Part shown: positions 1 through 64,000 of the stretch, piece by piece | How positions within the stretch are numbered: the stretch's first letter is position 1 | Layout of the letters: every line of letters begins with the position of its first letter | From: Halichondria panicea | Lineage: Eukaryota; Porifera; Demospongiae; Suberitida; Halichondriidae | Reading direction: 5' to 3' | DNA length: 64,000 nucleotides | Assembly (NCBI RefSeq): GCF_963675165.1 | Contig: NC_087391.1 | Location: 2,003,001-2,067,000 of the forward strand | Position numbers and translations under genes: made by a program | The notes under the pieces: generated by a model | What the model was told of the DNA's origin: nothing | The model's input: the letters and a program-made list of their open reading frames with translations, nothing else | Databases searched by the model: none

Positions 1-1852
1 AGTTATCCATTCCTTGACCTCTATTTCAGACTAGCCACCGAGTGTGGACATGAACCATTCTATATCACTTTTATCCCATTTATCTTCTGGAATATTGATG
101 GTTTCCTGGCCTATAAAGCCATTGTGCTGTGGAGTATTTCTATGTATGTGGGACAGGCGTGTAAGCAGCTTTTCCAATGGAAACGACCAGCGAACCCTCC
201 TTCTTTCAGACTGCAACAAGATCCGAATCTAGAGACTGAATATGGCTTTCCATCGACGCATGCAACTGTATCAACCGTTATGCCATTCTATTTTTTCTAT
301 GGAACCTATGGACGGTATGAGGTAAGAGTTGTGGGTGTGATCTCGTGGGTATACATGTCCATGTGATTATGTAATGTGTACTGTGATAATTATGACTGCG
401 TCTGTCAGTGAGTGGGTGTTAATGTTGCTAAGTACAACACAATTTATGATTTTGCTCTCTTTGCAGTATCCTTTTTGGTTTGGACTTCTATTGGCTTGTA
501 TATGGACATCATCAGTTAGTTTCAGTCGTATCTATCTAGGAGTGCATTCAATAATGGTAAGTCCTGTTCCAATTTATGTACATGTAATACTCAACAATAG
601 GTTTCCTTCACATTTTATTCCGAGGAAATATATAAATGGCATTTGACATTACTTTATCCTTTGTGCAGAGGGTTATATCCTTTGTTGATTTTGTATGGTA
701 AATTTTTTGAAGTATGTACGTACGGGCATGTACTATAAATATCCCTTTTTATACCTTGGTTGCGTATGCGCAGCAAGGTATATGGTAGTGTGTTTGTGTA
801 GACTGCTACAGCAGCTCAAAGATCAATGATCAATGAAGTGCAAGTAAGAGTTTCTTCAATTATTGTGACATTTTCTTGGATAGCAATTTATAGATTCGCA
901 AAATAATGCTTCGTTCTCGAGTTATAGCTACTTGGAATGCCATTGTAGCCTTTTCAGAACAGTACGTAACAAAACTTTCCCATGGAGTATTGCTACTCTG
1001 CTTAGTAGTTAGCTCTGCACTAGAACGCTAGCTATTGATAGCTGCAAGAAAGAGCTGCAAAGCTGCACTTTAATAGCAGTTTCATACAAAAGTCATCATT
1101 TAATTTTGAATTTTTGGCTTCATTTAGCAACGAACATGGTCTATCATTTCCCACTTTTTTGTAAATTTAATAGCTAGATCTAGTAGCTGTAGTTGCTTCA
1201 TATTTGGTGCCTCCACCGAGGCATCAGCACCCGTGGTGCTTTCATTTGAACTGTTCAACTGCACCAAATAATTGACTCATACATACCTACGTATGCACAC
1301 ACATAGGACATTATTGGTGGTATCTTCGTCGCCATAGTCATCCTTCTCATAACATTACCAAATATGGACTCCATTGACCAACTTTTGAGACACTCTGACT
1401 ACTACATAATCTACGTGGCTATCTTTGGGGTGATATTCCTAGTCTACATTTACCCAGTGAACCCAGATAATTGGTCACCAGACAGAGGAGATACAGCCGC
1501 CATTATAGCTTCCAGTGCTGGTATTGTGGTGGGTTACTGGTATCAGGGAGCTTTCCCTGGTGATCTACTCCCAGGGCCGTTTGTGACTGAGCTGCCTTCG
1601 ATTCATGTTATCAGTTTATCTTTTGTTCGGTTTGTAGTCGGAGTTCTTATTCTCTTGCCGACACGTTTTGTGATGAAACTGATCTGTTTCAAGCTGCTGC
1701 CAGTCTTGATGCCTACTCATGGGGTAAAGGAAGTGATACATAGACCCCTAGTTGAGCTGCCTTACAAGATCGTTACTTATGGTGTTATTGGATTCAATGC
1801 AACTTGCCTTGTTCCTATCGTTTTTGATATTTGTGGAATATCAAGAGGTTGA
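1..1852 (+). CDS. SGPP: Sphingosine-1-phosphate phosphatase (partial, 5' end outside window)
   Basis: Three exons are visible: 1-321 (open to the left), 467-556 and 1307-1852 (stop TGA). The enzyme removes phosphate from sphingosine-1-phosphate at the endoplasmic reticulum and belongs to the PAP2 superfamily. All three catalytic motifs are present: KQLFQWKRP (C1), GFPSTHA (C2) and SRIYLGVHSIMD (C3). The last is split by an intron so that the conserved Asp is the first codon of the third exon. Several hydrophobic segments follow, and the C-terminal part (LPYKIVTYGVIGF) resembles SGPP1 and SGPP2 of vertebrates. Reading phase is 0 at both joints. Which SGPP paralogue it corresponds to cannot be decided from the part seen. 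Confidence 0.9.
751..1245 (+). repeat. Interspersed repeat A, copy 1, in the SGPP intron
   Basis: This stretch is clearly related to 13656-14200. Shared blocks include AGCAAGGTATA, GATCAATGAAGTGCAAGTAA, AATAATGCTTCGTTCTCGAG, TTAGTAGTTA and the end block CACCGAGGCATCAGCACC. The copy at 13656 starts TGCCTCGGTG, the reverse complement of the CACCGAGGCA near the end, so the element seems to have short inverted ends. No coding potential was seen. It is probably a non-autonomous transposon. Confidence 0.7.
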
Positions 1853-2210
1853 TCACTACTCCAATGGACTTATATCTAGTTTGTAATAATTTTCTCAGTG
1901 CTGAAGCTTATTCTTTATAGATACATGCAGGTGTACAGTATTCTATAACAATTCTGATCATTGACAAGTAGAATATTCGTTAAAAGCCCTATATAGCAGG
2001 CTAGTCTAGCACAGTTAATTGAAACACCTCATAACAGGCCAAATAATATCGGGGGGTAGAGACTCGCTGGCCAGTCCCACATGTGGCAGCTAGTTAGTAC
2101 ATACATGTACATTATAGTGGAAGACTGAAGGAAGTCATTTCAGTTGAGTTTGGCCCTAGAAGTTATGTGGTCAATTATGGCTTCATTATGTGGTTGACAA
2201 CTGACAAGTA

Positions 2211-2520
2211 TGCCAAGGACTCGGAGGAGGTCCAACAGGCGCGGTGCAGCTTAAGCTCAGAGGAGGTCCGACTTGCGTGCACGAATCACTACAAGTTCAA
2301 TGCATTGCAGTATGGACGTTATCACGTGACCGCAATACCATCAAAGCACTGAACTTGTAGTTATTCATGCACGCATGTCGGACCTCCTCTGAGCTTAAGC
2401 AATTAGCCTCAGCTGATTACAATAACCTACAACGTAGGCGAATAATTATTGCTCAATCAAAAACTAATTGCTAGATCTGCACCGCGCCTTTCGACTGTTG
2501 TACCTCCTCTGCCAAGGACT
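2211..2520. repeat. Nested palindromic element flanked by 11-base direct repeats
   Basis: The 11-mer TGCCAAGGACT occurs at 2211-2221 and 2510-2520, like a target-site duplication. Between them the outer arms are inverted (GAGGAGGTCCAACAG near 2224; its counterpart CTGTTGTACCTCCTC near 2495), as are inner arms around 2252-2302 and 2347-2400 (AGCTTAAGCTCAGAGGAGG and its complement). The rest of the 1853-2974 intergenic region shows no gene; it holds the SGPP 3' flank and the GABBR 5' flank. Confidence 0.75.
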
Positions 2521-2974
2521 TAGACCAGGGACTTACATGGTTACTTTTACAGTGTGTAGCTGATTGGAGCTTAATATCACCTTTAACAATGGTATATGAA
2601 AACACAAACTCCGTGGGGGGGAATAGGGTTGGCTGGAGCCGCTCAAACCAAAACGACGTAAACAGAAGGTCGGTGTTGGTTATTTTATAGTTGATATGGA
2701 CCATATCAACTGATATGTATATTAAATGGTTGATATGTAATTTGAGTGATCTTTAAGAATGCAACATGGCCAGTAAGATGACGTTGGGCACTTTTTGAGT
2801 TCACGGTTGCCTCCAAGTATCAATTAAGGTGTGTGCAAAATACCTACTTTGTTCAGAATGTATGCTTGCATTGTTGTGTCAAGCACATTGCCAGATATAT
2901 TGACTGACAGGAAACACTGAAGCCATTGACTTACACTACATACACAACAGTAAGATGCTATAAGAGAGTCCAAG

Positions 2975-5900
2975 ATGTTGCTAACCTTGCTGAGACTCAC
3001 CCTCCTTGCTTGTGTAGCAGCCTCCACTGATATCCACTTTGGGTTTGTGGCTACTGACAACTCTACAGCGACAGAGCTGATCACTCCACTGGAGATTGCA
3101 CTGGAGCTCATCAATAACAGCTCAAGTATCCTACCTGGCTATCAACTGAATTATGTGCTTTGGTTATCAGAGGTAAATTGTGACTGTCATTGTACTTTGA
3201 TACACATAGATCTAGCTAAAAGGTTTGGGTCTGCGTCTAATATAAAATTACAATTATATCACTCAAGCTAGCTAATTAAAGGTTGTCATATATAATTATT
3301 TGCAGTAGCTCCCAGGAGTGCTTGATCTATTGTACGTTGTCAACTGTATGTTCATAATACTGATACTTTGTTAGCCGACTGTAATATTTAAGCTATAAGA
3401 ATAGCACATATTTTTAAGATCAAACTAAACTTGTGTGTAAAACAATAGTAGTGCGTGCGTGCGTGCGTGCGTGCGTGCGATGTTCGTAGTACTATATGTT
3501 AAGGTATTAAGTAAGCACATAACAGTTTCATGATTTTGAAGTTGTTTGGACAAGCGTAAAAAATACACTGATACAGTGTGACCGCACCACTTCCCTCAAC
3601 CGGTTCCTGGATGTTGTACTGGAGCAGTGCAATGGATCCTCCGGGGGACCAACCATTCTGGGTGTGCTGGGATGTGGATGCACTGAGGCTGACCTCCCAG
3701 TGGCCGAAATTGTTCATCGCTGGAATATGCCTCAGGTAACCTAATGAGAGATCTGTGAATCTTGTCATTCGTTTTCTGATCAACACTATTATGACACGTA
3801 CATTATTTTTGGATGTGTTTTATAATTAATTTGTACACCAACTCATATTATCCCAATAATTTATGGTGTGATGGTTTATATAACACCACCAAATTGAAAT
3901 TGAGATTTGTCACCTAAAATCTTCACTGAATCTTCACTGAAAACAGACCATTGTTTACACGTAACACACAATCATTCAAGTACTTCCTCTGTAGATATCA
4001 TATGCCGGAGAGTCATCAGTGATGAAGGGAAGAAGGCGATTCCCTAATTATTTCCTGCTCCATTCATTGGAGAGCACAGGGAGGGCACTCCAGGCTCTAT
4101 TGTCTGAGTTTAGATGGACAAGGCTGGCCGTTGTTACTGACAATTCCACAAGATTTCTCGAGGTGTAATAATATACATCCAGATTCCTTTGCCATTAGCT
4201 ACTTTGGACATTAGCCAAGTTTCTATTTTTAGCACTCCTGGATACTTACTTGTGTTTGTTCCTATACAGGTTGGACGTTCTATCTACTCAATTCTAGCAT
4301 ATCAGAATATCACTCAAAACCACACAATTTTGGGCCCTGGCAACAGTGAGGAGTCTTTGGCAAGTGAATGTTGACCATCATGTATCGTGACTATTTAGTA
4401 GGTTTCTATTTACAGGATTTGCTGAGTGGTGACTACAGAATATTCTTCCTGAACACATACCGTGAGACAGCCAGAGATATTGTCTGTTACGTAAGCACTT
4501 GCATTATACCCTACACACACACGTCATATTTATATATAGGCCATTGAGCAAAATTTGGAGTTTCCACGCTACGTCTGGATTATCAATGGTTGGTATGGCA
4601 ACGATTGGTGGGTCACCATGGGAACGACAAGATGCAGCAATGACGCTATTGCACAGTTTTTACAAGACTCTAGAGTACTTATTCTACGGCCATACTCGAC
4701 ATCTGAGATTAGTAACGACCTAATAGTTGGAGGAACTGTGAGTTATTTAGGAATATCAAGTGAATTAGAATCTGTATAGTCAGTGGATGAATTGTTAAAA
4801 CAATCAAATATTATCTCAGACAAGAGCGGAGTATTACACGCTGTACAGGGATACTCAACGATCTGGTGGTACTCGATTCATTCCAGAACACTCTCTAATC
4901 TACGACTCTGTGTGGACTCTTGCTCTGGCCCTTAATAGTACTCTGGTCAATCAGAATCCAGCGAGCAACTCCTGTGCTAGTGGCCTTCCCCTTGAGAACT
5001 TTACCTACAGCAGTGCCAGCTTAGGGAGAGAGTTGAGAGATGCTGTCAGCAGGACTAACTTCAAAGGAGCCTCAGTAAGTTGTGTTGTGTGTGAAAATGT
5101 GAGTGTACGTAAAGTGATCACTGTTTGCCTGTTGAATCATTCAGGGCGATGTCATGTTTAATGAGAATGGCATCAGGAGGCACAGCTATACGCTTGTGGA
5201 TCAGTACAGAAATGGTATGAGTATAATGTTAAAAACCTAAGCTTATTATCAATTTCTCTCGTAATGTCGAAGGTGCCGGTATGACTGTTGAGATTGGGAG
5301 AGTTGACCTCCGTGTGTCTTCAGGAGTGTTTAATTTCATGTATGCTGCAAATGAAGACTCGACTGCAGTGTATCCAGGTCAGTACCTACCTGCAGCAGTA
5401 CAGTCTTGAAACCACTGTTACTACATGTATATATCTTGTACGTGTTAATTGTTCACATCGTTGGGTTCTTGTTTGCAGAAGTTACTCCAATGGACGGTAC
5501 TCCAGTGAAAATCGTAACCACGTTTGAGCTCTGGCCTGTTGGACTTTACTACACGCTGGCAGTCATAGGTCTTATCTTCACTTTCATTTGCTTCCTCTTC
5601 AATATTATATTCCGAAAGAGAAAGTAACTGCAGTATCAACATAATTAACTGTCCTTTTAAATGACATTCTTTGCACACAGGATCGTTCGCCTGACAAGTC
5701 CCAATCTAAACTATTTCATCTTACTGGGGGCTCTCCTCGTGTATGGTACCATCTTTGTCTATTTAATCCGTACAACAAATCCTCAAATCTTCAAAATCAG
5801 ATGTTATGTAAGCGTAAACTAAGCAGCATGCAACTTCAGTTAGGAATGTTTAATTTGTTCTATATACCCTTGCAGGTGCTACCTTGGACTGTAACGCTGG

Positions 5901-7962
5901 GCTTTATGCTTGGATTTGGTGTCGTGATTGCCAAGCTGTACCGAGTGATACACATCTTCAAGAACCCCTCCCCTAATAGGACAGTAAGGACCTCCCCCCC
6001 CCCCCCCACACACACACACACTGATACAATTATTGCCCTCCAGCTGTAACTGCTCAACAGTTGCAAAAGCTAACAGCTTCTGTAGGTTCCTAGCCACATT
6101 CTCTTGGACTTTGATTCGGTTTTTTTCTCGAGTTATGGCTTGTTTTACTTACAGTGAAGGCTGTTGCCGTCTCTTCAGAATCTTTCATAGCATCATCTGT
6201 TTGCACAACTTTCTATTCAACATGAGTTAGCCATGTACTAAAAAGTGCTAGCTGCTTGTTAGCCACAAGAGCCAAAAAACAGCTTCAAAGCTAGCTGTAC
6301 ACTGCCAAAATCAGCAGCCATTGTGAACCTTTGCAGATCCATTCCTTTTTGTAACAGAAAATGCAAAATACGTGTAGATCTACATGCTTCTATCCTTGAA
6401 GGTCATTCATCAAGCCACCATAGACTTAATTCTGTCTTCATTAAGCTCCTCTTCTATAACACTCTTGATTAATGTATGCAATTCAATTGTTCATTGTCAG
6501 CGTTTATAACACTCCAATACTTTTTGAGCAAAGCAAGACATGCCAATAGGCATTGTCACAACGCAGCTTGAAACATTCATTGTATCAGTACGTGCCTCTG
6601 CATGCATGGTGGAGTGGAGTTTCAAACACTATTTCCTTGCAGTCTATGAAGGACTGGAAACTTATGATTATCGTCTCCCTCTTTGTGTGCTACGGGCTTC
6701 TAATTCTCCTTCTAAGACTGGTGGTACCTCAATTTAGGGTGGAACCCTTCCTTGCGATAAACAGGGAGAGGCCAAATGGATTAAATGTATGTTAGTATTA
6801 TATATATATACTTGTATAGCTCCCTCATTTTGCTTAAGGCATTAATTTGTAAACCTAGAAACTAGCTTTCATTAGGGCACAAGTTTTGCTTTCGACTCGA
6901 TTACTATTTATTAAAGGACAACCCGTCTGCAACTCTCTATAAATCCTTCCCCTACCCTGTATTATAGATGTAACATACCGTATAGCGCGAAATTTTCGAG
7001 GGGCTTAATTTTCGCGGATTTCGTGGGTTAGAATTCTACACGAAAATTAAGTCCACAAAAAGTGTTCTTTAATTAGAATTACCTGCTATCATGCAAAGAT
7101 TTAAAGGCGTGGCTTCCGGTAAGCAGCCATTCCGCGAACATTGTGCAACGAAATGGTTTTTAGAGGCCAATCCACGAAATATAAGTGCCTCGAAAATTTC
7201 GCGCTATACGGTATACTGCATGTCAACCAGTACTCCCCCTACCCCATGCAGAAGCTGGGCATTGTGGAGACCTACTGCTCCTGGCGATGCCTTGGTGGAA
7301 ATCCAGTTGCCTATTATTATCAAATCATCTACTACGTCTGCCTACTGGTAGTCTTCGCACTCGCTCTAGTGTTTGCCTTACAGACTCGGAAAGTCAAAAT
7401 TGAAGTGTTGAATGACTCAAAGTGGATTGCAGCCATCGTCTATTTTTCAGTGCCTATAACAATCGTGTTTTTTGTTGTGTCTTTTGTTCTCGGGTCATGG
7501 CCTCATCTGAGTGGGTCAATCTACTGTATTGGCTTGTTTTCCCTGAGCACAATGTTCCTGGGATTTGTATTTGTACCAAAAGTAAGATTCTTTACATATT
7601 TGAAACTATAAGTCTTTGTCCAACCTACGTAACCCCTAAACTATCATGTGCACTAGCAGGAGTGCATGAATGCACTCCTGGCACTAGCTATAACGTACAG
7701 TGTTCCCACACCATTAGCCTACATGTATAATTGCCTGTTAAATTCATTGTCCTTCCTCCAAACCGAATGCATTTTTTATTACATGCAGATGGTTGCATTT
7801 GCTAAGGACCCCAAAGGAGAGAACGTATTTTCTAAGAGCAAGACCATCAGTGCTCACTCGACTAATGGTACCTATGGTATCGATGGGAGGCAACCCACCT
7901 GCGTTACCACCATGGACAACCCACTCAAAGGGAACGAAAGCACAGATACTGAAGTACTGTGA
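2975..7962 (+). CDS. GABBR: Metabotropic GABA-B-like receptor (class C GPCR)
   Basis: Fifteen exons give 781 residues: 2975-3172, 3577-3735, 3995-4162, 4270-4359, 4416-4490, 4540-4737, 4820-5074, 5145-5214, 5273-5377, 5479-5623, 5681-5807, 5876-5983, 6643-6786, 7252-7581, 7789-7962. A signal peptide (MLLTLLRLTLLACVAAS) is followed by a Venus-flytrap ligand domain of about 430 residues, seven membrane spans and a short cytoplasmic tail. Typical GABA-B sequence is present: RKRKIVRLTSPNLNYFILLG after TM1, KLYRVIHIFKN after TM3, and FVFVPK at the end of TM7. There is no cysteine-rich linker, as in GABA-B and unlike mGluR. The intron after 4359 uses a GC donor (GCAAGT); only this keeps the frame. 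The acceptor of exon 14 could be 7231 instead of 7252, which adds seven in-frame residues. The ligand is not predictable from this reading. Confidence 0.93.
3453..3479 (+). repeat. (GTGC)n microsatellite
   Basis: About six to seven tandem GTGC units lie in GABBR intron 1. Dinucleotide and homopolymer runs in other introns (poly-C and CA near 5995-6020 and 42402-42430, GT near 32771) are of the same trivial kind. Confidence 0.9.
6025..6310 (+). repeat. Possible diverged relative of repeat A in GABBR intron 12
   Basis: The block TCTCGAGTTATGGCTTGTTTTACTTAC and later GCTAGCTGC-rich sequence follow the same order as in repeat A at 751-1245 and 13656-14200, but identity is low. The assignment is tentative. 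The intron otherwise shows nothing coding. Confidence 0.35.
6976..7213 (+). mobile_element. Foldback MITE, family 1 (ACCGTATAGCGCG ends), copy 1
   Basis: The ends are perfect inverted repeats: TACCGTATAGCGCGAAATTT at the left and AAATTTCGCGCTATACGGTA at the right, flanked by TA. The interior has further self-complementary blocks (CGAAAATTAAG / CTTAATTTTCG). Near-identical copies lie at 45600-45827 (opposite orientation) and 63607-63844. This copy ends only 38 bases before GABBR exon 14, so the branch-site region of that intron may be element-derived. There is no transposase; it is non-autonomous. Confidence 0.9.
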
Positions 7963-8741
7963 ACACAGAGGTGAACGTTACTGGGAGAATATACCCTAAT
8001 CATGTTGTCTCTTTTGTATAGTTACTATTCTCATTTTTATAGCCTTGATGTGTAATCATAACCCTCATTTCCAGCTGCAGTATGACAATTAAGTTAATAC
8101 TGAAACCTACCACATAACACAATCCTTTAAAGCTGCTCTGACCTACCACTCTAACTGAAACATAAGTCGCAAAAGTATAATCTGCATTGAATTAGTGACT
8201 CCCACCCAACGTAATTACAAGAGGTAAACATCTGCTAGCTTACTAGTAAAGGTTTCCCTAATGCTAATGCTAGTGAAAGCGATGAACTCTTGTGGTATGG
8301 TATGAGTTTTCTCTGTGTCCTCCACCCTCAGGCACACACCTGTGATCTCACCTGAGCAAGGGGAGGGAGGAGTCAGTACACTCCGTACTGGCTATTAGCA
8401 CTATAGTGGGTCAGAGATAGTGGGTATTGTATAATGATACAGAGCCGAGGGAGGAGGTCAATCAACAGCATACCAGTCAACGGCAATATAGTAGGTATTC
8501 ACTATTGTATTAATTAATACAGAGCAAGGAGAGGGTCACTAGTGGGTGATACAGAGGAGGCCGGTGGGGGGGCAGGGGCAGTATACAGCAGTATCCGTGT
8601 ACAAACACACCGGTACTCTAGGATTAAAGTGTACAAACACACCTGGTACTGCAAACATAAAACTGGAACAGGGTCATTTATGGTAAAAGTGTCAAAACGG
8701 TTGAACTCAAAAACTCCAAAAAATCATTCGACTTTTCCAAA
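7963..8741 (+). other. Intergenic: GABBR 3' flank and ACSS upstream region
   Basis: No credible coding region was seen. The stretch 8330-8740 is relatively rich in GAGGGAGG and GATACAGAG motifs, and GTGTACAAACACACC is repeated at about 8598 and 8628. It probably includes the promoter and 5' UTR of the acetyl-CoA synthetase gene. No TATA box is convincing. Confidence 0.4.
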
Positions 8742-11700
8742 ATGGAGTCCTCTTGCAAGTACCCGTTGCAGTTATCTTCAGTGTCTGAGGAATATGCAGC
8801 CCAGTATGAGGAAAGTTTAAAGAACCCAGAACAGTTCTGGGGTCACCTGGCCCGTACCCGACTGCGCTGGATCAAAGAGTTTGACCAGGTCATGGACTGT
8901 GATATGAACAAAGGCAGCTTCAAGTGGTTTCAAGGAGGTGTCATCAATGTCTCAGGTGAACTTGTATTAGAAAATACCTAAATGAAGGCACAGCAGTATT
9001 TTGCAGAATGGCTAGGCTAGGCGGCTGCGGGTATTAAAGGTTGTCGTATTCTGATTACGTGTGTAGGTGTTGATCTGTGCTGATAGTAACATTTGCATAT
9101 TAGAAAATTGTTTGGATCGCCATGCTGAGAGGAACCCAGACAAGGCGGCCTTGATTTGGGAGAAGGACGAGCCAGGAGAGCAGGAGGTGGTCTCTTACAG
9201 GTAATCAAATCACACGTTGTCGCCACCAGTAGATAAAAATGTGCCAAACTTAATGCTCTTTCCAGTTTATGTATATGGTAGCTTGGTAGCTGTCAATCAG
9301 TTGCAGGATACCTTTCGAGTTACATTTGCATTTAATATCTCAGAAGGGTTATCGATAGTGGGTCACACACATTGTGACTGCAAATACGATATTATTAATT
9401 ATACTCCCTTGTTCAGTGTATTTCTCTTCACCCCGCCATGCAGCACTCTACTGGACATGACGTGCCAGGTTGCCAATGTCCTCAAGAAGGATGGGGTCAA
9501 GAAGGGAGACCGAGTGGCCATCTACATGCCTGTATCACCACTGTTAGTCGCCGCCATGTTGGCTTGTGCTAGAATTGGAGCTATTCATAGGTAAGAACGA
9601 CTTAATATGCCTTTAACCACATCAAATTTAAACTAATGAGTAATGTATGCAACACCAGTATATACACACTTTAGGATCCCTTGAGTATAATAAATATGCC
9701 TCCCCTTTCTCCATACCACCATACCAATTATCATTTTCTATCAACCCATCCATCATTCCACTTTATTGATTCTGGCTTCTCACTGCAGCATTGTGTTCGG
9801 AGGGTTTAGTGCTGAGTCTCTGGGAAGCAGGATCATTGATGGTAAAAGAATAACTTGAGAGAATATTATTTAGTCTTAACCGCTGGAGTCTATTTCAGAA
9901 CGGCAAAAATCCCCCTGTAGCCCTTAAATAAGCTCTGTTACAATTACACAATGTATTAAGGCCCAAAATCTGTCTCTGCACTCTACTACATACTGTAAGA
10001 CTGACACTCCGGTGTGCCTACACGTGAGATTGAATGTGTCCCCTATAGGTTCTTGCAGTGTGGTGTTCACGGCGGACCAGGGTGTGAGAGGTGGCAAGGT
10101 GATTCCCCTCAAGCAGACAGTGGACGAGGCTCTCAAGGGCTGTGACTGTGTCCGTAGAGTGTTTGTGGCCAGGAGGACTGGAGCTAAAGTGCCCTTCACT
10201 GAAGGCAGGGATGTGTGGCTGGACGAAGTGAGGGACAATGTATTTTGCATATCCTATAGCAACCTTCAATAAATGTAGCTGTGCTGCACTATGAAGGCAA
10301 AAAACCACCGGCATGGCATCCCTTCTGCTAGAAATTTATGCGTGATACTAACTGCGTCATTTAATTGAGGTTCACTAGAATAGATAATCAGAGTATTAAA
10401 ATTGGCCAAACCCGTTATTTATGCTTGCTCTAGTACTACGGTATTTGAATTCCAGTGTGTAAACCCACAACCCCTACAAAGCCCAGAGTCCCTTGTAACA
10501 CATACTCCCCTCCTCCTCAGGCCATGTCCCAGGAATCAACGGTGTGTCCCCCAGAGCCTCTAGACAGTGAGGACATTCTGTTTATGCTCTACACGTCCGG
10601 CAGCACTGGAAAGCCTAAGGGCATTGTTCACACTCAAGCCGGATACCTCCTCTACGCCTCCATGACACAGCAGGTGAATAAGTGTACAGTGTACGCTCAT
10701 GTGTGTTAATTAGTACGTATAATTAATTATACATTCACAAAAAGTGATAAATCTTTTGTAATCATTCATTAGCACAAGATTGTGGTTCGCTTTAGCTTTA
10801 CTCTGTGTCTGAATCCAGACACTGTATGTACATTGGTTTCCATTTTTCACCGAATGATTTAACTTATAATATTGGGTGTACCATTAATTGTAATTCCTGC
10901 AGTATGCGTTCGACTTCCGGTCTGAGAGTGATGTGTTTGCATGTGTGGCTGACATAGGTTGGATCACTGGCCACTCCTACGTTGTCTACGGTCCACTGTG
11001 TAACGGAGGCACCACGGTACTATTTGAGAGTCACCCCATCTACCCCAACCCAGGTCAGCCATCAGTGTTGTGTTTGTTTTAAGAATATAGAGAGCCTGTG
11101 AATGGGAGGACACTGTTGTGTTGCTTACGGTAGACATCTTACCTTGTTACAAGAATTTCCCTTTTTGAAGTACCCTAAAACTATCAAGCAACAAGTTAGC
11201 ACTTGTACATGAACCGTTCTCCTTTATTTTTTGGGGTGTTCTTTGTTTGTTAGATCTTATTGAGAACCCATACCTCTGTAGAAATGTGTGTCTTTGATCT
11301 CCCCTCTTCCCCTGCCCCAGGGCGCTACTGGGAGATGGTCGAACGACTCAAGATCACACACTTCTACACAGCACCCACTGCCATCAGACTGCTCATCAAG
11401 TACGGAGACGACTGGGTGACAAAGTACAACAGATCCACACTTAGAATCCTTGGATGTGGTAAGGAGACACTGGTTTTTCTCTGGTACTGTACACTTGTCT
11501 CCCTCTCCACAATCAGTCTGTACTACATACTGGGTGCATATGTATGTATCAGGCAATCAGCTAGAATCGCTACAGCCTCTAACAAATTGACCTTGAAGAG
11601 ACCGATATGTTTCTCTGTCCCATTGCTAGCTATACTGTACGATGATTGTGCATGGCTGAAAGTATGTACTCATGTTGATTTCATAATACAGTGTACTTAC

Positions 11701-14586
11701 AGTGGTCAATGCTATCGGTATGCTCTGATTACGTTGCATGTATGTCCTATCGTACAGTTGGTGAGCCGCTGAACAGGGAGGCGTGGCTGTGGTACAACAA
11801 TGTGGTGGGCAGGGAGAAGTGCACTGTGGTCGACACCTACTGGCAGACAGGTGAGGAGGAGAAGGCTTGGTGTACTCTTATCACGAGCTAAACAATTGGT
11901 TAAGAACCACTCCTCGTAATGTGTGTAGAAAGGCAATCGGCTGCTTTCGTTATGCCTTTTCGGAACGTACATGTATTGTGTGCAACTCAGTGCTACATGT
12001 AGCTGGTTTTTATCAGCACTGCACACAATGTTGAAAATGTCGAGCAAAACTATAACAATACATGTAGTACATGTACAAGATAAGCAGTCCGTTGCATTGC
12101 TACCACCCTGCAGAAACTGGAGGGATCACCATCACCCCCCGTCCTGGTCCTGACAATTCCCCACCCAAACCAGGCTTTCCCACACGACCATTCTGGGGCA
12201 TGGAGCCAGCTCTGCTCAGTCTAGAGGTAGGAGAGGGTTGATGTATAATATGATCTAACCTACCCGTTCATGCTTCTTAGGCTACATGTGGGTGTCATTG
12301 TGGCTTTAGTATTGTACATGCATACTGTAGATTATAGGCTAGTTTGAGTAAATAGTATGTGTTCCTGCTTTAACGTTGAGTTTCAAAGGACATAATTTAG
12401 CTCAGAATTGTGGCACGTATCGACCTTACAGCATGTATCATTCAAGTAGCACTCTGCTACACTGTATATGCACTCCACTCCATTGATGTGTTCATTCTCA
12501 TTCCGTTCCAGAATGAAGTCCAGCACGGTCCCGATGTGTCGGGTCACCTGTGCTTCAAGAGACCATGGCCAGGCATAGCTCGCACCATCTGGGGCAGCCA
12601 CGAGGCTTATCTCCGCATCTACTTTGAGCCGCACCCAGGTAATCAATCTCACTTCACAATATTTACCATTTACCATTACTACAATTAACTGATAACTTGA
12701 GTTTGAATTGCCCTCTTCCATAATTCTTCAGCGCTATGACCTAGTGTGTTTAGATTAAAGTTCTTTGACGGACCACAAGCATTTGAAGACACTTCGTTTT
12801 TTGTCCTCAGGTTACTACTTCACTGGTGACGGTGCACTGAGAGATAAGGAGAACGATTACCGGATAACAGGACGTGTGGACGACATGCTCAACAGCAAGG
12901 GGCATCGACTGGGCACTGCAGAGCTGGAGTGTGCCATGGTAAGGCGTGTGGCCAGAACGTGGTTGGTAGGCTTAATAGTACTCTATTTTAATTACCTGAT
13001 GAGATTTTCAGTGATCACTTTTTGCAACCAATGTTCCTTGAGCCATGCACCAAGCTAGAAGTACGTGTGGACTTCTTCAATTTTACTTGTAGTACATTTT
13101 TTCCTTGGTTGTTCCCCTAACATTCATTGTTAAATACTATGCGCCGGCCGGCCCACACTAGGTATAGGGTTAGGTTACTTTTTTAGCACCAATCTCTTTA
13201 TTAAATGTTCCTTCTTGTGCAGAATCATGAGCCACAGGTAGCAGAAACAGCTGTTGTTGGGTACCCTCATGAAATATTTGGAGAAGGTAGGAGATTTGTT
13301 GTATTGTTCATGCATGTATGTGTGTGCTGTTTAGGCGTTCTTACGTATATGTTGCCAAGTTACACATGCATGCAATAAATATGCCATGCAGTCATGTATT
13401 TACAAATAGGCTATCTGCTATCGAACTGGTCTCTTTGTACAGCATACGTACATGTACACAGTTGTACATAATTATGAGATTGTATTGTTTTTTTTGCAGG
13501 TATAATGGCGTTTGTTATTCTCAAATCTGACGTGGAGATAAAGGACAAAGACATTGTGGGCTCACTCAAAGAACTAGTCAAGAAAAAAATTGCAGCCTTT
13601 GCAATACCTACAGCTTTCTTAGTAAGCTAGCACAACTATTTTAATATAATAATTATGCCTCGGTGCGCCTGCGCAAGCAAGGTATACGGTAGTGTGTCTG
13701 TGTGTAGACTGCTAAAGCTGCTCAAGGATCAATGAAGTGCAAGTAAGAGTTTCTATATATAGGCTTCTAGTTATGTTTTCTTGGATTTTAATTCATGGAT
13801 TTGCAAAATAATGCTTCGTTCTCGAGTTATGCATTAGTTTTGCTTACTTAGAATGCCATTGCAGCCTTTTCGGAAGAGCACGTAGCCAAACTTGTTTACT
13901 GAGTGTTGCTACTCTACTTAGTAGTTAACTCTGCACTGAACGCTAGCTATTGGTAGCTGCAAGAGTGAGAAGTGAGCTGCAAGGCTCTACTGATGGCTAA
14001 TTTTAGACTTGAACTTTGGCATCAATCGTTTTTAACAACAATCATGGTCGATCATTACCCACTCTTTGAGTTTGCATGCACCAAGCAAATAAAAAAAATT
14101 TCATCATGTGTATAAAATTAACGCATAAGCTATTAGTAGCTTTATTATGTAATGTAGCTTTGGCATCTCCACCGAGGCATCAGCACCTGCGGTGCTTTCA
14201 TTATCATAGGTACTTTTCATTGTATATAAAAATTATGAAGAAGTACATGACTGTACTAGCTTGTATAAATATGCATACAGCTCAGAATTGTGACGTAGAA
14301 CCAACCTCATGCGCAATAATAATTTTCTGATGGCTCTACAATACAAAAGTTCCGCCACACGAAAACAACCTGCTATACAGTTATAGAATATAATTTTTCC
14401 ATGCTGCTATGCACACAGGTTGTACCCGGTCTTCCCAAAACTCGCTCTGGTAAAATAATGCGACGAGTGCTGAGAAAGATCGCAGCTGATAAAGCTTCTG
14501 AATTAGGAGACGTCTCTACCCTTGCCGACCCGTCTATTGTCAAGCAGATTGTCGAGATCTACAAGACCAAACTGATCGAGACATAA
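8742..14586 (+). CDS. ACSS: Acetyl-CoA synthetase (ACSS1/ACSS2 type)
   Basis: Fifteen exons give 648 residues: 8742-8955, 9104-9200, 9444-9590, 9789-9841, 10049-10227, 10521-10673, 10903-11053, 11321-11458, 11758-11850, 12114-12226, 12512-12638, 12811-12938, 13223-13286, 13500-13621, 14419-14586. The enzyme joins acetate to CoA through an acetyl-adenylate. Visible motifs are the P-loop [20 protein letters not shown], the acetyl pocket region [16 protein letters not shown], the DTYWQTETGG adenylate motif, the hinge [20 protein letters not shown] and the A10 motif [12 protein letters not shown] with the regulatory lysine. The sequence agrees best with vertebrate mitochondrial ACSS1, yet the N-terminus ([18 protein letters not shown]) has acidic residues and is not a convincing presequence. 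Location is therefore open. AATAAA at 14627-14632 is a likely poly(A) signal. Confidence 0.94.
13656..14200 (+). repeat. Interspersed repeat A, copy 2, in the last ACSS intron
   Basis: It starts TGCCTCGGTGCGCCTGCGCA and ends near CCACCGAGGCATCAGCACCT, so short inverted ends (TGCCTCGGTG / CACCGAGGCA) can be seen. The internal sequence matches 751-1245 block by block. It sits within the intron between 13621 and 14419 in the same orientation as copy 1. The end block CACCGAGGCATCAGCACCTG with GCGGTGC also allows a small stem-loop. Confidence 0.75.
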
Positions 14587-14626
14587 ACGGAGAAACTGCC
14601 CACCTACATGTACATGTACCATTTAT

Positions 14627-14632
14627 AATAAA
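14627..14632 (+). terminator. Poly(A) signal AATAAA of ACSS
   Basis: The canonical hexamer lies 41 bases after the ACSS stop codon. The convergent gene TOMM20 ends at 14860, so the two 3' ends are within about 270 bases. Confidence 0.6.
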
Positions 14633-14859
14633 CTTGCCTCCATACTCCTTTAGTAGTAACTACATGACCATTTTAGAGTATAATTAGCTAGCTATAGCTT
14701 GAGTTTTTACTTTTGACATTCTTTTATTAGAAACATGAGATTATTGATTTTAACATTATTATTATTATACACATTCTGTGAGAATAAATACACAACATTG
14801 GCAGTGTAACAAGTAATAAGTGCTCTGGGAGGCAACAAATTTGTCAGTTTTCATTAATA

Positions 14860-15857
14860 TTAGTCCACATCTGCTTGATCATCCTTCTTTGCGTCTCCCC
14901 CTCCTGCTGCTAGTGCCCCCTGCATGCAGTGAGTGAGTGAGGATCGTTTATTCGTCCCACAACGACATGCATGTTAATTCTTGTTAATTGTTAATTGTAT
15001 GTGTATATACAAAACAACCCCTCAAAGGCTACCTCTTGTACATGCAATTATAACGACAAAATTTTATTCTCCAAAAAGATGGTCGTCCATTTATATAAAG
15101 AGATGAGTTTCACTGTATATAATCTACCATACAATCAAATGCAGTTGGCCAATGTAAAAAAACAAGACTATATTTAAACAATGAGTAATAACATTTACCA
15201 CTCTGAAGGTAAGACTACACTAAAGCTGCGTTAGGCTTATACAAGCTCACCTCAGATTGAAGTGTGGCGTAGGCTCGCACCAGAAGGCTAAAGAGAGGAG
15301 CCGGCATGGTCTGCTGCAGAGTGCTTAGGGTGGTTCGCGGGTTGCCAGAGAAGTGAACAAAGTTTATGAAATGACCAATGGCTTCTTCAATGTTCCCTGC
15401 AGTGAAATGAAATAATTTAAACACAGTAATAGGGGAAACAGAGATATTGAATACGAGGATTCCATTTGTCATACCCTACGAAACTGACAATTAAATGCCA
15501 ACAGAACAGAAGGTAATACGCTAGCAACCTCTGCACCTGCGTAAGGATGTTACCTTCCGTTAGTTTTTGGTTTCCCTTCATCATCTCGGACATGAGAAAC
15601 TCCTCCCTCACTTTGGGGTCACGGAGGTCGACTGCACCAGACTTTTTGGCTGTTTTTCTCCCTACAAAAACACAACATGGTGGTTGGATTACATAATACT
15701 GATTGTTAAGTGCGATTTATCGTAATTATTTACTTGCAAGAACTTTCTTCTTATAGTCAGGATCACTCCTTCTTTTCCGATCAAAGTACACACAGTAACC
15801 CACGAATAGAGATCCCACTAGCCCAACGGTACACAGTGTATAGAACCTTGCACTCAT
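14860..15857 (-). CDS. TOMM20: TOM20, mitochondrial import receptor subunit
   Basis: Four exons on the minus strand (15857-15734, 15661-15554, 15396-15251, 14919-14860) give 145 residues, the same length as human TOM20. TOM20 recognises presequences at the outer mitochondrial membrane. The N-terminus MSARFYTLCTVGLVGSLFVG is the membrane anchor. It is followed by GYCVYFDRKRRSDPDYKKK, very close to the human sequence, then the receptor core with FLMSEMMKGNQKLTEGN and TLQQTMPAPLFSLLV. The acidic tail ends KKDDQADVD. The reading frame is open upstream to 15923, but the first codon there is TTG; the ATG at 15857 gives the family's normal start. A TTTATT (AATAAA on the minus strand) near 14723 may be its poly(A) signal. 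Confidence 0.95.
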
Positions 15858-16064
15858 AGCTTGCCTGCACTGTACTGTACTGCTTGATGAGGATGTAGAC
15901 GACTTCTTTGAGACCCAGACCAAAAGTAGTCCATGTGACAGGCTAGGTTACGGAAGTTTACGGGAATAAGTATAACTCTAGTGTGCTCTATTTGGAATTT
16001 AAATGATTTCTCAGTGAGAAGGAAGACATCTAACTACACAGTCGATACACATGACACAGGCTTA
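15858..16064. promoter_or_regulatory. Divergent promoter region TOMM20 / MEA1
   Basis: Only 207 bases separate the two start codons. The segment contains ACGGAAGT near 15950, which fits an ETS-type core (CGGAAGT), common in promoters of mitochondrial and housekeeping genes. No TATA box is evident. Bidirectional use is inferred from the spacing. Confidence 0.55.
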
Positions 16065-17586
16065 ATGAGTGTCACAGGAGATGAGCTGGGACCTAATATA
16101 AGCACAGAAGGTGCTCCCAAGTGTGAAGCCAAGGATGGCAGTGTCAGCAGCAGTACAGAGAGCGAGGAAGATGACCAAGAGAGCAGCTCATACGCCTTGG
16201 GATACATGCCTCTGTCACAAGATCCAGACTTAGATGAGAATGATGATGATAGTTGTGTAGAGACTGTAACCTGCCTAGACATCACGGAGAGCCCTATTAA
16301 GGCTGACAGTGACACTATTATTGGGCCAAGTAGACACGCAAAGCCTGCAGAAGACCACACCCACTCACCGATATCTTTATTGGAAGACAGTAAGAATATT
16401 ACCATAATTATATACTCCTTTATATCATCATAATGCCGCTTTCTCTGTATTAAATAAATGCCACTACATTTGGCAGTGCATGTAAAACGAATGGAGCTGG
16501 GCCTATAATTGCGAAATGTCCGAGGGTACGTAATTAGAAGGTAGAATATTGTTTGTAATTTATGTACAGTGTCTATTCTGAAAGCCTAATTAGACTGGCA
16601 CTATGATTAGAGTGGCGCCTTTATTAGACTTGTTACACTACTAGCTGTGCTACGTAGTGCGTATCAGCCCCATAGGAACCTCCATAAAACAGACACCATT
16701 AGGGAACAGCCTTTTGGCCGTTATAGAGAGGTGGTCTTCCTTGGGAGGTTTCAATTGCCAGCTATGTATGCTCTATGAGTCATTTCTTGCTGCAAATGAA
16801 TCTTGGAGCTTAGCTAACTGCTTCTTTAGCTCGTACAAGCTTTGAAAAGGCTGTAGGGACAAGCTACAGCTAGGTTTCACGATTGTGCAAAATAAGGCTA
16901 TTTCAGCAATAATTTTCTGCTAATTCTGGGTGTGGCTATTCGTTCTGGGAGGTTATTTTCCATTGCTAAAGCCTAGAAAGCTGCTTGTTATACGGAGTAG
17001 AGAGGTGGTCGCTCCTGAGAGGTTGCTTTACATTGAAGTCATTGTAGTTTCAATCTGGACCTGAGTTCTTGGCCGTTGTATAGAGGTGGTCGTTAATGGA
17101 GGTTCCACTGTATGTCCATAATAATTACCGTATAGCGGGTAATTTTTCGTGGGGTAAAATATTCGTTATTTTCGTGGGCAAGCTGACCTCCACGAAATTT
17201 TAACGTAGGCGTGGCTTACCGAAACGTAGGAATGCAGTGCAGGCAACAAGACTAAACGAAATTTTTACTCACGAAAACCACCGTTTCTCGAGTTGAACGA
17301 ATTTTTTACCCCACAAAACTTACCCGCTATACAGTAATCTCACAATGATTTCTACCGTAGGCTACCTGTGCGTGTACATGTATAGATTAATGATATTAAT
17401 AAAATTAATAATCCTGACCAATGTTACCCATCTCTCCTTGTAGACCAAGTAGATCAGATCAAGGCCGCCATGTCTGGGTTCTCACTGCCCTCGTCAGCCA
17501 TTCCAGACTGGGCTAAGCACGTCCCTGAGAATGTATGGAAGTCAAAACTCATCGACGGAATAAGAACAAAAGACGATGATAAATAG
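16065..17586 (+). CDS. MEA1: Male-enhanced antigen 1 homologue
   Basis: Two exons (16065-16389 and 17444-17586) give 155 residues. The N-terminal half is acidic and Ser-rich and includes YALGYMPLSQDPDLDEND, which matches the GYxPLxQDP box of vertebrate MEA1. The second exon encodes the conserved C-terminal box VDQIKAAMSGFSLPSSAIPD followed by WAKHVPENVWKSKL. The molecular role of MEA1 is poorly known; the vertebrate gene was first noted for expression in testis. The frame is open upstream to 15981, but without an ATG, so 16065 is chosen. A poly(A) signal AATAAA lies at 17686-17691. The single intron is filled with repeats (16676-17336). Confidence 0.85.
16676..17112. mobile_element. Pogo-like non-autonomous element in the MEA1 intron
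   Basis: The right end reads, on the minus strand, CAGTGGAACCTCCATTAACG, and GGAACCTCCAT is present in the other orientation at the left. Several diverged copies of GAGAGGTGGTC are spread through the interior (near 16725, 17000 and 17080). Such CAGT(A/G)GAACCTC ends are typical of pogo/Tigger-like elements. The borders are approximate and no transposase remains. Confidence 0.5.
17126..17336. mobile_element. Foldback MITE, family 2 (ACCGTATAGCGGG ends)
   Basis: It starts TACCGTATAGCGGGTAATTT and ends TTACCCGCTATACAGTA, a near-perfect inverted repeat. The interior is rich in TTTCGTGG and CCACGAAA blocks. It is related to family 1 by the terminal ACCGTATAGCG. Other copies lie at 29810-30020, 22136-22345 (decayed left end) and 46975-47130 (short). 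Confidence 0.85.
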
Positions 17587-17819
17587 ATCTATCTGATTTT
17601 TTTACTGTCACTCAATTAAGTTATGCACAACCACTGTAACTATATGCATAGATTGCTGTTCTATCATAATTATACCGGGGTATGTAATAAAATTGTCCTC
17701 ATGATTGAGCTCGAGCTCCACCCTTTTCCATAATAGAAGCCTTGCATAGCTTTGTTAATTAATAGCCAGCTGAAACCATAGCTAGCTGATAGATACTTAT
17801 AATCTAGTATAACTTAACT

Positions 17820-20010
17820 ATGGCTGAAATGTCATCGGAGTTGTCAGAAGAGTCAAAGTTAAGATGCAAATCTACCTTATATGAAAGAAGAACAAGCAGT
17901 GATTCTCTCTCAAGGGCAATCACTGGATCAACCTCAGTCCGCAAAAGAAGATGCACCTACAATTTCCGAATGTTGAAAAGAAAAGGGGTAATACTTGTTC
18001 TGGTATGGAACTTTCTGGTATTTAGCTATCAAGCTCTTGTTCTTGGGACACTGGTTAAATTAATTCCTGGTATTGAAAAATTCCCCTGGAGAATTGTTGC
18101 AGCTAATATGGTTTTGCAGAGTGCCGTGCCTTTTTTAATCTATCCCATTGCTGGCTGGATTGCTGATGCTAAGATCGGCAGGTATAAAGTGATTCGTGGA
18201 AGTCTATGGCTGATTTGGATTGGAGCATTGCTATTCCTTGGAGTTAAAATTGTATCCTATTCCATAAGATATGTTATTCCAATTTCAAACGCTCAACGTA
18301 TTGGCGAATCCCCTGCACTTGTGTTACTTTTTACGTTAATTTATGTCCTCAATGCGATTGGAATTGCAGGATTTCAAGCTAATTTTATTCCGTTTGGGGT
18401 TGACCAAATGGAAGATGGCTCTTCTGAGCAGTACAGTGCGTTCATTCATTGGTATTATTGGACAAGAAATAGTAGTATTGGCTTGATAGTAACACTGCTG
18501 ATTCAGTCGTCAAAAGGATATTGTGAAAAGAAGGAGATGGAGAATTCGTATGAAAATGAGCCGATTAATCGTTATGACTTGATTATTCTCTTGCTTCAAG
18601 TTGGATGTGTTACACTTGCTGTATGCCTTGATTTGGTATTCTCCAATCAAGTCCTCAACAAAGATCCCAAAGTACACAATCCTTTGAAAAAAGTGTGGAC
18701 GGTCTCAAAATTTATTATCCAGAATGATACCTTCGTCGGATACAGGAAAGCAATAACCTATTCATATGACAGCCCAGTGCAACGTTCAGACTTTGCCAAG
18801 AGAATGTATGGTGGTCCGTTTGACAGTGATCATGTGGAAGATGTGAAGACTTTCTGGAAGATGTTGGTGTTCATTTTCTCCCTTGGTTTAGGTGGAGTCT
18901 TTCTGAATGATGCTGTAAGTTATAATTAGTCGAGTACATGTGCACGAAAAATTTCAATTCTTTTTTACCTAGGTTTATCAAAGTATTAAGCTCTTTGTGG
19001 ATCACTTGGAATTGCCTGCAAGTGCCTATCACTCCCTATTAGAATGTTCGATACGACACTCAATTTCCGTACTTGTCTACCCAACAGTATTCACTCTGTT
19101 CATTCCATTTTATGAGATCGTTATACACCCGATTTTTAGTAAGTATGTTCCCCGAATGATGGTGAGGATGACAGCTGGAATTATTTGTATGCTCCTATCG
19201 GCTATTGGAATGTTAGTCATTGATGTAGTTGGCCACGCCCATGTTACTAACAACCAAACGTGCATGATGTTTCACACACACTCTGAGCCTCATGCAGCAA
19301 CGCACCTCCATATATCCATGATCTATGTTGTTCCTCTCACCGTTTTAATGGCCTTAGGAGAGATGCTAACGTTCATATCAGGTGAGTTCTGATCGATAGC
19401 TAATTCAAATTCTTTGCAGGGTAGGATCCAATATAGATGTCATGGGGAGCATAACTCAGACACTCCTATGTTACTGTAGCTTTACACTTGCCCTTGAACA
19501 GTCTTTATATTCACCTATGCATAATTATGTGCATGTATGCATGTATTTGCCAGTGATGGGAACCTGATATAATTATGCATATCCCACATAGCTCTCGAGT
19601 TCATCCTTGCTCAGTCTCCATTTGGAATGCGAGGACTCTTGATTGGTATGTTCTATGCCATGAATGGTGTTTTTGACCTCCTGGCTGGGCTGGTTCTACT
19701 CACTGTCTCTCTTTCCTTCAAGAGTAACCCATTTACATTACGAGGAGGTTTGTTTAGTAGTAGATTTAGTACAAAAGGTAGTACCATGCATAAGCCAACT
19801 GACAGTTACAATCATTTAATTGTTTTAGGTATGAGCTGTGGATCGTGGTACTATGCAACAACAGTTGTCCTAGGACTATTAGGCGTTGTGATCTTTTTCC
19901 TAGGTGCAATTTGGTACAAGAAAAGACAGAGAGGTGGTCACAGGACTCTTATCAATCACCAGACTATTATTGAATCTTATTATGAAGCTTCATCTGAACA
20001 ACAATATTAG
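17820..20010 (+). CDS. POT/SLC15-family transporter, tandem copy 1
   Basis: Three exons (17820-18914, 18973-19381, 19592-20010) give 640 residues. It is a polytopic membrane protein of the proton-dependent oligopeptide transporter family in the major facilitator superfamily. The PTR2 signature AGWIADAKIGRYKVIRGSLW, the HWYYWTRNSSIG motif of TM5 and EFILAQSPFGMRGLLIG near the end support the family. The N-terminus is Ser-rich and cytoplasmic, with KRRCTYNFRMLKRKG just before TM1. The usual proton-coupling motif ExxER in TM1 is missing (TM1 is WNFLVFSYQALVLG), so peptide/proton symport should not be assumed. It is a neighbour and paralogue of the gene at 20216, with the same two intron positions and phases (0 and 1). 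Confidence 0.8.
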
Positions 20011-20215
20011 TTTGCTTATGGCTGCTCTAGCATTGTTCATTGTTCGTAATTTTGTGTACAGTGTGTATAATAGCTATTGTGTGAGGTGCACTTATTGTTC
20101 ATGATTGTCAATACAAAATGGGAAAATGGGCGCATGCGCAGCACATGCTTTCTAGTTCCATAATGATACAGTACTGTATCATCATCTATGCTAATTAGAT
20201 CCAGATCTACCACGA

Positions 20216-22723
20216 ATGGCTGGAGCAGTCAATTCTCAGGAGGATGAATCTACTTATTCTACCTTCACACAGAACAGTGGCTCTTACACTGACTCACCTC
20301 TCTATGGGGCTGAAAGTTGGGAGAGAACAGGAGATAATGGACTTCAATCATCAAAGAAATTCTTCTACCATAGCATCCCTCGAATGACAAGACAGCAGCA
20401 ACAAGGTACTCCCAAAAGTTCTGCTAAATCGTTCTGCACTGATTTGTGTTCAGATTCTTGCACTCAACTAAAAGAGAAATGTGCCCTTTGGAGGGTTCTA
20501 TGCTCCCTCAATTTCAGGGCGAATAGATGTTGTTGTCAAATATCACAAACGTACAAACAGCACTTTTTTTTCAGAAAGAGCCTAGTACTAGTTCTGCTAC
20601 TGAATGCTCTGTTCTCAACTGCAGTATTTGGAGTAACAACAGAAGTTGTAAAAGTTATCATTGGCGCAGAATATCTATTACTTCGCACATTATTGATTCA
20701 CGGCATAACTCAAGTCATGTTTCCTATTGGTGGTCATCTGGCAGACTTGTATGTTGGTCGACACAACATGATCCGCTTCAGCCTTTGGATGGCATGGTTA
20801 GGGTTGGCTCTATTTGGTCTAACTTTCGCCTTAGATAGATACATTAATCCATTTACAAGATTTGTGATTTTTCCATTTACAGCAATTGTGCTTAGCATTT
20901 CCTATGTGTGCTTTATGTCAAATATCATCCCTCTTGGCTTGGATCAGTTACAAGGGGCTTCTCATGTTCATTATAGTTCTTTTTTTTACTGGTGGTATTG
21001 GACACTAAACATTGGATTCATCAATGTACCCCAGTACTGTAAAAATAACGTTGAAATAGATGTTCTTATTCAAGTCGGGATCGGTCTGGTTCTCATAACA
21101 ATTGCAATAGTTTTAGATGCTCTATTGAAGCATTGGCTTGTGATTGAACCAATTTCCAAGAATAATAACCCTCTTGTGCAAATAATGAGAATCCTCAAAG
21201 ATGCGTGCAGGCAATCAAATAACCAGAAAATTCCTAGTGTTGTGTTCCACGAAGTTAACATACAGCAATTTGGAAGGATGGATCGAATGAAGAAACGCTA
21301 TGGAGGAAAATATGAAACCGAACAAATCGAAGATGTGAAAACAGTCTTTCGTGTATTGCTTGTTCTCACAGGAATTGGATTTTCAACTCTTATTTACGCT
21401 GGGGTAAGTACAGTATAGCTATAGTTGTTCAGCTGCAAAGTCTGTTAAAGATGAAAGGATATGTTACAATAGGTGGTCTATTCATGTGCTTTGCATGTTA
21501 AAAAAACGTAATTCACAATTTGTACATAGGTGTTCGACACAATTGGACTAATGGCGGCCAACATGAGAGGAACATTGGCTAGTTTCACAATCAATACAGA
21601 TCCATGTCAGGTCAACATCTCTTTACTGAATGCAACGAATGGACTGATACTCATAATTTTGATCCCAATATTAGACCTTGTTGTTGTACCACTACTGAGG
21701 CATATATTTGTTAACCCCACTATTATGTGGAGGTTGGGATGTGGAAGTTTCCTTGCCCTTGTGACAGCCTTGTGTATGTTTGTGATACATTCAGTAGGGA
21801 ATGTGAATTCAAGACTGTGTATCTTCCGTGCTATTGACTCGCCTCTCAGAATAGACATCAGTGTGTACTGGATTTTATTGCCAGTGATTATCCTCACCAT
21901 TGCAGAATTGTTTATTTACATTCCCGGTAAGCCATGTTGTATATAAATTGGTAGCTCACTAACAATAACACTTGAACAGCTTAGTGCAACATGCACGATC
22001 ATTGCCAATTAGCATGTATCTCTGTTTTGGCACGAGAAAGTATCTAATGAATAATTATGTCTTGTCCATGCATATATACTCGATCAATGATGTATATATA
22101 CATGCACATGCATGCATGTATAATTATAATTATTATAGCATGCAGGAATTTTCGCGGGTGCACATTTTCGCTATTTGGCTCGAGGAGCCTTCAGAAGAAA
22201 TGTTTGCGGTTGTATAAAATTCGCGTTTCAATGCCACACCTACCAATAGCTGTTGCGGTGCGTGGGAGTTTCTCATTTTCACATTAAGCTCGCCCTTGAA
22301 AAACACGAAATTTTGCACCTCACGAAAATTTCCCGCTATACAGTAGTAATTTTGTTTGTTATACTCAGAAAAAGCCATTATGCTAATTTATTCACAGGAT
22401 TTGAGTTCACTTGTGCCCAGACTCCCTACAATATGCGTGGTCTTCTGATTGGAATATTCTTCTCCGTCCAAGGAATGTTCTCTCTTCTATCTGTCCTCAT
22501 GCAGTATCTGTTCATGACAAGTCAGTATACCTTTCCCACACTCACATGCAGTGGATGGTACTACCTTGTTCTGTTATGTTTTTCTGTATTTGGATTTCTG
22601 TTTTTTGTTTTAGTAGCTTGTAAGTACAAGAGGAGGCGAAGAGATGAAGTTTTCAACAGTGTAACACTAATAGAGGAACATTATGTATCATTTCTAAATA
22701 GGAGAAATCATGAGGCATCATAG
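20216..22723 (+). CDS. POT/SLC15-family transporter, tandem copy 2
   Basis: Three exons (20216-21403, 21530-21926, 22398-22723) give 636 residues. The PTR2 signature is GGHLADLYVGRHNMIRFSLW, with FYWWYWTLNIGF in TM5 and EFTCAQTPYNMRGLLIG close to the C-terminus. A long N-terminal cytoplasmic part holds a cysteine cluster (CTDLCSDSCTQLKEKC and later NRCCCQ). The TM1 region (LNALFSTAVFGVTTEVVKV) again lacks ExxER. The two introns match copy 1 in place and phase, so the pair arose by tandem duplication; the proteins have since diverged strongly. The last intron holds a decayed MITE. Substrate is unknown. The stop is 175 bases from the convergent EMI1-like gene. Confidence 0.8.
22136..22345. mobile_element. 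Decayed foldback MITE, family 2
   Basis: The right end TTTCCCGCTATACAGTA is intact. The left end has decayed to GGAATTTTCGCGGGTGCA. Internal CACGAAATTTTGC and CGAAAATTTCC blocks tie it to the family. It lies in the last intron of the second POT-like gene. Confidence 0.65.
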
Positions 22724-22898
22724 TTTGTTCTATTCTGCTTGTTTTGTAATTAGTTTTTCTCAACTCTAGAGAGTCATAATTATATTGAACAATTAATGCA
22801 AATTTGCAAATGCCAATGGGAATGTGAGGTGCGGAGGGTGACACGAAAATATACACACATCAATAGTTAACACACATAGATAGGATACAAAAATAGTG

Positions 22899-23722
22899 TT
22901 AAAGACGTTTGAGTCTCTTTTTGGATTTCTTTGTTCCAGCAATAAGAGCATCATTTTTCTTTGGACTTGTAGGAATACATTGGATGCCACATGAGGCCTC
23001 CTCATGCCACGATCTTGAGCAATCTCGACAAAAATCAAAAGTGCACTTAGTACATTCAGCTCGCCGGTTGTTTAAAACTTTAGCCGGAGAACAGCAGTTT
23101 GGACATGGTCTCATCTTCACTGGTCCGTCAATTAATGGCGGCTTGGAGCTCTCAGGTCGACAGCTTCTTTTTCTGTTGTTAATAATCTTGAGTGGTTGTC
23201 GTGGCGTTGGAAACAGTTTGGGATCAAACAGTTCGCCAATCAGATTCGGTTCTATGTCCGTTGTGAGAGTTAGTCTTTTAGGCCTGTATGGAGAAATTAA
23301 TTCTTTCCATGATCGAGATACGAGGAGACATCTGCAAGGGTAGAAAACAACATTAAAAAAGCAAAACAGATTGGTAATAATCATTCATGTACATATACAT
23401 GTATTGGGATGAAAACAAAATCTAGTATATAGACTCTAGCTTACTTTGAGATGTCATCTTGTCGTAAGTATGAGATGATTCGTTCAGCAATCACGGGGAA
23501 GAAACCTTCTCTAAAGAGTGCTGTGATAATATCCTTGTGCTCTTGTCTTGCCAGGGGAGGGGTAGGAGCAGGTGAGGGGAAGGAGATCGGGAGAGGTGTG
23601 AGCAAAGCTCTAGGAGGCTGAGGGAATACTGGTCGGCCACAGGATGACGAGGGAGTCATAAACACACTTGGAGCATCAGATAGAGAGAGCTTCGTTAGTT
23701 TAGGAGTGCTGAATTCAGCCAT
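22899..23722 (-). CDS. FBXO5: EMI1/EMI2-type APC/C inhibitor (F-box and zinc-binding region)
   Basis: Two exons (23722-23445 and 23331-22899) give 236 residues. EMI proteins bind and inhibit the anaphase-promoting complex. An F-box-like stretch (FFPVIAERIISYLRQDDISK then CLLVSRSWKELI) spans the splice joint. The zinc-binding region has the ordered metal ligands CPNC, ECTKC, DFCRDC, H and C. The protein ends GTKKSKKRLKRL, which corresponds to the conserved RL tail that blocks E2S access in vertebrate EMI1 and EMI2. The N-terminal part is a Pro/Ser-rich disordered stretch with RxxL motifs. At 236 residues it is about half the vertebrate length. The sequence does not separate FBXO5 from FBXO43; a single ancestral gene is likely. 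Confidence 0.9.
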
Positions 23723-24157
23723 AGAAACGTTGATCTTTGATTGAGAGAGAGAGACGAGAAATTGAAATTTCTCTTTGCATGAACCTTGAAGCTTTATATG
23801 TAGACACAGCGTTGACAGGTAATGATTGACATCTGTTGACCTTTAGCTTTACGTACTGGACACTCTTCAGCGCCTGAACTAAAATTTATACTGCTAGATC
23901 CAGCTTTAGATTCATGGCAGCTGATATGATGGCAACAAAACAGACTCTCTTGTGACCTTTTCAAATTGCCCTCCAGTAGCTTTGCTTTCTGTAGTAAATC
24001 TCCGTATTTTATCAATTTACAGCCCTATTTGAGTTTCATTGGTTCAATTTTTTTAATGCACACCCAAGTCGATTAATCTTGAGGGCGGCCTACATGTACA
24101 TCAGGCAGATGATTGGAATTCACAACAAACAGAGAACATGAAACCATAACAATAACT
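23723..24157. other. Intergenic: EMI1-like 5' flank and CCDC97 3' flank
   Basis: No gene is seen. This 435-base stretch should carry the EMI1-like promoter and the 3' UTR of CCDC97. TGACATCTGTTGACC near 23827 is a small inverted-like motif without a clear meaning. Confidence 0.4.
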
Positions 24158-25117
24158 TTATCGACAAACATAATAGTCATCATCGACACAAAGAGGTTCA
24201 TAATCACTAAGGTTTGTCGGTTCTTCGTCATCAAAATAAGCGTCCTCAGCATCTCTCCCTAACATGTCTATCGAGTCCAAAGCATCGCTAACGTCAATCT
24301 TGGAATAGTCAAAGTCTTTATCATCTCCATTCAGAAATGACAACTGCATGGCTTTCAAATAATCCTCTCGGAATTGCTGCTTTTGATCACTATCAATCCT
24401 AACAGAGTCATGATCTTGATCCATTCTCTCATCATCCATTTCTGACTCATCTGAATCATTTTCTTCCAGTTGACCTGATACAAAATCTTGCTGCCTTTCA
24501 TAGAGCTCTCTCCGCTTGTCAATCTCCATTTTCTTGAGTATCAGTCCAGACATGGTGACATCAGATCGATTCCCCATATCCAAATCATCTTTCTCTTCCT
24601 TTGTCAGATACTGACCAATGTAGTCTTCATACAGCAACGGATTTCTATTTCTCATTTCCTCTTCAGAAAAGTAACTAGACGTTTCCATTAGGTGTTTCAT
24701 ATACTGAAAACGACGATTTTGTACTTGCTTCTGTCGAGACTTAACACTCAATCCTAACTGTTTCCTGAGCTCTTTCAATTGATAAACAATCACATAGTTC
24801 ATTTTAACTACAGATTCTATGTATGTCAAATCTGCGCCATCCAAGAGAGATCCAAACCTCATCAAAAAGTTTCCACCTCTAGTCCTTAGCAACGAGCAAA
24901 GAGCAGTTAATTTTTGACTATCACTTAAATCAGGTTCCCCTATTTGCTGACTTTGAATAGTTCTATCAGATTCGATAACTTTCTTGAATATTGTTAATTC
25001 AGCTCGTGTGTATAAATCATCAGAGTGTGACCTTGAATTGTCCATCGTCAAGTGGTCAGTGACACTTTGCTTTTTACTTTCTCTCGGCACTGTTAGAGGA
25101 GTGGCTGCTTCAGCCAT
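24158..25117 (-). CDS. CCDC97: CCDC97 homologue
   Basis: One coding exon of 319 residues. Vertebrate CCDC97 has been linked to the SF3B part of the U2 snRNP. The hallmark block is present: QNRRFQYMKHLMETSSYFSE then EEMRNRNPLLYEDYIGQYLT, followed by KEEKDD. The C-terminal acidic block KQQFREDYLKAMQLSFLNGD with DKDFDYSKID also matches the human protein (FLDGKDGDFDYSTVD). The end is highly acidic (AEDAYFDDEEP). The frame is open upstream to 25189, but that part includes a splice-acceptor-like TTTTTTTACAG, so the ATG at 25117 (MAEAATPL) is preferred and a 5' UTR intron is possible. Confidence 0.88.
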   Translation of the reverse strand: MAEAATPLTVPRESKKQSVTDHLTMDNSRSHSDDLYTRAELTIFKKVIESDRTIQSQQIGEPDLSDSQKLTALCSLLRTRGGNFLMRFGSLLDGADLTYIESVVKMNYVIVYQLKELRKQLGLSVKSRQKQVQNRRFQYMKHLMETSSYFSEEEMRNRNPLLYEDYIGQYLTKEEKDDLDMGNRSDVTMSGLILKKMEIDKRRELYERQQDFVSGQLEENDSDESEMDDERMDQDHDSVRIDSDQKQQFREDYLKAMQLSFLNGDDKDFDYSKIDVSDALDSIDMLGRDAEDAYFDDEEPTNLSDYEPLCVDDDYYVCR

Positions 25118-25316
25118 ACAGCAGGTATCCAGGTGAGTAGAATGACAAGCACAACCCGTAAACAATCCTGTAAAAAAAATGCAGAACAAAGTTTATGGTA
25201 AAGGTCAACATTTAGACAAACAATTCTGCAAACAATTTGTGTGATGTAGCAGACCTAGATTTGTAAGCCACCCCATAAATCTTCTAACAACCAGCAGTGA
25301 TCTAGTATTTGAGGAC
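25118..25316. promoter_or_regulatory. Divergent promoter region CCDC97 / SDHAF1
   Basis: There are 199 bases between the start codons. No TATA box is seen. The CCDC97 side may include a 5' UTR exon and an intron (acceptor-like sequence at about 25168-25178 on the minus strand). Confidence 0.45.
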
Positions 25317-25559
25317 ATGACAAGGAGTGGACTACAAAAAGAGGTTCTAAAGCTGTACAGACTGTTTCTGGAAGCATGCAGGGACAAGCCAGAGTCAACC
25401 AAAGTGATAGTACAGCATACCTTCAGAGAAAATGCTTCAAGCTTGGACAGTACAAACATACAAGCCATAGAGTACCTTATCAGGAGAGGCAGAAATCAAC
25501 TGAGAACACTGAGGAACTCTGATGGCATCACGAAATGGGACAGTGCTAGTGAAAAGTAA
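25317..25559 (+). CDS. SDHAF1: Succinate dehydrogenase assembly factor 1 (LYR protein)
   Basis: A single-exon gene of 80 residues. SDHAF1 is a mitochondrial matrix LYR protein that helps load iron-sulfur clusters into the SDHB subunit of complex II. The LYR motif is in QKEVLKLYRLFLEACRDKP near the N-terminus. It is followed by FRENASSLDSTNIQAIEYLI and RRGRNQLRTLRNSDG, which match the human FRxxA...IEYLYRRGRRQLxxL pattern. Human SDHAF1 is also intronless and about 115 residues long. The stop is 101 bases upstream of the SARS2 start, on the same strand, and no AATAAA lies between them. Confidence 0.9.
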   Translation: MTRSGLQKEVLKLYRLFLEACRDKPESTKVIVQHTFRENASSLDSTNIQAIEYLIRRGRNQLRTLRNSDGITKWDSASEK

Positions 25560-25660
25560 AACGGCTTTTTTGTTTTCAATTTTACAAAGCACGTTTTTTC
25601 ATAGCTGCTTTTCGTTTAATTAGGTTAAATAATGTGTAGACATTGACTCACTGTGTGAAG

Positions 25661-28600
25661 ATGAACTTTTTACTGTCATTCAGAGTACAGAGAATAGCTC
25701 AGCAGCTCAGGAGAGTACCAGAATGTGTGTCCAGGGCATTAGTTTCTACCCCAGATCCCCCAGAGGAGAGGGAGTTGAGTGCAAGTGTCAGTGAGCATAT
25801 AAAGAAGCAAGTTCTACATGCAGGTCTGCACTACTTGTCTGATGTAGAGACACTGAAACAGAATATGAACAACAGAAAGTTTGATGTTGACTTAGAGAAA
25901 CTAGTGAGCCACTATTAAAATACACCTAGATTAAACACTCTAACGAGCTTGATCTATCTGGCCGGCCAGCCGGGTGTACAGTATTTGCTATTTATAATAA
26001 TGCTATAGTACACGGATTGTCATATGCTCCTTACAAAGAGCAGTATGTACTGAATGGTTTTATTCGCTTGACGGGTACATGTACGTACGTACGTACTCCA
26101 TCCCAGGTGATTAATTTCTTTCCTTAATATATGTACTTCACCTGCATTACCTTTTGCTCCTGAGCACGTCTATAGTCTCCTTATAATCTGATATTAATTT
26201 TTCCACTAGATTGCACTTCATGATCTGTACAAGATGCTTGTACACCGTCTGAAGGAATCTCGTCACAAGAGAAATACTGCAAGCAAGCAGTATGTACAGC
26301 TCAAGGTAACAGGTGCATTGTCATGGAGACTGTACAAAACTGCACAATCTCTGCTTAGAGTCCAGAGGAGAAAGCTGGAGTTGTCGGATTGGGCTCACAG
26401 CTGAAACAGAATATCAGTTACCTCGAGGTATGTTGAGTGTACATGCAGTGTACCATGCCTATGTGCAATATAGTACGGAACCTCGATTATCCGCATGCGC
26501 AAATAACAACTATTACCATGGACACAGGCATGTTTATCTTCTGTGCATGCGCAGACGCCAACGTGCACTAAATTTTGCACCGTTAAGTGAGTGGATCAAG
26601 GCGTGGTTTATCTACTCGATTATCCGCAGTTATCCAGCCTGCCTCTAGAACCAAGGTGTCCGGATAATCGAGGTTCTACTGTTACAGTACTGTACGGTAC
26701 ATGTTGGTGAGGGAATGTGTAGTGAATGATGTTGCTTTTGGGCTAACCAACAATGGCTATAATTATGAAGAAGTGGCCTTTCTAAAGGATGTCGCTCGTT
26801 AATACACCTGTAGTATAGAGGTATGTATATACTGTGATCTGATGGACATTTTTCAATGCATATTCACCCTCACACGATATAGAATGAGAAGAATACCCTT
26901 GAGAATGACATGCTCTCTCTCTTGTCTCTAATCCCCAACTACTGCCACCCGGACACAGTGAGTGCCTATTATTATAATTATTGTACCTTAAATCAGGGTC
27001 CCTTTTGCAGCCTGTTGGAGAGTACGAAGATTCCAGAGTGTTGGAGCATTGTGGAGAAATGCCTGGTATGAAGTGTTTTCTGTAAATGACGAGTCTCGAT
27101 TTTTGCTCTACACAGAGTTCAGTTTCGATGTGAAAGGTCACATTCATCTCGGAAAAAACCTGGGATTGTTTGACTTCCAGTGAGTTCACACACATGTACA
27201 GAAAGAGTGTGTATATACCCACTCAGCCCAACGTACTGTCACAGCTGTTTAGCCTTCACAGCATGTCTCTAAAAGTAGCAATTGTCTATAATTATGTTTT
27301 TTCTACTTGACTTTACAGAGCTGCAGCTGAGGCATCCGGCAGTAGCTTCTACTACCTAGAGGGAGGTGCTGCACTACTGGAGATTGCTCTCATTCAGTTT
27401 GCCATGCAAAAAGCCGTTGCCAAGGTGAATGTTACGGCAGATTACCCTAACAAGACAACACAGTGCACGTGTGTCAAACAGTTTGATCATAGGCTATGTT
27501 CAACTACATAATTGTATGTATTGTATGTAGTGCATAAAATGATTGTGTTAATTATTATGTGCAGGGCTATCGACCTATGATTACACCGGATGTGATCAAG
27601 ACAGACTTGGTTGTGAGTCCACCCGTTCCCTCCCCCTTCTACACCTACCTACGCACACATACATCTCTACCCTATACAGGAGGGGTGTGGTTTTAATCCA
27701 AGGGGTGCTCACTCTCAGGTGTATCATGTGAGCTCTCACCATAATGGTGGCTCCACCCAGTGTCTCTCGGGGACTGCAGAGATACCACTGGCAGGTGGGT
27801 GAGACCTACATGTACAGTGTATGTGTCAGCCTTTAGTGTGAAAATTAATTGTCAATGCATCGATGTAAGTAGCCTCGATCCCAGGCCGCTCTTCCTTTTG
27901 AGGCCTTGTAAGGAGGCTACGATGTAAGTAGTTTTTTTAAAGCCAGCACTGTATTTCTGACACTGGGCATTCCCAAGAAATGAACACTTGCTCTGGCATT
28001 GGTGCTAATAAATTTGTCTGATTACTGCAGGGAAGTATATGAAGAGTGTTCTTCCATTGGACCAGCTACCTATCAGGTGATCTACTCGTAGCTGTGTGTA
28101 CTCCATACCCTTGCGCTAATGTAATGCTGTTATAGCATCGTGTCTTCTTCACACCCAGACTGGTGGCCTTTGGGAGATGCTTCAGAGCAGAGACAGGTAC
28201 TTTGTGTGGTGTTGTCTCACTTAATTAGGAGATGTAAAGTAGAGTGGTTGCTCCTTATGCTGCGAACTTTCATATAAATCACATGCCTTTCTATGCAGGG
28301 GGCAAAGGTCACGGATCCCGGGGCCTCTACAGAGTACACCAGTTTAGCAAGGTGGAGTTGTTTGGTCTCACGGCTCAGGAGGAGGGCTCTGAGAGTCAGC
28401 AGCTGCTGGAGGAGTTCCTCTCGCTTCAGAAGGACATACTATCTAGCTTGGGCCTGCATTACAGGTACTAAGTTATGTATGCATTCTGGATAGCCTAAAG
28501 TGAACTATTTGGCTGCCACTAACCGTGCAGTTTGATGCAATGTCACTATCGGCTAGCACATACAATCGTACGTTCACCGAACTTACAATGGTACCTGTTG

Positions 28601-30122
28601 GTCATAATGATTCTGTGTGTTAGAATTAATGAGTAAATGAGAAGACCCAAATCTTACAAGAGATTGTCACATTCTCTGATACCATGTACAGTATCTGCTA
28701 TTTCGTACACTTTTTCAATTATGGTGTTGTTGCTGCCTTGCCGTTATTAAACTCAAAACCGATCAGCTGTACGTAACCTTAACCCTAACCCTAACCCTAT
28801 CCAGTGGGGGGCAGGGGGGAAGCTTCTCCCCCAAACACTTCAGCTTCCCTCCCAGTCTGCTAATGTTTTCCCAGGGGAAACCCCTTAACACCCCTCACTT
28901 AATTCGTCTTTCCCCCCAAACAATTAATTCTAGATAGAACCCTGGCGTGTGCTTATACTACGTAGATATTATGTATTTATAAATCTTAACCACCCACTGC
29001 TATGTTCGTAGGTATCTATGGTTTTATGTATTCCATATTGTAGAGTGCTCGAGATGGCCACGGCTGAATTGGGTGGGCCAGCCTATCGCAAGTATGATAT
29101 AGAGGTCTGGATGCCGGGACGTGGGGAGTACGGGGAGGTCACCAGCGCCTCAAATTGTACCGACTATCAGAGCAGGCGGCTTCTCACCTCCTATCCTAAC
29201 CCGGACAAACTCAGAGTACCGAAGAGGAAGTACGCACACACAGTGAGTGTAAAGACAGTTAGATGTACCAACCACTTTATTTGTAACTCCATATGGGACT
29301 GCTATTTAACAACTATGTGAGCAACGTCTAGCATGTAGCGTTTTACCAGGAGAACATGAGGAGATCTCCTCATGTACTCCTGGTTTTACTAATTAAAGTA
29401 CTGTGAGGAGTCGGACTATCTTTGAGTGCCTGCTACCAGTTTAGGAATGATATCGCTATTAAGCTCCACAATCATTTAGGTTGCTATGACGTACATGTGC
29501 ACACATTACTCCCTGCCCCCCCTGGCCTTAATCCTTACGCTTCATGGTGTGTCTTGTGTTTATTCAGGTGAACGGCACAGCCTGTGCTGTCCCAAGAACT
29601 ATAATCGCCCTCTTAGAGAACTACCAGCAGGAGGTGAGCAAGTGGTCGTCACCTTACTCTTATTTATTGTCGCATACTATTACAGAGAAACGTCTACGAG
29701 TAAATGATCACTAAGTATGTAAATCAGCTTTTAAACTAATATGGATGACCTATTCATTTTCATGCTCAGAACTTCTAGCCTAATACATTCGTACCTCCAC
29801 CTCTACATGTACCGTATAGCGGGTAATTTTCGGGGGACAAAATATTCGTGGTTCAGCAGTATTTAGTCATTTCGTGGATAATATTTTCGTGGTTGCTGCT
29901 TGCACTGCAGGTAAAGGTAGACAAGGTCGCTTCATTCGTGGGTAAAATATTCGTGGTCAGACCTTCAACCACGAAAACCACGAATATTTTGCCCCCACGA
30001 AAATTACCCTCTATTAGTACATACTTTTCTCATGCTTGCAGGATGGGAGTGTGGTTCTGCCGGAAGTACTGAGACCATTCCTACCCAAACACTATTGGCA
30101 TCTAAAGCCGAATGTTGGCTAA
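25661..30122 (+). CDS. SARS2: Mitochondrial seryl-tRNA synthetase
   Basis: Fifteen exons give 488 residues: 25661-25903, 26210-26305, 26359-26427, 26883-26957, 27011-27065, 27116-27179, 27319-27424, 27565-27612, 27680-27794, 28031-28077, 28159-28196, 28299-28464, 29044-29242, 29568-29633, 30043-30122. It charges mitochondrial tRNA-Ser. The N-terminus [20 protein letters not shown] has many Arg and no acidic residues, a good presequence. A helical tRNA-binding arm follows, then the class II core: motif 2 around [20 protein letters not shown], the serine-binding [20 protein letters not shown] block, and motif 3 around [26 protein letters not shown]-type sequence in exons 8-9 (DLVEGCGF) matches human SARS2. 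A family-2 MITE ends 22 bases before the last exon. Confidence 0.95.
26472..26680. mobile_element. Pogo-like MITE in SARS2 intron 3
   Basis: The terminal inverted repeats read CGGAACCTCGATTATCCG at the left and CGGATAATCGAGGTTCTACT at the right, about 209 bases in all. The right end on the minus strand is CAGTAGAACCTCGATTATCC, a typical pogo/Tigger-type terminus. A second ACTCGATTATCCGCAG lies near 26613. There is no transposase. Confidence 0.75.
28771..28798 (+). repeat. Short interstitial telomere-like tract (CCCTAA)n
   Basis: AACCTTAACCCTAACCCTAACCCTA is the C-strand of the metazoan TTAGGG telomere repeat, about three to four units, inside the SARS2 intron between 28464 and 29044. It is short and internal, so it is not a chromosome end. 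Confidence 0.8.
29345..29386. repeat. Small near-perfect hairpin in a SARS2 intron
   Basis: ACCAGGAGAACATGAGGAG is followed directly by CTCCTCATGTACTCCTGGT, giving arms of about 20 bases with one mismatch and almost no loop. A smaller one (AGGAGTGCATGAATGCACTCCT) lies at about 7660-7682 in a GABBR intron. Confidence 0.7.
29810..30020. mobile_element. Foldback MITE, family 2, at the last SARS2 splice acceptor
   Basis: The left end is TACCGTATAGCGGGTAATTT and the right end is AAATTACCCTCTATTAGTA. The interior has many TTCGTGG and CCACGAA blocks. It ends 22 bases before the acceptor of the last SARS2 exon at 30043. Confidence 0.85.
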
Positions 30123-31045
30123 TACTTATACACTGGACATGTAACTATAATTTTAGTGTCATAATCAGTGTGGATTATAACGGTCGGCATTCGGCTATTT
30201 ACCGATCCAAGAACCTGAATAACCGGTCAGTTTAGCTCTGGGCTGCCACAATGACCTGCCAGTACTCGAGATCTAGTTGCGCATGCGCCCTATGCATGCT
30301 GATTCAGCAAGCTAATTAGTTGCTATTGGATGCTGATTCAGCAAGCTAAATAGCCACGTGCAGATTAAGAATAGTTTTTGTTGATTGTAAAGTAGCTAGC
30401 TATGCCCTCTAACCGTCACTCTTCTCAGCATTTACCTGTCAAACAGCCTAAGAGACAAGTTTATGTAGGAAGAGGCAAGTCCATTGAACTGGAGAAAGAT
30501 CACCAAACACTATACCATGACTGTGTTGTGAATCTGAGCAAAAGAAGCACATCTAAACCAGTCCTGATGAAGATGAGTCAACCATTTCACTGGCTGAATA
30601 CTTATAGGATGGTTCAATGACTAAACTTTCACTTGTGCATATTAATAATTAGACTGTCATAATTATATCATAATTATTTATCAGAATGAACGTCAATGAG
30701 CTATAAATAATAATGCATGGTAGATCCATGTCTCAGGGCATCAGACCCTAGACTTTCCTCATTAGTCGGGGCCTTGCGACAGTCATGGCAGAACAAGAAA
30801 CTACAATGACAGAACATTTTGGTTATGGTCTGACATAAGTCAGTTCCTGCCAGATTTCTTATAATCCACACTGATAATTAACATCACGTGCGCAATCTCA
30901 TTATATAACAAGTCATAGTGAAATTATTAATTTTGTGCTCAGCAAGTAAAAAATGACGTAGCAAAACTGACGGATGGTTGGGTAGGTTGGGTAATACAAT
31001 TATGAACAGAACAATAGAACACATAATATCGAAACTGAAAACACA
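30123..31045. other. Convergent intergenic region SARS2 / PLEKHH with a spaced inverted repeat
   Basis: ATCAGTGTGGATTATAA at 30164-30180 returns as its exact reverse complement at 30859-30875. Between them lie a near-tandem duplication of GATGCTGATTCAGCAAGCTAA (about 30292-30350) and a small ORF. The 17-base arms could be the ends of a degenerate mobile element. Confidence 0.55.
30402..30620 (+). CDS. Small ORF of unknown function (doubtful gene)
   Basis: An ATG-initiated ORF of 72 residues, basic, with PVKQPKRQVYVGRGKSIELE and SQPFHWLNTYRMVQ. It is not recognised. It lies inside the spaced inverted repeat at 30164-30875. It could be a chance ORF, a short gene or a fragment of a mobile element. 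No splice context or homologue supports it. Confidence 0.2.
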   Translation: MPSNRHSSQHLPVKQPKRQVYVGRGKSIELEKDHQTLYHDCVVNLSKRSTSKPVLMKMSQPFHWLNTYRMVQ

Positions 31046-34000
31046 TTACAAATGTTCGGTACTTCCTTTCAGACTCTCGATATAAGAAGCCATCAGAAAC
31101 GTGGCTTCACAGATTTGAATCTTGTCCATGGAGAGCAGCAACTTTTCTCCTCTGGTCGTCACGCTCGTCACGTTGTCTGGGTCGTCTCTGGGGGTAACCA
31201 CGAGCATAAAATCTTCCTCTCCGTAGCCCCCGAAAGTGGAAATCTCGTTATAGCTGTAAGACTTGAGTACGTCCATTGTTTTATGCTTGAGAAGGGAGAC
31301 CCCGCCTTCATGAATGGCCAGAAACAAGTGTTGGTGGGGGGTGCTCTGTCCATTATGTTGCTCCGCCTTGAAAACAATTGCCCCACACAATGACCAAGCC
31401 TGAGCAATACTCAAATACAAACGGGCACACTCTTCACGACTCTTTCCAGCAAGTCCGCGCCATTTCTCAGTCAGCTCGGTTTGCAGGCGTAGCCATTCGT
31501 GCTCCAAAGCCATGAAAGTGTGGCTCCAAGGGCTGAACCGCTCGACAGCCTCCCTGGCAACTGTCTCTAGCTCACCCGTGGCCACAGATTTGCAATTACC
31601 GTATTCAAGCTGTGCCATTATGGCCGACAATTGAACGGCATCTTTGGGAGGCACTGGGTGAACCCCTGTGAGCACATTGTTGCTGATTTGGTGGGCGAGG
31701 AGAATGCACTCAAATCCTGATTCATCACCTTGACGATCCTGGAACGCAAGTCTGCAGGGTAGAGAGAGGAAATGAATTGGGGTATTTATTGTCAACGAAT
31801 ACGACTTGGACACTAGTTTTTGTTGAGCATGCAAAACAAATCAATATGGTGGTTGTGCCAGTGGTGGGGCAATGGATTAGGATGGCAATGGAGTACTTAT
31901 AGTTACATGGAGGGGGGCATGTGATGCTTATACAAAATAACACATGTACCAATTAGACACGAACAAAACGTATCAAGTTTAGCTGTCCACATAATGTTGT
32001 AGAACCATGCATAACATGTGGTGAGTTGATCTAAATCTTACCTCCTCTTATACAAGAAGGTGATGCTCCTCTGCTCAGAGATGGCCATGTATGAATTTCG
32101 ATTGAGCTCCTCTATTGAGAGTGTCCACATTGAGACGACATCACAGACCTTGCTCTCGGCAAAAGGACAACAAAGGAGGCCATCACTGACCCCCGGCCAG
32201 TCACACATGAGTGCAAACCCCGTGTCCAAAGAGTCGGGTAGCCCCAATCTCTCTGTGAGTTCTGAAACGAGCTCTGACACGGTCGTCATGGTAGAGAACA
32301 CAACACTCTGTGGGGGCACAATGACGGATCAAAACCAGCCTTCGACTTCACAATTAGCAATGTATAACTATATAGGCCTAATCACTGGCAAATTTCTCGT
32401 ATACATGCAGATACATATTATACGTAAACAGTGTAAATAAAGACCTGTCTACTGTTACATAAACGTACATGGACAGAGCCATCTGAGAGAGTGACGTCGG
32501 TTTCCATGGAGCCAGTGGGGGGCTCGAAGGGAGAGATAGAGAACTCCTCAAAGAGAGTCTTCAACTCAAAGTAAGTTGGAGTACACTGTCTGAAACAACT
32601 AGTTGAACATTGCTTGGCTCTGTTCTGGCAGTTCCTGGCTAGCTCACAGATAACGGGGCTCTTTGAAGAGACGGATTGTTCCAAGAAGATGGTCAGGTAC
32701 CACGAGATAAGCTTCCTCGAGGGAAGGTACATTGGGATGAGCATGAAGAGGAGGAGCCAACCCTGTTATTGTGTGTGTGTGAGATAAGGAATTGAGATAA
32801 AGGATATCTTGAGGGAGGTAAAGTGCATCTCTCAACCAATAATGTGTGTGTGGATATGTTTACAAGTGTAAGTACGTACTGTATATGAGTTATAAAAAAC
32901 AGACAGCTGCGACATTATGTACTAACCTGCAGTACAGGTGTGGCAGTGGGCGTGGTGTGTCCAGCCATCTGTCTCAGCAGTTGACAGTAGACCTCGTTCT
33001 GAAGATGGGAGTGAGAAAGACAGTGTCCAATTATCTTCTGCGCAAGGGACATGTGGAATTCCAGATTTGTAAGATCAATTGTTTTGTTCATAAAATGTTG
33101 CAGGTCTCGAAACAGACTCCTAGCGTGCTCTTTGAGCTTTGTCGTTGGCATGGAGATAAGAGAATCGTGCATGGGATTGGCAGCCACTTTGAAAATCGGG
33201 TTTCCCCATTTCGGGTGATCGAGATGACTGATTGGATTCTCCTTCATGATCTCTGAGAGGAACTGTTCCGTTCGTGTGAGCTGCGGACCGACGTCATCAC
33301 AACGGAGGGAGTTGAGGATGTAGCACCACTCCTCCTGTGGGGGGAGTGGGCGGGCAGGTTAGTTAGTTTATGTGTAGACGTATATAACGTGTGCAGTTAA
33401 ACAGTTAGGTGCTAATAGGTTCTAACAGCTAGAACGATAAAGATGACTGCATGATTATGTAAGCCCAATTTACATGTAGTTCAATCGATTGAGCAATGGG
33501 TGATAATGATTAAGAAGTCATCAAACGAAAGAAAACCTCTAAATGGGAACGAGTACCTATATTTATTAATGACAGGGGTTTACTCACGATTTTCCCGGGC
33601 TTGATGGGCTGCAACAATGTGACCTCTTGTGTCTCCTCGTGTCGTATATTGAGCACGAGACTCATGCTTTGACTCAGGCTGGAAACAGACGTGTCCAACA
33701 TGATACTGTCCCTCTTACTCTTCACCGAGCAATGCTCAATGTCGAGACGACGAATCGGCTGCAAGACCAACAAATATATATTTCACGCAAAGTACGTATT
33801 AATTTTATGAACAGATTTGAATTCTGAGCTGTGATTACTACACTAACTAGTAAAACTCCACCTATATAGCTGCACGTTCAGAAAATAAAATTGTAGAAGA
33901 AAGCTACATGTTGTAACTAGCAGAAAGCTATCATCGTAAATGAAATTGGTCTTAAGAAATTATTGATTCCTCATTAGGTGATTCGGTGATAGAAGCAGGA

Positions 34001-37000
34001 AATGTTAGCACTAATCAATAATGGTAATTATAATTATTGAGCGTTCGGATGAGGGAAACACACTATAGTAGTGCAGCACCATTCAACCAGATGCGAGCAC
34101 AATTTCTGCACCATGACTCACCTCCGCTCCAGGCTCTGGGGTGACAACAAGTAAACAGCCCTCAAGAAAACACCACACTTTCTGCGAGTTTCCATTCTGT
34201 AAGGTATACAGGATAAATACATTGCTACATACAGCAGTGCCGGAGGGTGCGCGCTTAATTGAGCTATAGTTGTTATCAAGAGCACATGACGAGATGGAGC
34301 GTCTTACTATGCATAGTATTGCAGACTCACTATCGTTTAATCACATTTCTTTGTTGAAAATTTGTGCTAAGTGCTCTGTACATGTAGGTGCAGATACCCC
34401 GGTTGATCTAATAATAGTGAGTATAATGAATAATGTTAGCAGCACTTAGAGGCTGACATAATTATATGGCAATGTTTGTACATACATGTAGCAGGACAAT
34501 ACTACGGTGGCCCTGAGTGCTATATACTCTAGTTGATAGTTCATACTTGATAGTTCAAATGCCTAGTTAGTTCGCATTTGCTACTTGATAGTTCAAATGC
34601 CTAGTTGGTAGTTCGCAGTTGCTAGTTGGCAGTTGGTAGTTGGCAGTTGGCAGTTAGTAGTTGGCAGTTGGCAGTTAGTAGTTGGCAGTTGGCAGTTGGT
34701 AGTTGGCAGCTGGTAGTTGGCAGTTGGCAGTTGGTAGTTCATGACCTTTAAACTTTGCAACGAACTAATGCCAGCTGTTTCTCTTAAGCCTTCATTGATG
34801 GGGGCAAGCCCTACTTATACATTGTATAGTGGACACACGTTAGTGCCGTCTGAGGCCAGTAAACTGACTACATCTTGTACGCCAGTTAGCAAATGTTGTT
34901 TATAGATCTTTGCACTGCCTCTAATCTTTTAACTTTAAATGGCCTCAATAGAATCTAAGATTTGCCATGCAAAACCTGTTTCTATAATGCTCCCCCCCCC
35001 CCTCTACCAGGAATATAGGTGCATGGGGATTAAACTTGAAATTACCTCCCTACCTAGATGTGTAGACTCTACATATAAAGATTAATATTGCCGTCTTAGG
35101 CCATCTAGATCTATTGGTGTCAGTATCATAATTTTAACTTACATAAAAGCAGGCTAATTATTGTTGCAAAGTTTAAAGGTTACGAACTACCAACTATACC
35201 AACTCCCAACTCCCAACTGCCAACTCCCAACTGCCAACTACCAACTACCAACTGCCAACTAGCAACTGCCAACTACCAACTAGAGTAGCACTCAGGGCCA
35301 CTGTAACCAACTGCCAACTCCCAACTGTCAACTAGCAACCGCCAACTAGCAACTGCCAACTGCCAACTATAGAGTAGCACTCAGGGCCACCGTACAATAC
35401 AGAATCTGCATACTAATTAAGACGCTCCATCTCCTCATGTGCTCCTGTTGTTATATACATGTGCATAGGATTGCATATCAAAGGATCCTACTGAATTGTT
35501 ATAGGGGAGTTAACTTGTATATTCCCAATCATGGCCCAGTAAACTGCACATGTGGTACACACACCGCGTATTCTACACATGCGCCTCAGTACGTGTCCTG
35601 AGCAGCTGCTCACCATTCGTGCCCATCCGGACAGTGACCTCTTCTGAGCCTCCTCGTCAGGTGAGTTAGAGCATGGCCTCACCCCTTGCATTGCTGCCGT
35701 GATCACTGTACAGGGGTATGGGAGAGATAGTAACAAATGTACACAATTTTGTGGATAGTAACCTATTGTTATACATAAAACTCTATGCCACACCCACACC
35801 ACACCCTCACCTCTCAACCACTCCTCGCACTCCACTTCGTCAGCTGCAGAGAATCGGTATGCCTTGCCACAGATGTCCAACTGAAACCCTGTCCTACTAT
35901 CGCTAGTGGACAGCTTGCAGCACTTGTCTAGATTAATAGTGTTGTTATTGGAAGTCTTGCGTCGCGCCTCTTTCTCTTTCCTATCTTTGCTGGCATAGTA
36001 CTTGAGCTCTGTCCCCTGGAGCACAAACCATTTGCTGGTCTTCTTCTTGGACTTTTGCTTGCCATCGTGGAGTGTCAAGTAGCCAGACTTCTCCAGAGGA
36101 ACCTGCACAGAGTACACAGCTAGGACGTATACTAGACATTCTGCCTGTTGTCATTACTAACCACGTAATTGACAGACCAGAGTTTAATGTAATTATGCTA
36201 CTATGTGGTTTTCAAATACTTAATCCTCGTCATGCATGTACACGAAGGGGCTGTGGACCATTAACTTAATGGGTCCACTTAATGGATCCACAGCCCCTTC
36301 ATGTACATGCATGACGAGGATTAAGTATTTGAAAACCACACAGTATAGCATAATTATGTGCATCACACATGCATACATGCATACATGTATATAGCACATG
36401 TATGCAATAATTATAACACGTATGCAACATCAGTATACAACGTACTGGTGTGGCTGTGGGAGGAGTGGCCTTTTGTACAGTGGCAGAGGGAAGGGTGGAG
36501 TGTTTCTTGGGAGCTACAGACACCTTCCTCAGGGACGCAGCCATTACAGAGAGGGGAGGTGAAGATGATGAACTGTTGTATGAGGGAAGCTCGGACAGAG
36601 GTCTCTCCTCTGATGAGTGGAGGTTTGGAGTGGCAGGAAAATGTTGCATGGACTTGCGAGGGAAAGTCTTTGGTTGGGGGTTACGAGAAGCGGAGTCGGG
36701 ACGAGGGGTGGGGCCAGGAGGAGAAGGGGGTACGGTATCGAGGGATTCGCTACTTTGCCACAAACTGCTCTGGCCTATAGGGACTAGTTGAACCTCTTTC
36801 TCACTCTGTATGTAGGATCAATGTACTTGAGTAAACTTGTATAGCTTATAGTCTAGCTGAAGAATACTATATAGCCACACTGGATGTGGTAGTGGTTACA
36901 GGTACCTGCCTGACAAAATAACCACCTCTTGCCTTAAACCTAATTGACCACATGTTATGGGGCAGATACAATACCTGGAATACTATACTGAAAATGTAGG

Positions 37001-40000
37001 AAACAGTGTCAGTGATAGAGTGCAGGGAAACTCCAATAGTAGAGGGAATTTAAGAGTTCAACAAATAAGGCTCTCAAATATGGTCTCAGTCCAAACCTAA
37101 TTCTCGGAACTTGTTGAGTGTTTCAACAAATAGGCTCTCAAATATGGTCTCAGTCCAAACCTAATTCTCGGAACTTGTTGAGTGCAATCTCGCATGCATC
37201 TGATATCCCACACACAGGAAGTAATGAAGCATGTTTTGTACTGAAATACAAACCTAAGTGGATCATAATTGTGCGCATGCACTCACCCCACCAAGTGTCG
37301 TGTATCTCGGCAGAGAGCCAATCTGAGCAGAGGGTAAAGCAATGTGCAGACTAAATACACATAACAAGATATTGATCAAACCATAACATCCTATTGTAAC
37401 ACTAAATGTGCTTGTTTTTTGGGCACTACAGGAAAGTTTAGCCCTAGGCTGAACAAAATAGCCATATAAGAAGACGCTAATGTACACATAGGCTACTGGT
37501 AGTGTTGTGTCAAGGTATTATTTATACAAGGAAAGAGACTGACAATTTCACAACACATATTGTGTTAGACACACCGAGTGTGCCAAGACTAACCCAACAC
37601 CATTAATGGGCCTCACCATGCTGTAATTAGGTGTTGCCAATGGAAGACATAGAAATGGCACACACACACAGTACTGACAGGCTATAACTATCCTAAGATG
37701 GGGTGTTCTAGAAAAATTAAGGGGCAAGTATTACTTAGTTGGAGTAATTGGTACAACCATAGCCAATACTGTGTGTGCTACCACAAGCACACACACACAC
37801 AATACACTAATAAACCCACTCACCCCTGGCACAGTCCTGGCATGGTTCCTGGGCCTCAATCTGGTGAAGTTGGGGGGTCTTGGAGGTAGTAACGGGGCTT
37901 GATCGTTACGGCCCACCCCCACTCGAGCATATCCATCATCCTTAGCCATATCACTGGTGTCAAACCTTTGACGCTCTGCTACGACAGCTGCAACGTTCTC
38001 GGTTGAGGAGGGTTTCGAGATGGAGAGGTAGGCAGGAATCGAGTTGACGCTGTCTCGGATTTCGTCAATCTGAGCATAAATGTCGTCAGTACTCATTTTC
38101 GATGAAAATGCAATAGGGGTATGATTGTGGTTGTCAAAAATGGGTGAACCTCTGTCGTTATCAAGATTCTCGTAAATGTTCCCATTTTCGTTCTCCTCAG
38201 AATCATCATTACCGCTCTCAGAAGTGGCATCGCTCATTCCTCTACTATCAGTCTGAAGGTGATTCTTGTCTCTGAATTCGGAAATGTGATTATCAGAACT
38301 TGGTATTGGTATTGGAAGGGGTGAAGGTGAGTGTGCAGAGACATTAACTTTTCGCTGAGGAGAATTACGAACAATGTTGTCCAGCTCATATTCGGATAAC
38401 ATCAGGTAAGTACTGTCTGCCATTCTCACTGAGTCTAGAGTGTTCTGTTTTGGTGTAAAACGACTCGCCACTTCATTAGGGTTTATATAGTACACGTCTT
38501 CTGATTCCGAGTCATCGTCATAGCAATGCCAGTCGGCAGAGGTGGTAAACATATCGATACAACCCAGAGAGCTGGAGCTGGTGGTCGGACGACTGCTAAT
38601 AAACCTCTTTCTCATTCGAATATGATGAAACGGTTTTGGGTAACTCTCGCTACCTCCCGTGGTGTCCTCGGAATCGGACAGCGTCACTGCTTGGTCCCGG
38701 AAGTGATCCACGGGGCAAGACACCTTCCTCTGCATGCTTGCATCCAAGGACCGCGAACGTCTCTTTAGTTTGTTATTTTTCGGGACCCGTTTGAGATCGG
38801 GTGTGGTCCTGGTGCTCGTGACACTGTCTCTTTTGAACCAGATGGGTCTCTTGGTCATAATTGGTGATGACTTTTTGATTAATTTGTCGTCTTCGCGTAT
38901 CTTGGAAGGGCTCAAAGGTTCTTGTGAAACGGATACATAGTCACTGTTGCTCTGGGCTAGAGTCGGTTTAGAATTCTGCTTTGCAAATCTTGACGGGGGG
39001 GAATCTAGTTTCCTCGCATCTGTGATATCTGTCGACAGCCTTCGGTTAGGATTTAATGGCGGTATGACATTCTCGTAGTCGAACTCTTCTGAATCGGAAG
39101 ATAAAGACCAGTCGATGTTGGCTCGAAACACAAAGCCTCCTGGAACGTCTTGGGGTGAGCCAGGAGGTGGGGCGAGAGAGTAGAGACTGTTGACGCGACT
39201 TGAGACCCTACGACGAGCTAATCTTGACACCATCTCTTGCTCTGAAAGATCAGGTGTTTCACTCCGAGGCCTTGCCCCAAAGGTATCAGGTGAAGAAACT
39301 TGCCTGGATCGTAATAGGTCATGTGACTCGATTTCAGGCTGTACCCCAAAGGTATCAGGTGACGAAGCTTGTCTGGATAGTAATAGGTCATGTGACTCGA
39401 TCTCAGGTTGTGCCCCTAAGGTACCAGGTGAAGAAACTTGTCTGGATCGTGATAGAAACCTCCTGGGTGGTGGAACAGGTTTCTTGTGTTGCAGCTGGCG
39501 TGCATCATCCGTGATAGGGGTCTTTGGGGGTATGGGTGGTGGGGAGAGAGAGCCAGACACGTGATCGTCATGTGACAAAAGAGCTTCTTCAGTGATTGAT
39601 TCAGCTTGTGCAATGTGGTGGAATGAAGAGAGTCTCGCATTGAGTGTTTCATCGAAACTTGGTGCAGTTTTGAGAAGTTTTCCGTTTTTGGGACGACTTT
39701 TTCTGTTGTTGATAAGATCAAAAATAGTTTCCACTTGAGAAAAGAATGCCTCTTTCGATAGAGCTGAACAAAAGAGATAGAACATGTATGTACAGTAAAA
39801 GTTTGTGTTTGGATACATACATGTATATGCATGCATGGTAGATGAAGATTCCATTCAGGTGTTGATCACAGAGTATTTGTACACTGTATGTACATACACG
39901 TACCTAATTTACCGCCAATAATTTGATTGTAAAGATATAGTTGCCAATGTAACAATTCTATGTCAATGCTGTCAGAGGCTATAGTGACTCAACTATGTGT

Positions 40001-41654
40001 GTAATACCTCCACTCTTGAAAAGACCAACAGATTGCTGGACGTTCTCCAGACTCAGCCTGGCTTCCCTCTCACTCTTATTAAGCTGCATGGAATAGGGAA
40101 AAGCCCATCAAATATAGACACGTACATTGTCAAGTGCGTTAACAGATTTACTGCAAATACAAGAACAATAAGTCACAATTGTCGACCCTATAGACATTAA
40201 AGAAGGCTATTTCCTGAAATGGACAAAAATAATAATAATTATACACGGATACTCACCTCGTCCATTTGTTTTGTCAGGACACCTTTGATATGAGCTATCT
40301 TCTTTAACACTGTCACACCACTCTTGTGACTCTTAGCCTTCTCAGAGTTGAGCTCTTGAGTGAGGTTCTCAACCTGCTCCTTGTACTTGGCAATATCAAG
40401 CTCCATGGCAACCTTTTGGAATCCAAGGCTAGTTACCTGAGAAAAGAAGAAAGCATAACTATAGATACATGTACGTTCCTATTCTAAGTTTATATGGAAT
40501 TATTTCTAGGCAACACTTCTTTATTCAGACTATCTAGAAGAGCACCTAGAAGCAATGTCTAGAGAGGTCCCTTTCTATGCCTACAATTCATAAAAGTCGT
40601 ACAGTACATTCTATAATAATCAATAATTATTAAGAGGAGGAAGATTACTGTAAATACAAGGACTAGCTAAATCAACTGATAAATGTTTGTCCGACAATTC
40701 CAAGAAATAGATTTAGTGGTCAGTAAAATAAACTGTCTAACAACCATAACAGTTTATTGTAAGTTGACATCCTCCTTAATTACGTGTAAATTGGAGAAAG
40801 AAAAATGTACAGTGTGGGTACTTTGTTATGAGATGTATATCTCAGCCATAACATTTTATTTAACTTCTAGTATAATTATGTGTATGTCACTAATTTTCCA
40901 AACTGCTATTCAAGATGTTGAACAAACAAAAACCCCACTGGAGACAAACTAAATAACCAAGTTTATTTGTCAGTTTTTACAGCTAGGTCAATATAATTAT
41001 GCTTTGTAGCGCCATTGTCAGTTACCATTAGAGTGATTTACGACAACCCATAAATTATAGATTATTAACTTGAGGTGTGTAGGCGGCCGGCCGTGTGTAA
41101 AAGTAGCCCACTTACCTCTGTTTCTGCGGCGACTGCTCTCACCTCCCACTGTCCTAGTTGCTCCTTGCACTGCTCAAGCTGCACAGCAAAGAGAAGTGGT
41201 GAAAATCAGTACACTGACTGTACCAGCTAGTTATACACAACCTATACAGAGAGTAGCTATAAATCTAGCTTGATTTTAAGGAGGCGGATAATTTGAGGGC
41301 GTAGCCAAGAAGCTACATGCACTGAGTGAAAACACATACTTTTGTTCTCAGTAAACTAAAATATGAATATGGCTAGCTTACCGATTTGAGCATGAATATA
41401 CTACACTGTTGTACGAATCATTCTCATCATCTAGCACAATCATTTTAGATCTATATTAATTTTATCTATATCAAGCTAGATCTAGCTAGCTAGCTAGTTG
41501 GATTGATCACAATTAATTTTGTGCATACCTCATCTTGGAGTACTTTTGAAGGTTGATATCTCTTAGACAGTTGGTAGGAGTTTCTTAATGGGGAGAACTG
41601 CTCGTCAATCAGGGAATGCCTGGTGCTCCTTGAGTCAGGCTGCCAAGAGCTCAT
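31046..41654 (-). CDS. PLEKHH: PLEKHH/MAX-1-like scaffold: coiled coil, PH, PH, MyTH4, FERM
   Basis: Fifteen exons give 1682 residues: 41654-41529, 41178-41116, 40436-40257, 40083-40008, 39763-37824, 37322-37287, 36769-36446, 36102-35811, 35705-35614, 34196-34122, 33758-33588, 33334-32927, 32762-32469, 32307-32042, 31751-31046. PLEKHH/MAX-1 proteins link membranes to the actin cytoskeleton and, in worms, guide axons. In order one sees a coiled coil (to residue ~145), a ~780-residue disordered part with SH3-ligand-like PPPIPPKTP and KKPVPPPRRF, a PH domain (SGYLTLHDGKQKSKKKTSKW to CEEWLRVITAAMQ), a second PH domain starting near QKVWCFLEGCLLVVTP, MyTH4 (WCYILNSLRCDDVGPQLTRT to YCQLLRQMAG) and a FERM region to the C-terminus. 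Both PH domains are split by introns. The order matches PLEKHH1-3 rather than a myosin, since no motor is upstream. Confidence 0.92.
34274..35453. repeat. 1.2 kb imperfect inverted repeat with minisatellite arms, in a PLEKHH intron
   Basis: Landmarks mirror each other: GAGATGGAGCGTCTTA near 34292 against TAAGACGCTCCATCTC near 35418; GGTGGCCCTGAGTGCTA near 34505 against TAGCACTCAGGGCCACC near 35376; a (TAGTTGGCAGT)-type minisatellite at 34540-34740 against its complement (CAACTGCCAACTACC) at 35180-35370; and CCTTTAAACTTTGCAAC near 34745 against GTTGCAAAGTTTAAAGG near 35164. The centre (about 34790-35150) is only weakly symmetric. It lies between the exons at 35614 and 34196, so it is transcribed with the gene. 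Confidence 0.85.
36191..36358. repeat. Near-perfect palindrome (about 75-base arms) in a PLEKHH intron
   Basis: AATTATGCTACTATGTGG begins the left arm and CCACACAGTATAGCATAATT ends the right arm. GGTTTTCAAATACTTAATCC, CGTCATGCATGTACA and AAGGGGCTGTGGA occur in the left arm with exact complements in the right. The loop is about 20 bases around 36262-36285. It is likely a foldback MITE. Confidence 0.9.
37057..37184 (+). repeat. Two-copy tandem repeat of about 64 bases in a PLEKHH intron
   Basis: TTCAACAAATA(A)GGCTCTC to GGAACTTGTTGAGTG occurs twice in a row with a one-base difference. Each unit begins TTCAACAA and ends TTGTTGA, so each is itself weakly foldback. The near identity suggests a recent duplication. 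Confidence 0.9.
39241..39450 (-). repeat. Coding tandem repeat, three units of 69 bases, in the large PLEKHH exon
   Basis: The block CCCCAAAGGTATCAGGTGA recurs at about 39275, 39344 and 39413 (69-base period). It encodes three 23-residue units of the type RSRQ(V/A)SSPDTFGxQPEIE followed by SHDLL. They lie in the disordered part N-terminal to the PH domains. Each unit carries SRQxSSP, a plausible phosphorylation site. Confidence 0.85.
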
Positions 41655-41897
41655 TGTGCTTGCCAAATAATTTATTGGGGGCAGTGTCTCTAGTGCTACA
41701 GTTTCAGACTTATTTGGTTCTTGTATTGGCTATAGCAGGATATTTATGCTCCTAGATCCTGGTTATTGTAGGCGGTTTAGAATTGGGCCTGGTTTTATTA
41801 AAGGTGCATTGTAGATTCCAAGAATCCAGTGGGTGGTCGAGGCGAGACCAATCAGTTATGCGGTTGATTGTTGTCTCAAACAGCTGACAGAATAATT
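41655..41897. promoter_or_regulatory. Divergent promoter region PLEKHH / RAD51B
   Basis: There are 243 bases between start codons. GACCAATCAG near 41848 contains a CCAAT box about 50 bases before the RAD51B ATG. There is no TATA box. Bidirectional use is inferred. Confidence 0.5.
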
Positions 41898-42397
41898 ATG
41901 TCATTGAAGAGGTTGACCAGAGTCAAATGTGTACCCCAAAAAGACATAGAAGCTCTTCAACAACATGGTGTTTACACTAGCAAGGTAATATACTAGTATA
42001 AATAAATAAATAATTAATTAATTATGTTTCTCCTTCCTCTCACCTTTGCAGGATTTCTTGAGCAAGTCTCCTCTTGAGTTGATGACCGTGCTTGGCTACT
42101 CTTACTCTCAACTACAAGCGCTGATTATAACGATATCTAAGGCTTCAGCTCCTCACGGACAAAATGTAAAAACTACCACAACTTGTATTTTAGTTTCGTC
42201 ATTAAAAACCTACATACCTGTACCTGTGGTGCACCACATGCAAATATGCTTCACCTTGCACTCACTTATGTGTAGGCACTCTCGCTGTATGAAGGGGGTA
42301 AAAAGTGTGTACCCACGTCCCTGCACAGATTAGACTCCCTGCTCAGAGGAGGTCTCCCCTCTGGGATGATCACTGAGGTTTGTTATGCTCTGCCCTC

Positions 42398-42429
<32 letters not shown>

Positions 42430-44540
42430 ATAAAGCTTAAAGTACAGCCATCAATCTAATACATGCATAACTGTACAGATGGGTGCAGGTGATTTGTTGT
42501 CCATGTGTATGTTGTACGTATAGTAGGCTTCAAACTTCCAAATTTACTTAAATACTTGCGCTCTGAAATCAAACCACTTTACCATACAACACTGGAATAC
42601 TCACACCCCCACACCTCACATCATGTTAGATCAGTGGACCCCCCGGCTGTGGCAAGACCCAATTCTGTGTGACTGTTGCTGTGGTGACTGCCTTGTCCGC
42701 TGGACAGAATGTGGCATACATTGACACTGAAGGAGCATTCAGTGCTGAGAGGTATATGGGAGGTGTATAAAGTTGCTTACTTAAGATGCACAAAATGTTT
42801 TGGGGAGTGGAATTACAAGAAGCAGCATTTTATTGTAGTATCACAACCTTATTACTGACCATAGCTCCTTGCTCCCATGGCCCTTAATCAGGGCTACCCC
42901 GGCCCACACACCTCACGCCGTCATTCACACCATATAAGGTGCTGTACACACACACACTGCAGGTTGGTAGAGATAGCCAAGTATCGACACCCCAACTCTT
43001 CCTCGTCCGAGCACTTGCTTGCCTTGGCCTCAAGAGTGCACGTCTTTACTGAGATGACCTGCGACATTCTTTTAGAGAGACTGGCACAACTGGAGGAGAT
43101 AATAGTCGACAAGAAGATCAGGCTAGTGATAGTGGACTCGATTGCGTCACTGGTGAGGAAGGAATTTAATACCTCTTCAAAGAAAGGAGTGGCCGACAGA
43201 GCTGCTCTTCTGAACACACAAGCAGCAAGACTAAAGTGAGTATGTTTTGTAATGCTTCCAGATTGTTCCAATTTCACGCCCTAATTAATCTATTATAGAT
43301 TTAATGACATTCGTAGCGTCTTTATGTGCATAGACAATGTCATGTTTAAACCACCAGGTACGTCGCAGAGTCGTTTAAGATCCCAATCCTCGTGACCAAT
43401 CAAATTACTACAAAGGTGTCACATGATCAAGAGGAGGACAGTATCGTGACTGTGGCATTGGGAAACTCGTGGTCACATGCTGTGAACACAAGACTACTCA
43501 TGCAGTACAGGGAGGGAAACATGAGAACGGTATTTAAATGAGGGGAAAAGTGTTTCGATGTTTACCATTCATCTGTTACTTCACATGCCTTAAAGTATGG
43601 CTGATGGTATGCCTAAGCAAATAATGTCTTTAGTTGGTAGATTTAAGGTAGTCTCACTCCTCATAATTCTCTCATAGGAAACGCGGGGTGGGTGTTAGTT
43701 TGTATTAACACGTCAGGTTTAGTTTATACCATGGAGCCATGCATATCATGAGCCAGCTTTATACAACCATGCCTATTTAGTTTACATGTACTATTCCTAG
43801 AAGTTAGCCCACTCATTTGGTTGTTGGTCGAAGCTCGAACCTGCACGTTGGCCTAGATGTACACGCAGCTTTGATTTGAGGCTGTAGACCCAATTACGCC
43901 GAGGGTTTGGTCTAGTTATCTTAGGAGGGTTTACTCTAGTTATCTTAGCTCTTCCTGCATGCAGCAGGTGTATCCACATTGTGCCTGCCAGAGACATCAT
44001 GAAAGTCTACATTGTTTAAACACCATTTTTAGTCATTACAATATTGTGTTTGTTTCCTACATGTAGGTGACTGTCTCCAAAAGCCCCCTTTGTGATATGA
44101 TAAGCTTCGTTGTATCGATTGAGAATGAAGGCCTAATACTGGATAATGACAAAACAGGTACACACAAAAATTTTCCGGATGTGGTCCCATAATTAAGTTA
44201 TGCATCATAGTCTGATGTTATATACAGCTTCCAGTGTATGAAAACAGTTGGCCCACACATTGTGGTCAAAATTAATTTTTAAGCCAATTAGCACGAGAGA
44301 TGACCAATAACCCCCCTCATGTGTACATAGGATAGATTACCGTGGCTTGTTAATTGTGCATGCTGGGTGTATAATTATTATGTGGCAACTTGGAATATGC
44401 CATTTTTACATGGTTGTTTGCACATAATTATCTCATTTACAGACAAGTTAGTCACCGATGAAGAGAAAAAAGACCCACAACGGATATCACTTGCAGTCCA
44501 CTCGACAATGAACCCACACACACTGTCCAGTCGTGTATAA
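41898..44540 (+). CDS. RAD51B: RAD51B, RAD51 paralogue of the BCDX2 complex
   Basis: Eight exons give 352 residues: 41898-41984, 42052-42165, 42276-42377, 42630-42751, 42963-43235, 43358-43529, 44067-44157, 44443-44540. RAD51B works with RAD51C, RAD51D and XRCC2 to promote RAD51 filaments in homologous recombination. The N-terminal domain includes DFLSKSPLELMTVLGYSYSQ, close to human RAD51B (DFLCLSPLELMKVTGLSY). Walker A is GPPGCGKTQ and Walker B is RLVIVDSIASLVRKEF. NSWSHAVNTRLLMQYREGN-type sequence (here GNSWSHAVNTRLLMQY) is the family's L2-side motif. Length agrees with the human protein. The stop codon falls in a directly repeated block (44507-44610). The start is 243 bases from the PLEKHH start in divergent orientation. 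Confidence 0.95.
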
Positions 44541-44610
44541 AACACATTGAATTTCATGCCTGCTCTTCTCACCACACACACTGTCCAGTTGTGTATGAAT
44601 TTCATGCCTT
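44507..44610 (+). repeat. Direct duplication spanning the RAD51B stop codon
   Basis: CCACACACACTGTCCAGTCG then TGTATAA at about 44513 and CCACACACACTGTCCAGTTG then TGTATGAA at about 44572 are copies, each followed by AATTTCATGCCT. The first copy contains the TAA stop; the second reads TGTATGAA. Confidence 0.8.
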
Positions 44611-44797
44611 GCCTGCTCTGCTCAATTTGCCCACTATTTGCTGTTTAATTATGAAGTTCATAGGCTGTAGACTGGGCACATTAAGCTTTTATAGCAAGAT
44701 ATAATTATTATTCAGAAATGATATACGTGTACATCACTGTTGGCATAAAAATGCATGATGGCTGTACACTGTATAGTTAAGTGTTTGTTGTTGATGG

Positions 44798-47700
44798 TCA
44801 ATGAGGTAGTTGGAGCCTGGGATCGTTTCTCAGTCTGTTCTCCAGATCTCTGTACTTTTGGGGAGCAGTGATCTTGTGTCTGCAGGAGGTTATACAACTC
44901 AGTCACAGAGTATCAACATGCAGACATGTTTAAAGTTACTGCCTAAATAATTATCATGACTATATACAACAAAAAATTACGCATAAAAGTATTTAGACAC
45001 TCATTTATAAGATCCACGTACATGTGAAAAGTGCCTAGGTATTCCATGTGACCTAATAATTAGTATACCTGGAAAATTTGGTGGGAGTTTTAAATTGGCG
45101 ATTTAAAGCATGACAACGTGTTAACATAGACCACATAATTATTGTGTGTGCAGGAAGTGACAGCTGGGGATTTCAGTACATGTACATGTATGGGCACTGT
45201 TATTATAATTATTCTGTTTACTTGACCTGAAATTTGACTACATGTTGATAATCCCTAAAGGTCACCTGTTTAATCTCTGCTCGAGGATGTGTATTCTGAA
45301 CATGGCATCATTGCAGAAATCGATGTAGTCTTTTTCCTCCTCTTTGGTGAGGGAGCCCAGCTTGGACTTATACCAGATCTGCCTCTTTGAAAGCTCCTCT
45401 GTCTCTGCCTCAAACCGATGCTGAATGATGTTGGCCATGTCCACAAGACGTGTTCGCAAGTCTTTGAGACAGTCCTGGAGTAGGAAGTAATTTAAACTAC
45501 TAGAGCACTTCCATGTAATTATTGTACACAATCAGATACACTTTTACAGTACATAAAAAATTAATACAATGAGTTAATTAGCAACAGAAATTCAGCATCT
45601 ACCGTATAGCGCGAAATTTTCGAGGCACTTATATTTCGTGGATTAGCCTCTAAAAGCTATTTCGTTGCACAATGTTCGCGGAATGACTGCTTACCGGAAG
45701 CCACGCCTTTAAATCTATGCATGCTATAGCAGGTAATTCAATTTTCGTGGACTTAATTTTCGTGTAGGATTCTAACCCACGAAATCCGCGAAAATTAAGC
45801 CCCTCGAAAATTTCGCGCTATACGGTATATCGTACGTGTGTACCTTAATTAGCATCAATTAATAATTAAAGTATACATGTAGTATATCTGTAGCAATATA
45901 CATAGTAAGTATACATCGTTCTGTACCTACAATGTAGCATCAATTGACTGTGTATGTAACAGTACATGTATGTCTGTACCTTATAGTATACACAAATCGA
46001 CGGTTATACCTGAGAGACGTCTTCCATCTGCTGCCTATTGAAGGTGGGGGGATCCCCTATCCTGGCAGCAAATGGCGCCAGATAATCCTTCTCCTTTTCC
46101 TTACGAATCCTCTCCTCCTCGGCTAGTTTGAGCTCCAATTCTCGTCGATGAGTGCGAGCTGCCTCGTTGCGGGCCACATCATAGACTGAGATAGAGAGAG
46201 AAGTGTGCAGCTCTTCCTGCATCCGGACGTTTAGGATGGTTTGGGTCTGTCGGATTGTAATTGTGTGAATGTGTCACTGTGCATTATTAACGGTACATGT
46301 AAGTAAGTACAACAAAGTATGTAATGTAGTTAACCAGTGTTGCTAGGATACGTGTACTATTCGGGTAATACTAGGGAATAACCAAACAATGCAGACCGTG
46401 ACCGTAGACACTTTCACTTGTACATGCATGTAGATTTCCCCTTAATACTACCTAAACCACATTTTGTCCTAGTGGCAATGAGTCATAGACATAAAGGGAA
46501 CCAGGGAATAACCAACAATGCAACATGTCTATATAATTATACATCCACTAGGACACAATGTGGTTTAGGGATTAACAGCCACATTGTATTAAGGGGAAAT
46601 CTACATGCATGTACATGTACAAGTTAATTATGAGTCGAGTCAGACATGGTAATAAATTGGTTTAAAAAGGCATTAATGAATTTTACGTTGCTTGCGATTA
46701 AGCAAACATGTACAATGTCATGTAGTTTAAATTGACCAAAAGCCTGTGCATGTGGCCTACCTCTTTCTCTGACTCTCGGATCCGTGCAATGCTCTCCTCC
46801 TGAGCTAGTATAAGCCTCTCCAGGTGCTGGAACAAATGTCTGTTCTTGGGGTCACTGGCATAAGGGTCGACCTGCAAGCAACCAGACACAGCTACATGTA
46901 CATGCGTGTAGCTGAACACAATGGGGAAAGTACATAATTATAGTATTGAAAGTATGTACAGACTTAAAAATTAATACTGTAAAGCGGGTAAATTTGGCGA
47001 ATGAGGCGTTTGAACTATTAATTGGCGATTTTTAATTTGATGATCATGCTGTAGGCATTATTGATCTCGTACGAATATACTTGGACTGAGTATCAAGCTG
47101 GGACGTCAAATTTACCCGCTATACAGTACTCTATAGAGTACATCAGTAAAAAATTGTACACATGAATAACTCCTTACCTGAAAAGCTGTAGTCATGTCAG
47201 GATCGAAATGCATATTATAGCCCTGGTCCCCAGTGACTTGAGGAATGATGTATTCCCTTGTGGAGGGTGTGATGCGGTCCTTCTCGAGATGGTACGACAC
47301 ACGAATTTTGTTCTCATCAAGTAAAAACACTCTCTCTGCCACATCACTATTGGGAGGGATGCTATGATTGTGGCGGAATCGCTCTACAATCTTCAAGATT
47401 GGTTTTTGACTCGTGTCTTTGTTGAGGGCTGCGTCCAAGGAACGTGACTTTGGGACCTTGTGGTAGGTGGTGTGTCGATAGTGGAGAAAGTCGGGACGCT
47501 CTTTAAAGTGTTCGATCATCTCAGTGGCTGTGAACTCTCTCTTAAACAGGCAATCCACACGAGCACTGTAGAACAAGTAAACAAGATGTACATACGTAAC
47601 ATCATAGCCAGAATGCTGAGTCTTGTGTGCACCGCTCCACACACTCACTATGAATGGAAGAGCATGGTTCTGTTGGCAGCCCTCAATGGATTGCTCTCAT

Positions 47701-50700
47701 AGTGGATGTGCTCTAAGGAGATAAAGAGGAGACAATTTAAGACGTCTATGCCTGTACACTGGCACTGGTAAAAGCATTAATTTTTGCAAAAAATACCTGA
47801 CGTCAAATTTACAGTATATACCTATACGCAAACACATGTACGTAACAGCTGTCAAGCAAGCTACATGTATGCAGCACGAAGTACCTTTTAGTGCCCTGGA
47901 TCTTCCGGGAGCAAAGCTCTCTGTCACCTCTCCTATCTTGGTGCTCTCCACCCTACTCTCCAGACAGTCCATCCGGTGCTGGAACTGGCACTGGACTTGG
48001 TTCTTACGAGAGCCTGTGAAGATACATACTAAATTATTACACATGAAAAAGCACAGGTATATAACTATAATTATGCACAAAACCTTCTTATCACAATGAT
48101 TTCTCTCAGACTAAGGGTATTAGATGTATGCACATAATGTTATTACAGCGAGGCTACCATTTTAATTATCAAGGCTATAGGTAGCTAATAAAATGTAGTT
48201 GCTCTTGATATTATAAGCTCTAGGTACATGTACATTACACATGTAGTCAATTTGTTAGAAGTTCCATGCACTCACACAAGAATAATTTACAAAACTCTTA
48301 TTACTCACGTCCAGTATCATCATAGGAAGTTATTCTGGAAACCAGCCCGTCTTGATTCAGATATTCGGCAAACTTCTCCAGCTTGGCTCGATAGTAGAGC
48401 ACCTGCTTGCTGCCTCGAGGGCATCTGGTCTCAAGGTCTGCACAGGAAAGCAACAATGTCAGGTATTCAGTCTCCACCTCACACATTGTTTGTAGGGATT
48501 AATTAATGGCTACCTTTTGGTGATATCTCGATGGGTTGAACCCAGGACGGAGGAAGCTGAAAATCTTCCTTCAAGTCATCCTCATCCTACAATGCCACAT
48601 AACAATCACAATTATTATTACAGGAATACACAACCGTAGGCCTCGACTAAAAGTCGATTAATAAAAAAATTACATGACAGCTACTTGCATAATTTTTGCA
48701 TTAGTTATAGTATCACGCATAAAATAATTGCTAGCACTTTCTATATACTATGTAAAAGTATACTTATGTACGTACATGTAAGTACTATCATAATGTTTCA
48801 ACCAAGAGTTCATTAATTCTGTGTTTCAACACATCTCTGACACGAGTGCATAAACAATCTACGTATATCTGTGAAAACTACACAGCTCAATTGTTACGCG
48901 TATGTGTACAGATACCTCAGGCTTCTCACCTCCTCCTCCTTGTCATAGTCCTCCAGTTGTGGCTGCTCTCCCGGCACTATCAGCAATGGCTTCTCCAGGC
49001 AGGGGAAGAAGAACTCCCACAGTGTGGCATCTCCAAGGTCATATCTCAGGCCCTGTCATAGCGGCAGAAATATACATTAATACAGGTTCACAGGACAAAA
49101 GTATAGTCACACACACGTACAGTCTATATTTACATGTATCTTCGTCTTGGGATTTAAAAGCCAGTAGCTGTTACACACTACTATACACAGAATACAGCAC
49201 TGTAATTTTATATACTCAGTTTGAGATACACGCACAATTGATAGTATAGTCAGTGTACCTGCACTCCCTGTGAGCAGTCCTGCATGTTAACCCAATAGTT
49301 CTTGTGGTTCCAGAGTGTCTCAATGCCGAGGTACTGGTCCCAGTCGAGAGGGTGGTCCTCTCCCGTAGTGGGCTCAATGAAGAAGCTCTGGGCCACCCCT
49401 CTCATACCCGACAGTACCAGCACCCAACAATGGATCCTCAGACCATAGCAGCTATCAGGGGGAGGGGCTTCAGCTTCAGCTATTCTGGTCTCTTCTTTCT
49501 CCCGTTTTTCTCTCTCTTGTTCCTCGATTTTTGCTTTTTCTTTGTTTTCCAGTCTTCTCTCGAATTGTGAGTTAAGATCTCGTGGAGGTTTGACGATATA
49601 ACCAACTTTCTTCTTGTTTTCATCGACAGCTTCTTTAATCTGCAGTAGTTTAAAAATTCATGTACCACAATACCTCAATTTAAGGCCACTCTCCAAATAT
49701 ACAAACTTCAAATGTCGATATCAGTTATTAACCTTAAATCAGGGTCTTACGAAAGTACACAAAGCTTGCAGATACACATGCAATCTGTATCTACAGAGAT
49801 TTCATACATACCTGGTCTTTGACTGTGAGAGGACAAGTTTTCCTGAGCTGGTTAAGGAGAGTGATGTCTTGAGTGGCATACCCACAGACACAGTAAGCAT
49901 CATAGCCCACCCCAATTAAAAGGGAGGTCATGAGGTTGGCGTACTCAAAGCAGTTGCCTTGTTGGTTCTTGAGCACTAGGGTGGATGATACCACTCTCTC
50001 TGGCTGAACCGGAGAAATAGCAACAAATACTCTTACTTAAGCGGTTAGTTGTGCAGTATGTCCATGTAGAAATGTGGCATAGTATCTTATAAGGACGAAC
50101 AGCAGTATCATCAAGCCAGTGCCAAACACAATCTAACAGTTACAGTTAAAGCACAACACAAACAAAACACAACTGCTAAGATAGTACAAATCATTTATGG
50201 AGGCTATACTGCACACACCGCCACACTGTTACACCAAAGAGGTTACACTGTAGTACATACAATCATAGCACAGATGTTGGTATCACCAAACACACTCTCA
50301 CCAACTCAGTGGGCGTCTTGAGGGGCTCATAAAGGAGGTAGTCGGCCACAAATTCGGCACACGAATCATATTCATACAGCTCTTTGTAGGGCAGGTAGGT
50401 TGGCCTTATAGTGGTACACAGAAACTTCTGCAGGTTGAGAGAACATGCACAGGTAAAAAGATACATGCATATTGCTAGGATTGGAGACTATGAGATACAA
50501 TGTATCTACTCGATCTATACCTCTATTCCACACTCGTTGATTGGATTCAGAAGCAGTGGTTTCCTGTCCCCATACAACTGGGTAAACTGTCTCTGGAAGT
50601 TACCGGCATACGCCAGGAGAACCTTTTCTTTGACCCCATTCAAGGAGTAGGAATCAGGTACCTCGTTATCACTACGTACGTATATTAAATGTATGTAGAC

Positions 50701-50830
50701 AATGTATATTACGTATGTGGAGCAAAGATACAAAGATAGGTTAGCTCCAAGGGTTTTTGTCTTACCTAGGGAGAGTTATGGAGGGTGCTTCAACTTTAAT
50801 CTTGTCCAATTCGCTGATCAAAGACTCCAT
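44798..50830 (-). CDS. DRC7: Dynein regulatory complex subunit 7 (CCDC135)
   Basis: Fifteen exons give 819 residues: 50830-50766, 50671-50521, 50427-50302, 50003-49812, 49639-49259, 49052-48930, 48586-48514, 48437-48309, 48013-47885, 47712-47649, 47565-47178, 46871-46761, 46246-46010, 45474-45266, 44879-44798. DRC7 is part of the nexin-dynein regulatory complex that links axonemal doublets and controls ciliary beating. The transglutaminase-like region has KNQQGNCFEYANLMTSLLIG and YDAYCVCGYATQDI. Then come IKPP-like (VKPPRDLNSQFE) and ETLWNHKNYWVNMQDCSQG, the RCPRGSKQVLYYRAKLEKFA block, SARVDCLFKRE-type and ERPDFLHYRHTTYH sequence, and coiled coils. The C-terminus MFRIHILEQRLNRHK with LRNDPRLQL matches the human end. 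The catalytic cysteine position of the fold (QGNC) is retained. Motile flagella of sponge choanocytes and larvae are the expected place of action. Confidence 0.96.
45600..45827 (-). mobile_element. Foldback MITE, family 1, copy 2 (reverse orientation)
   Basis: Same ends and interior as 6976-7213 but inverted: GCGTGGCTTCCGGTAAGCAG of copy 1 appears here as CTGCTTACCGGAAGCCACGC. It lies in the DRC7 intron between 45474 and 46010. Confidence 0.9.
46416..46624. repeat. Palindromic element in a DRC7 intron
   Basis: ACTTGTACATGCATGTAG then ATTTCCCCTTAATAC at the left mirrors GTATTAAGGGGAAAT then CTACATGCATGTACATG at the right. Inner blocks AAACCACATTTTGTCC and GGACACAATGTGGTTT are also paired. It is likely a MITE of about 209 bases. 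Confidence 0.8.
46975..47130. mobile_element. Short foldback MITE related to family 2
   Basis: ACTGTAAAGCGGGTAAATTT at the left and AAATTTACCCGCTATACAGT at the right form the ends. The interior is unlike the longer copies (GGCGAATGAGGCG, TTGGCGATTTTTAATTTG). It lies in the intron between DRC7 exons 46871 and 47178. Confidence 0.8.
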
Positions 50831-51018
50831 TTCTTTCAGATGAACACTATTTAGAAGAAATCCACACACATGCTTCTGTTGCCTAGAAACCAAGGAGCTG
50901 GTTGAGCCCCACCCCCCAAAAACTGTTGAGCTTGCGCAGTACACATGTGACCCACAGCTTGCTTGTACACTTACAAGGTAAACAACTCCACAACTCTTGT
51001 GCAGAGAGATATCTTGCA
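50831..51018. promoter_or_regulatory. Divergent promoter region DRC7 / iRhom-like, with X-box-like site
   Basis: There are 188 bases between start codons. GTTGCCTAGAAAC at 50878-50890 fits the RFX X-box pattern GTNRCC-N(0-3)-RGYAAC at 11 of 12 positions, with a one-base spacer, 48 bases before the DRC7 ATG. RFX factors control ciliary genes in many animals, so it fits DRC7. No TATA box is seen. Confidence 0.6.
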
Positions 51019-53213
51019 ATGGCCACTGATTTAAGGGAAAGTCAAGAGTCTGTTCCTCCTTCTGCTCCCCCTATGCAATGGAGAGGACGACCAGCTAGTT
51101 ATAATGAAGAGCCACCAAGGTATCAATCTCTCTCTGTGGACGACTCAGATCATCACAGGGGTCCTGAGGCACCTACACCAAGAGATAGGAGAAACACTCT
51201 CAACAGGTCGCTAGCATTTGCAGGTAATGTGATAACTGAACTGTTTTCTTGGCAACAAATGTTTCATGTTACCTTTGTACTCACTAGGAGCTTCAATTGG
51301 ACATTTTTTCGGTGTTCACGATGACCCCACCACCAGAGGCCATAGACGCACAGGTACTTTCAGACAAGTTAACTACTCACCTGTACCCTATGTGGAAGGA
51401 GGAACACAAGATCCACCGCCACCGCCACCACCACAAAGACAGCAGTCACTTATTACTTCAACACTGAATAGAATGCGAAGAATAAGGGAGCCAACTAGAG
51501 ATGAGGTAATGGGCAGCCTACCAAAGTTTTGGCCTGTAACAACCATCCTTATCGCATTGCTTGAGATTGGGCTGCTAATTGCGGTAATAGTATTGTTTGG
51601 CCTTGCACCGATTGCTTTTGTGCCAACTACTGTCAGTGACACCATTGTGGGTTTTAACAATCTGTCCGAATATCAGACAAGGGAAATTGTGCCAAACTTC
51701 TTTATTGGACCATCAAGCTCTTCTCTTGTTCACTCTGGAGCAATGTACACACCAGTAAGTTTTTTAATCTTTGTTAGGAATGTGTGCATGATCTGGCAAT
51801 TTTTGAATTCTCTTTCAATGATATCCTTTGAATCACAGTGTATTAGGGACAATAGAGATTTTCAGCTGCTGGTAGCTAGGACAAGCTATGAAGAGAGTAA
51901 GTTGAGATGCTGTAAATCTGGTAGTCTCGAGCAGTGTGGCATGCTACCACAGGACATGTGAGTAATAAAATACTACATGTAGCTATAATTATACTGCATG
52001 GTTGTGCACATTGTTGCTTTTATGGAATACTTTGTAGTTTCAGAAATTGTATCATTGTGTGTGACACAATACTAGTGTGTGAAATTGCACAATCTACCCG
52101 GCAGTTGCATAGGCAAATACAGTGGCAGTGTGTTGGGTGGAGCTAGTCGATGTCGAGCAGAACTGAACAGTACAAGTGACTGCAATGGAGGGGTGGTTCT
52201 TCATCCATGCTGTGTGGGTATTCTTGGAGAGTGTTCTATCACGACAGAAGCAAACTGCACCTTTCAAGAAGGCTATTGGCACAAAGACAAACTTCTATGC
52301 AGCGAAGTGGACTGCTTTGCTGATACGTGTAGATTTGACTGGATTAATCGTACCATCAATGAAATCCCTGATCAAGGACTGAGGTTCGTCTCAGCCATCT
52401 TTCTCAATCATGGTGTTGTGACCTTGGTGATTGTGGGGTTTATCAAATTATACAACAGTTGGATGATTGAACGAAGAATTGGGTAAGAAAATTAGTGCAT
52501 GCATGTGATTTAATAACAATTATGGTCACCCTCACAGGTTTTTGAGGTTCATTTGCATCTATTTTACATCGGGTGTTGGAGGATTTTTGCTGAGTGGAAT
52601 ATTTGACCCCACAAGTGTTTCTGTAAGCCGGTTGACATTTTTAACACGAACAAAATAAACTATTGGATTTGAATTCAGGTTGGAGGATCTGGTCCCCTCT
52701 TTGGTCTTATTGGAGTGTTACTTGTTGAGCTCCTCCAGAGTTGGAAGTGGGTGAAAAAGCCGTGCGTTGAGTTGATTAAAATGTTGGTGCTCATCGTCTT
52801 ACTCTTGGGTAAGTTGTGAAACAGTATAGCTATTAGAATGCACACCCCTGTAACTTTCATCATAATTATGTGAATTGAGTCACGAACCAGTCTTCAATTT
52901 TGCAGCTATTGGGACTCTCCCCTACGTGGACAACTTCTCCCAAATTGGAGGGTTCATTTTTGGAGTACTGGCCTCGTTTATTTTTGTGCCGTACATCACT
53001 TTGGGCAAGTGGGACAGAGCCATCAAGTTATGCCTCATACTGACTTCTCTTCCGATTGTTATAACATTGTTTCTATTTGGTTTTGTGATATTCTATTTTA
53101 ACACTGAACTAAACTTTTGTCCAGCATGTAGCTACATCAATTGTATTCCATACACCCCAACTTTTTGCAGTGAGTTCATTAGTAATATATTGTCTTTTAT
53201 TCCCATACAATAA
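51019..53213 (+). CDS. RHBDF: iRhom-like rhomboid pseudoprotease with unusual active site
   Basis: Seven exons give 563 residues: 51019-51223, 51288-51754, 51839-51957, 52105-52482, 52538-52622, 52679-52808, 52906-53213. iRhoms are ER/Golgi membrane proteins that escort clients such as ADAM17 or send EGF ligands to degradation. The N-terminus is a long cytoplasmic tail with SH3-ligand-like PPPPPPPQR, then TM1 (ILIALLEIGLLIAVIVLFGL). The iRhom homology domain follows, with FIGPSSSSLVHSGAMYTPCI and a Cys-rich luminal loop. The membrane core contains FLNHGVVTL, ERRIG, VGGSGPLFGLIG, LPYVDNFSQIGGFIFG and CIPYTPTFCSE. The GxSG serine (codon 52688-52690) is present, but the TM6 catalytic His is Gln (52941-52943). 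Canonical iRhoms instead have GPAG and keep that His. No proteolysis is expected. Confidence 0.88.
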
Positions 53214-53366
53214 CTGATTTTGTATCCACGAGTGTTTAACATTTATAATTATATGCGTACAAAAGTTTACTTTCACGGTGTAAAAAAGTGTTTGATAAAA
53301 GTGTATGCAATCAACATGTAAAAAGCTATTGCATGGGGCACCATAGATCTACATACAGAACCAAGT

Positions 53367-56300
53367 CTACTTATTTTTCTTAAAGACACTGCCCCTCTTT
53401 TTGTTTCCCAATCGCTTTGAGTTCATTGGTCCGGCTCCGGTCGAGCTTTTCTTGACTTCTCGTTGCTTGCTGGAAATAGTATGGCTACGAGATAAGTGTA
53501 TGCCAACTGGTGGAGAATCAACGTCTTCATGAATTTGGTCCAACGACGTACCACGTGGTAAAGTTCTGGATACGCTTGGTATCCCAGGAACCACATCAAC
53601 GAGTGATCGGTGCTGGCGGCCGAATGGATTTACACTTTGAGTGGGGTTACCAGTAGATGTAACAACAAAGCCTAAAGGAAGCGATCCACTAGTTCGACTA
53701 TTCGACAAAATCTTTGGTGGACTGTCATTTTCCTGGGAACGTAACTTTTGAGGTATGCTAGTGGATGGGATGGCAGTGTGTTCATAATCGGGTGTGTTGT
53801 GTGATGTGGTGGACTGTGAAGATCTCGAGTTGGGTGTCTTTGGTGTAGAAGGTAAAGATATTGAAGTGTTTACAGAGGGGCTTTGTGAGCTGGTATTAGT
53901 GACACCGATGCTAGAAGGGGAAGAATTGTTCGTGTCGTGACGTGAGGAGCTTGGGGTTCTCGGAGAGCTTGATGTTGAAGTACCCTGAGAATTGCCACTT
54001 TCTTTCAGAAAAGAAGTGTTCAAGAAAATATCCGTACTAATTGGAGTTGTAAATGTAAAGTTCGTCTCTTGAATTTCTGGAGGGGTGCTAAATACCTTCG
54101 GGTTGAAAGTACTCACTCCAGATATATCTCCAATGTTGTCCTTCATATGTCCGGGCTTTTGTTTGGGTGTGTCTTCCTTTTCCAATTTTTGTTGTTCTTC
54201 ATATTTCTCTGGCTTGTTTACTTTTGGTGGCTTAACAACTTTCACAGATGACTGACCAAATGTGGAACTACAGATATCTTCCTTCATTTCACTATCTTCT
54301 GGGTGCCATTCGTGTTTTGTAATTGTCTTGAAGATAGATTCGAGTTCACCACCTCCTCCACTGGCGTCTAATTGAACTGGAGTTATACCTAGAGTTGGAA
54401 CACCAATCACTTTCTTAGTACGATGAGGAGGACTAGGGTTTACAGGTGCTTCCTCTTGCTCTTGTCGTTGCTGCTTTTGTTTCTCAGCATCATCTAATGT
54501 GATGGGCTCATCAGCCTTAAAGCTTGGCTTGCGTTTAACCCCTGACTTCTCTTTGTCTGAGTCCTTTCCTTTCTTTCTGAAGAAGCTTTGTCGCTTTTTG
54601 GACTTTTGTGGTTGAGATCTTTCTGTTTCAACTTGCAACAGTTGCTGCTGTCGATCTTCTTCCTTCTTGGCCAGTCCAGGATGGGTTGACAACGGGGGTG
54701 GGGGAGGCTGCAACTGCAGGGACTGGGGAATTACAAGTCGTTTGGGAGCTTCAGTTGGTGACGTAGCCTTCTGTTGAATCTTGTCAGAATCTTCTTCGCT
54801 GTTTTGTTGAAAGTTCAGAGGAATGGAGAGTTTCTTTGGAGCAGGGAGTGGTGACACCTTCATGCTAGATTTAACAACTGATGATTCGGGATTCGGTTCC
54901 TCTTCTTTTGTTTCCACTAAATGAGCCTTGAAAAGATCTGTAACAGTCGATGTACGCTTTGGAACTGGTGGAGGGACCCTCTTTTTCGTTTCTTCTTTCT
55001 CAACTTCTCCCCTGAGTCTTTCTTTCAAGGCTTTTTTCTTGTCTTCGATAGAGGGAAGATTCTTCAGTTCATTTTGTTGCTCAACCTTCAAATCCTTAGG
55101 GGGTTTCAAAGGTTGCGTGTGAGAATTTATGTTGGGAGTAGTACTTTCTTTCTGCTTAGGTGAATTATTGAAAGAACCGTCCACATTTTCAGATTGAGAT
55201 TGGTTTGATTGTTTCAATTCTAGATCTTCTTTAGCATTAACTGAAACTTGTTCCAAATTCTTGACTGGAAGAACCATTGTCTCTCCATCTTTGAGGATAG
55301 AAGTCTCCTTTGCCTGAGTCGAACACACATGATCAGTTGGTTGATGGTCTATGCCCTCAGTGATTTCTGTGACAAAAAGCTGAGGCTCTTCTTCCGAAGG
55401 TGAATTTTCTTCTGTTGGTTTGGTTGAAGAGTTTTGTTCCTGCCATGCAGTTAGGACAGTTTGAGGGTTTGAATCAACGACTAAAGTTGATAATTCTGCT
55501 CCAGTGGTGACACCTTCTGTTTGATTGCTACCTGAAGACTCAGTTGTAGCAGTGTGAGTTGGAGCGCTTTGCTCATGCGATTCTGTATTCTTCTTATCTT
55601 GAAAATTGGAATCCGCAACTTGTAGGAGAGCATTTGGAGTTTCAGGTACGACAGGATCTTCTGGTTCTGTTTTTACTGCTTTAGGTAGCTGTGGCGAGTG
55701 ATGAGCAGGAGCATATTTAATCTTTGGTCCTACTGCTTTGGGGGCAACTGCTTCTGGTACCACTGGCTCTTCCTGGAGACAGAGATATTTCACGTAAATG
55801 ACACACCAATATTCGTACAGCTGCATGGCCATGCTTTGCATGTGGTTCACAACATTTTGCACCATACATATATAACACATGCATGCATGAAAATGTTTGC
55901 GAGCAAACCAAGTTGCTTGGAATTCGAAGATTGTATGAATGGTTGAATTTGCACTAAACATCTATAATTTTTATGTGTGTGCATATTATACTCACAGGTG
56001 TGTTAAGGAATACTTTGCCAATTCTGTTCTCAGTGTAAAATTCAATGGCAATTGGTAAAGTGGCGAATGTGTATCCATTGAGGACACACTCATTGTTGGG
56101 TGCCACAACAACCTGATAGTGATCAATATCCTCGCTACCTCTGTGAATAAAAAACAGTCAACAAATTTAGAAACCAGTCATGCAAGCTAATGAATACTGC
56201 ATAATTGTACAATTAAGGTATTAATTTTATTGCCACATGCTATGAATAGTATAATAATTTCCTGTAAACACCTGCTTTATTAGCACTTTTACTAATTAAA

Positions 56301-57886
56301 AATAAGTTTGCACAAATTGTCAACATTCAATGACAAGCACATCTCTCTATGTACCGTATGATCGAGTGCAATTCAAGCTTATATATGTATATTATAACTT
56401 GGCCGTGGACCCCTGCCAGAATGTTGGCAGTGCCAATCAGTTTTGTCCACGTCATAGTGGGTGGTAACACCCCATATATTTTCCTATTATAGCATAAAAT
56501 GAACGTGAAAAGAAGGATTTTTGACTCTAGCAAAGGCTAATTTTAGTGTTGAACCATACCTGGCTGCGAATGAACTCGGTTACAAGGAGCTCAGACCAAG
56601 CAAGAGCTAGCTAGCTGCGAATGAAAATATTTGCTACATGTGAATTTGGTTAATCTTGCACGTGGCTACATTCTTCAGTGCCATGGAATTGCTGCAATAG
56701 TGACCAGACGTTCCCTCTAGGACAAGTCTGCTCGCGAGACTATCTATTGCGTTGGTCAAGAACTGAAGGCTTGCACACTAGTCTGAAGCCAGAAGAGGCT
56801 CTCATCTACCTCTAAGATGCCATGGTCGTATGGCCGAGTAGCAATTGGAAGTACCATAGCAAGCACAAAGACTTCATCCAATCATCCTGACCATAATTAT
56901 GACCATCATGGAGGTAGATGAGCTAGGGTCTCTTCTGGCTTCAGACTAGCCTTCTTGACCAAGGTAATAGAAGGCAAGAGATAGAAAAGAGAATGAGATT
57001 CCTCAGATTTTGTAGCATGAGTAAGCAAGCGCATGGCATGCACACTATCTATCACCCATGCAATTGACACCAGGCAGTATTTTTCGAGAAAAATCGGCCT
57101 GGGAATGAGGCTATATATAGAGTACTATCACTATTCTGGCTCTCTGAAGTACGACCACCTCGATATATCGGTAATTTGGTTTGGCATGGATTACTAGCTA
57201 TTATTGCACAAAACTTTTTGTCCTGAAATCCGGCCACTTGCTATTCTGTATATATACTGGCCAGTACTGGCTGCTCCAAACTAAGTTTTCAATGTAATTT
57301 TAGACGTTTATTACGGTGTTTTGGGTGTGGTTTGGCAGATAAAATTGAATTTAGGTTCATTATCCTCGAGACAGAACCGCTAAATAAGTTATTAGAATCG
57401 AACCAAGCTGCACTGTCCAAGGGTGGCCGGATTAACAAGAACTACTGTACTTGTACAAAACTTTGATAACACCATTTGAATGGTCTCTTTCTAAGCTTTC
57501 CTAAACTGAATCGTTGATATGATTGCCCAAGTAGATCTAAGATCTTTTCTTACTCACTTTACTGATAGAATATAGTCTGCATCCGGCAATAGACTGTCAC
57601 GGATGAGAAAAGATCCTTTGTCTCCAAGTTTTGCCAGTACTTGCTCTGCTTTCCTCTCACTAATAGCACCAACATACCAGCTGCAGGTACAGATAGCCTC
57701 AGGTTATGCATGACATTGTACTAATTTAATAAACAGTTGCAACTATAATTATGATAGTACAAGTATAGTACAGCAAACAGGACAGAAGTTATAATTATTA
57801 TTATCTTGCAAATTGTTACTGATAGCTTACAATTCATCTTTAATCAGGCTGAGTCCTGGTTTCTTGTTTGGTGTAGAGGCTGCCAT
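53367..57886 (-). CDS. SH2-domain scaffold with long disordered tail
   Basis: Four exons (57886-57831, 57680-57558, 56140-55996, 55772-53367) give 909 residues. An N-terminal SH2 domain begins with DELFWYVGAISERKAEQVLA, has the phosphotyrosine-binding Arg in GSFLIRDS and continues over three exons to about residue 108. The last exon encodes about 800 residues of low-complexity, charged, Ser/Pro/Glu-rich sequence with SH3-type ligands (KKRVPPPVPKR) and basic clusters (KKRQSFFRKKGK, and KKRGSVFKKNK at the C-terminus). It probably links phosphotyrosine signals to SH3 proteins. No known family was recognised; an SH2 at the very N-terminus with such a tail is not a standard layout. It could be sponge-specific. 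It converges with the iRhom-like gene (153 bases apart) and diverges from the K2P gene. Confidence 0.82.
56751..56962. repeat. Palindromic element in the SH2-gene intron
   Basis: TTGGTCAAGAA then CTAGTCTGAAGCCAGAAGAG and ATCTACCTC in the left arm return as GAGGTAGAT, CTCTTCTGGCTTCAGACTAG and TTCTTGACCAA in the right. The remaining parts of this long intron (56141-57557) hold no coding sequence; an inverted, weaker likeness of CTGGCTGCTCC-type sequence was not resolved. Confidence 0.8.
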
Positions 57887-58094
57887 ATTGCATGTAGCTA
57901 ACTGGCTGGTGGTGGGCCGTTGGGAGAACAACAAGATGCTGTTATAGCTGCAACTCTAGGGGGAGGGGCTGGTCAATTTGCAATTTTGAGATGCAGCCGC
58001 GCCCTTCATTATTAAGTGTGACCTCAACAAAGCTACCAGATCTGGACCTAAGCTAAGAGCTGACTGATCTCGCTAGTATAGAGTAGATCTAAGC
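57887..58094. promoter_or_regulatory. Divergent promoter region SH2 gene / K2P gene
   Basis: There are 208 bases between start codons. GGGGGAGGGGCTGG near 57960 is a GC-box-like motif. No TATA box is seen. Bidirectional use is inferred from spacing. Confidence 0.5.
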
Positions 58095-59512
58095 ATGGCC
58101 ACTGAAGACAAACGCAATTCCACCTCAGAAAAAGCAGGTAAGTTAGCTAGATCTATAATTTATATGTTGAAAGCTTGCATACCAGACACACCCAGTGTTG
58201 TGTTGACCTTTACTTCTTCTTTATATATTTAGACAATGAAGCTGAGGAGGAGATGGTCACTCCTGTGGACTGCTGTACAAGCAAGAATGCCTGCAAGAAC
58301 TGCTGCTGTAGCTTCAACAACTACTGGAAATTTCTAGGTGGTGCCGCCATTGTGTGGATCTACCTCCTTCTGGGTGGCCTCTGTTTCAATGCTCTGGAGG
58401 GTCCCTTTGAGCAGGCAGGACTGGCTAGAATGGAGACTGAGCAAATAGAATCTGCTGCTGCATTAGCCCAAGAACTGAACACCTTCACACAATTCATTGT
58501 GAATTCGACCAACCTTTCGGAAGCAGAAGCTTTGAGCCTTACAAACACTCTGGTTGCCGTGTCCCAAAGGGTTGCCAATGCCGGTGTTAATACGTCACTG
58601 CCCGATCCAGTGTGGGACTTTGCATCTGCTGTGTTTTTTGCAAGCACTGTTGTGACCACTATTGGTAAGTACAAAACTATAATAAATAGCAGATGGACCA
58701 CTAATTGCATTCCATTGTGCAGCCGCCACCCATAATACGATTATTATACCCACATATGCACCTTCTTCATTGTCTATACTGAGTTTTGATACAATAATAA
58801 TGTCTCAGATCACACATCCACATCCACACCCACACACCCACTATATTATACAGGTTATGGTACGATATTCCCTGTGACTGATGGTGGAAAGATCCTATTC
58901 ATCTTCTATGCCGTTGTCGGCATTCCCCTAGCCCTCATCTTCCTCAGCACTATTGGCTCCATATTGTCCGCCTGGTTGGACGCATCCCTCGCTCCTCTGG
59001 GCAGAAAGAAGGGCCCTCTTGTCGTGAAAGTTGTCGGCGCAATAATAAGCTTGCTGATCACACTTATCTTTTTCATTATCATTCCTGCAGCCATTTTTGT
59101 AGCCGTTGAAGGGTCGGACGAGTGGTCATACTTAAACAGTGTGTACTACTGTTTTGTTACTTTGACAACTGTCGGATTTGGTGATTTCTTACCTGGGACG
59201 GACGGTTCGAGAATTTCAGACAATGTAGCTTTGATTGGCCTGTACAGAATAATCACCGCAGTTTGGGTTTGGATTGGACTAGCCCTCTTAGCTACTCTTA
59301 TCTCTGAACTTCAAGGCTTGTTCGAAGGTATTAGTAAAGCTATCCACAAGTACAACGTTCGTAGGAGAAAGAAGAGACGTTTCTCAGTGGCTAGTGATGG
59401 TAACCATGAGCTAACACATGTCGGATCACCACCTAAGTCTCGGGAGAACAGTACAGCACCACCTCAGTCTCCGGACAATAGTACAGCTGTTGACCCACCT
59501 CAAGATCCATAG
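58095..59512 (+). CDS. KCNK: Two-pore-domain potassium channel (K2P)
   Basis: Three exons (58095-58137, 58233-58664, 58854-59512) give 377 residues. K2P channels carry background potassium current at the plasma membrane. The order is TM1 (FLGGAAIVWIYLLLGGLCFN), an extracellular cap with coiled-coil character and N-glycosylation sites (NSTNLS), pore 1 with filter TTIGYG (split by the second intron), TM2, TM3 (VVGAIISLLITLIFFIII), pore 2 with filter TTVGFGDF and TM4 (ITAVWVWIGLALLATLISEL). The C-tail is basic, RRRKKRRFS, followed by a short duplicated SxPxSxxNSTA block. A Cys cluster precedes TM1 (CKNCCCSF), possibly palmitoylated. It cannot be placed in a vertebrate K2P subfamily by eye. Confidence 0.94.
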
Positions 59513-59690
59513 TGTAGACACTCTTTTAATGACATTGAGTACTGTTAGTTTGCTAGTGTATTAAAAATACAATGGTTATCGTGTGCTTTTGTGAATTATT
59601 TATATTGCTCAGACAATAGATTACAAAGATAACAATAAATACTGTGTTGTCAGCAGGCACAAGTAAACGCAAAGACAAGTAACTTTGGGC

Positions 59691-62600
59691 CTACTTAGTT
59701 CTGAGTTTTCTTTTTTTTGACTGTTTCACTTCTACGTGACATATGGAGCCTGCAGGAATGAGAAGAATGGTATACTATTGCAACTAGCTCTTACATGACG
59801 GTTCAGTTACTAGATCATACAATGCAATTATAGTTACAGTAGTTGCCTTAATAGCTGTACAAAGCATAGATAGTTTATAAAACTCACGTTTCTTGATAGT
59901 GTTCCTAGTGTCCTTTATTGTCTCCATTCTGTTCCAGAGTTGGTCCTCATCCCCACTGCTTTCACAGTCAACAGTCTCAGTCTCAGTCTCAGGCAAACTT
60001 TTCATCTCTGGTAGATTAGGCTCCTGCATTGTATAAGAGCAAGAACACGGAGCTAGAAATATTTCGCTGGAAGTTTTATTTGACTACTACATACAATCAG
60101 TGCTTTCTAGTAACTTGATGATTGCTCAGATGGAAGATATTAATACTTGTTATTCAGAATAATAAACCACATGGCACATACACTTTTGGCACTGAAAAAC
60201 GTTGGCGATATGGTGAGGATCACCTAATTTAAAAACCAAGGTTCTATGGAGTGCAAGGTTTACACTTGCATAGAATGATGGTTACCGTAATAGATAGCCA
60301 CTCTCACAAAAACATGCATGCAGTAAGATCGCCAAACCAATTATTCCTCCCGTTCGCTAAATATAATGCTCACCAAATTTCCCGTAATACAATACACACA
60401 ATACAGTGCACCCTTATAAGTAAAGAACACATGCCAGCCCGCTCACCTTGACCGATTCATTGCTGAAAAGCAAACAGCTGCACTGCAATTTGAGGTAGAC
60501 CTGGATAGCAGGAAACACACAATTATGTAACTATATGCACACAATTCTCTCGGCAGTGAGCTGTATAAATTGTTATGAGTACTTAATTGCCAATAACTAT
60601 GTATGACCTATTTCTTATATCAGTACCTGGTGCAGCAGCTTTGGTCTGTGTGCAGAGTAGACTCTGAGGTATCTATCGAGTCCTGTAGCAGCAATGAGAG
60701 ACTGTTCCCCCTCTCCCCACTCTTCGATGCACCGCACCCCCCCACCAAATCCTCGGTAGCGGCTGACCACACCCCCTGTCCTCAGCTCTACCCTGCCCAT
60801 CTCGCCAGCACTGTTTCCAACAAAGTAGGACCTGCCAGGAACGTTAGGTGGAAAGATTTAGGGGGAGGGTTAAAACCATACCAGAATAGTTGAAAAAGAG
60901 AAATACAACCTTGCAAATGCTCCATTACAAAGCAAATCTTAGAATAGCTTTTATTTTATTATTGAACGCATTTACAAGTACTGATTTTCAACTGCATGCA
61001 TAGTGGTATGGTAGCTGAGTGTACGTACCTGCCATCTTGAGACATTTTGAGGGTTGTGATTGGATGCTCTCCAAACACTGTCGAGTACACTGGCCTCCTC
61101 TGAGCTCTGGTGTCATAGAGCCTCAACTGGCAACAAAAAAATGTATAACAGATGAATGATTCAACAATCGTTGCTATTGCATTATACGGTACTTACCAAA
61201 ATGTTTACACGCAATCAATAAACAGGTACACATGCAAATTGTGTATAGAAGGTAAACATTTGAATATGCAGACACTATCTAATACTGGAACTTGTAGTAC
61301 GGATTCGGCTCACTTGATGATGCCCAGTTCCTACGGCGATGACAGGCTGGTCCCCAGAGTTGAGAGTATAGCCAAGTCTGGTCACCCACACCGGGACACG
61401 GAGGTCCAACTTGTCATTTTTGACCTGAAATACCAATAATTAATGCTAGAGCTGTACGACTGAATAGTGTGTATTTTGCTCAATGAAAATACACTTCGTA
61501 CAAATTCAAAATCTCTACACTATCACGTACTTTGTACGTGTATATCTCTCCTCACATTCTTGGCTTGAAATATTGGCTGATCCAGTTTGTTGCCGTCCCA
61601 CACCTTCAAGTCATTTTCCTTCCCTCCCGTGGCCACTTGCAGCTGTGCTTTGGGACTGACTGCCATACAAGACACATCATCACCCACACATCGCTCCGTC
61701 TATATACAGTGCAGAAGAGTGAAATTGGCAGGTAATTTTCGGGGGCCGTTACTTTTGCAGATTTCAACTAAGCTACAAAATGTTCAACTACGAAAATGCA
61801 TGTTTCATACACAAGTCTGCAAAAAAACTGACATCTTTCGAAAATATTACGAGTGAAATTCAAGCCAATTTGCGAAAAATGTGACCCTCCGTTAATAAAT
61901 CAATTTTTGGCACAGAGAAGTTACTGGTTATTTTCGAGGTTTTTTCGAGGATTGACCTCGAACCTCGAAATGTGGTTTACTCTCTCTACTGTAGGGGTGT
62001 GGTCATTTGAACCACTATCCTTGAAAACAAATCCGCGAAATGTTTAGTTTAAGGTTACGGTCAACCGTTTGCTCATTAATTATTCATGAGCTAGATCTAG
62101 TGATCTTTCCAGCTAGAATGAGCTGGAAGTCCAGCTGAAACGCAGTAGTAATTTCATGGCTCGAATAGACATTTTTACTATAAAGCTTAGGTACAGTCTA
62201 CTGTAGCTTCACTATATGCAGGGCGTGTAGAAGAGATATTTCGAAAAAAGGCTACTGAAAGCTCACAAGAGGCTGTTTTCCTTGGCTCTGGCCGCCATTT
62301 TAAGTGGAGTTAGTCTACATATTATTATTTTGTGAGAGTTTGTTGGCCTGGAAAGAAAAAAACGCTTCTACACGCCCTCCAGAATGGTAAGAAGCATCAT
62401 ATAAGACCAAGAACACAGAGCTAGAAGTGTTTTTGGAAGTTTAAAATGACTACTAGTTTTGTGTTGTTTCTAGTAACTTGATGATCGCTCAGAGCTTCCA
62501 CTGGAAAATGTTTTGAAGACTGATTCTTGTCATACAGGATGATACACCGATATATTTATCATGTGTGTGCTTCAAATTTTTATCATAGTTTCACAAAAAT

Positions 62601-63502
62601 CATTATAAGAAAATCATAAATTATTCATGAGCAAACTGTTTACCGCAACCTTAAGAAATCCGAAAAAATAACCCGCTATATGACGGTAGCAGAATATGAA
62701 TGTGGATATCTGGCCATTTTGTATTATGTACACCACTTAACCAAAATCACTTAACCCTCAAAATAGGTTTTCCACGTTTACCTTGTCCGTGTCTAAAGGC
62801 CAGTAACACAGGCTGCCTCTGTCAGTGCAGGTGATGAGTACCCTAGGAGGGAGAGAGAAGGAGCTAGTTACATCCAGTTACCTTAGTGAAATATATGGGA
62901 GCATTATGCGTTTTGGTCGGCTTGGAAAACATTATATGATACTTATTTCCTCGATTAAACGTCACAATTTCAATGGGATTGTACAGGCTTCGAATAAAGT
63001 CTTAAATGTGAGATAGAAATTTATGCGACATGATAGCTAGCTAGCTTCTCGCATAAATAACATTAGTTATTATCATGCATAAATTTTTGTCTTTACTCAC
63101 TCATTGTGTTTCCCCAGACCCACAAACTGCCCCTCTCCTCCAGTGCAGTCACACTCGGCTGTGAACAGACGATCCTGACAACTGAATTTCTGGACAATGC
63201 CATCTCTGCGTCCACAGTACAGGGCGTCATGTGATTCGTCTTCCCAGCACATGACGGTCACCTCTTTACGCTTGTCAGTCTGGGAGAGGGTGATGGAGGC
63301 AGGTAGATAGTTAGTGGCCCGTCCAGTGGGGAGACACACTCCTAGAAGATGGAGATAAATACAGTGTTTGCGTATGTCAAATACTGCTATTCAAGAATAA
63401 TTATGCTGTCCTACCTTTCAAGACTCCTAGTGATGTTCCTATCCATACGTCTATAGGTGCTCTTGTTGACTCTAAACTAATTCCCTTGACTAAATCTGCC
63501 AT
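59691..63502 (-). CDS. WDR74: WDR74, ribosome biogenesis WD-repeat protein
   Basis: Ten exons give 398 residues: 63502-63415, 63341-63101, 62842-62782, 61699-61556, 61424-61314, 61126-61029, 60831-60627, 60500-60447, 60023-59888, 59749-59691. WDR74 (yeast Nsa1) acts in the nucleolus in 60S pre-ribosome maturation, with NVL2 and the exosome helicase MTR4 in mammals. A seven-bladed propeller is suggested by successive WD-like units: PIDVWIGTSLGVLKG, VQKFSCQDRL and CTGGEGQF, ATGGKENDLKVWD, KNDKLDLRVPVW (human DLRVPIW), VGTGHHQLRLYDTR, YFVGNSAGEMGRV and ATGLDRYLRVY. The end has an acidic DELW-like motif (GDEDQLWNRM) and a basic tail KKRKLRTK, as in human. Length is close to human (385). Confidence 0.95.
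60032..60165 (+). repeat. Repeat B copy at a WDR74 splice acceptor
   Basis: The sequence matches 62400-62545 in blocks (AAGAACACGGAGCTAGAA / AAGAACACAGAGCTAGAA; TCTAGTAACTTGATGAT). It begins eight bases beyond the exon at 59888-60023, that is, directly at the intron's acceptor side on the minus strand. Confidence 0.75.
61722..62690. mobile_element. Nested palindromic elements in WDR74 intron 3
   Basis: The outer element has GGCAGGTAATTTTCGGGGG at the left and AACCCGCTATATGACGGTA at the right, decayed family-2-like ends. Inside it 62049-62655 has about 40-base inverted ends (AAGGTTACGGTCAACCGTTT at the left against AAACTGTTTACCGCAACCTT at the right, both with TTATTCATGAG). Within that, GGGCGTGTAGAAG near 62221 pairs with CTTCTACACGCCC near 62368. 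No coding sequence was seen. Confidence 0.7.
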
Positions 63503-63606
63503 GGCCAGCTAATTTACACGTGGTAGGTAAAGATCCTTATACAAGTAGATATAGACTGCTTTATGATTAAGACCTTTTTACCCTGACGATCCTCCTGACT
63601 CTGAGG

Positions 63607-63844
63607 TACCGTATAGCGCGAAATGTTCGAGGGGCTTAATTTTCGCGGATTTCGTGGGTTAGAATTCTATATGAAAATTAAGTCCACGAAAATTGTTCTT
63701 TAATTAGAATTACCTGCTATCGTGCAAATATTTAAAGGCGTGGCTTCCGGTAAGGAGTCATTCCGCGAACATTGTGCAACGAAATGGTTTTTAGAGGCCA
63801 TTCCACAAAATATAAGTGCCTCGAAAATTTCGCGCTATACGGTA
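63607..63844 (+). mobile_element. Foldback MITE, family 1, copy 3
   Basis: The ends TACCGTATAGCGCGAAATGT and AAATTTCGCGCTATACGGTA and the interior match 6976-7213 almost base for base, including AAGGCGTGGCTTCCGGTAAG. It lies about 105 bases upstream of the WDR74 start codon, so it may touch its promoter. Confidence 0.9.
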
Positions 63845-64000
63845 TATCGGAGGCAGAGTGGGGAGGTACAGCGGTTTCAGAGTTCTTGCGCATCTCCAAT
63901 GTCTAGAGCGGAAGTCACTGGTCACGTGATATTCCCAAACATTAAGGTTGCGCCTAAAATCAGTGCAGTGCTTTTCCAGAGCCTGGAGGTGTTGCTTTTC
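63845..64000. other. Right edge of the window
   Basis: No gene can be assigned. GGTCACGTGATATT near 63921 holds an E-box (CACGTG). It could be the upstream region of WDR74 and of a further gene outside the window. Confidence 0.3.

Follow-up and report, generated by a model that had tools for sequence, protein, structure and literature searches.

An iRhom-derived gene with glutamine at the catalytic histidine position and no GPxG proline in the sponge Halichondria panicea

iRhoms are a standard case of a protease family turned regulators. They have been described as GPxx-His proteins (PMC7065720), with a proline ahead of the serine position that Zettl 2011 (PMC3149277) calls invariant and sufficient to disrupt the site. 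The 64,000-nucleotide stretch of Halichondria panicea DNA analysed here (the window) contains an iRhom-like gene with the reverse arrangement, a GxSG serine in TM4 and a glutamine at the place of the TM6 histidine. We asked whether this gene encodes a protease, a damaged or misread iRhom, or a distinct kind of iRhom relative, and what its product might do.

The gene (the window gene, on C15) was modeled as follows.

51019..53213, plus strand: Gln-type iRhom-like gene from start codon ATG to stop, 563 aa in 7 exons, all six introns GT-AG
51019..51223, plus strand: exon 1, short cytoplasmic N-terminus (exon model; presumed start codon)
51288..51754, plus strand: exon 2, remaining N-terminus, TM1 (51527-51610) and start of the iRhom homology domain (IRHD)
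51839..51957, plus strand: exon 3, IRHD (exon model)
52105..52482, plus strand: exon 4, IRHD with the HPCC box (52202-52234), and TM2
52421..52423, plus strand: Thr370, replacing the TM2 histidine (GlpG H150, iRhom1 H668) in alignments
52538..52622, plus strand: exon 5, TM3 (exon model)
52679..52808, plus strand: exon 6, TM4 with VGGSGPLFG, and TM5
52688..52690, plus strand: Ser422 (TCT), catalytic serine position; the Gly before it is at the site of the iRhom Pro
52906..53213, plus strand: exon 7, TM6 with DNFSQIGG, TM7 and stop
52941..52943, plus strand: Gln474 (CAA), catalytic histidine position; same codon in the C2 paralog

The 563 codons contain no internal stop, compared with 32 on average and never fewer than 19 in 500 base shuffles of the sequence, and we take this to be a predicted working gene. 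The only Pfam family found in its product (the window protein) was Rhomboid (2.7e-25, residues 354-489). A phmmer search of solved structures at E values up to 1 returned five distinct sequences: two of human iRhom2 (best, 6.1e-59), two of human iRhom1 (best, 8.2e-58) and an unrelated methyltransferase (0.043). The human proteins (RHBDF2 and RHBDF1; PDB 8snl, 9o58, 9q7y, and 9xy4) have the same order of TM1, cysteine-rich IRHD and rhomboid core, and the window protein shares with them the GxxG of TM4 and the DN...I.G of TM6. It has 148 residues before TM1, compared with about 370 in the 827-residue human iRhom2 chain. That the protein is an iRhom relative, as a preliminary description had proposed, is thus borne out by phmmer, and a tree of the rhomboid core (below) also groups it with the iRhoms. 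The iRhom homology box cited in that description, FIGPSSSSLVHSGAMYTPCI, is real (51701-51844, interrupted by an intron), but it does not belong to the cytoplasmic N-terminus; it follows TM1, at the start of the IRHD.

We examined the catalytic positions in two further alignments, one of five proteins (the window protein, the products of two paralogs described below, C2 and C17, and human iRhom1 and iRhom2) and a shorter core alignment that adds three outgroups (GlpG, L001, and L002). L001 and L002 are encoded in the sponge genome itself. L001 we take to be an RHBDL4-like rhomboid-domain protein. L002 (G000:C8:330804-331229), a rhomboid-domain sequence that also matches DUF1751 (6.9e-6), has GYSG with a Ser and an Asn at the catalytic His position (IANLAG). 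In the core alignment, the catalytic Ser of GlpG fell over Ser422 and its catalytic His over Gln474, in agreement with the residues first described and with their codons, TCT and CAA. phmmer paired VGPAGSQFG of iRhom2 with VGGSGPLFG (residues 419-427, 52679-52705) and IDNIAHIFG with VDNFSQIGG without gaps, and IDN(I/F)AHI of human iRhom1/2 likewise aligned without gaps to the TM6 motif (DNFSQIGG, residues 470-477, 52929-52952). A register in which the SGP of VGGSGPLFG would be an iRhom GP was dropped, the FG anchoring the gapless alignment.

A further change at the active site had been omitted from the earlier account. In TM2, Thr370 stands where GlpG has its TM2 histidine, H150. A TM2 His...Asn is a feature of active rhomboid proteases, and the window protein has Val at the position of GlpG N154. 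GlpG, which has no IRHD, shares the Ser of the GxSG position with the window protein but has the TM6 His, the TM2 His and the Asn. The corresponding histidine of human iRhom1, H668, lies near a sterol pocket according to PMC13142363. Three catalytic-site positions thus argue for inactivity, and Ser422 alone looks protease-like, so far as residues can tell. For the window protein to be an active protease, Ser422 would have to work with another base; the GxSG form speaks for this, but with the dyad His replaced by Gln, the TM2 His by Thr and the Asn by Val, and with a Pro two residues past Ser422, we consider it extremely improbable. The protein is very probably inactive and iRhom derived.

Does the unusual pair of codons reflect an error in the sequence? 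We searched the genome (131 Mb, 39 contigs) for relatives. The Pfam Rhomboid model gave nine exon-wise matches at E values up to 5, spread over seven loci; eight exceeded the cut-off. We also searched with a degenerate DNA motif for DNF[AS][HQ]IG, a pattern blind to other spellings such as the DNIAH of human iRhom2; it matched three times, compared with no match for a reversed-pattern control. The three genes were the window gene, a gene that we call C2 (L009) and a gene that we call C17 (L008). C2 (541 aa, six exons) has GVGG in TM4 and DNFAQIG in TM6 and retains the TM2 His. C17 (770 aa, ten exons) has GPAG and DNFAHIG and also retains the TM2 His. At three of its exons, two of them cytoplasmic and one luminal, the acceptor could be placed in two ways one codon apart, giving eight open variants, and this affected no residue compared here. 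Against human iRhom1, C17 scored 355 bits in one stretch across the whole luminal domain, whereas the window protein reached 200 bits, split over two stretches. Judged by its sequence, C17 is an ordinary (canonical) iRhom, and it agrees with human iRhom1/2 and with PMC7065720 on the statement that known animal iRhoms have Pro in TM4 and His in TM6.

A single base separates Gln and His codons, and an assembly or base-calling error at the two window codons would be a simple explanation. However, C2, at an independent place, also has Gln, by the same codon CAA, and the proline is missing from both the window protein and C2 (the Gln pair). An error is therefore very unlikely, and we give it next to no weight. 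The existence of a sister gene, together with a normal copy in the same genome, argues for a genuine second type of iRhom, Gln-bearing and proline-less, rather than for a protease that survived.

We then compared the window protein with the definition of an iRhom, which in Zettl 2011 (PMC3149277) comprises a proline before the serine position, an IRHD and a long N-terminus. The Rhomboid-like core is present (2.7e-25), as is an IRHD between TM1 and TM2, both ends of which align to human iRhom1/2 around a shorter middle, and the catalytic His is missing, being Gln. The invariant proline (GPx) is replaced by Gly in the window protein and by Val in C2. The N-terminus is short relative to the roughly 300 residues that precede TM1 in C17. 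The Pfam family iRhom1-2_N matched nothing in the genome, nor the C17 protein, and hence had no discriminating power here. Of the features of an active rhomboid protease, the GxSG serine is present and the TM6 His and TM2 His...Asn are missing. By architecture and tree, the window protein belongs to the iRhom lineage; because it lacks the proline, we file it as a proline-less iRhom-derived variant and not as an iRhom in the strict sense.

The window protein and C2 were 41% identical over their aligned part (167/410), compared with 32% for the window protein and C17 (133/418) and for C2 and C17 (131/410). Against the two human proteins, the identities were 32% and 31% for the window protein (121/382 and 128/407), 36% and 34% for C2 (133/374 and 134/399), and 45% and 43% for C17 (188/417 and 190/442). 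Among the sites occupied in all five proteins and identical between the two human ones, 17 parted the Gln pair from C17 and the human proteins, compared with 4 and 1 for the other two splits; 20 further sites were common to the Gln pair alone, and at 10 sites the three sponge proteins agreed against both human ones. In an unrooted maximum-likelihood tree of the five-protein alignment, the Gln-pair split had an ultrafast bootstrap of 100, and both alternatives were rejected (deltaL of 44.2 and 44.3; 2000 resamplings, few by the standard of the program). Support for the pair was only 74 in the shorter core alignment, where the outgroups joined beside C17 with a weak 47. With the few taxa included, the same core tree separated the five iRhom-type proteins from the three outgroups at a support of 100. 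We regard the window gene and C2 as sister paralogs, firmly so on the full alignment, and this kinship is a further reason why the Gln is hardly a sequencing error.

Some introns are shared. One, in phase 0 before GxxG, is common to the window gene (SVS|VGGSG) and C17 (YPE|AGPAG), and another, in phase 0 before VNC/VDC, is common to C2 and C17; most others differ among the three genes. The shared introns indicate that the copies are DNA duplicates.

When did the two types part? We tested five rootings with five outgroup sets drawn from GlpG, L001, and L002 (10000 resamplings). The AU test retained all five rootings in each set, so that loss of the proline and a proline not yet gained are both possible. 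In three sets (GlpG, L001 and L002 together; GlpG alone; L002 alone), the best root placed the Gln pair with the human proteins. With L001 alone it placed C2 first, and with GlpG plus L001 it made the Gln pair sister to the canonical iRhoms. Placing the Gln pair with C17, as expected of a sponge-only duplication, ranked last by AU in four sets, with values of 0.059, 0.086, 0.082, and 0.168, and was joint second lowest in the fifth (0.222). Its RELL values ranged from 0.02 to 0.10 over the five sets, excluding it in three, and it passed AU, KH, SH, and ELW in all five. No secretase-type RHBDL1-3 outgroup was found among the nine Pfam Rhomboid candidates scored in the genome, which does not imply that such genes are absent; the single match to a GASGGVY-like pattern in the genome was not a rhomboid.

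The preliminary description had offered two origins for the serine: a pseudoprotease in which Ser survived while His was lost, or an early state before the proline was fixed. The residues do describe a pseudoprotease, but survival of the Ser, though conceivable, is not supported. At the catalytic serine position, the window protein has S, C2 has G, and C17 and both human iRhoms have A, between flanking glycines that are fixed in all five proteins; judged from these five, the position seems to take small residues only. One base turns the Ala codon GCT of C17 into the Ser codon TCT of the window gene, and the GxSG form can be a chance re-creation. With Gly in the sister protein, Ala in the three canonical ones and a one-base path from Ala to Ser, we do not accept the surviving Ser as evidence of ancestry.

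Two histories can be weighed on these data. The window gene and C2 may descend from a copy of the canonical iRhom that arose by duplication in the sponge lineage and diverged rapidly, losing the proline, the histidine, the long N-terminus and the iCERES export motif, with GGSG re-created by chance. The 10 sites that unite the three sponge proteins fit this account, as do the introns shared with C17, though these may be older than the duplication, and the core branch of the window protein is longer (0.78) than those of C2 (0.41) and C17 (0.35). On the five-protein alignment, however, the branches of the three sponge proteins have similar lengths (0.88, 0.78, and 0.81), so that the fast divergence is seen in the core only. 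RELL excludes this history in three sets; AU, KH, SH, and ELW do not reject it. We give it less than even chances, somewhat over one in three by our own estimate. Alternatively, the Gln paralogs could have branched off first, with the proline, the long N-terminus and iCERES acquired later in the canonical line and Ser422 ancestral. Neither Gln paralog has the canonical features that are foreign to active rhomboids, which a single gain of each would explain; the pair is no closer to C17 than to human iRhoms (31-36% identity), and the sponge-only duplication fares worst by AU in four of five sets. Yet the rooting that this branching order calls for was best in a single set, the preference of three sets for the Gln pair with human is a sign of lacking resolution, the sister C2 has Gly and not Ser, and the IRHD is already in place in the pair. 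The TM6 His is ancestral and its replacement by Gln hence derived regardless. We find this early branching doubtful, and equally or slightly more so the corollary that a second ancient iRhom class, with TM6 Gln and no GPxG proline, pre-dated the separation of sponges and humans and was lost from the human line. If such a class did exist, the proline would mark one of two iRhom classes and would not be the cause of the family's inactivity.

We mapped the positions tested in the cited papers onto the five-protein alignment. The iCERES segment (W567/W574) is missing in both Gln proteins, and C17 retains W574 only; according to PMC8233286, mammalian mutants of iCERES are dominant-negative, still binding immature ADAM17 but failing to exit the ER. 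D475, a prodomain contact that restrains ADAM17 (PMC11248996), is Ser in the window protein, Gly in C2 and Asp in C17. According to PMC12184519, ADAM17 activity requires the re-entry loop, but ADAM17 binding does not. This loop, which reads RxYG in the human proteins and C17, was unrecognizable by eye in either Gln protein; an LNR of the window protein aligns with its last Arg. The same paper describes eight disulfides in the IRHD, matching its 16 cysteines. All 16 are present in human iRhoms and C17, compared with 12 in the window protein and 11 in C2, and four are missing from both Gln paralogs. Extra cysteines occur elsewhere in the IRHD, one in C2 and two in the window protein, so the four lost cysteines need not equal two lost disulfides. 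I386 in TM1 is Leu in the window protein, Ala in C2, Ile in C17 and Val even in human iRhom1, and because of this variation it neither supports nor excludes ADAM17 binding. None of the sponge proteins has D683, and E734 is found in the Gln pair but not in C17. Since the canonical C17 itself lacks W567, D683, and E734, the losses are not cleanly separated by type. Two glycines, iRhom2 G431 (NFWVG box, the Trp of which is Phe in the window protein) and G637 (TM2), are retained in all five proteins; the corresponding iRhom1 G462 and G665 are sites of disease-associated mutations (PMC13142363).

Taken side by side, the window protein differs from human iRhom1/2 in lacking the GPxG proline, iCERES, D475 and a recognizable re-entry loop and in having Gln for the TM6 His and Thr for the TM2 His. 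C17, with the same architecture, retains GPAG, AHIGG, the TM2 His, D475, one iCERES Trp and all 16 cysteines. C2 resembles the window protein in its TM6 Gln, missing proline, short N-terminus, absent iCERES and D475, and 41% identity, and differs in having GVGG, not GGSG, and in keeping the TM2 His.

These comparisons suggest a function, by way of mammalian mutants mapped onto proteins with 31-36% identity to human. On this reading, the window gene is open and encodes a seven-TM protein of iRhom descent that is catalytically dead, and no proteolysis is expected of it. Its TM1 and cysteine-rich luminal domain may still bind membrane clients in the early secretory pathway, and the parts by which mammalian iRhoms export, restrain and activate ADAM17 appear to be missing. 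Given those missing parts, clients would most likely be retained or turned over, and not escorted to the surface as ADAM17 is. Drosophila iRhom routes EGF-type clients to ER-associated degradation (Zettl 2011, PMC3149277), and the window protein might act likewise, possibly opposing the canonical iRhom. As a whole, a dead client-binding adaptor without ADAM17 escort machinery is the reading that we consider probable; for the retention function taken alone, we would put the chances at somewhat below even.

The genome contains one canonical iRhom and two separate genes with the membrane-proximal domain of ADAM17 (ADAM17_MPD), L010 (G000:C2:6039880) and L011 (G000:C2:8328437), both over the Pfam cut-off, and the products of these two genes are possible clients of the window protein. 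The presence of two such genes and two iRhom types in one genome also raises the alternative that each ADAM17-like protease has its own iRhom type and that the window protein is an ADAM17 escort after all. Retention of the IRHD and TM1 is consistent with this, but neither Gln paralog has the iCERES segment, D475 or a re-entry loop that can be recognized by eye. We consider such an escort role unlikely, and continue to favor an adaptor that binds clients without escorting ADAM17.

Two open, proline-less genes with an iRhom luminal domain beside a canonical copy show that iRhom architecture does not require the proline. They also suggest that the iRhom types divide the labor in this animal, which has two ADAM17-like genes, and the sequence of steps by which activity was lost becomes testable with sponge and other early-animal sequences. 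Among the titles and abstract openings that our literature searches listed, none dealt with sponge iRhoms or with iRhoms lacking the proline. Outside animals, no relative of the window protein was confirmed in viral contigs (one pattern search had no match; another matched 27 stretches) or among 26 pattern matches in genome contigs, which has no bearing on its rarity among animals.

A different enzyme family in the same genome also has substituted catalytic residues. In two papain-family pieces, L032 and L034, Ser replaces the catalytic Cys (CGASYAF and CGSSYAF); the best PDB-sequence match of L032 was silicatein alpha (6zq3, 8e-11), which shares this Ser, with cathepsins next at 8e-8. Silicatein is a hallmark of siliceous sponges, especially demosponges, and the match fits a sponge genome, most likely that of a demosponge. 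Seven papain-family genes lie in a run (L022, L023, and L025-L029; G000:C8:493345-521186), and one of them, L026, likewise has Ser for the catalytic Cys (CGSSWAF).

Within the window, a gene for DRC7 (dynein regulatory complex subunit 7) lies on the minus strand, head to head with the window gene. The presumed starts of the two genes are 188 bp apart (window positions 50830-51019), and they may share a promoter. On the other side, a large minus-strand reading frame at 53367-55961 (864 aa, stop to stop) had no Pfam match at 0.01. An SH2 domain is encoded upstream of this frame on the same strand (57554-57703), and the two may be parts of one gene.
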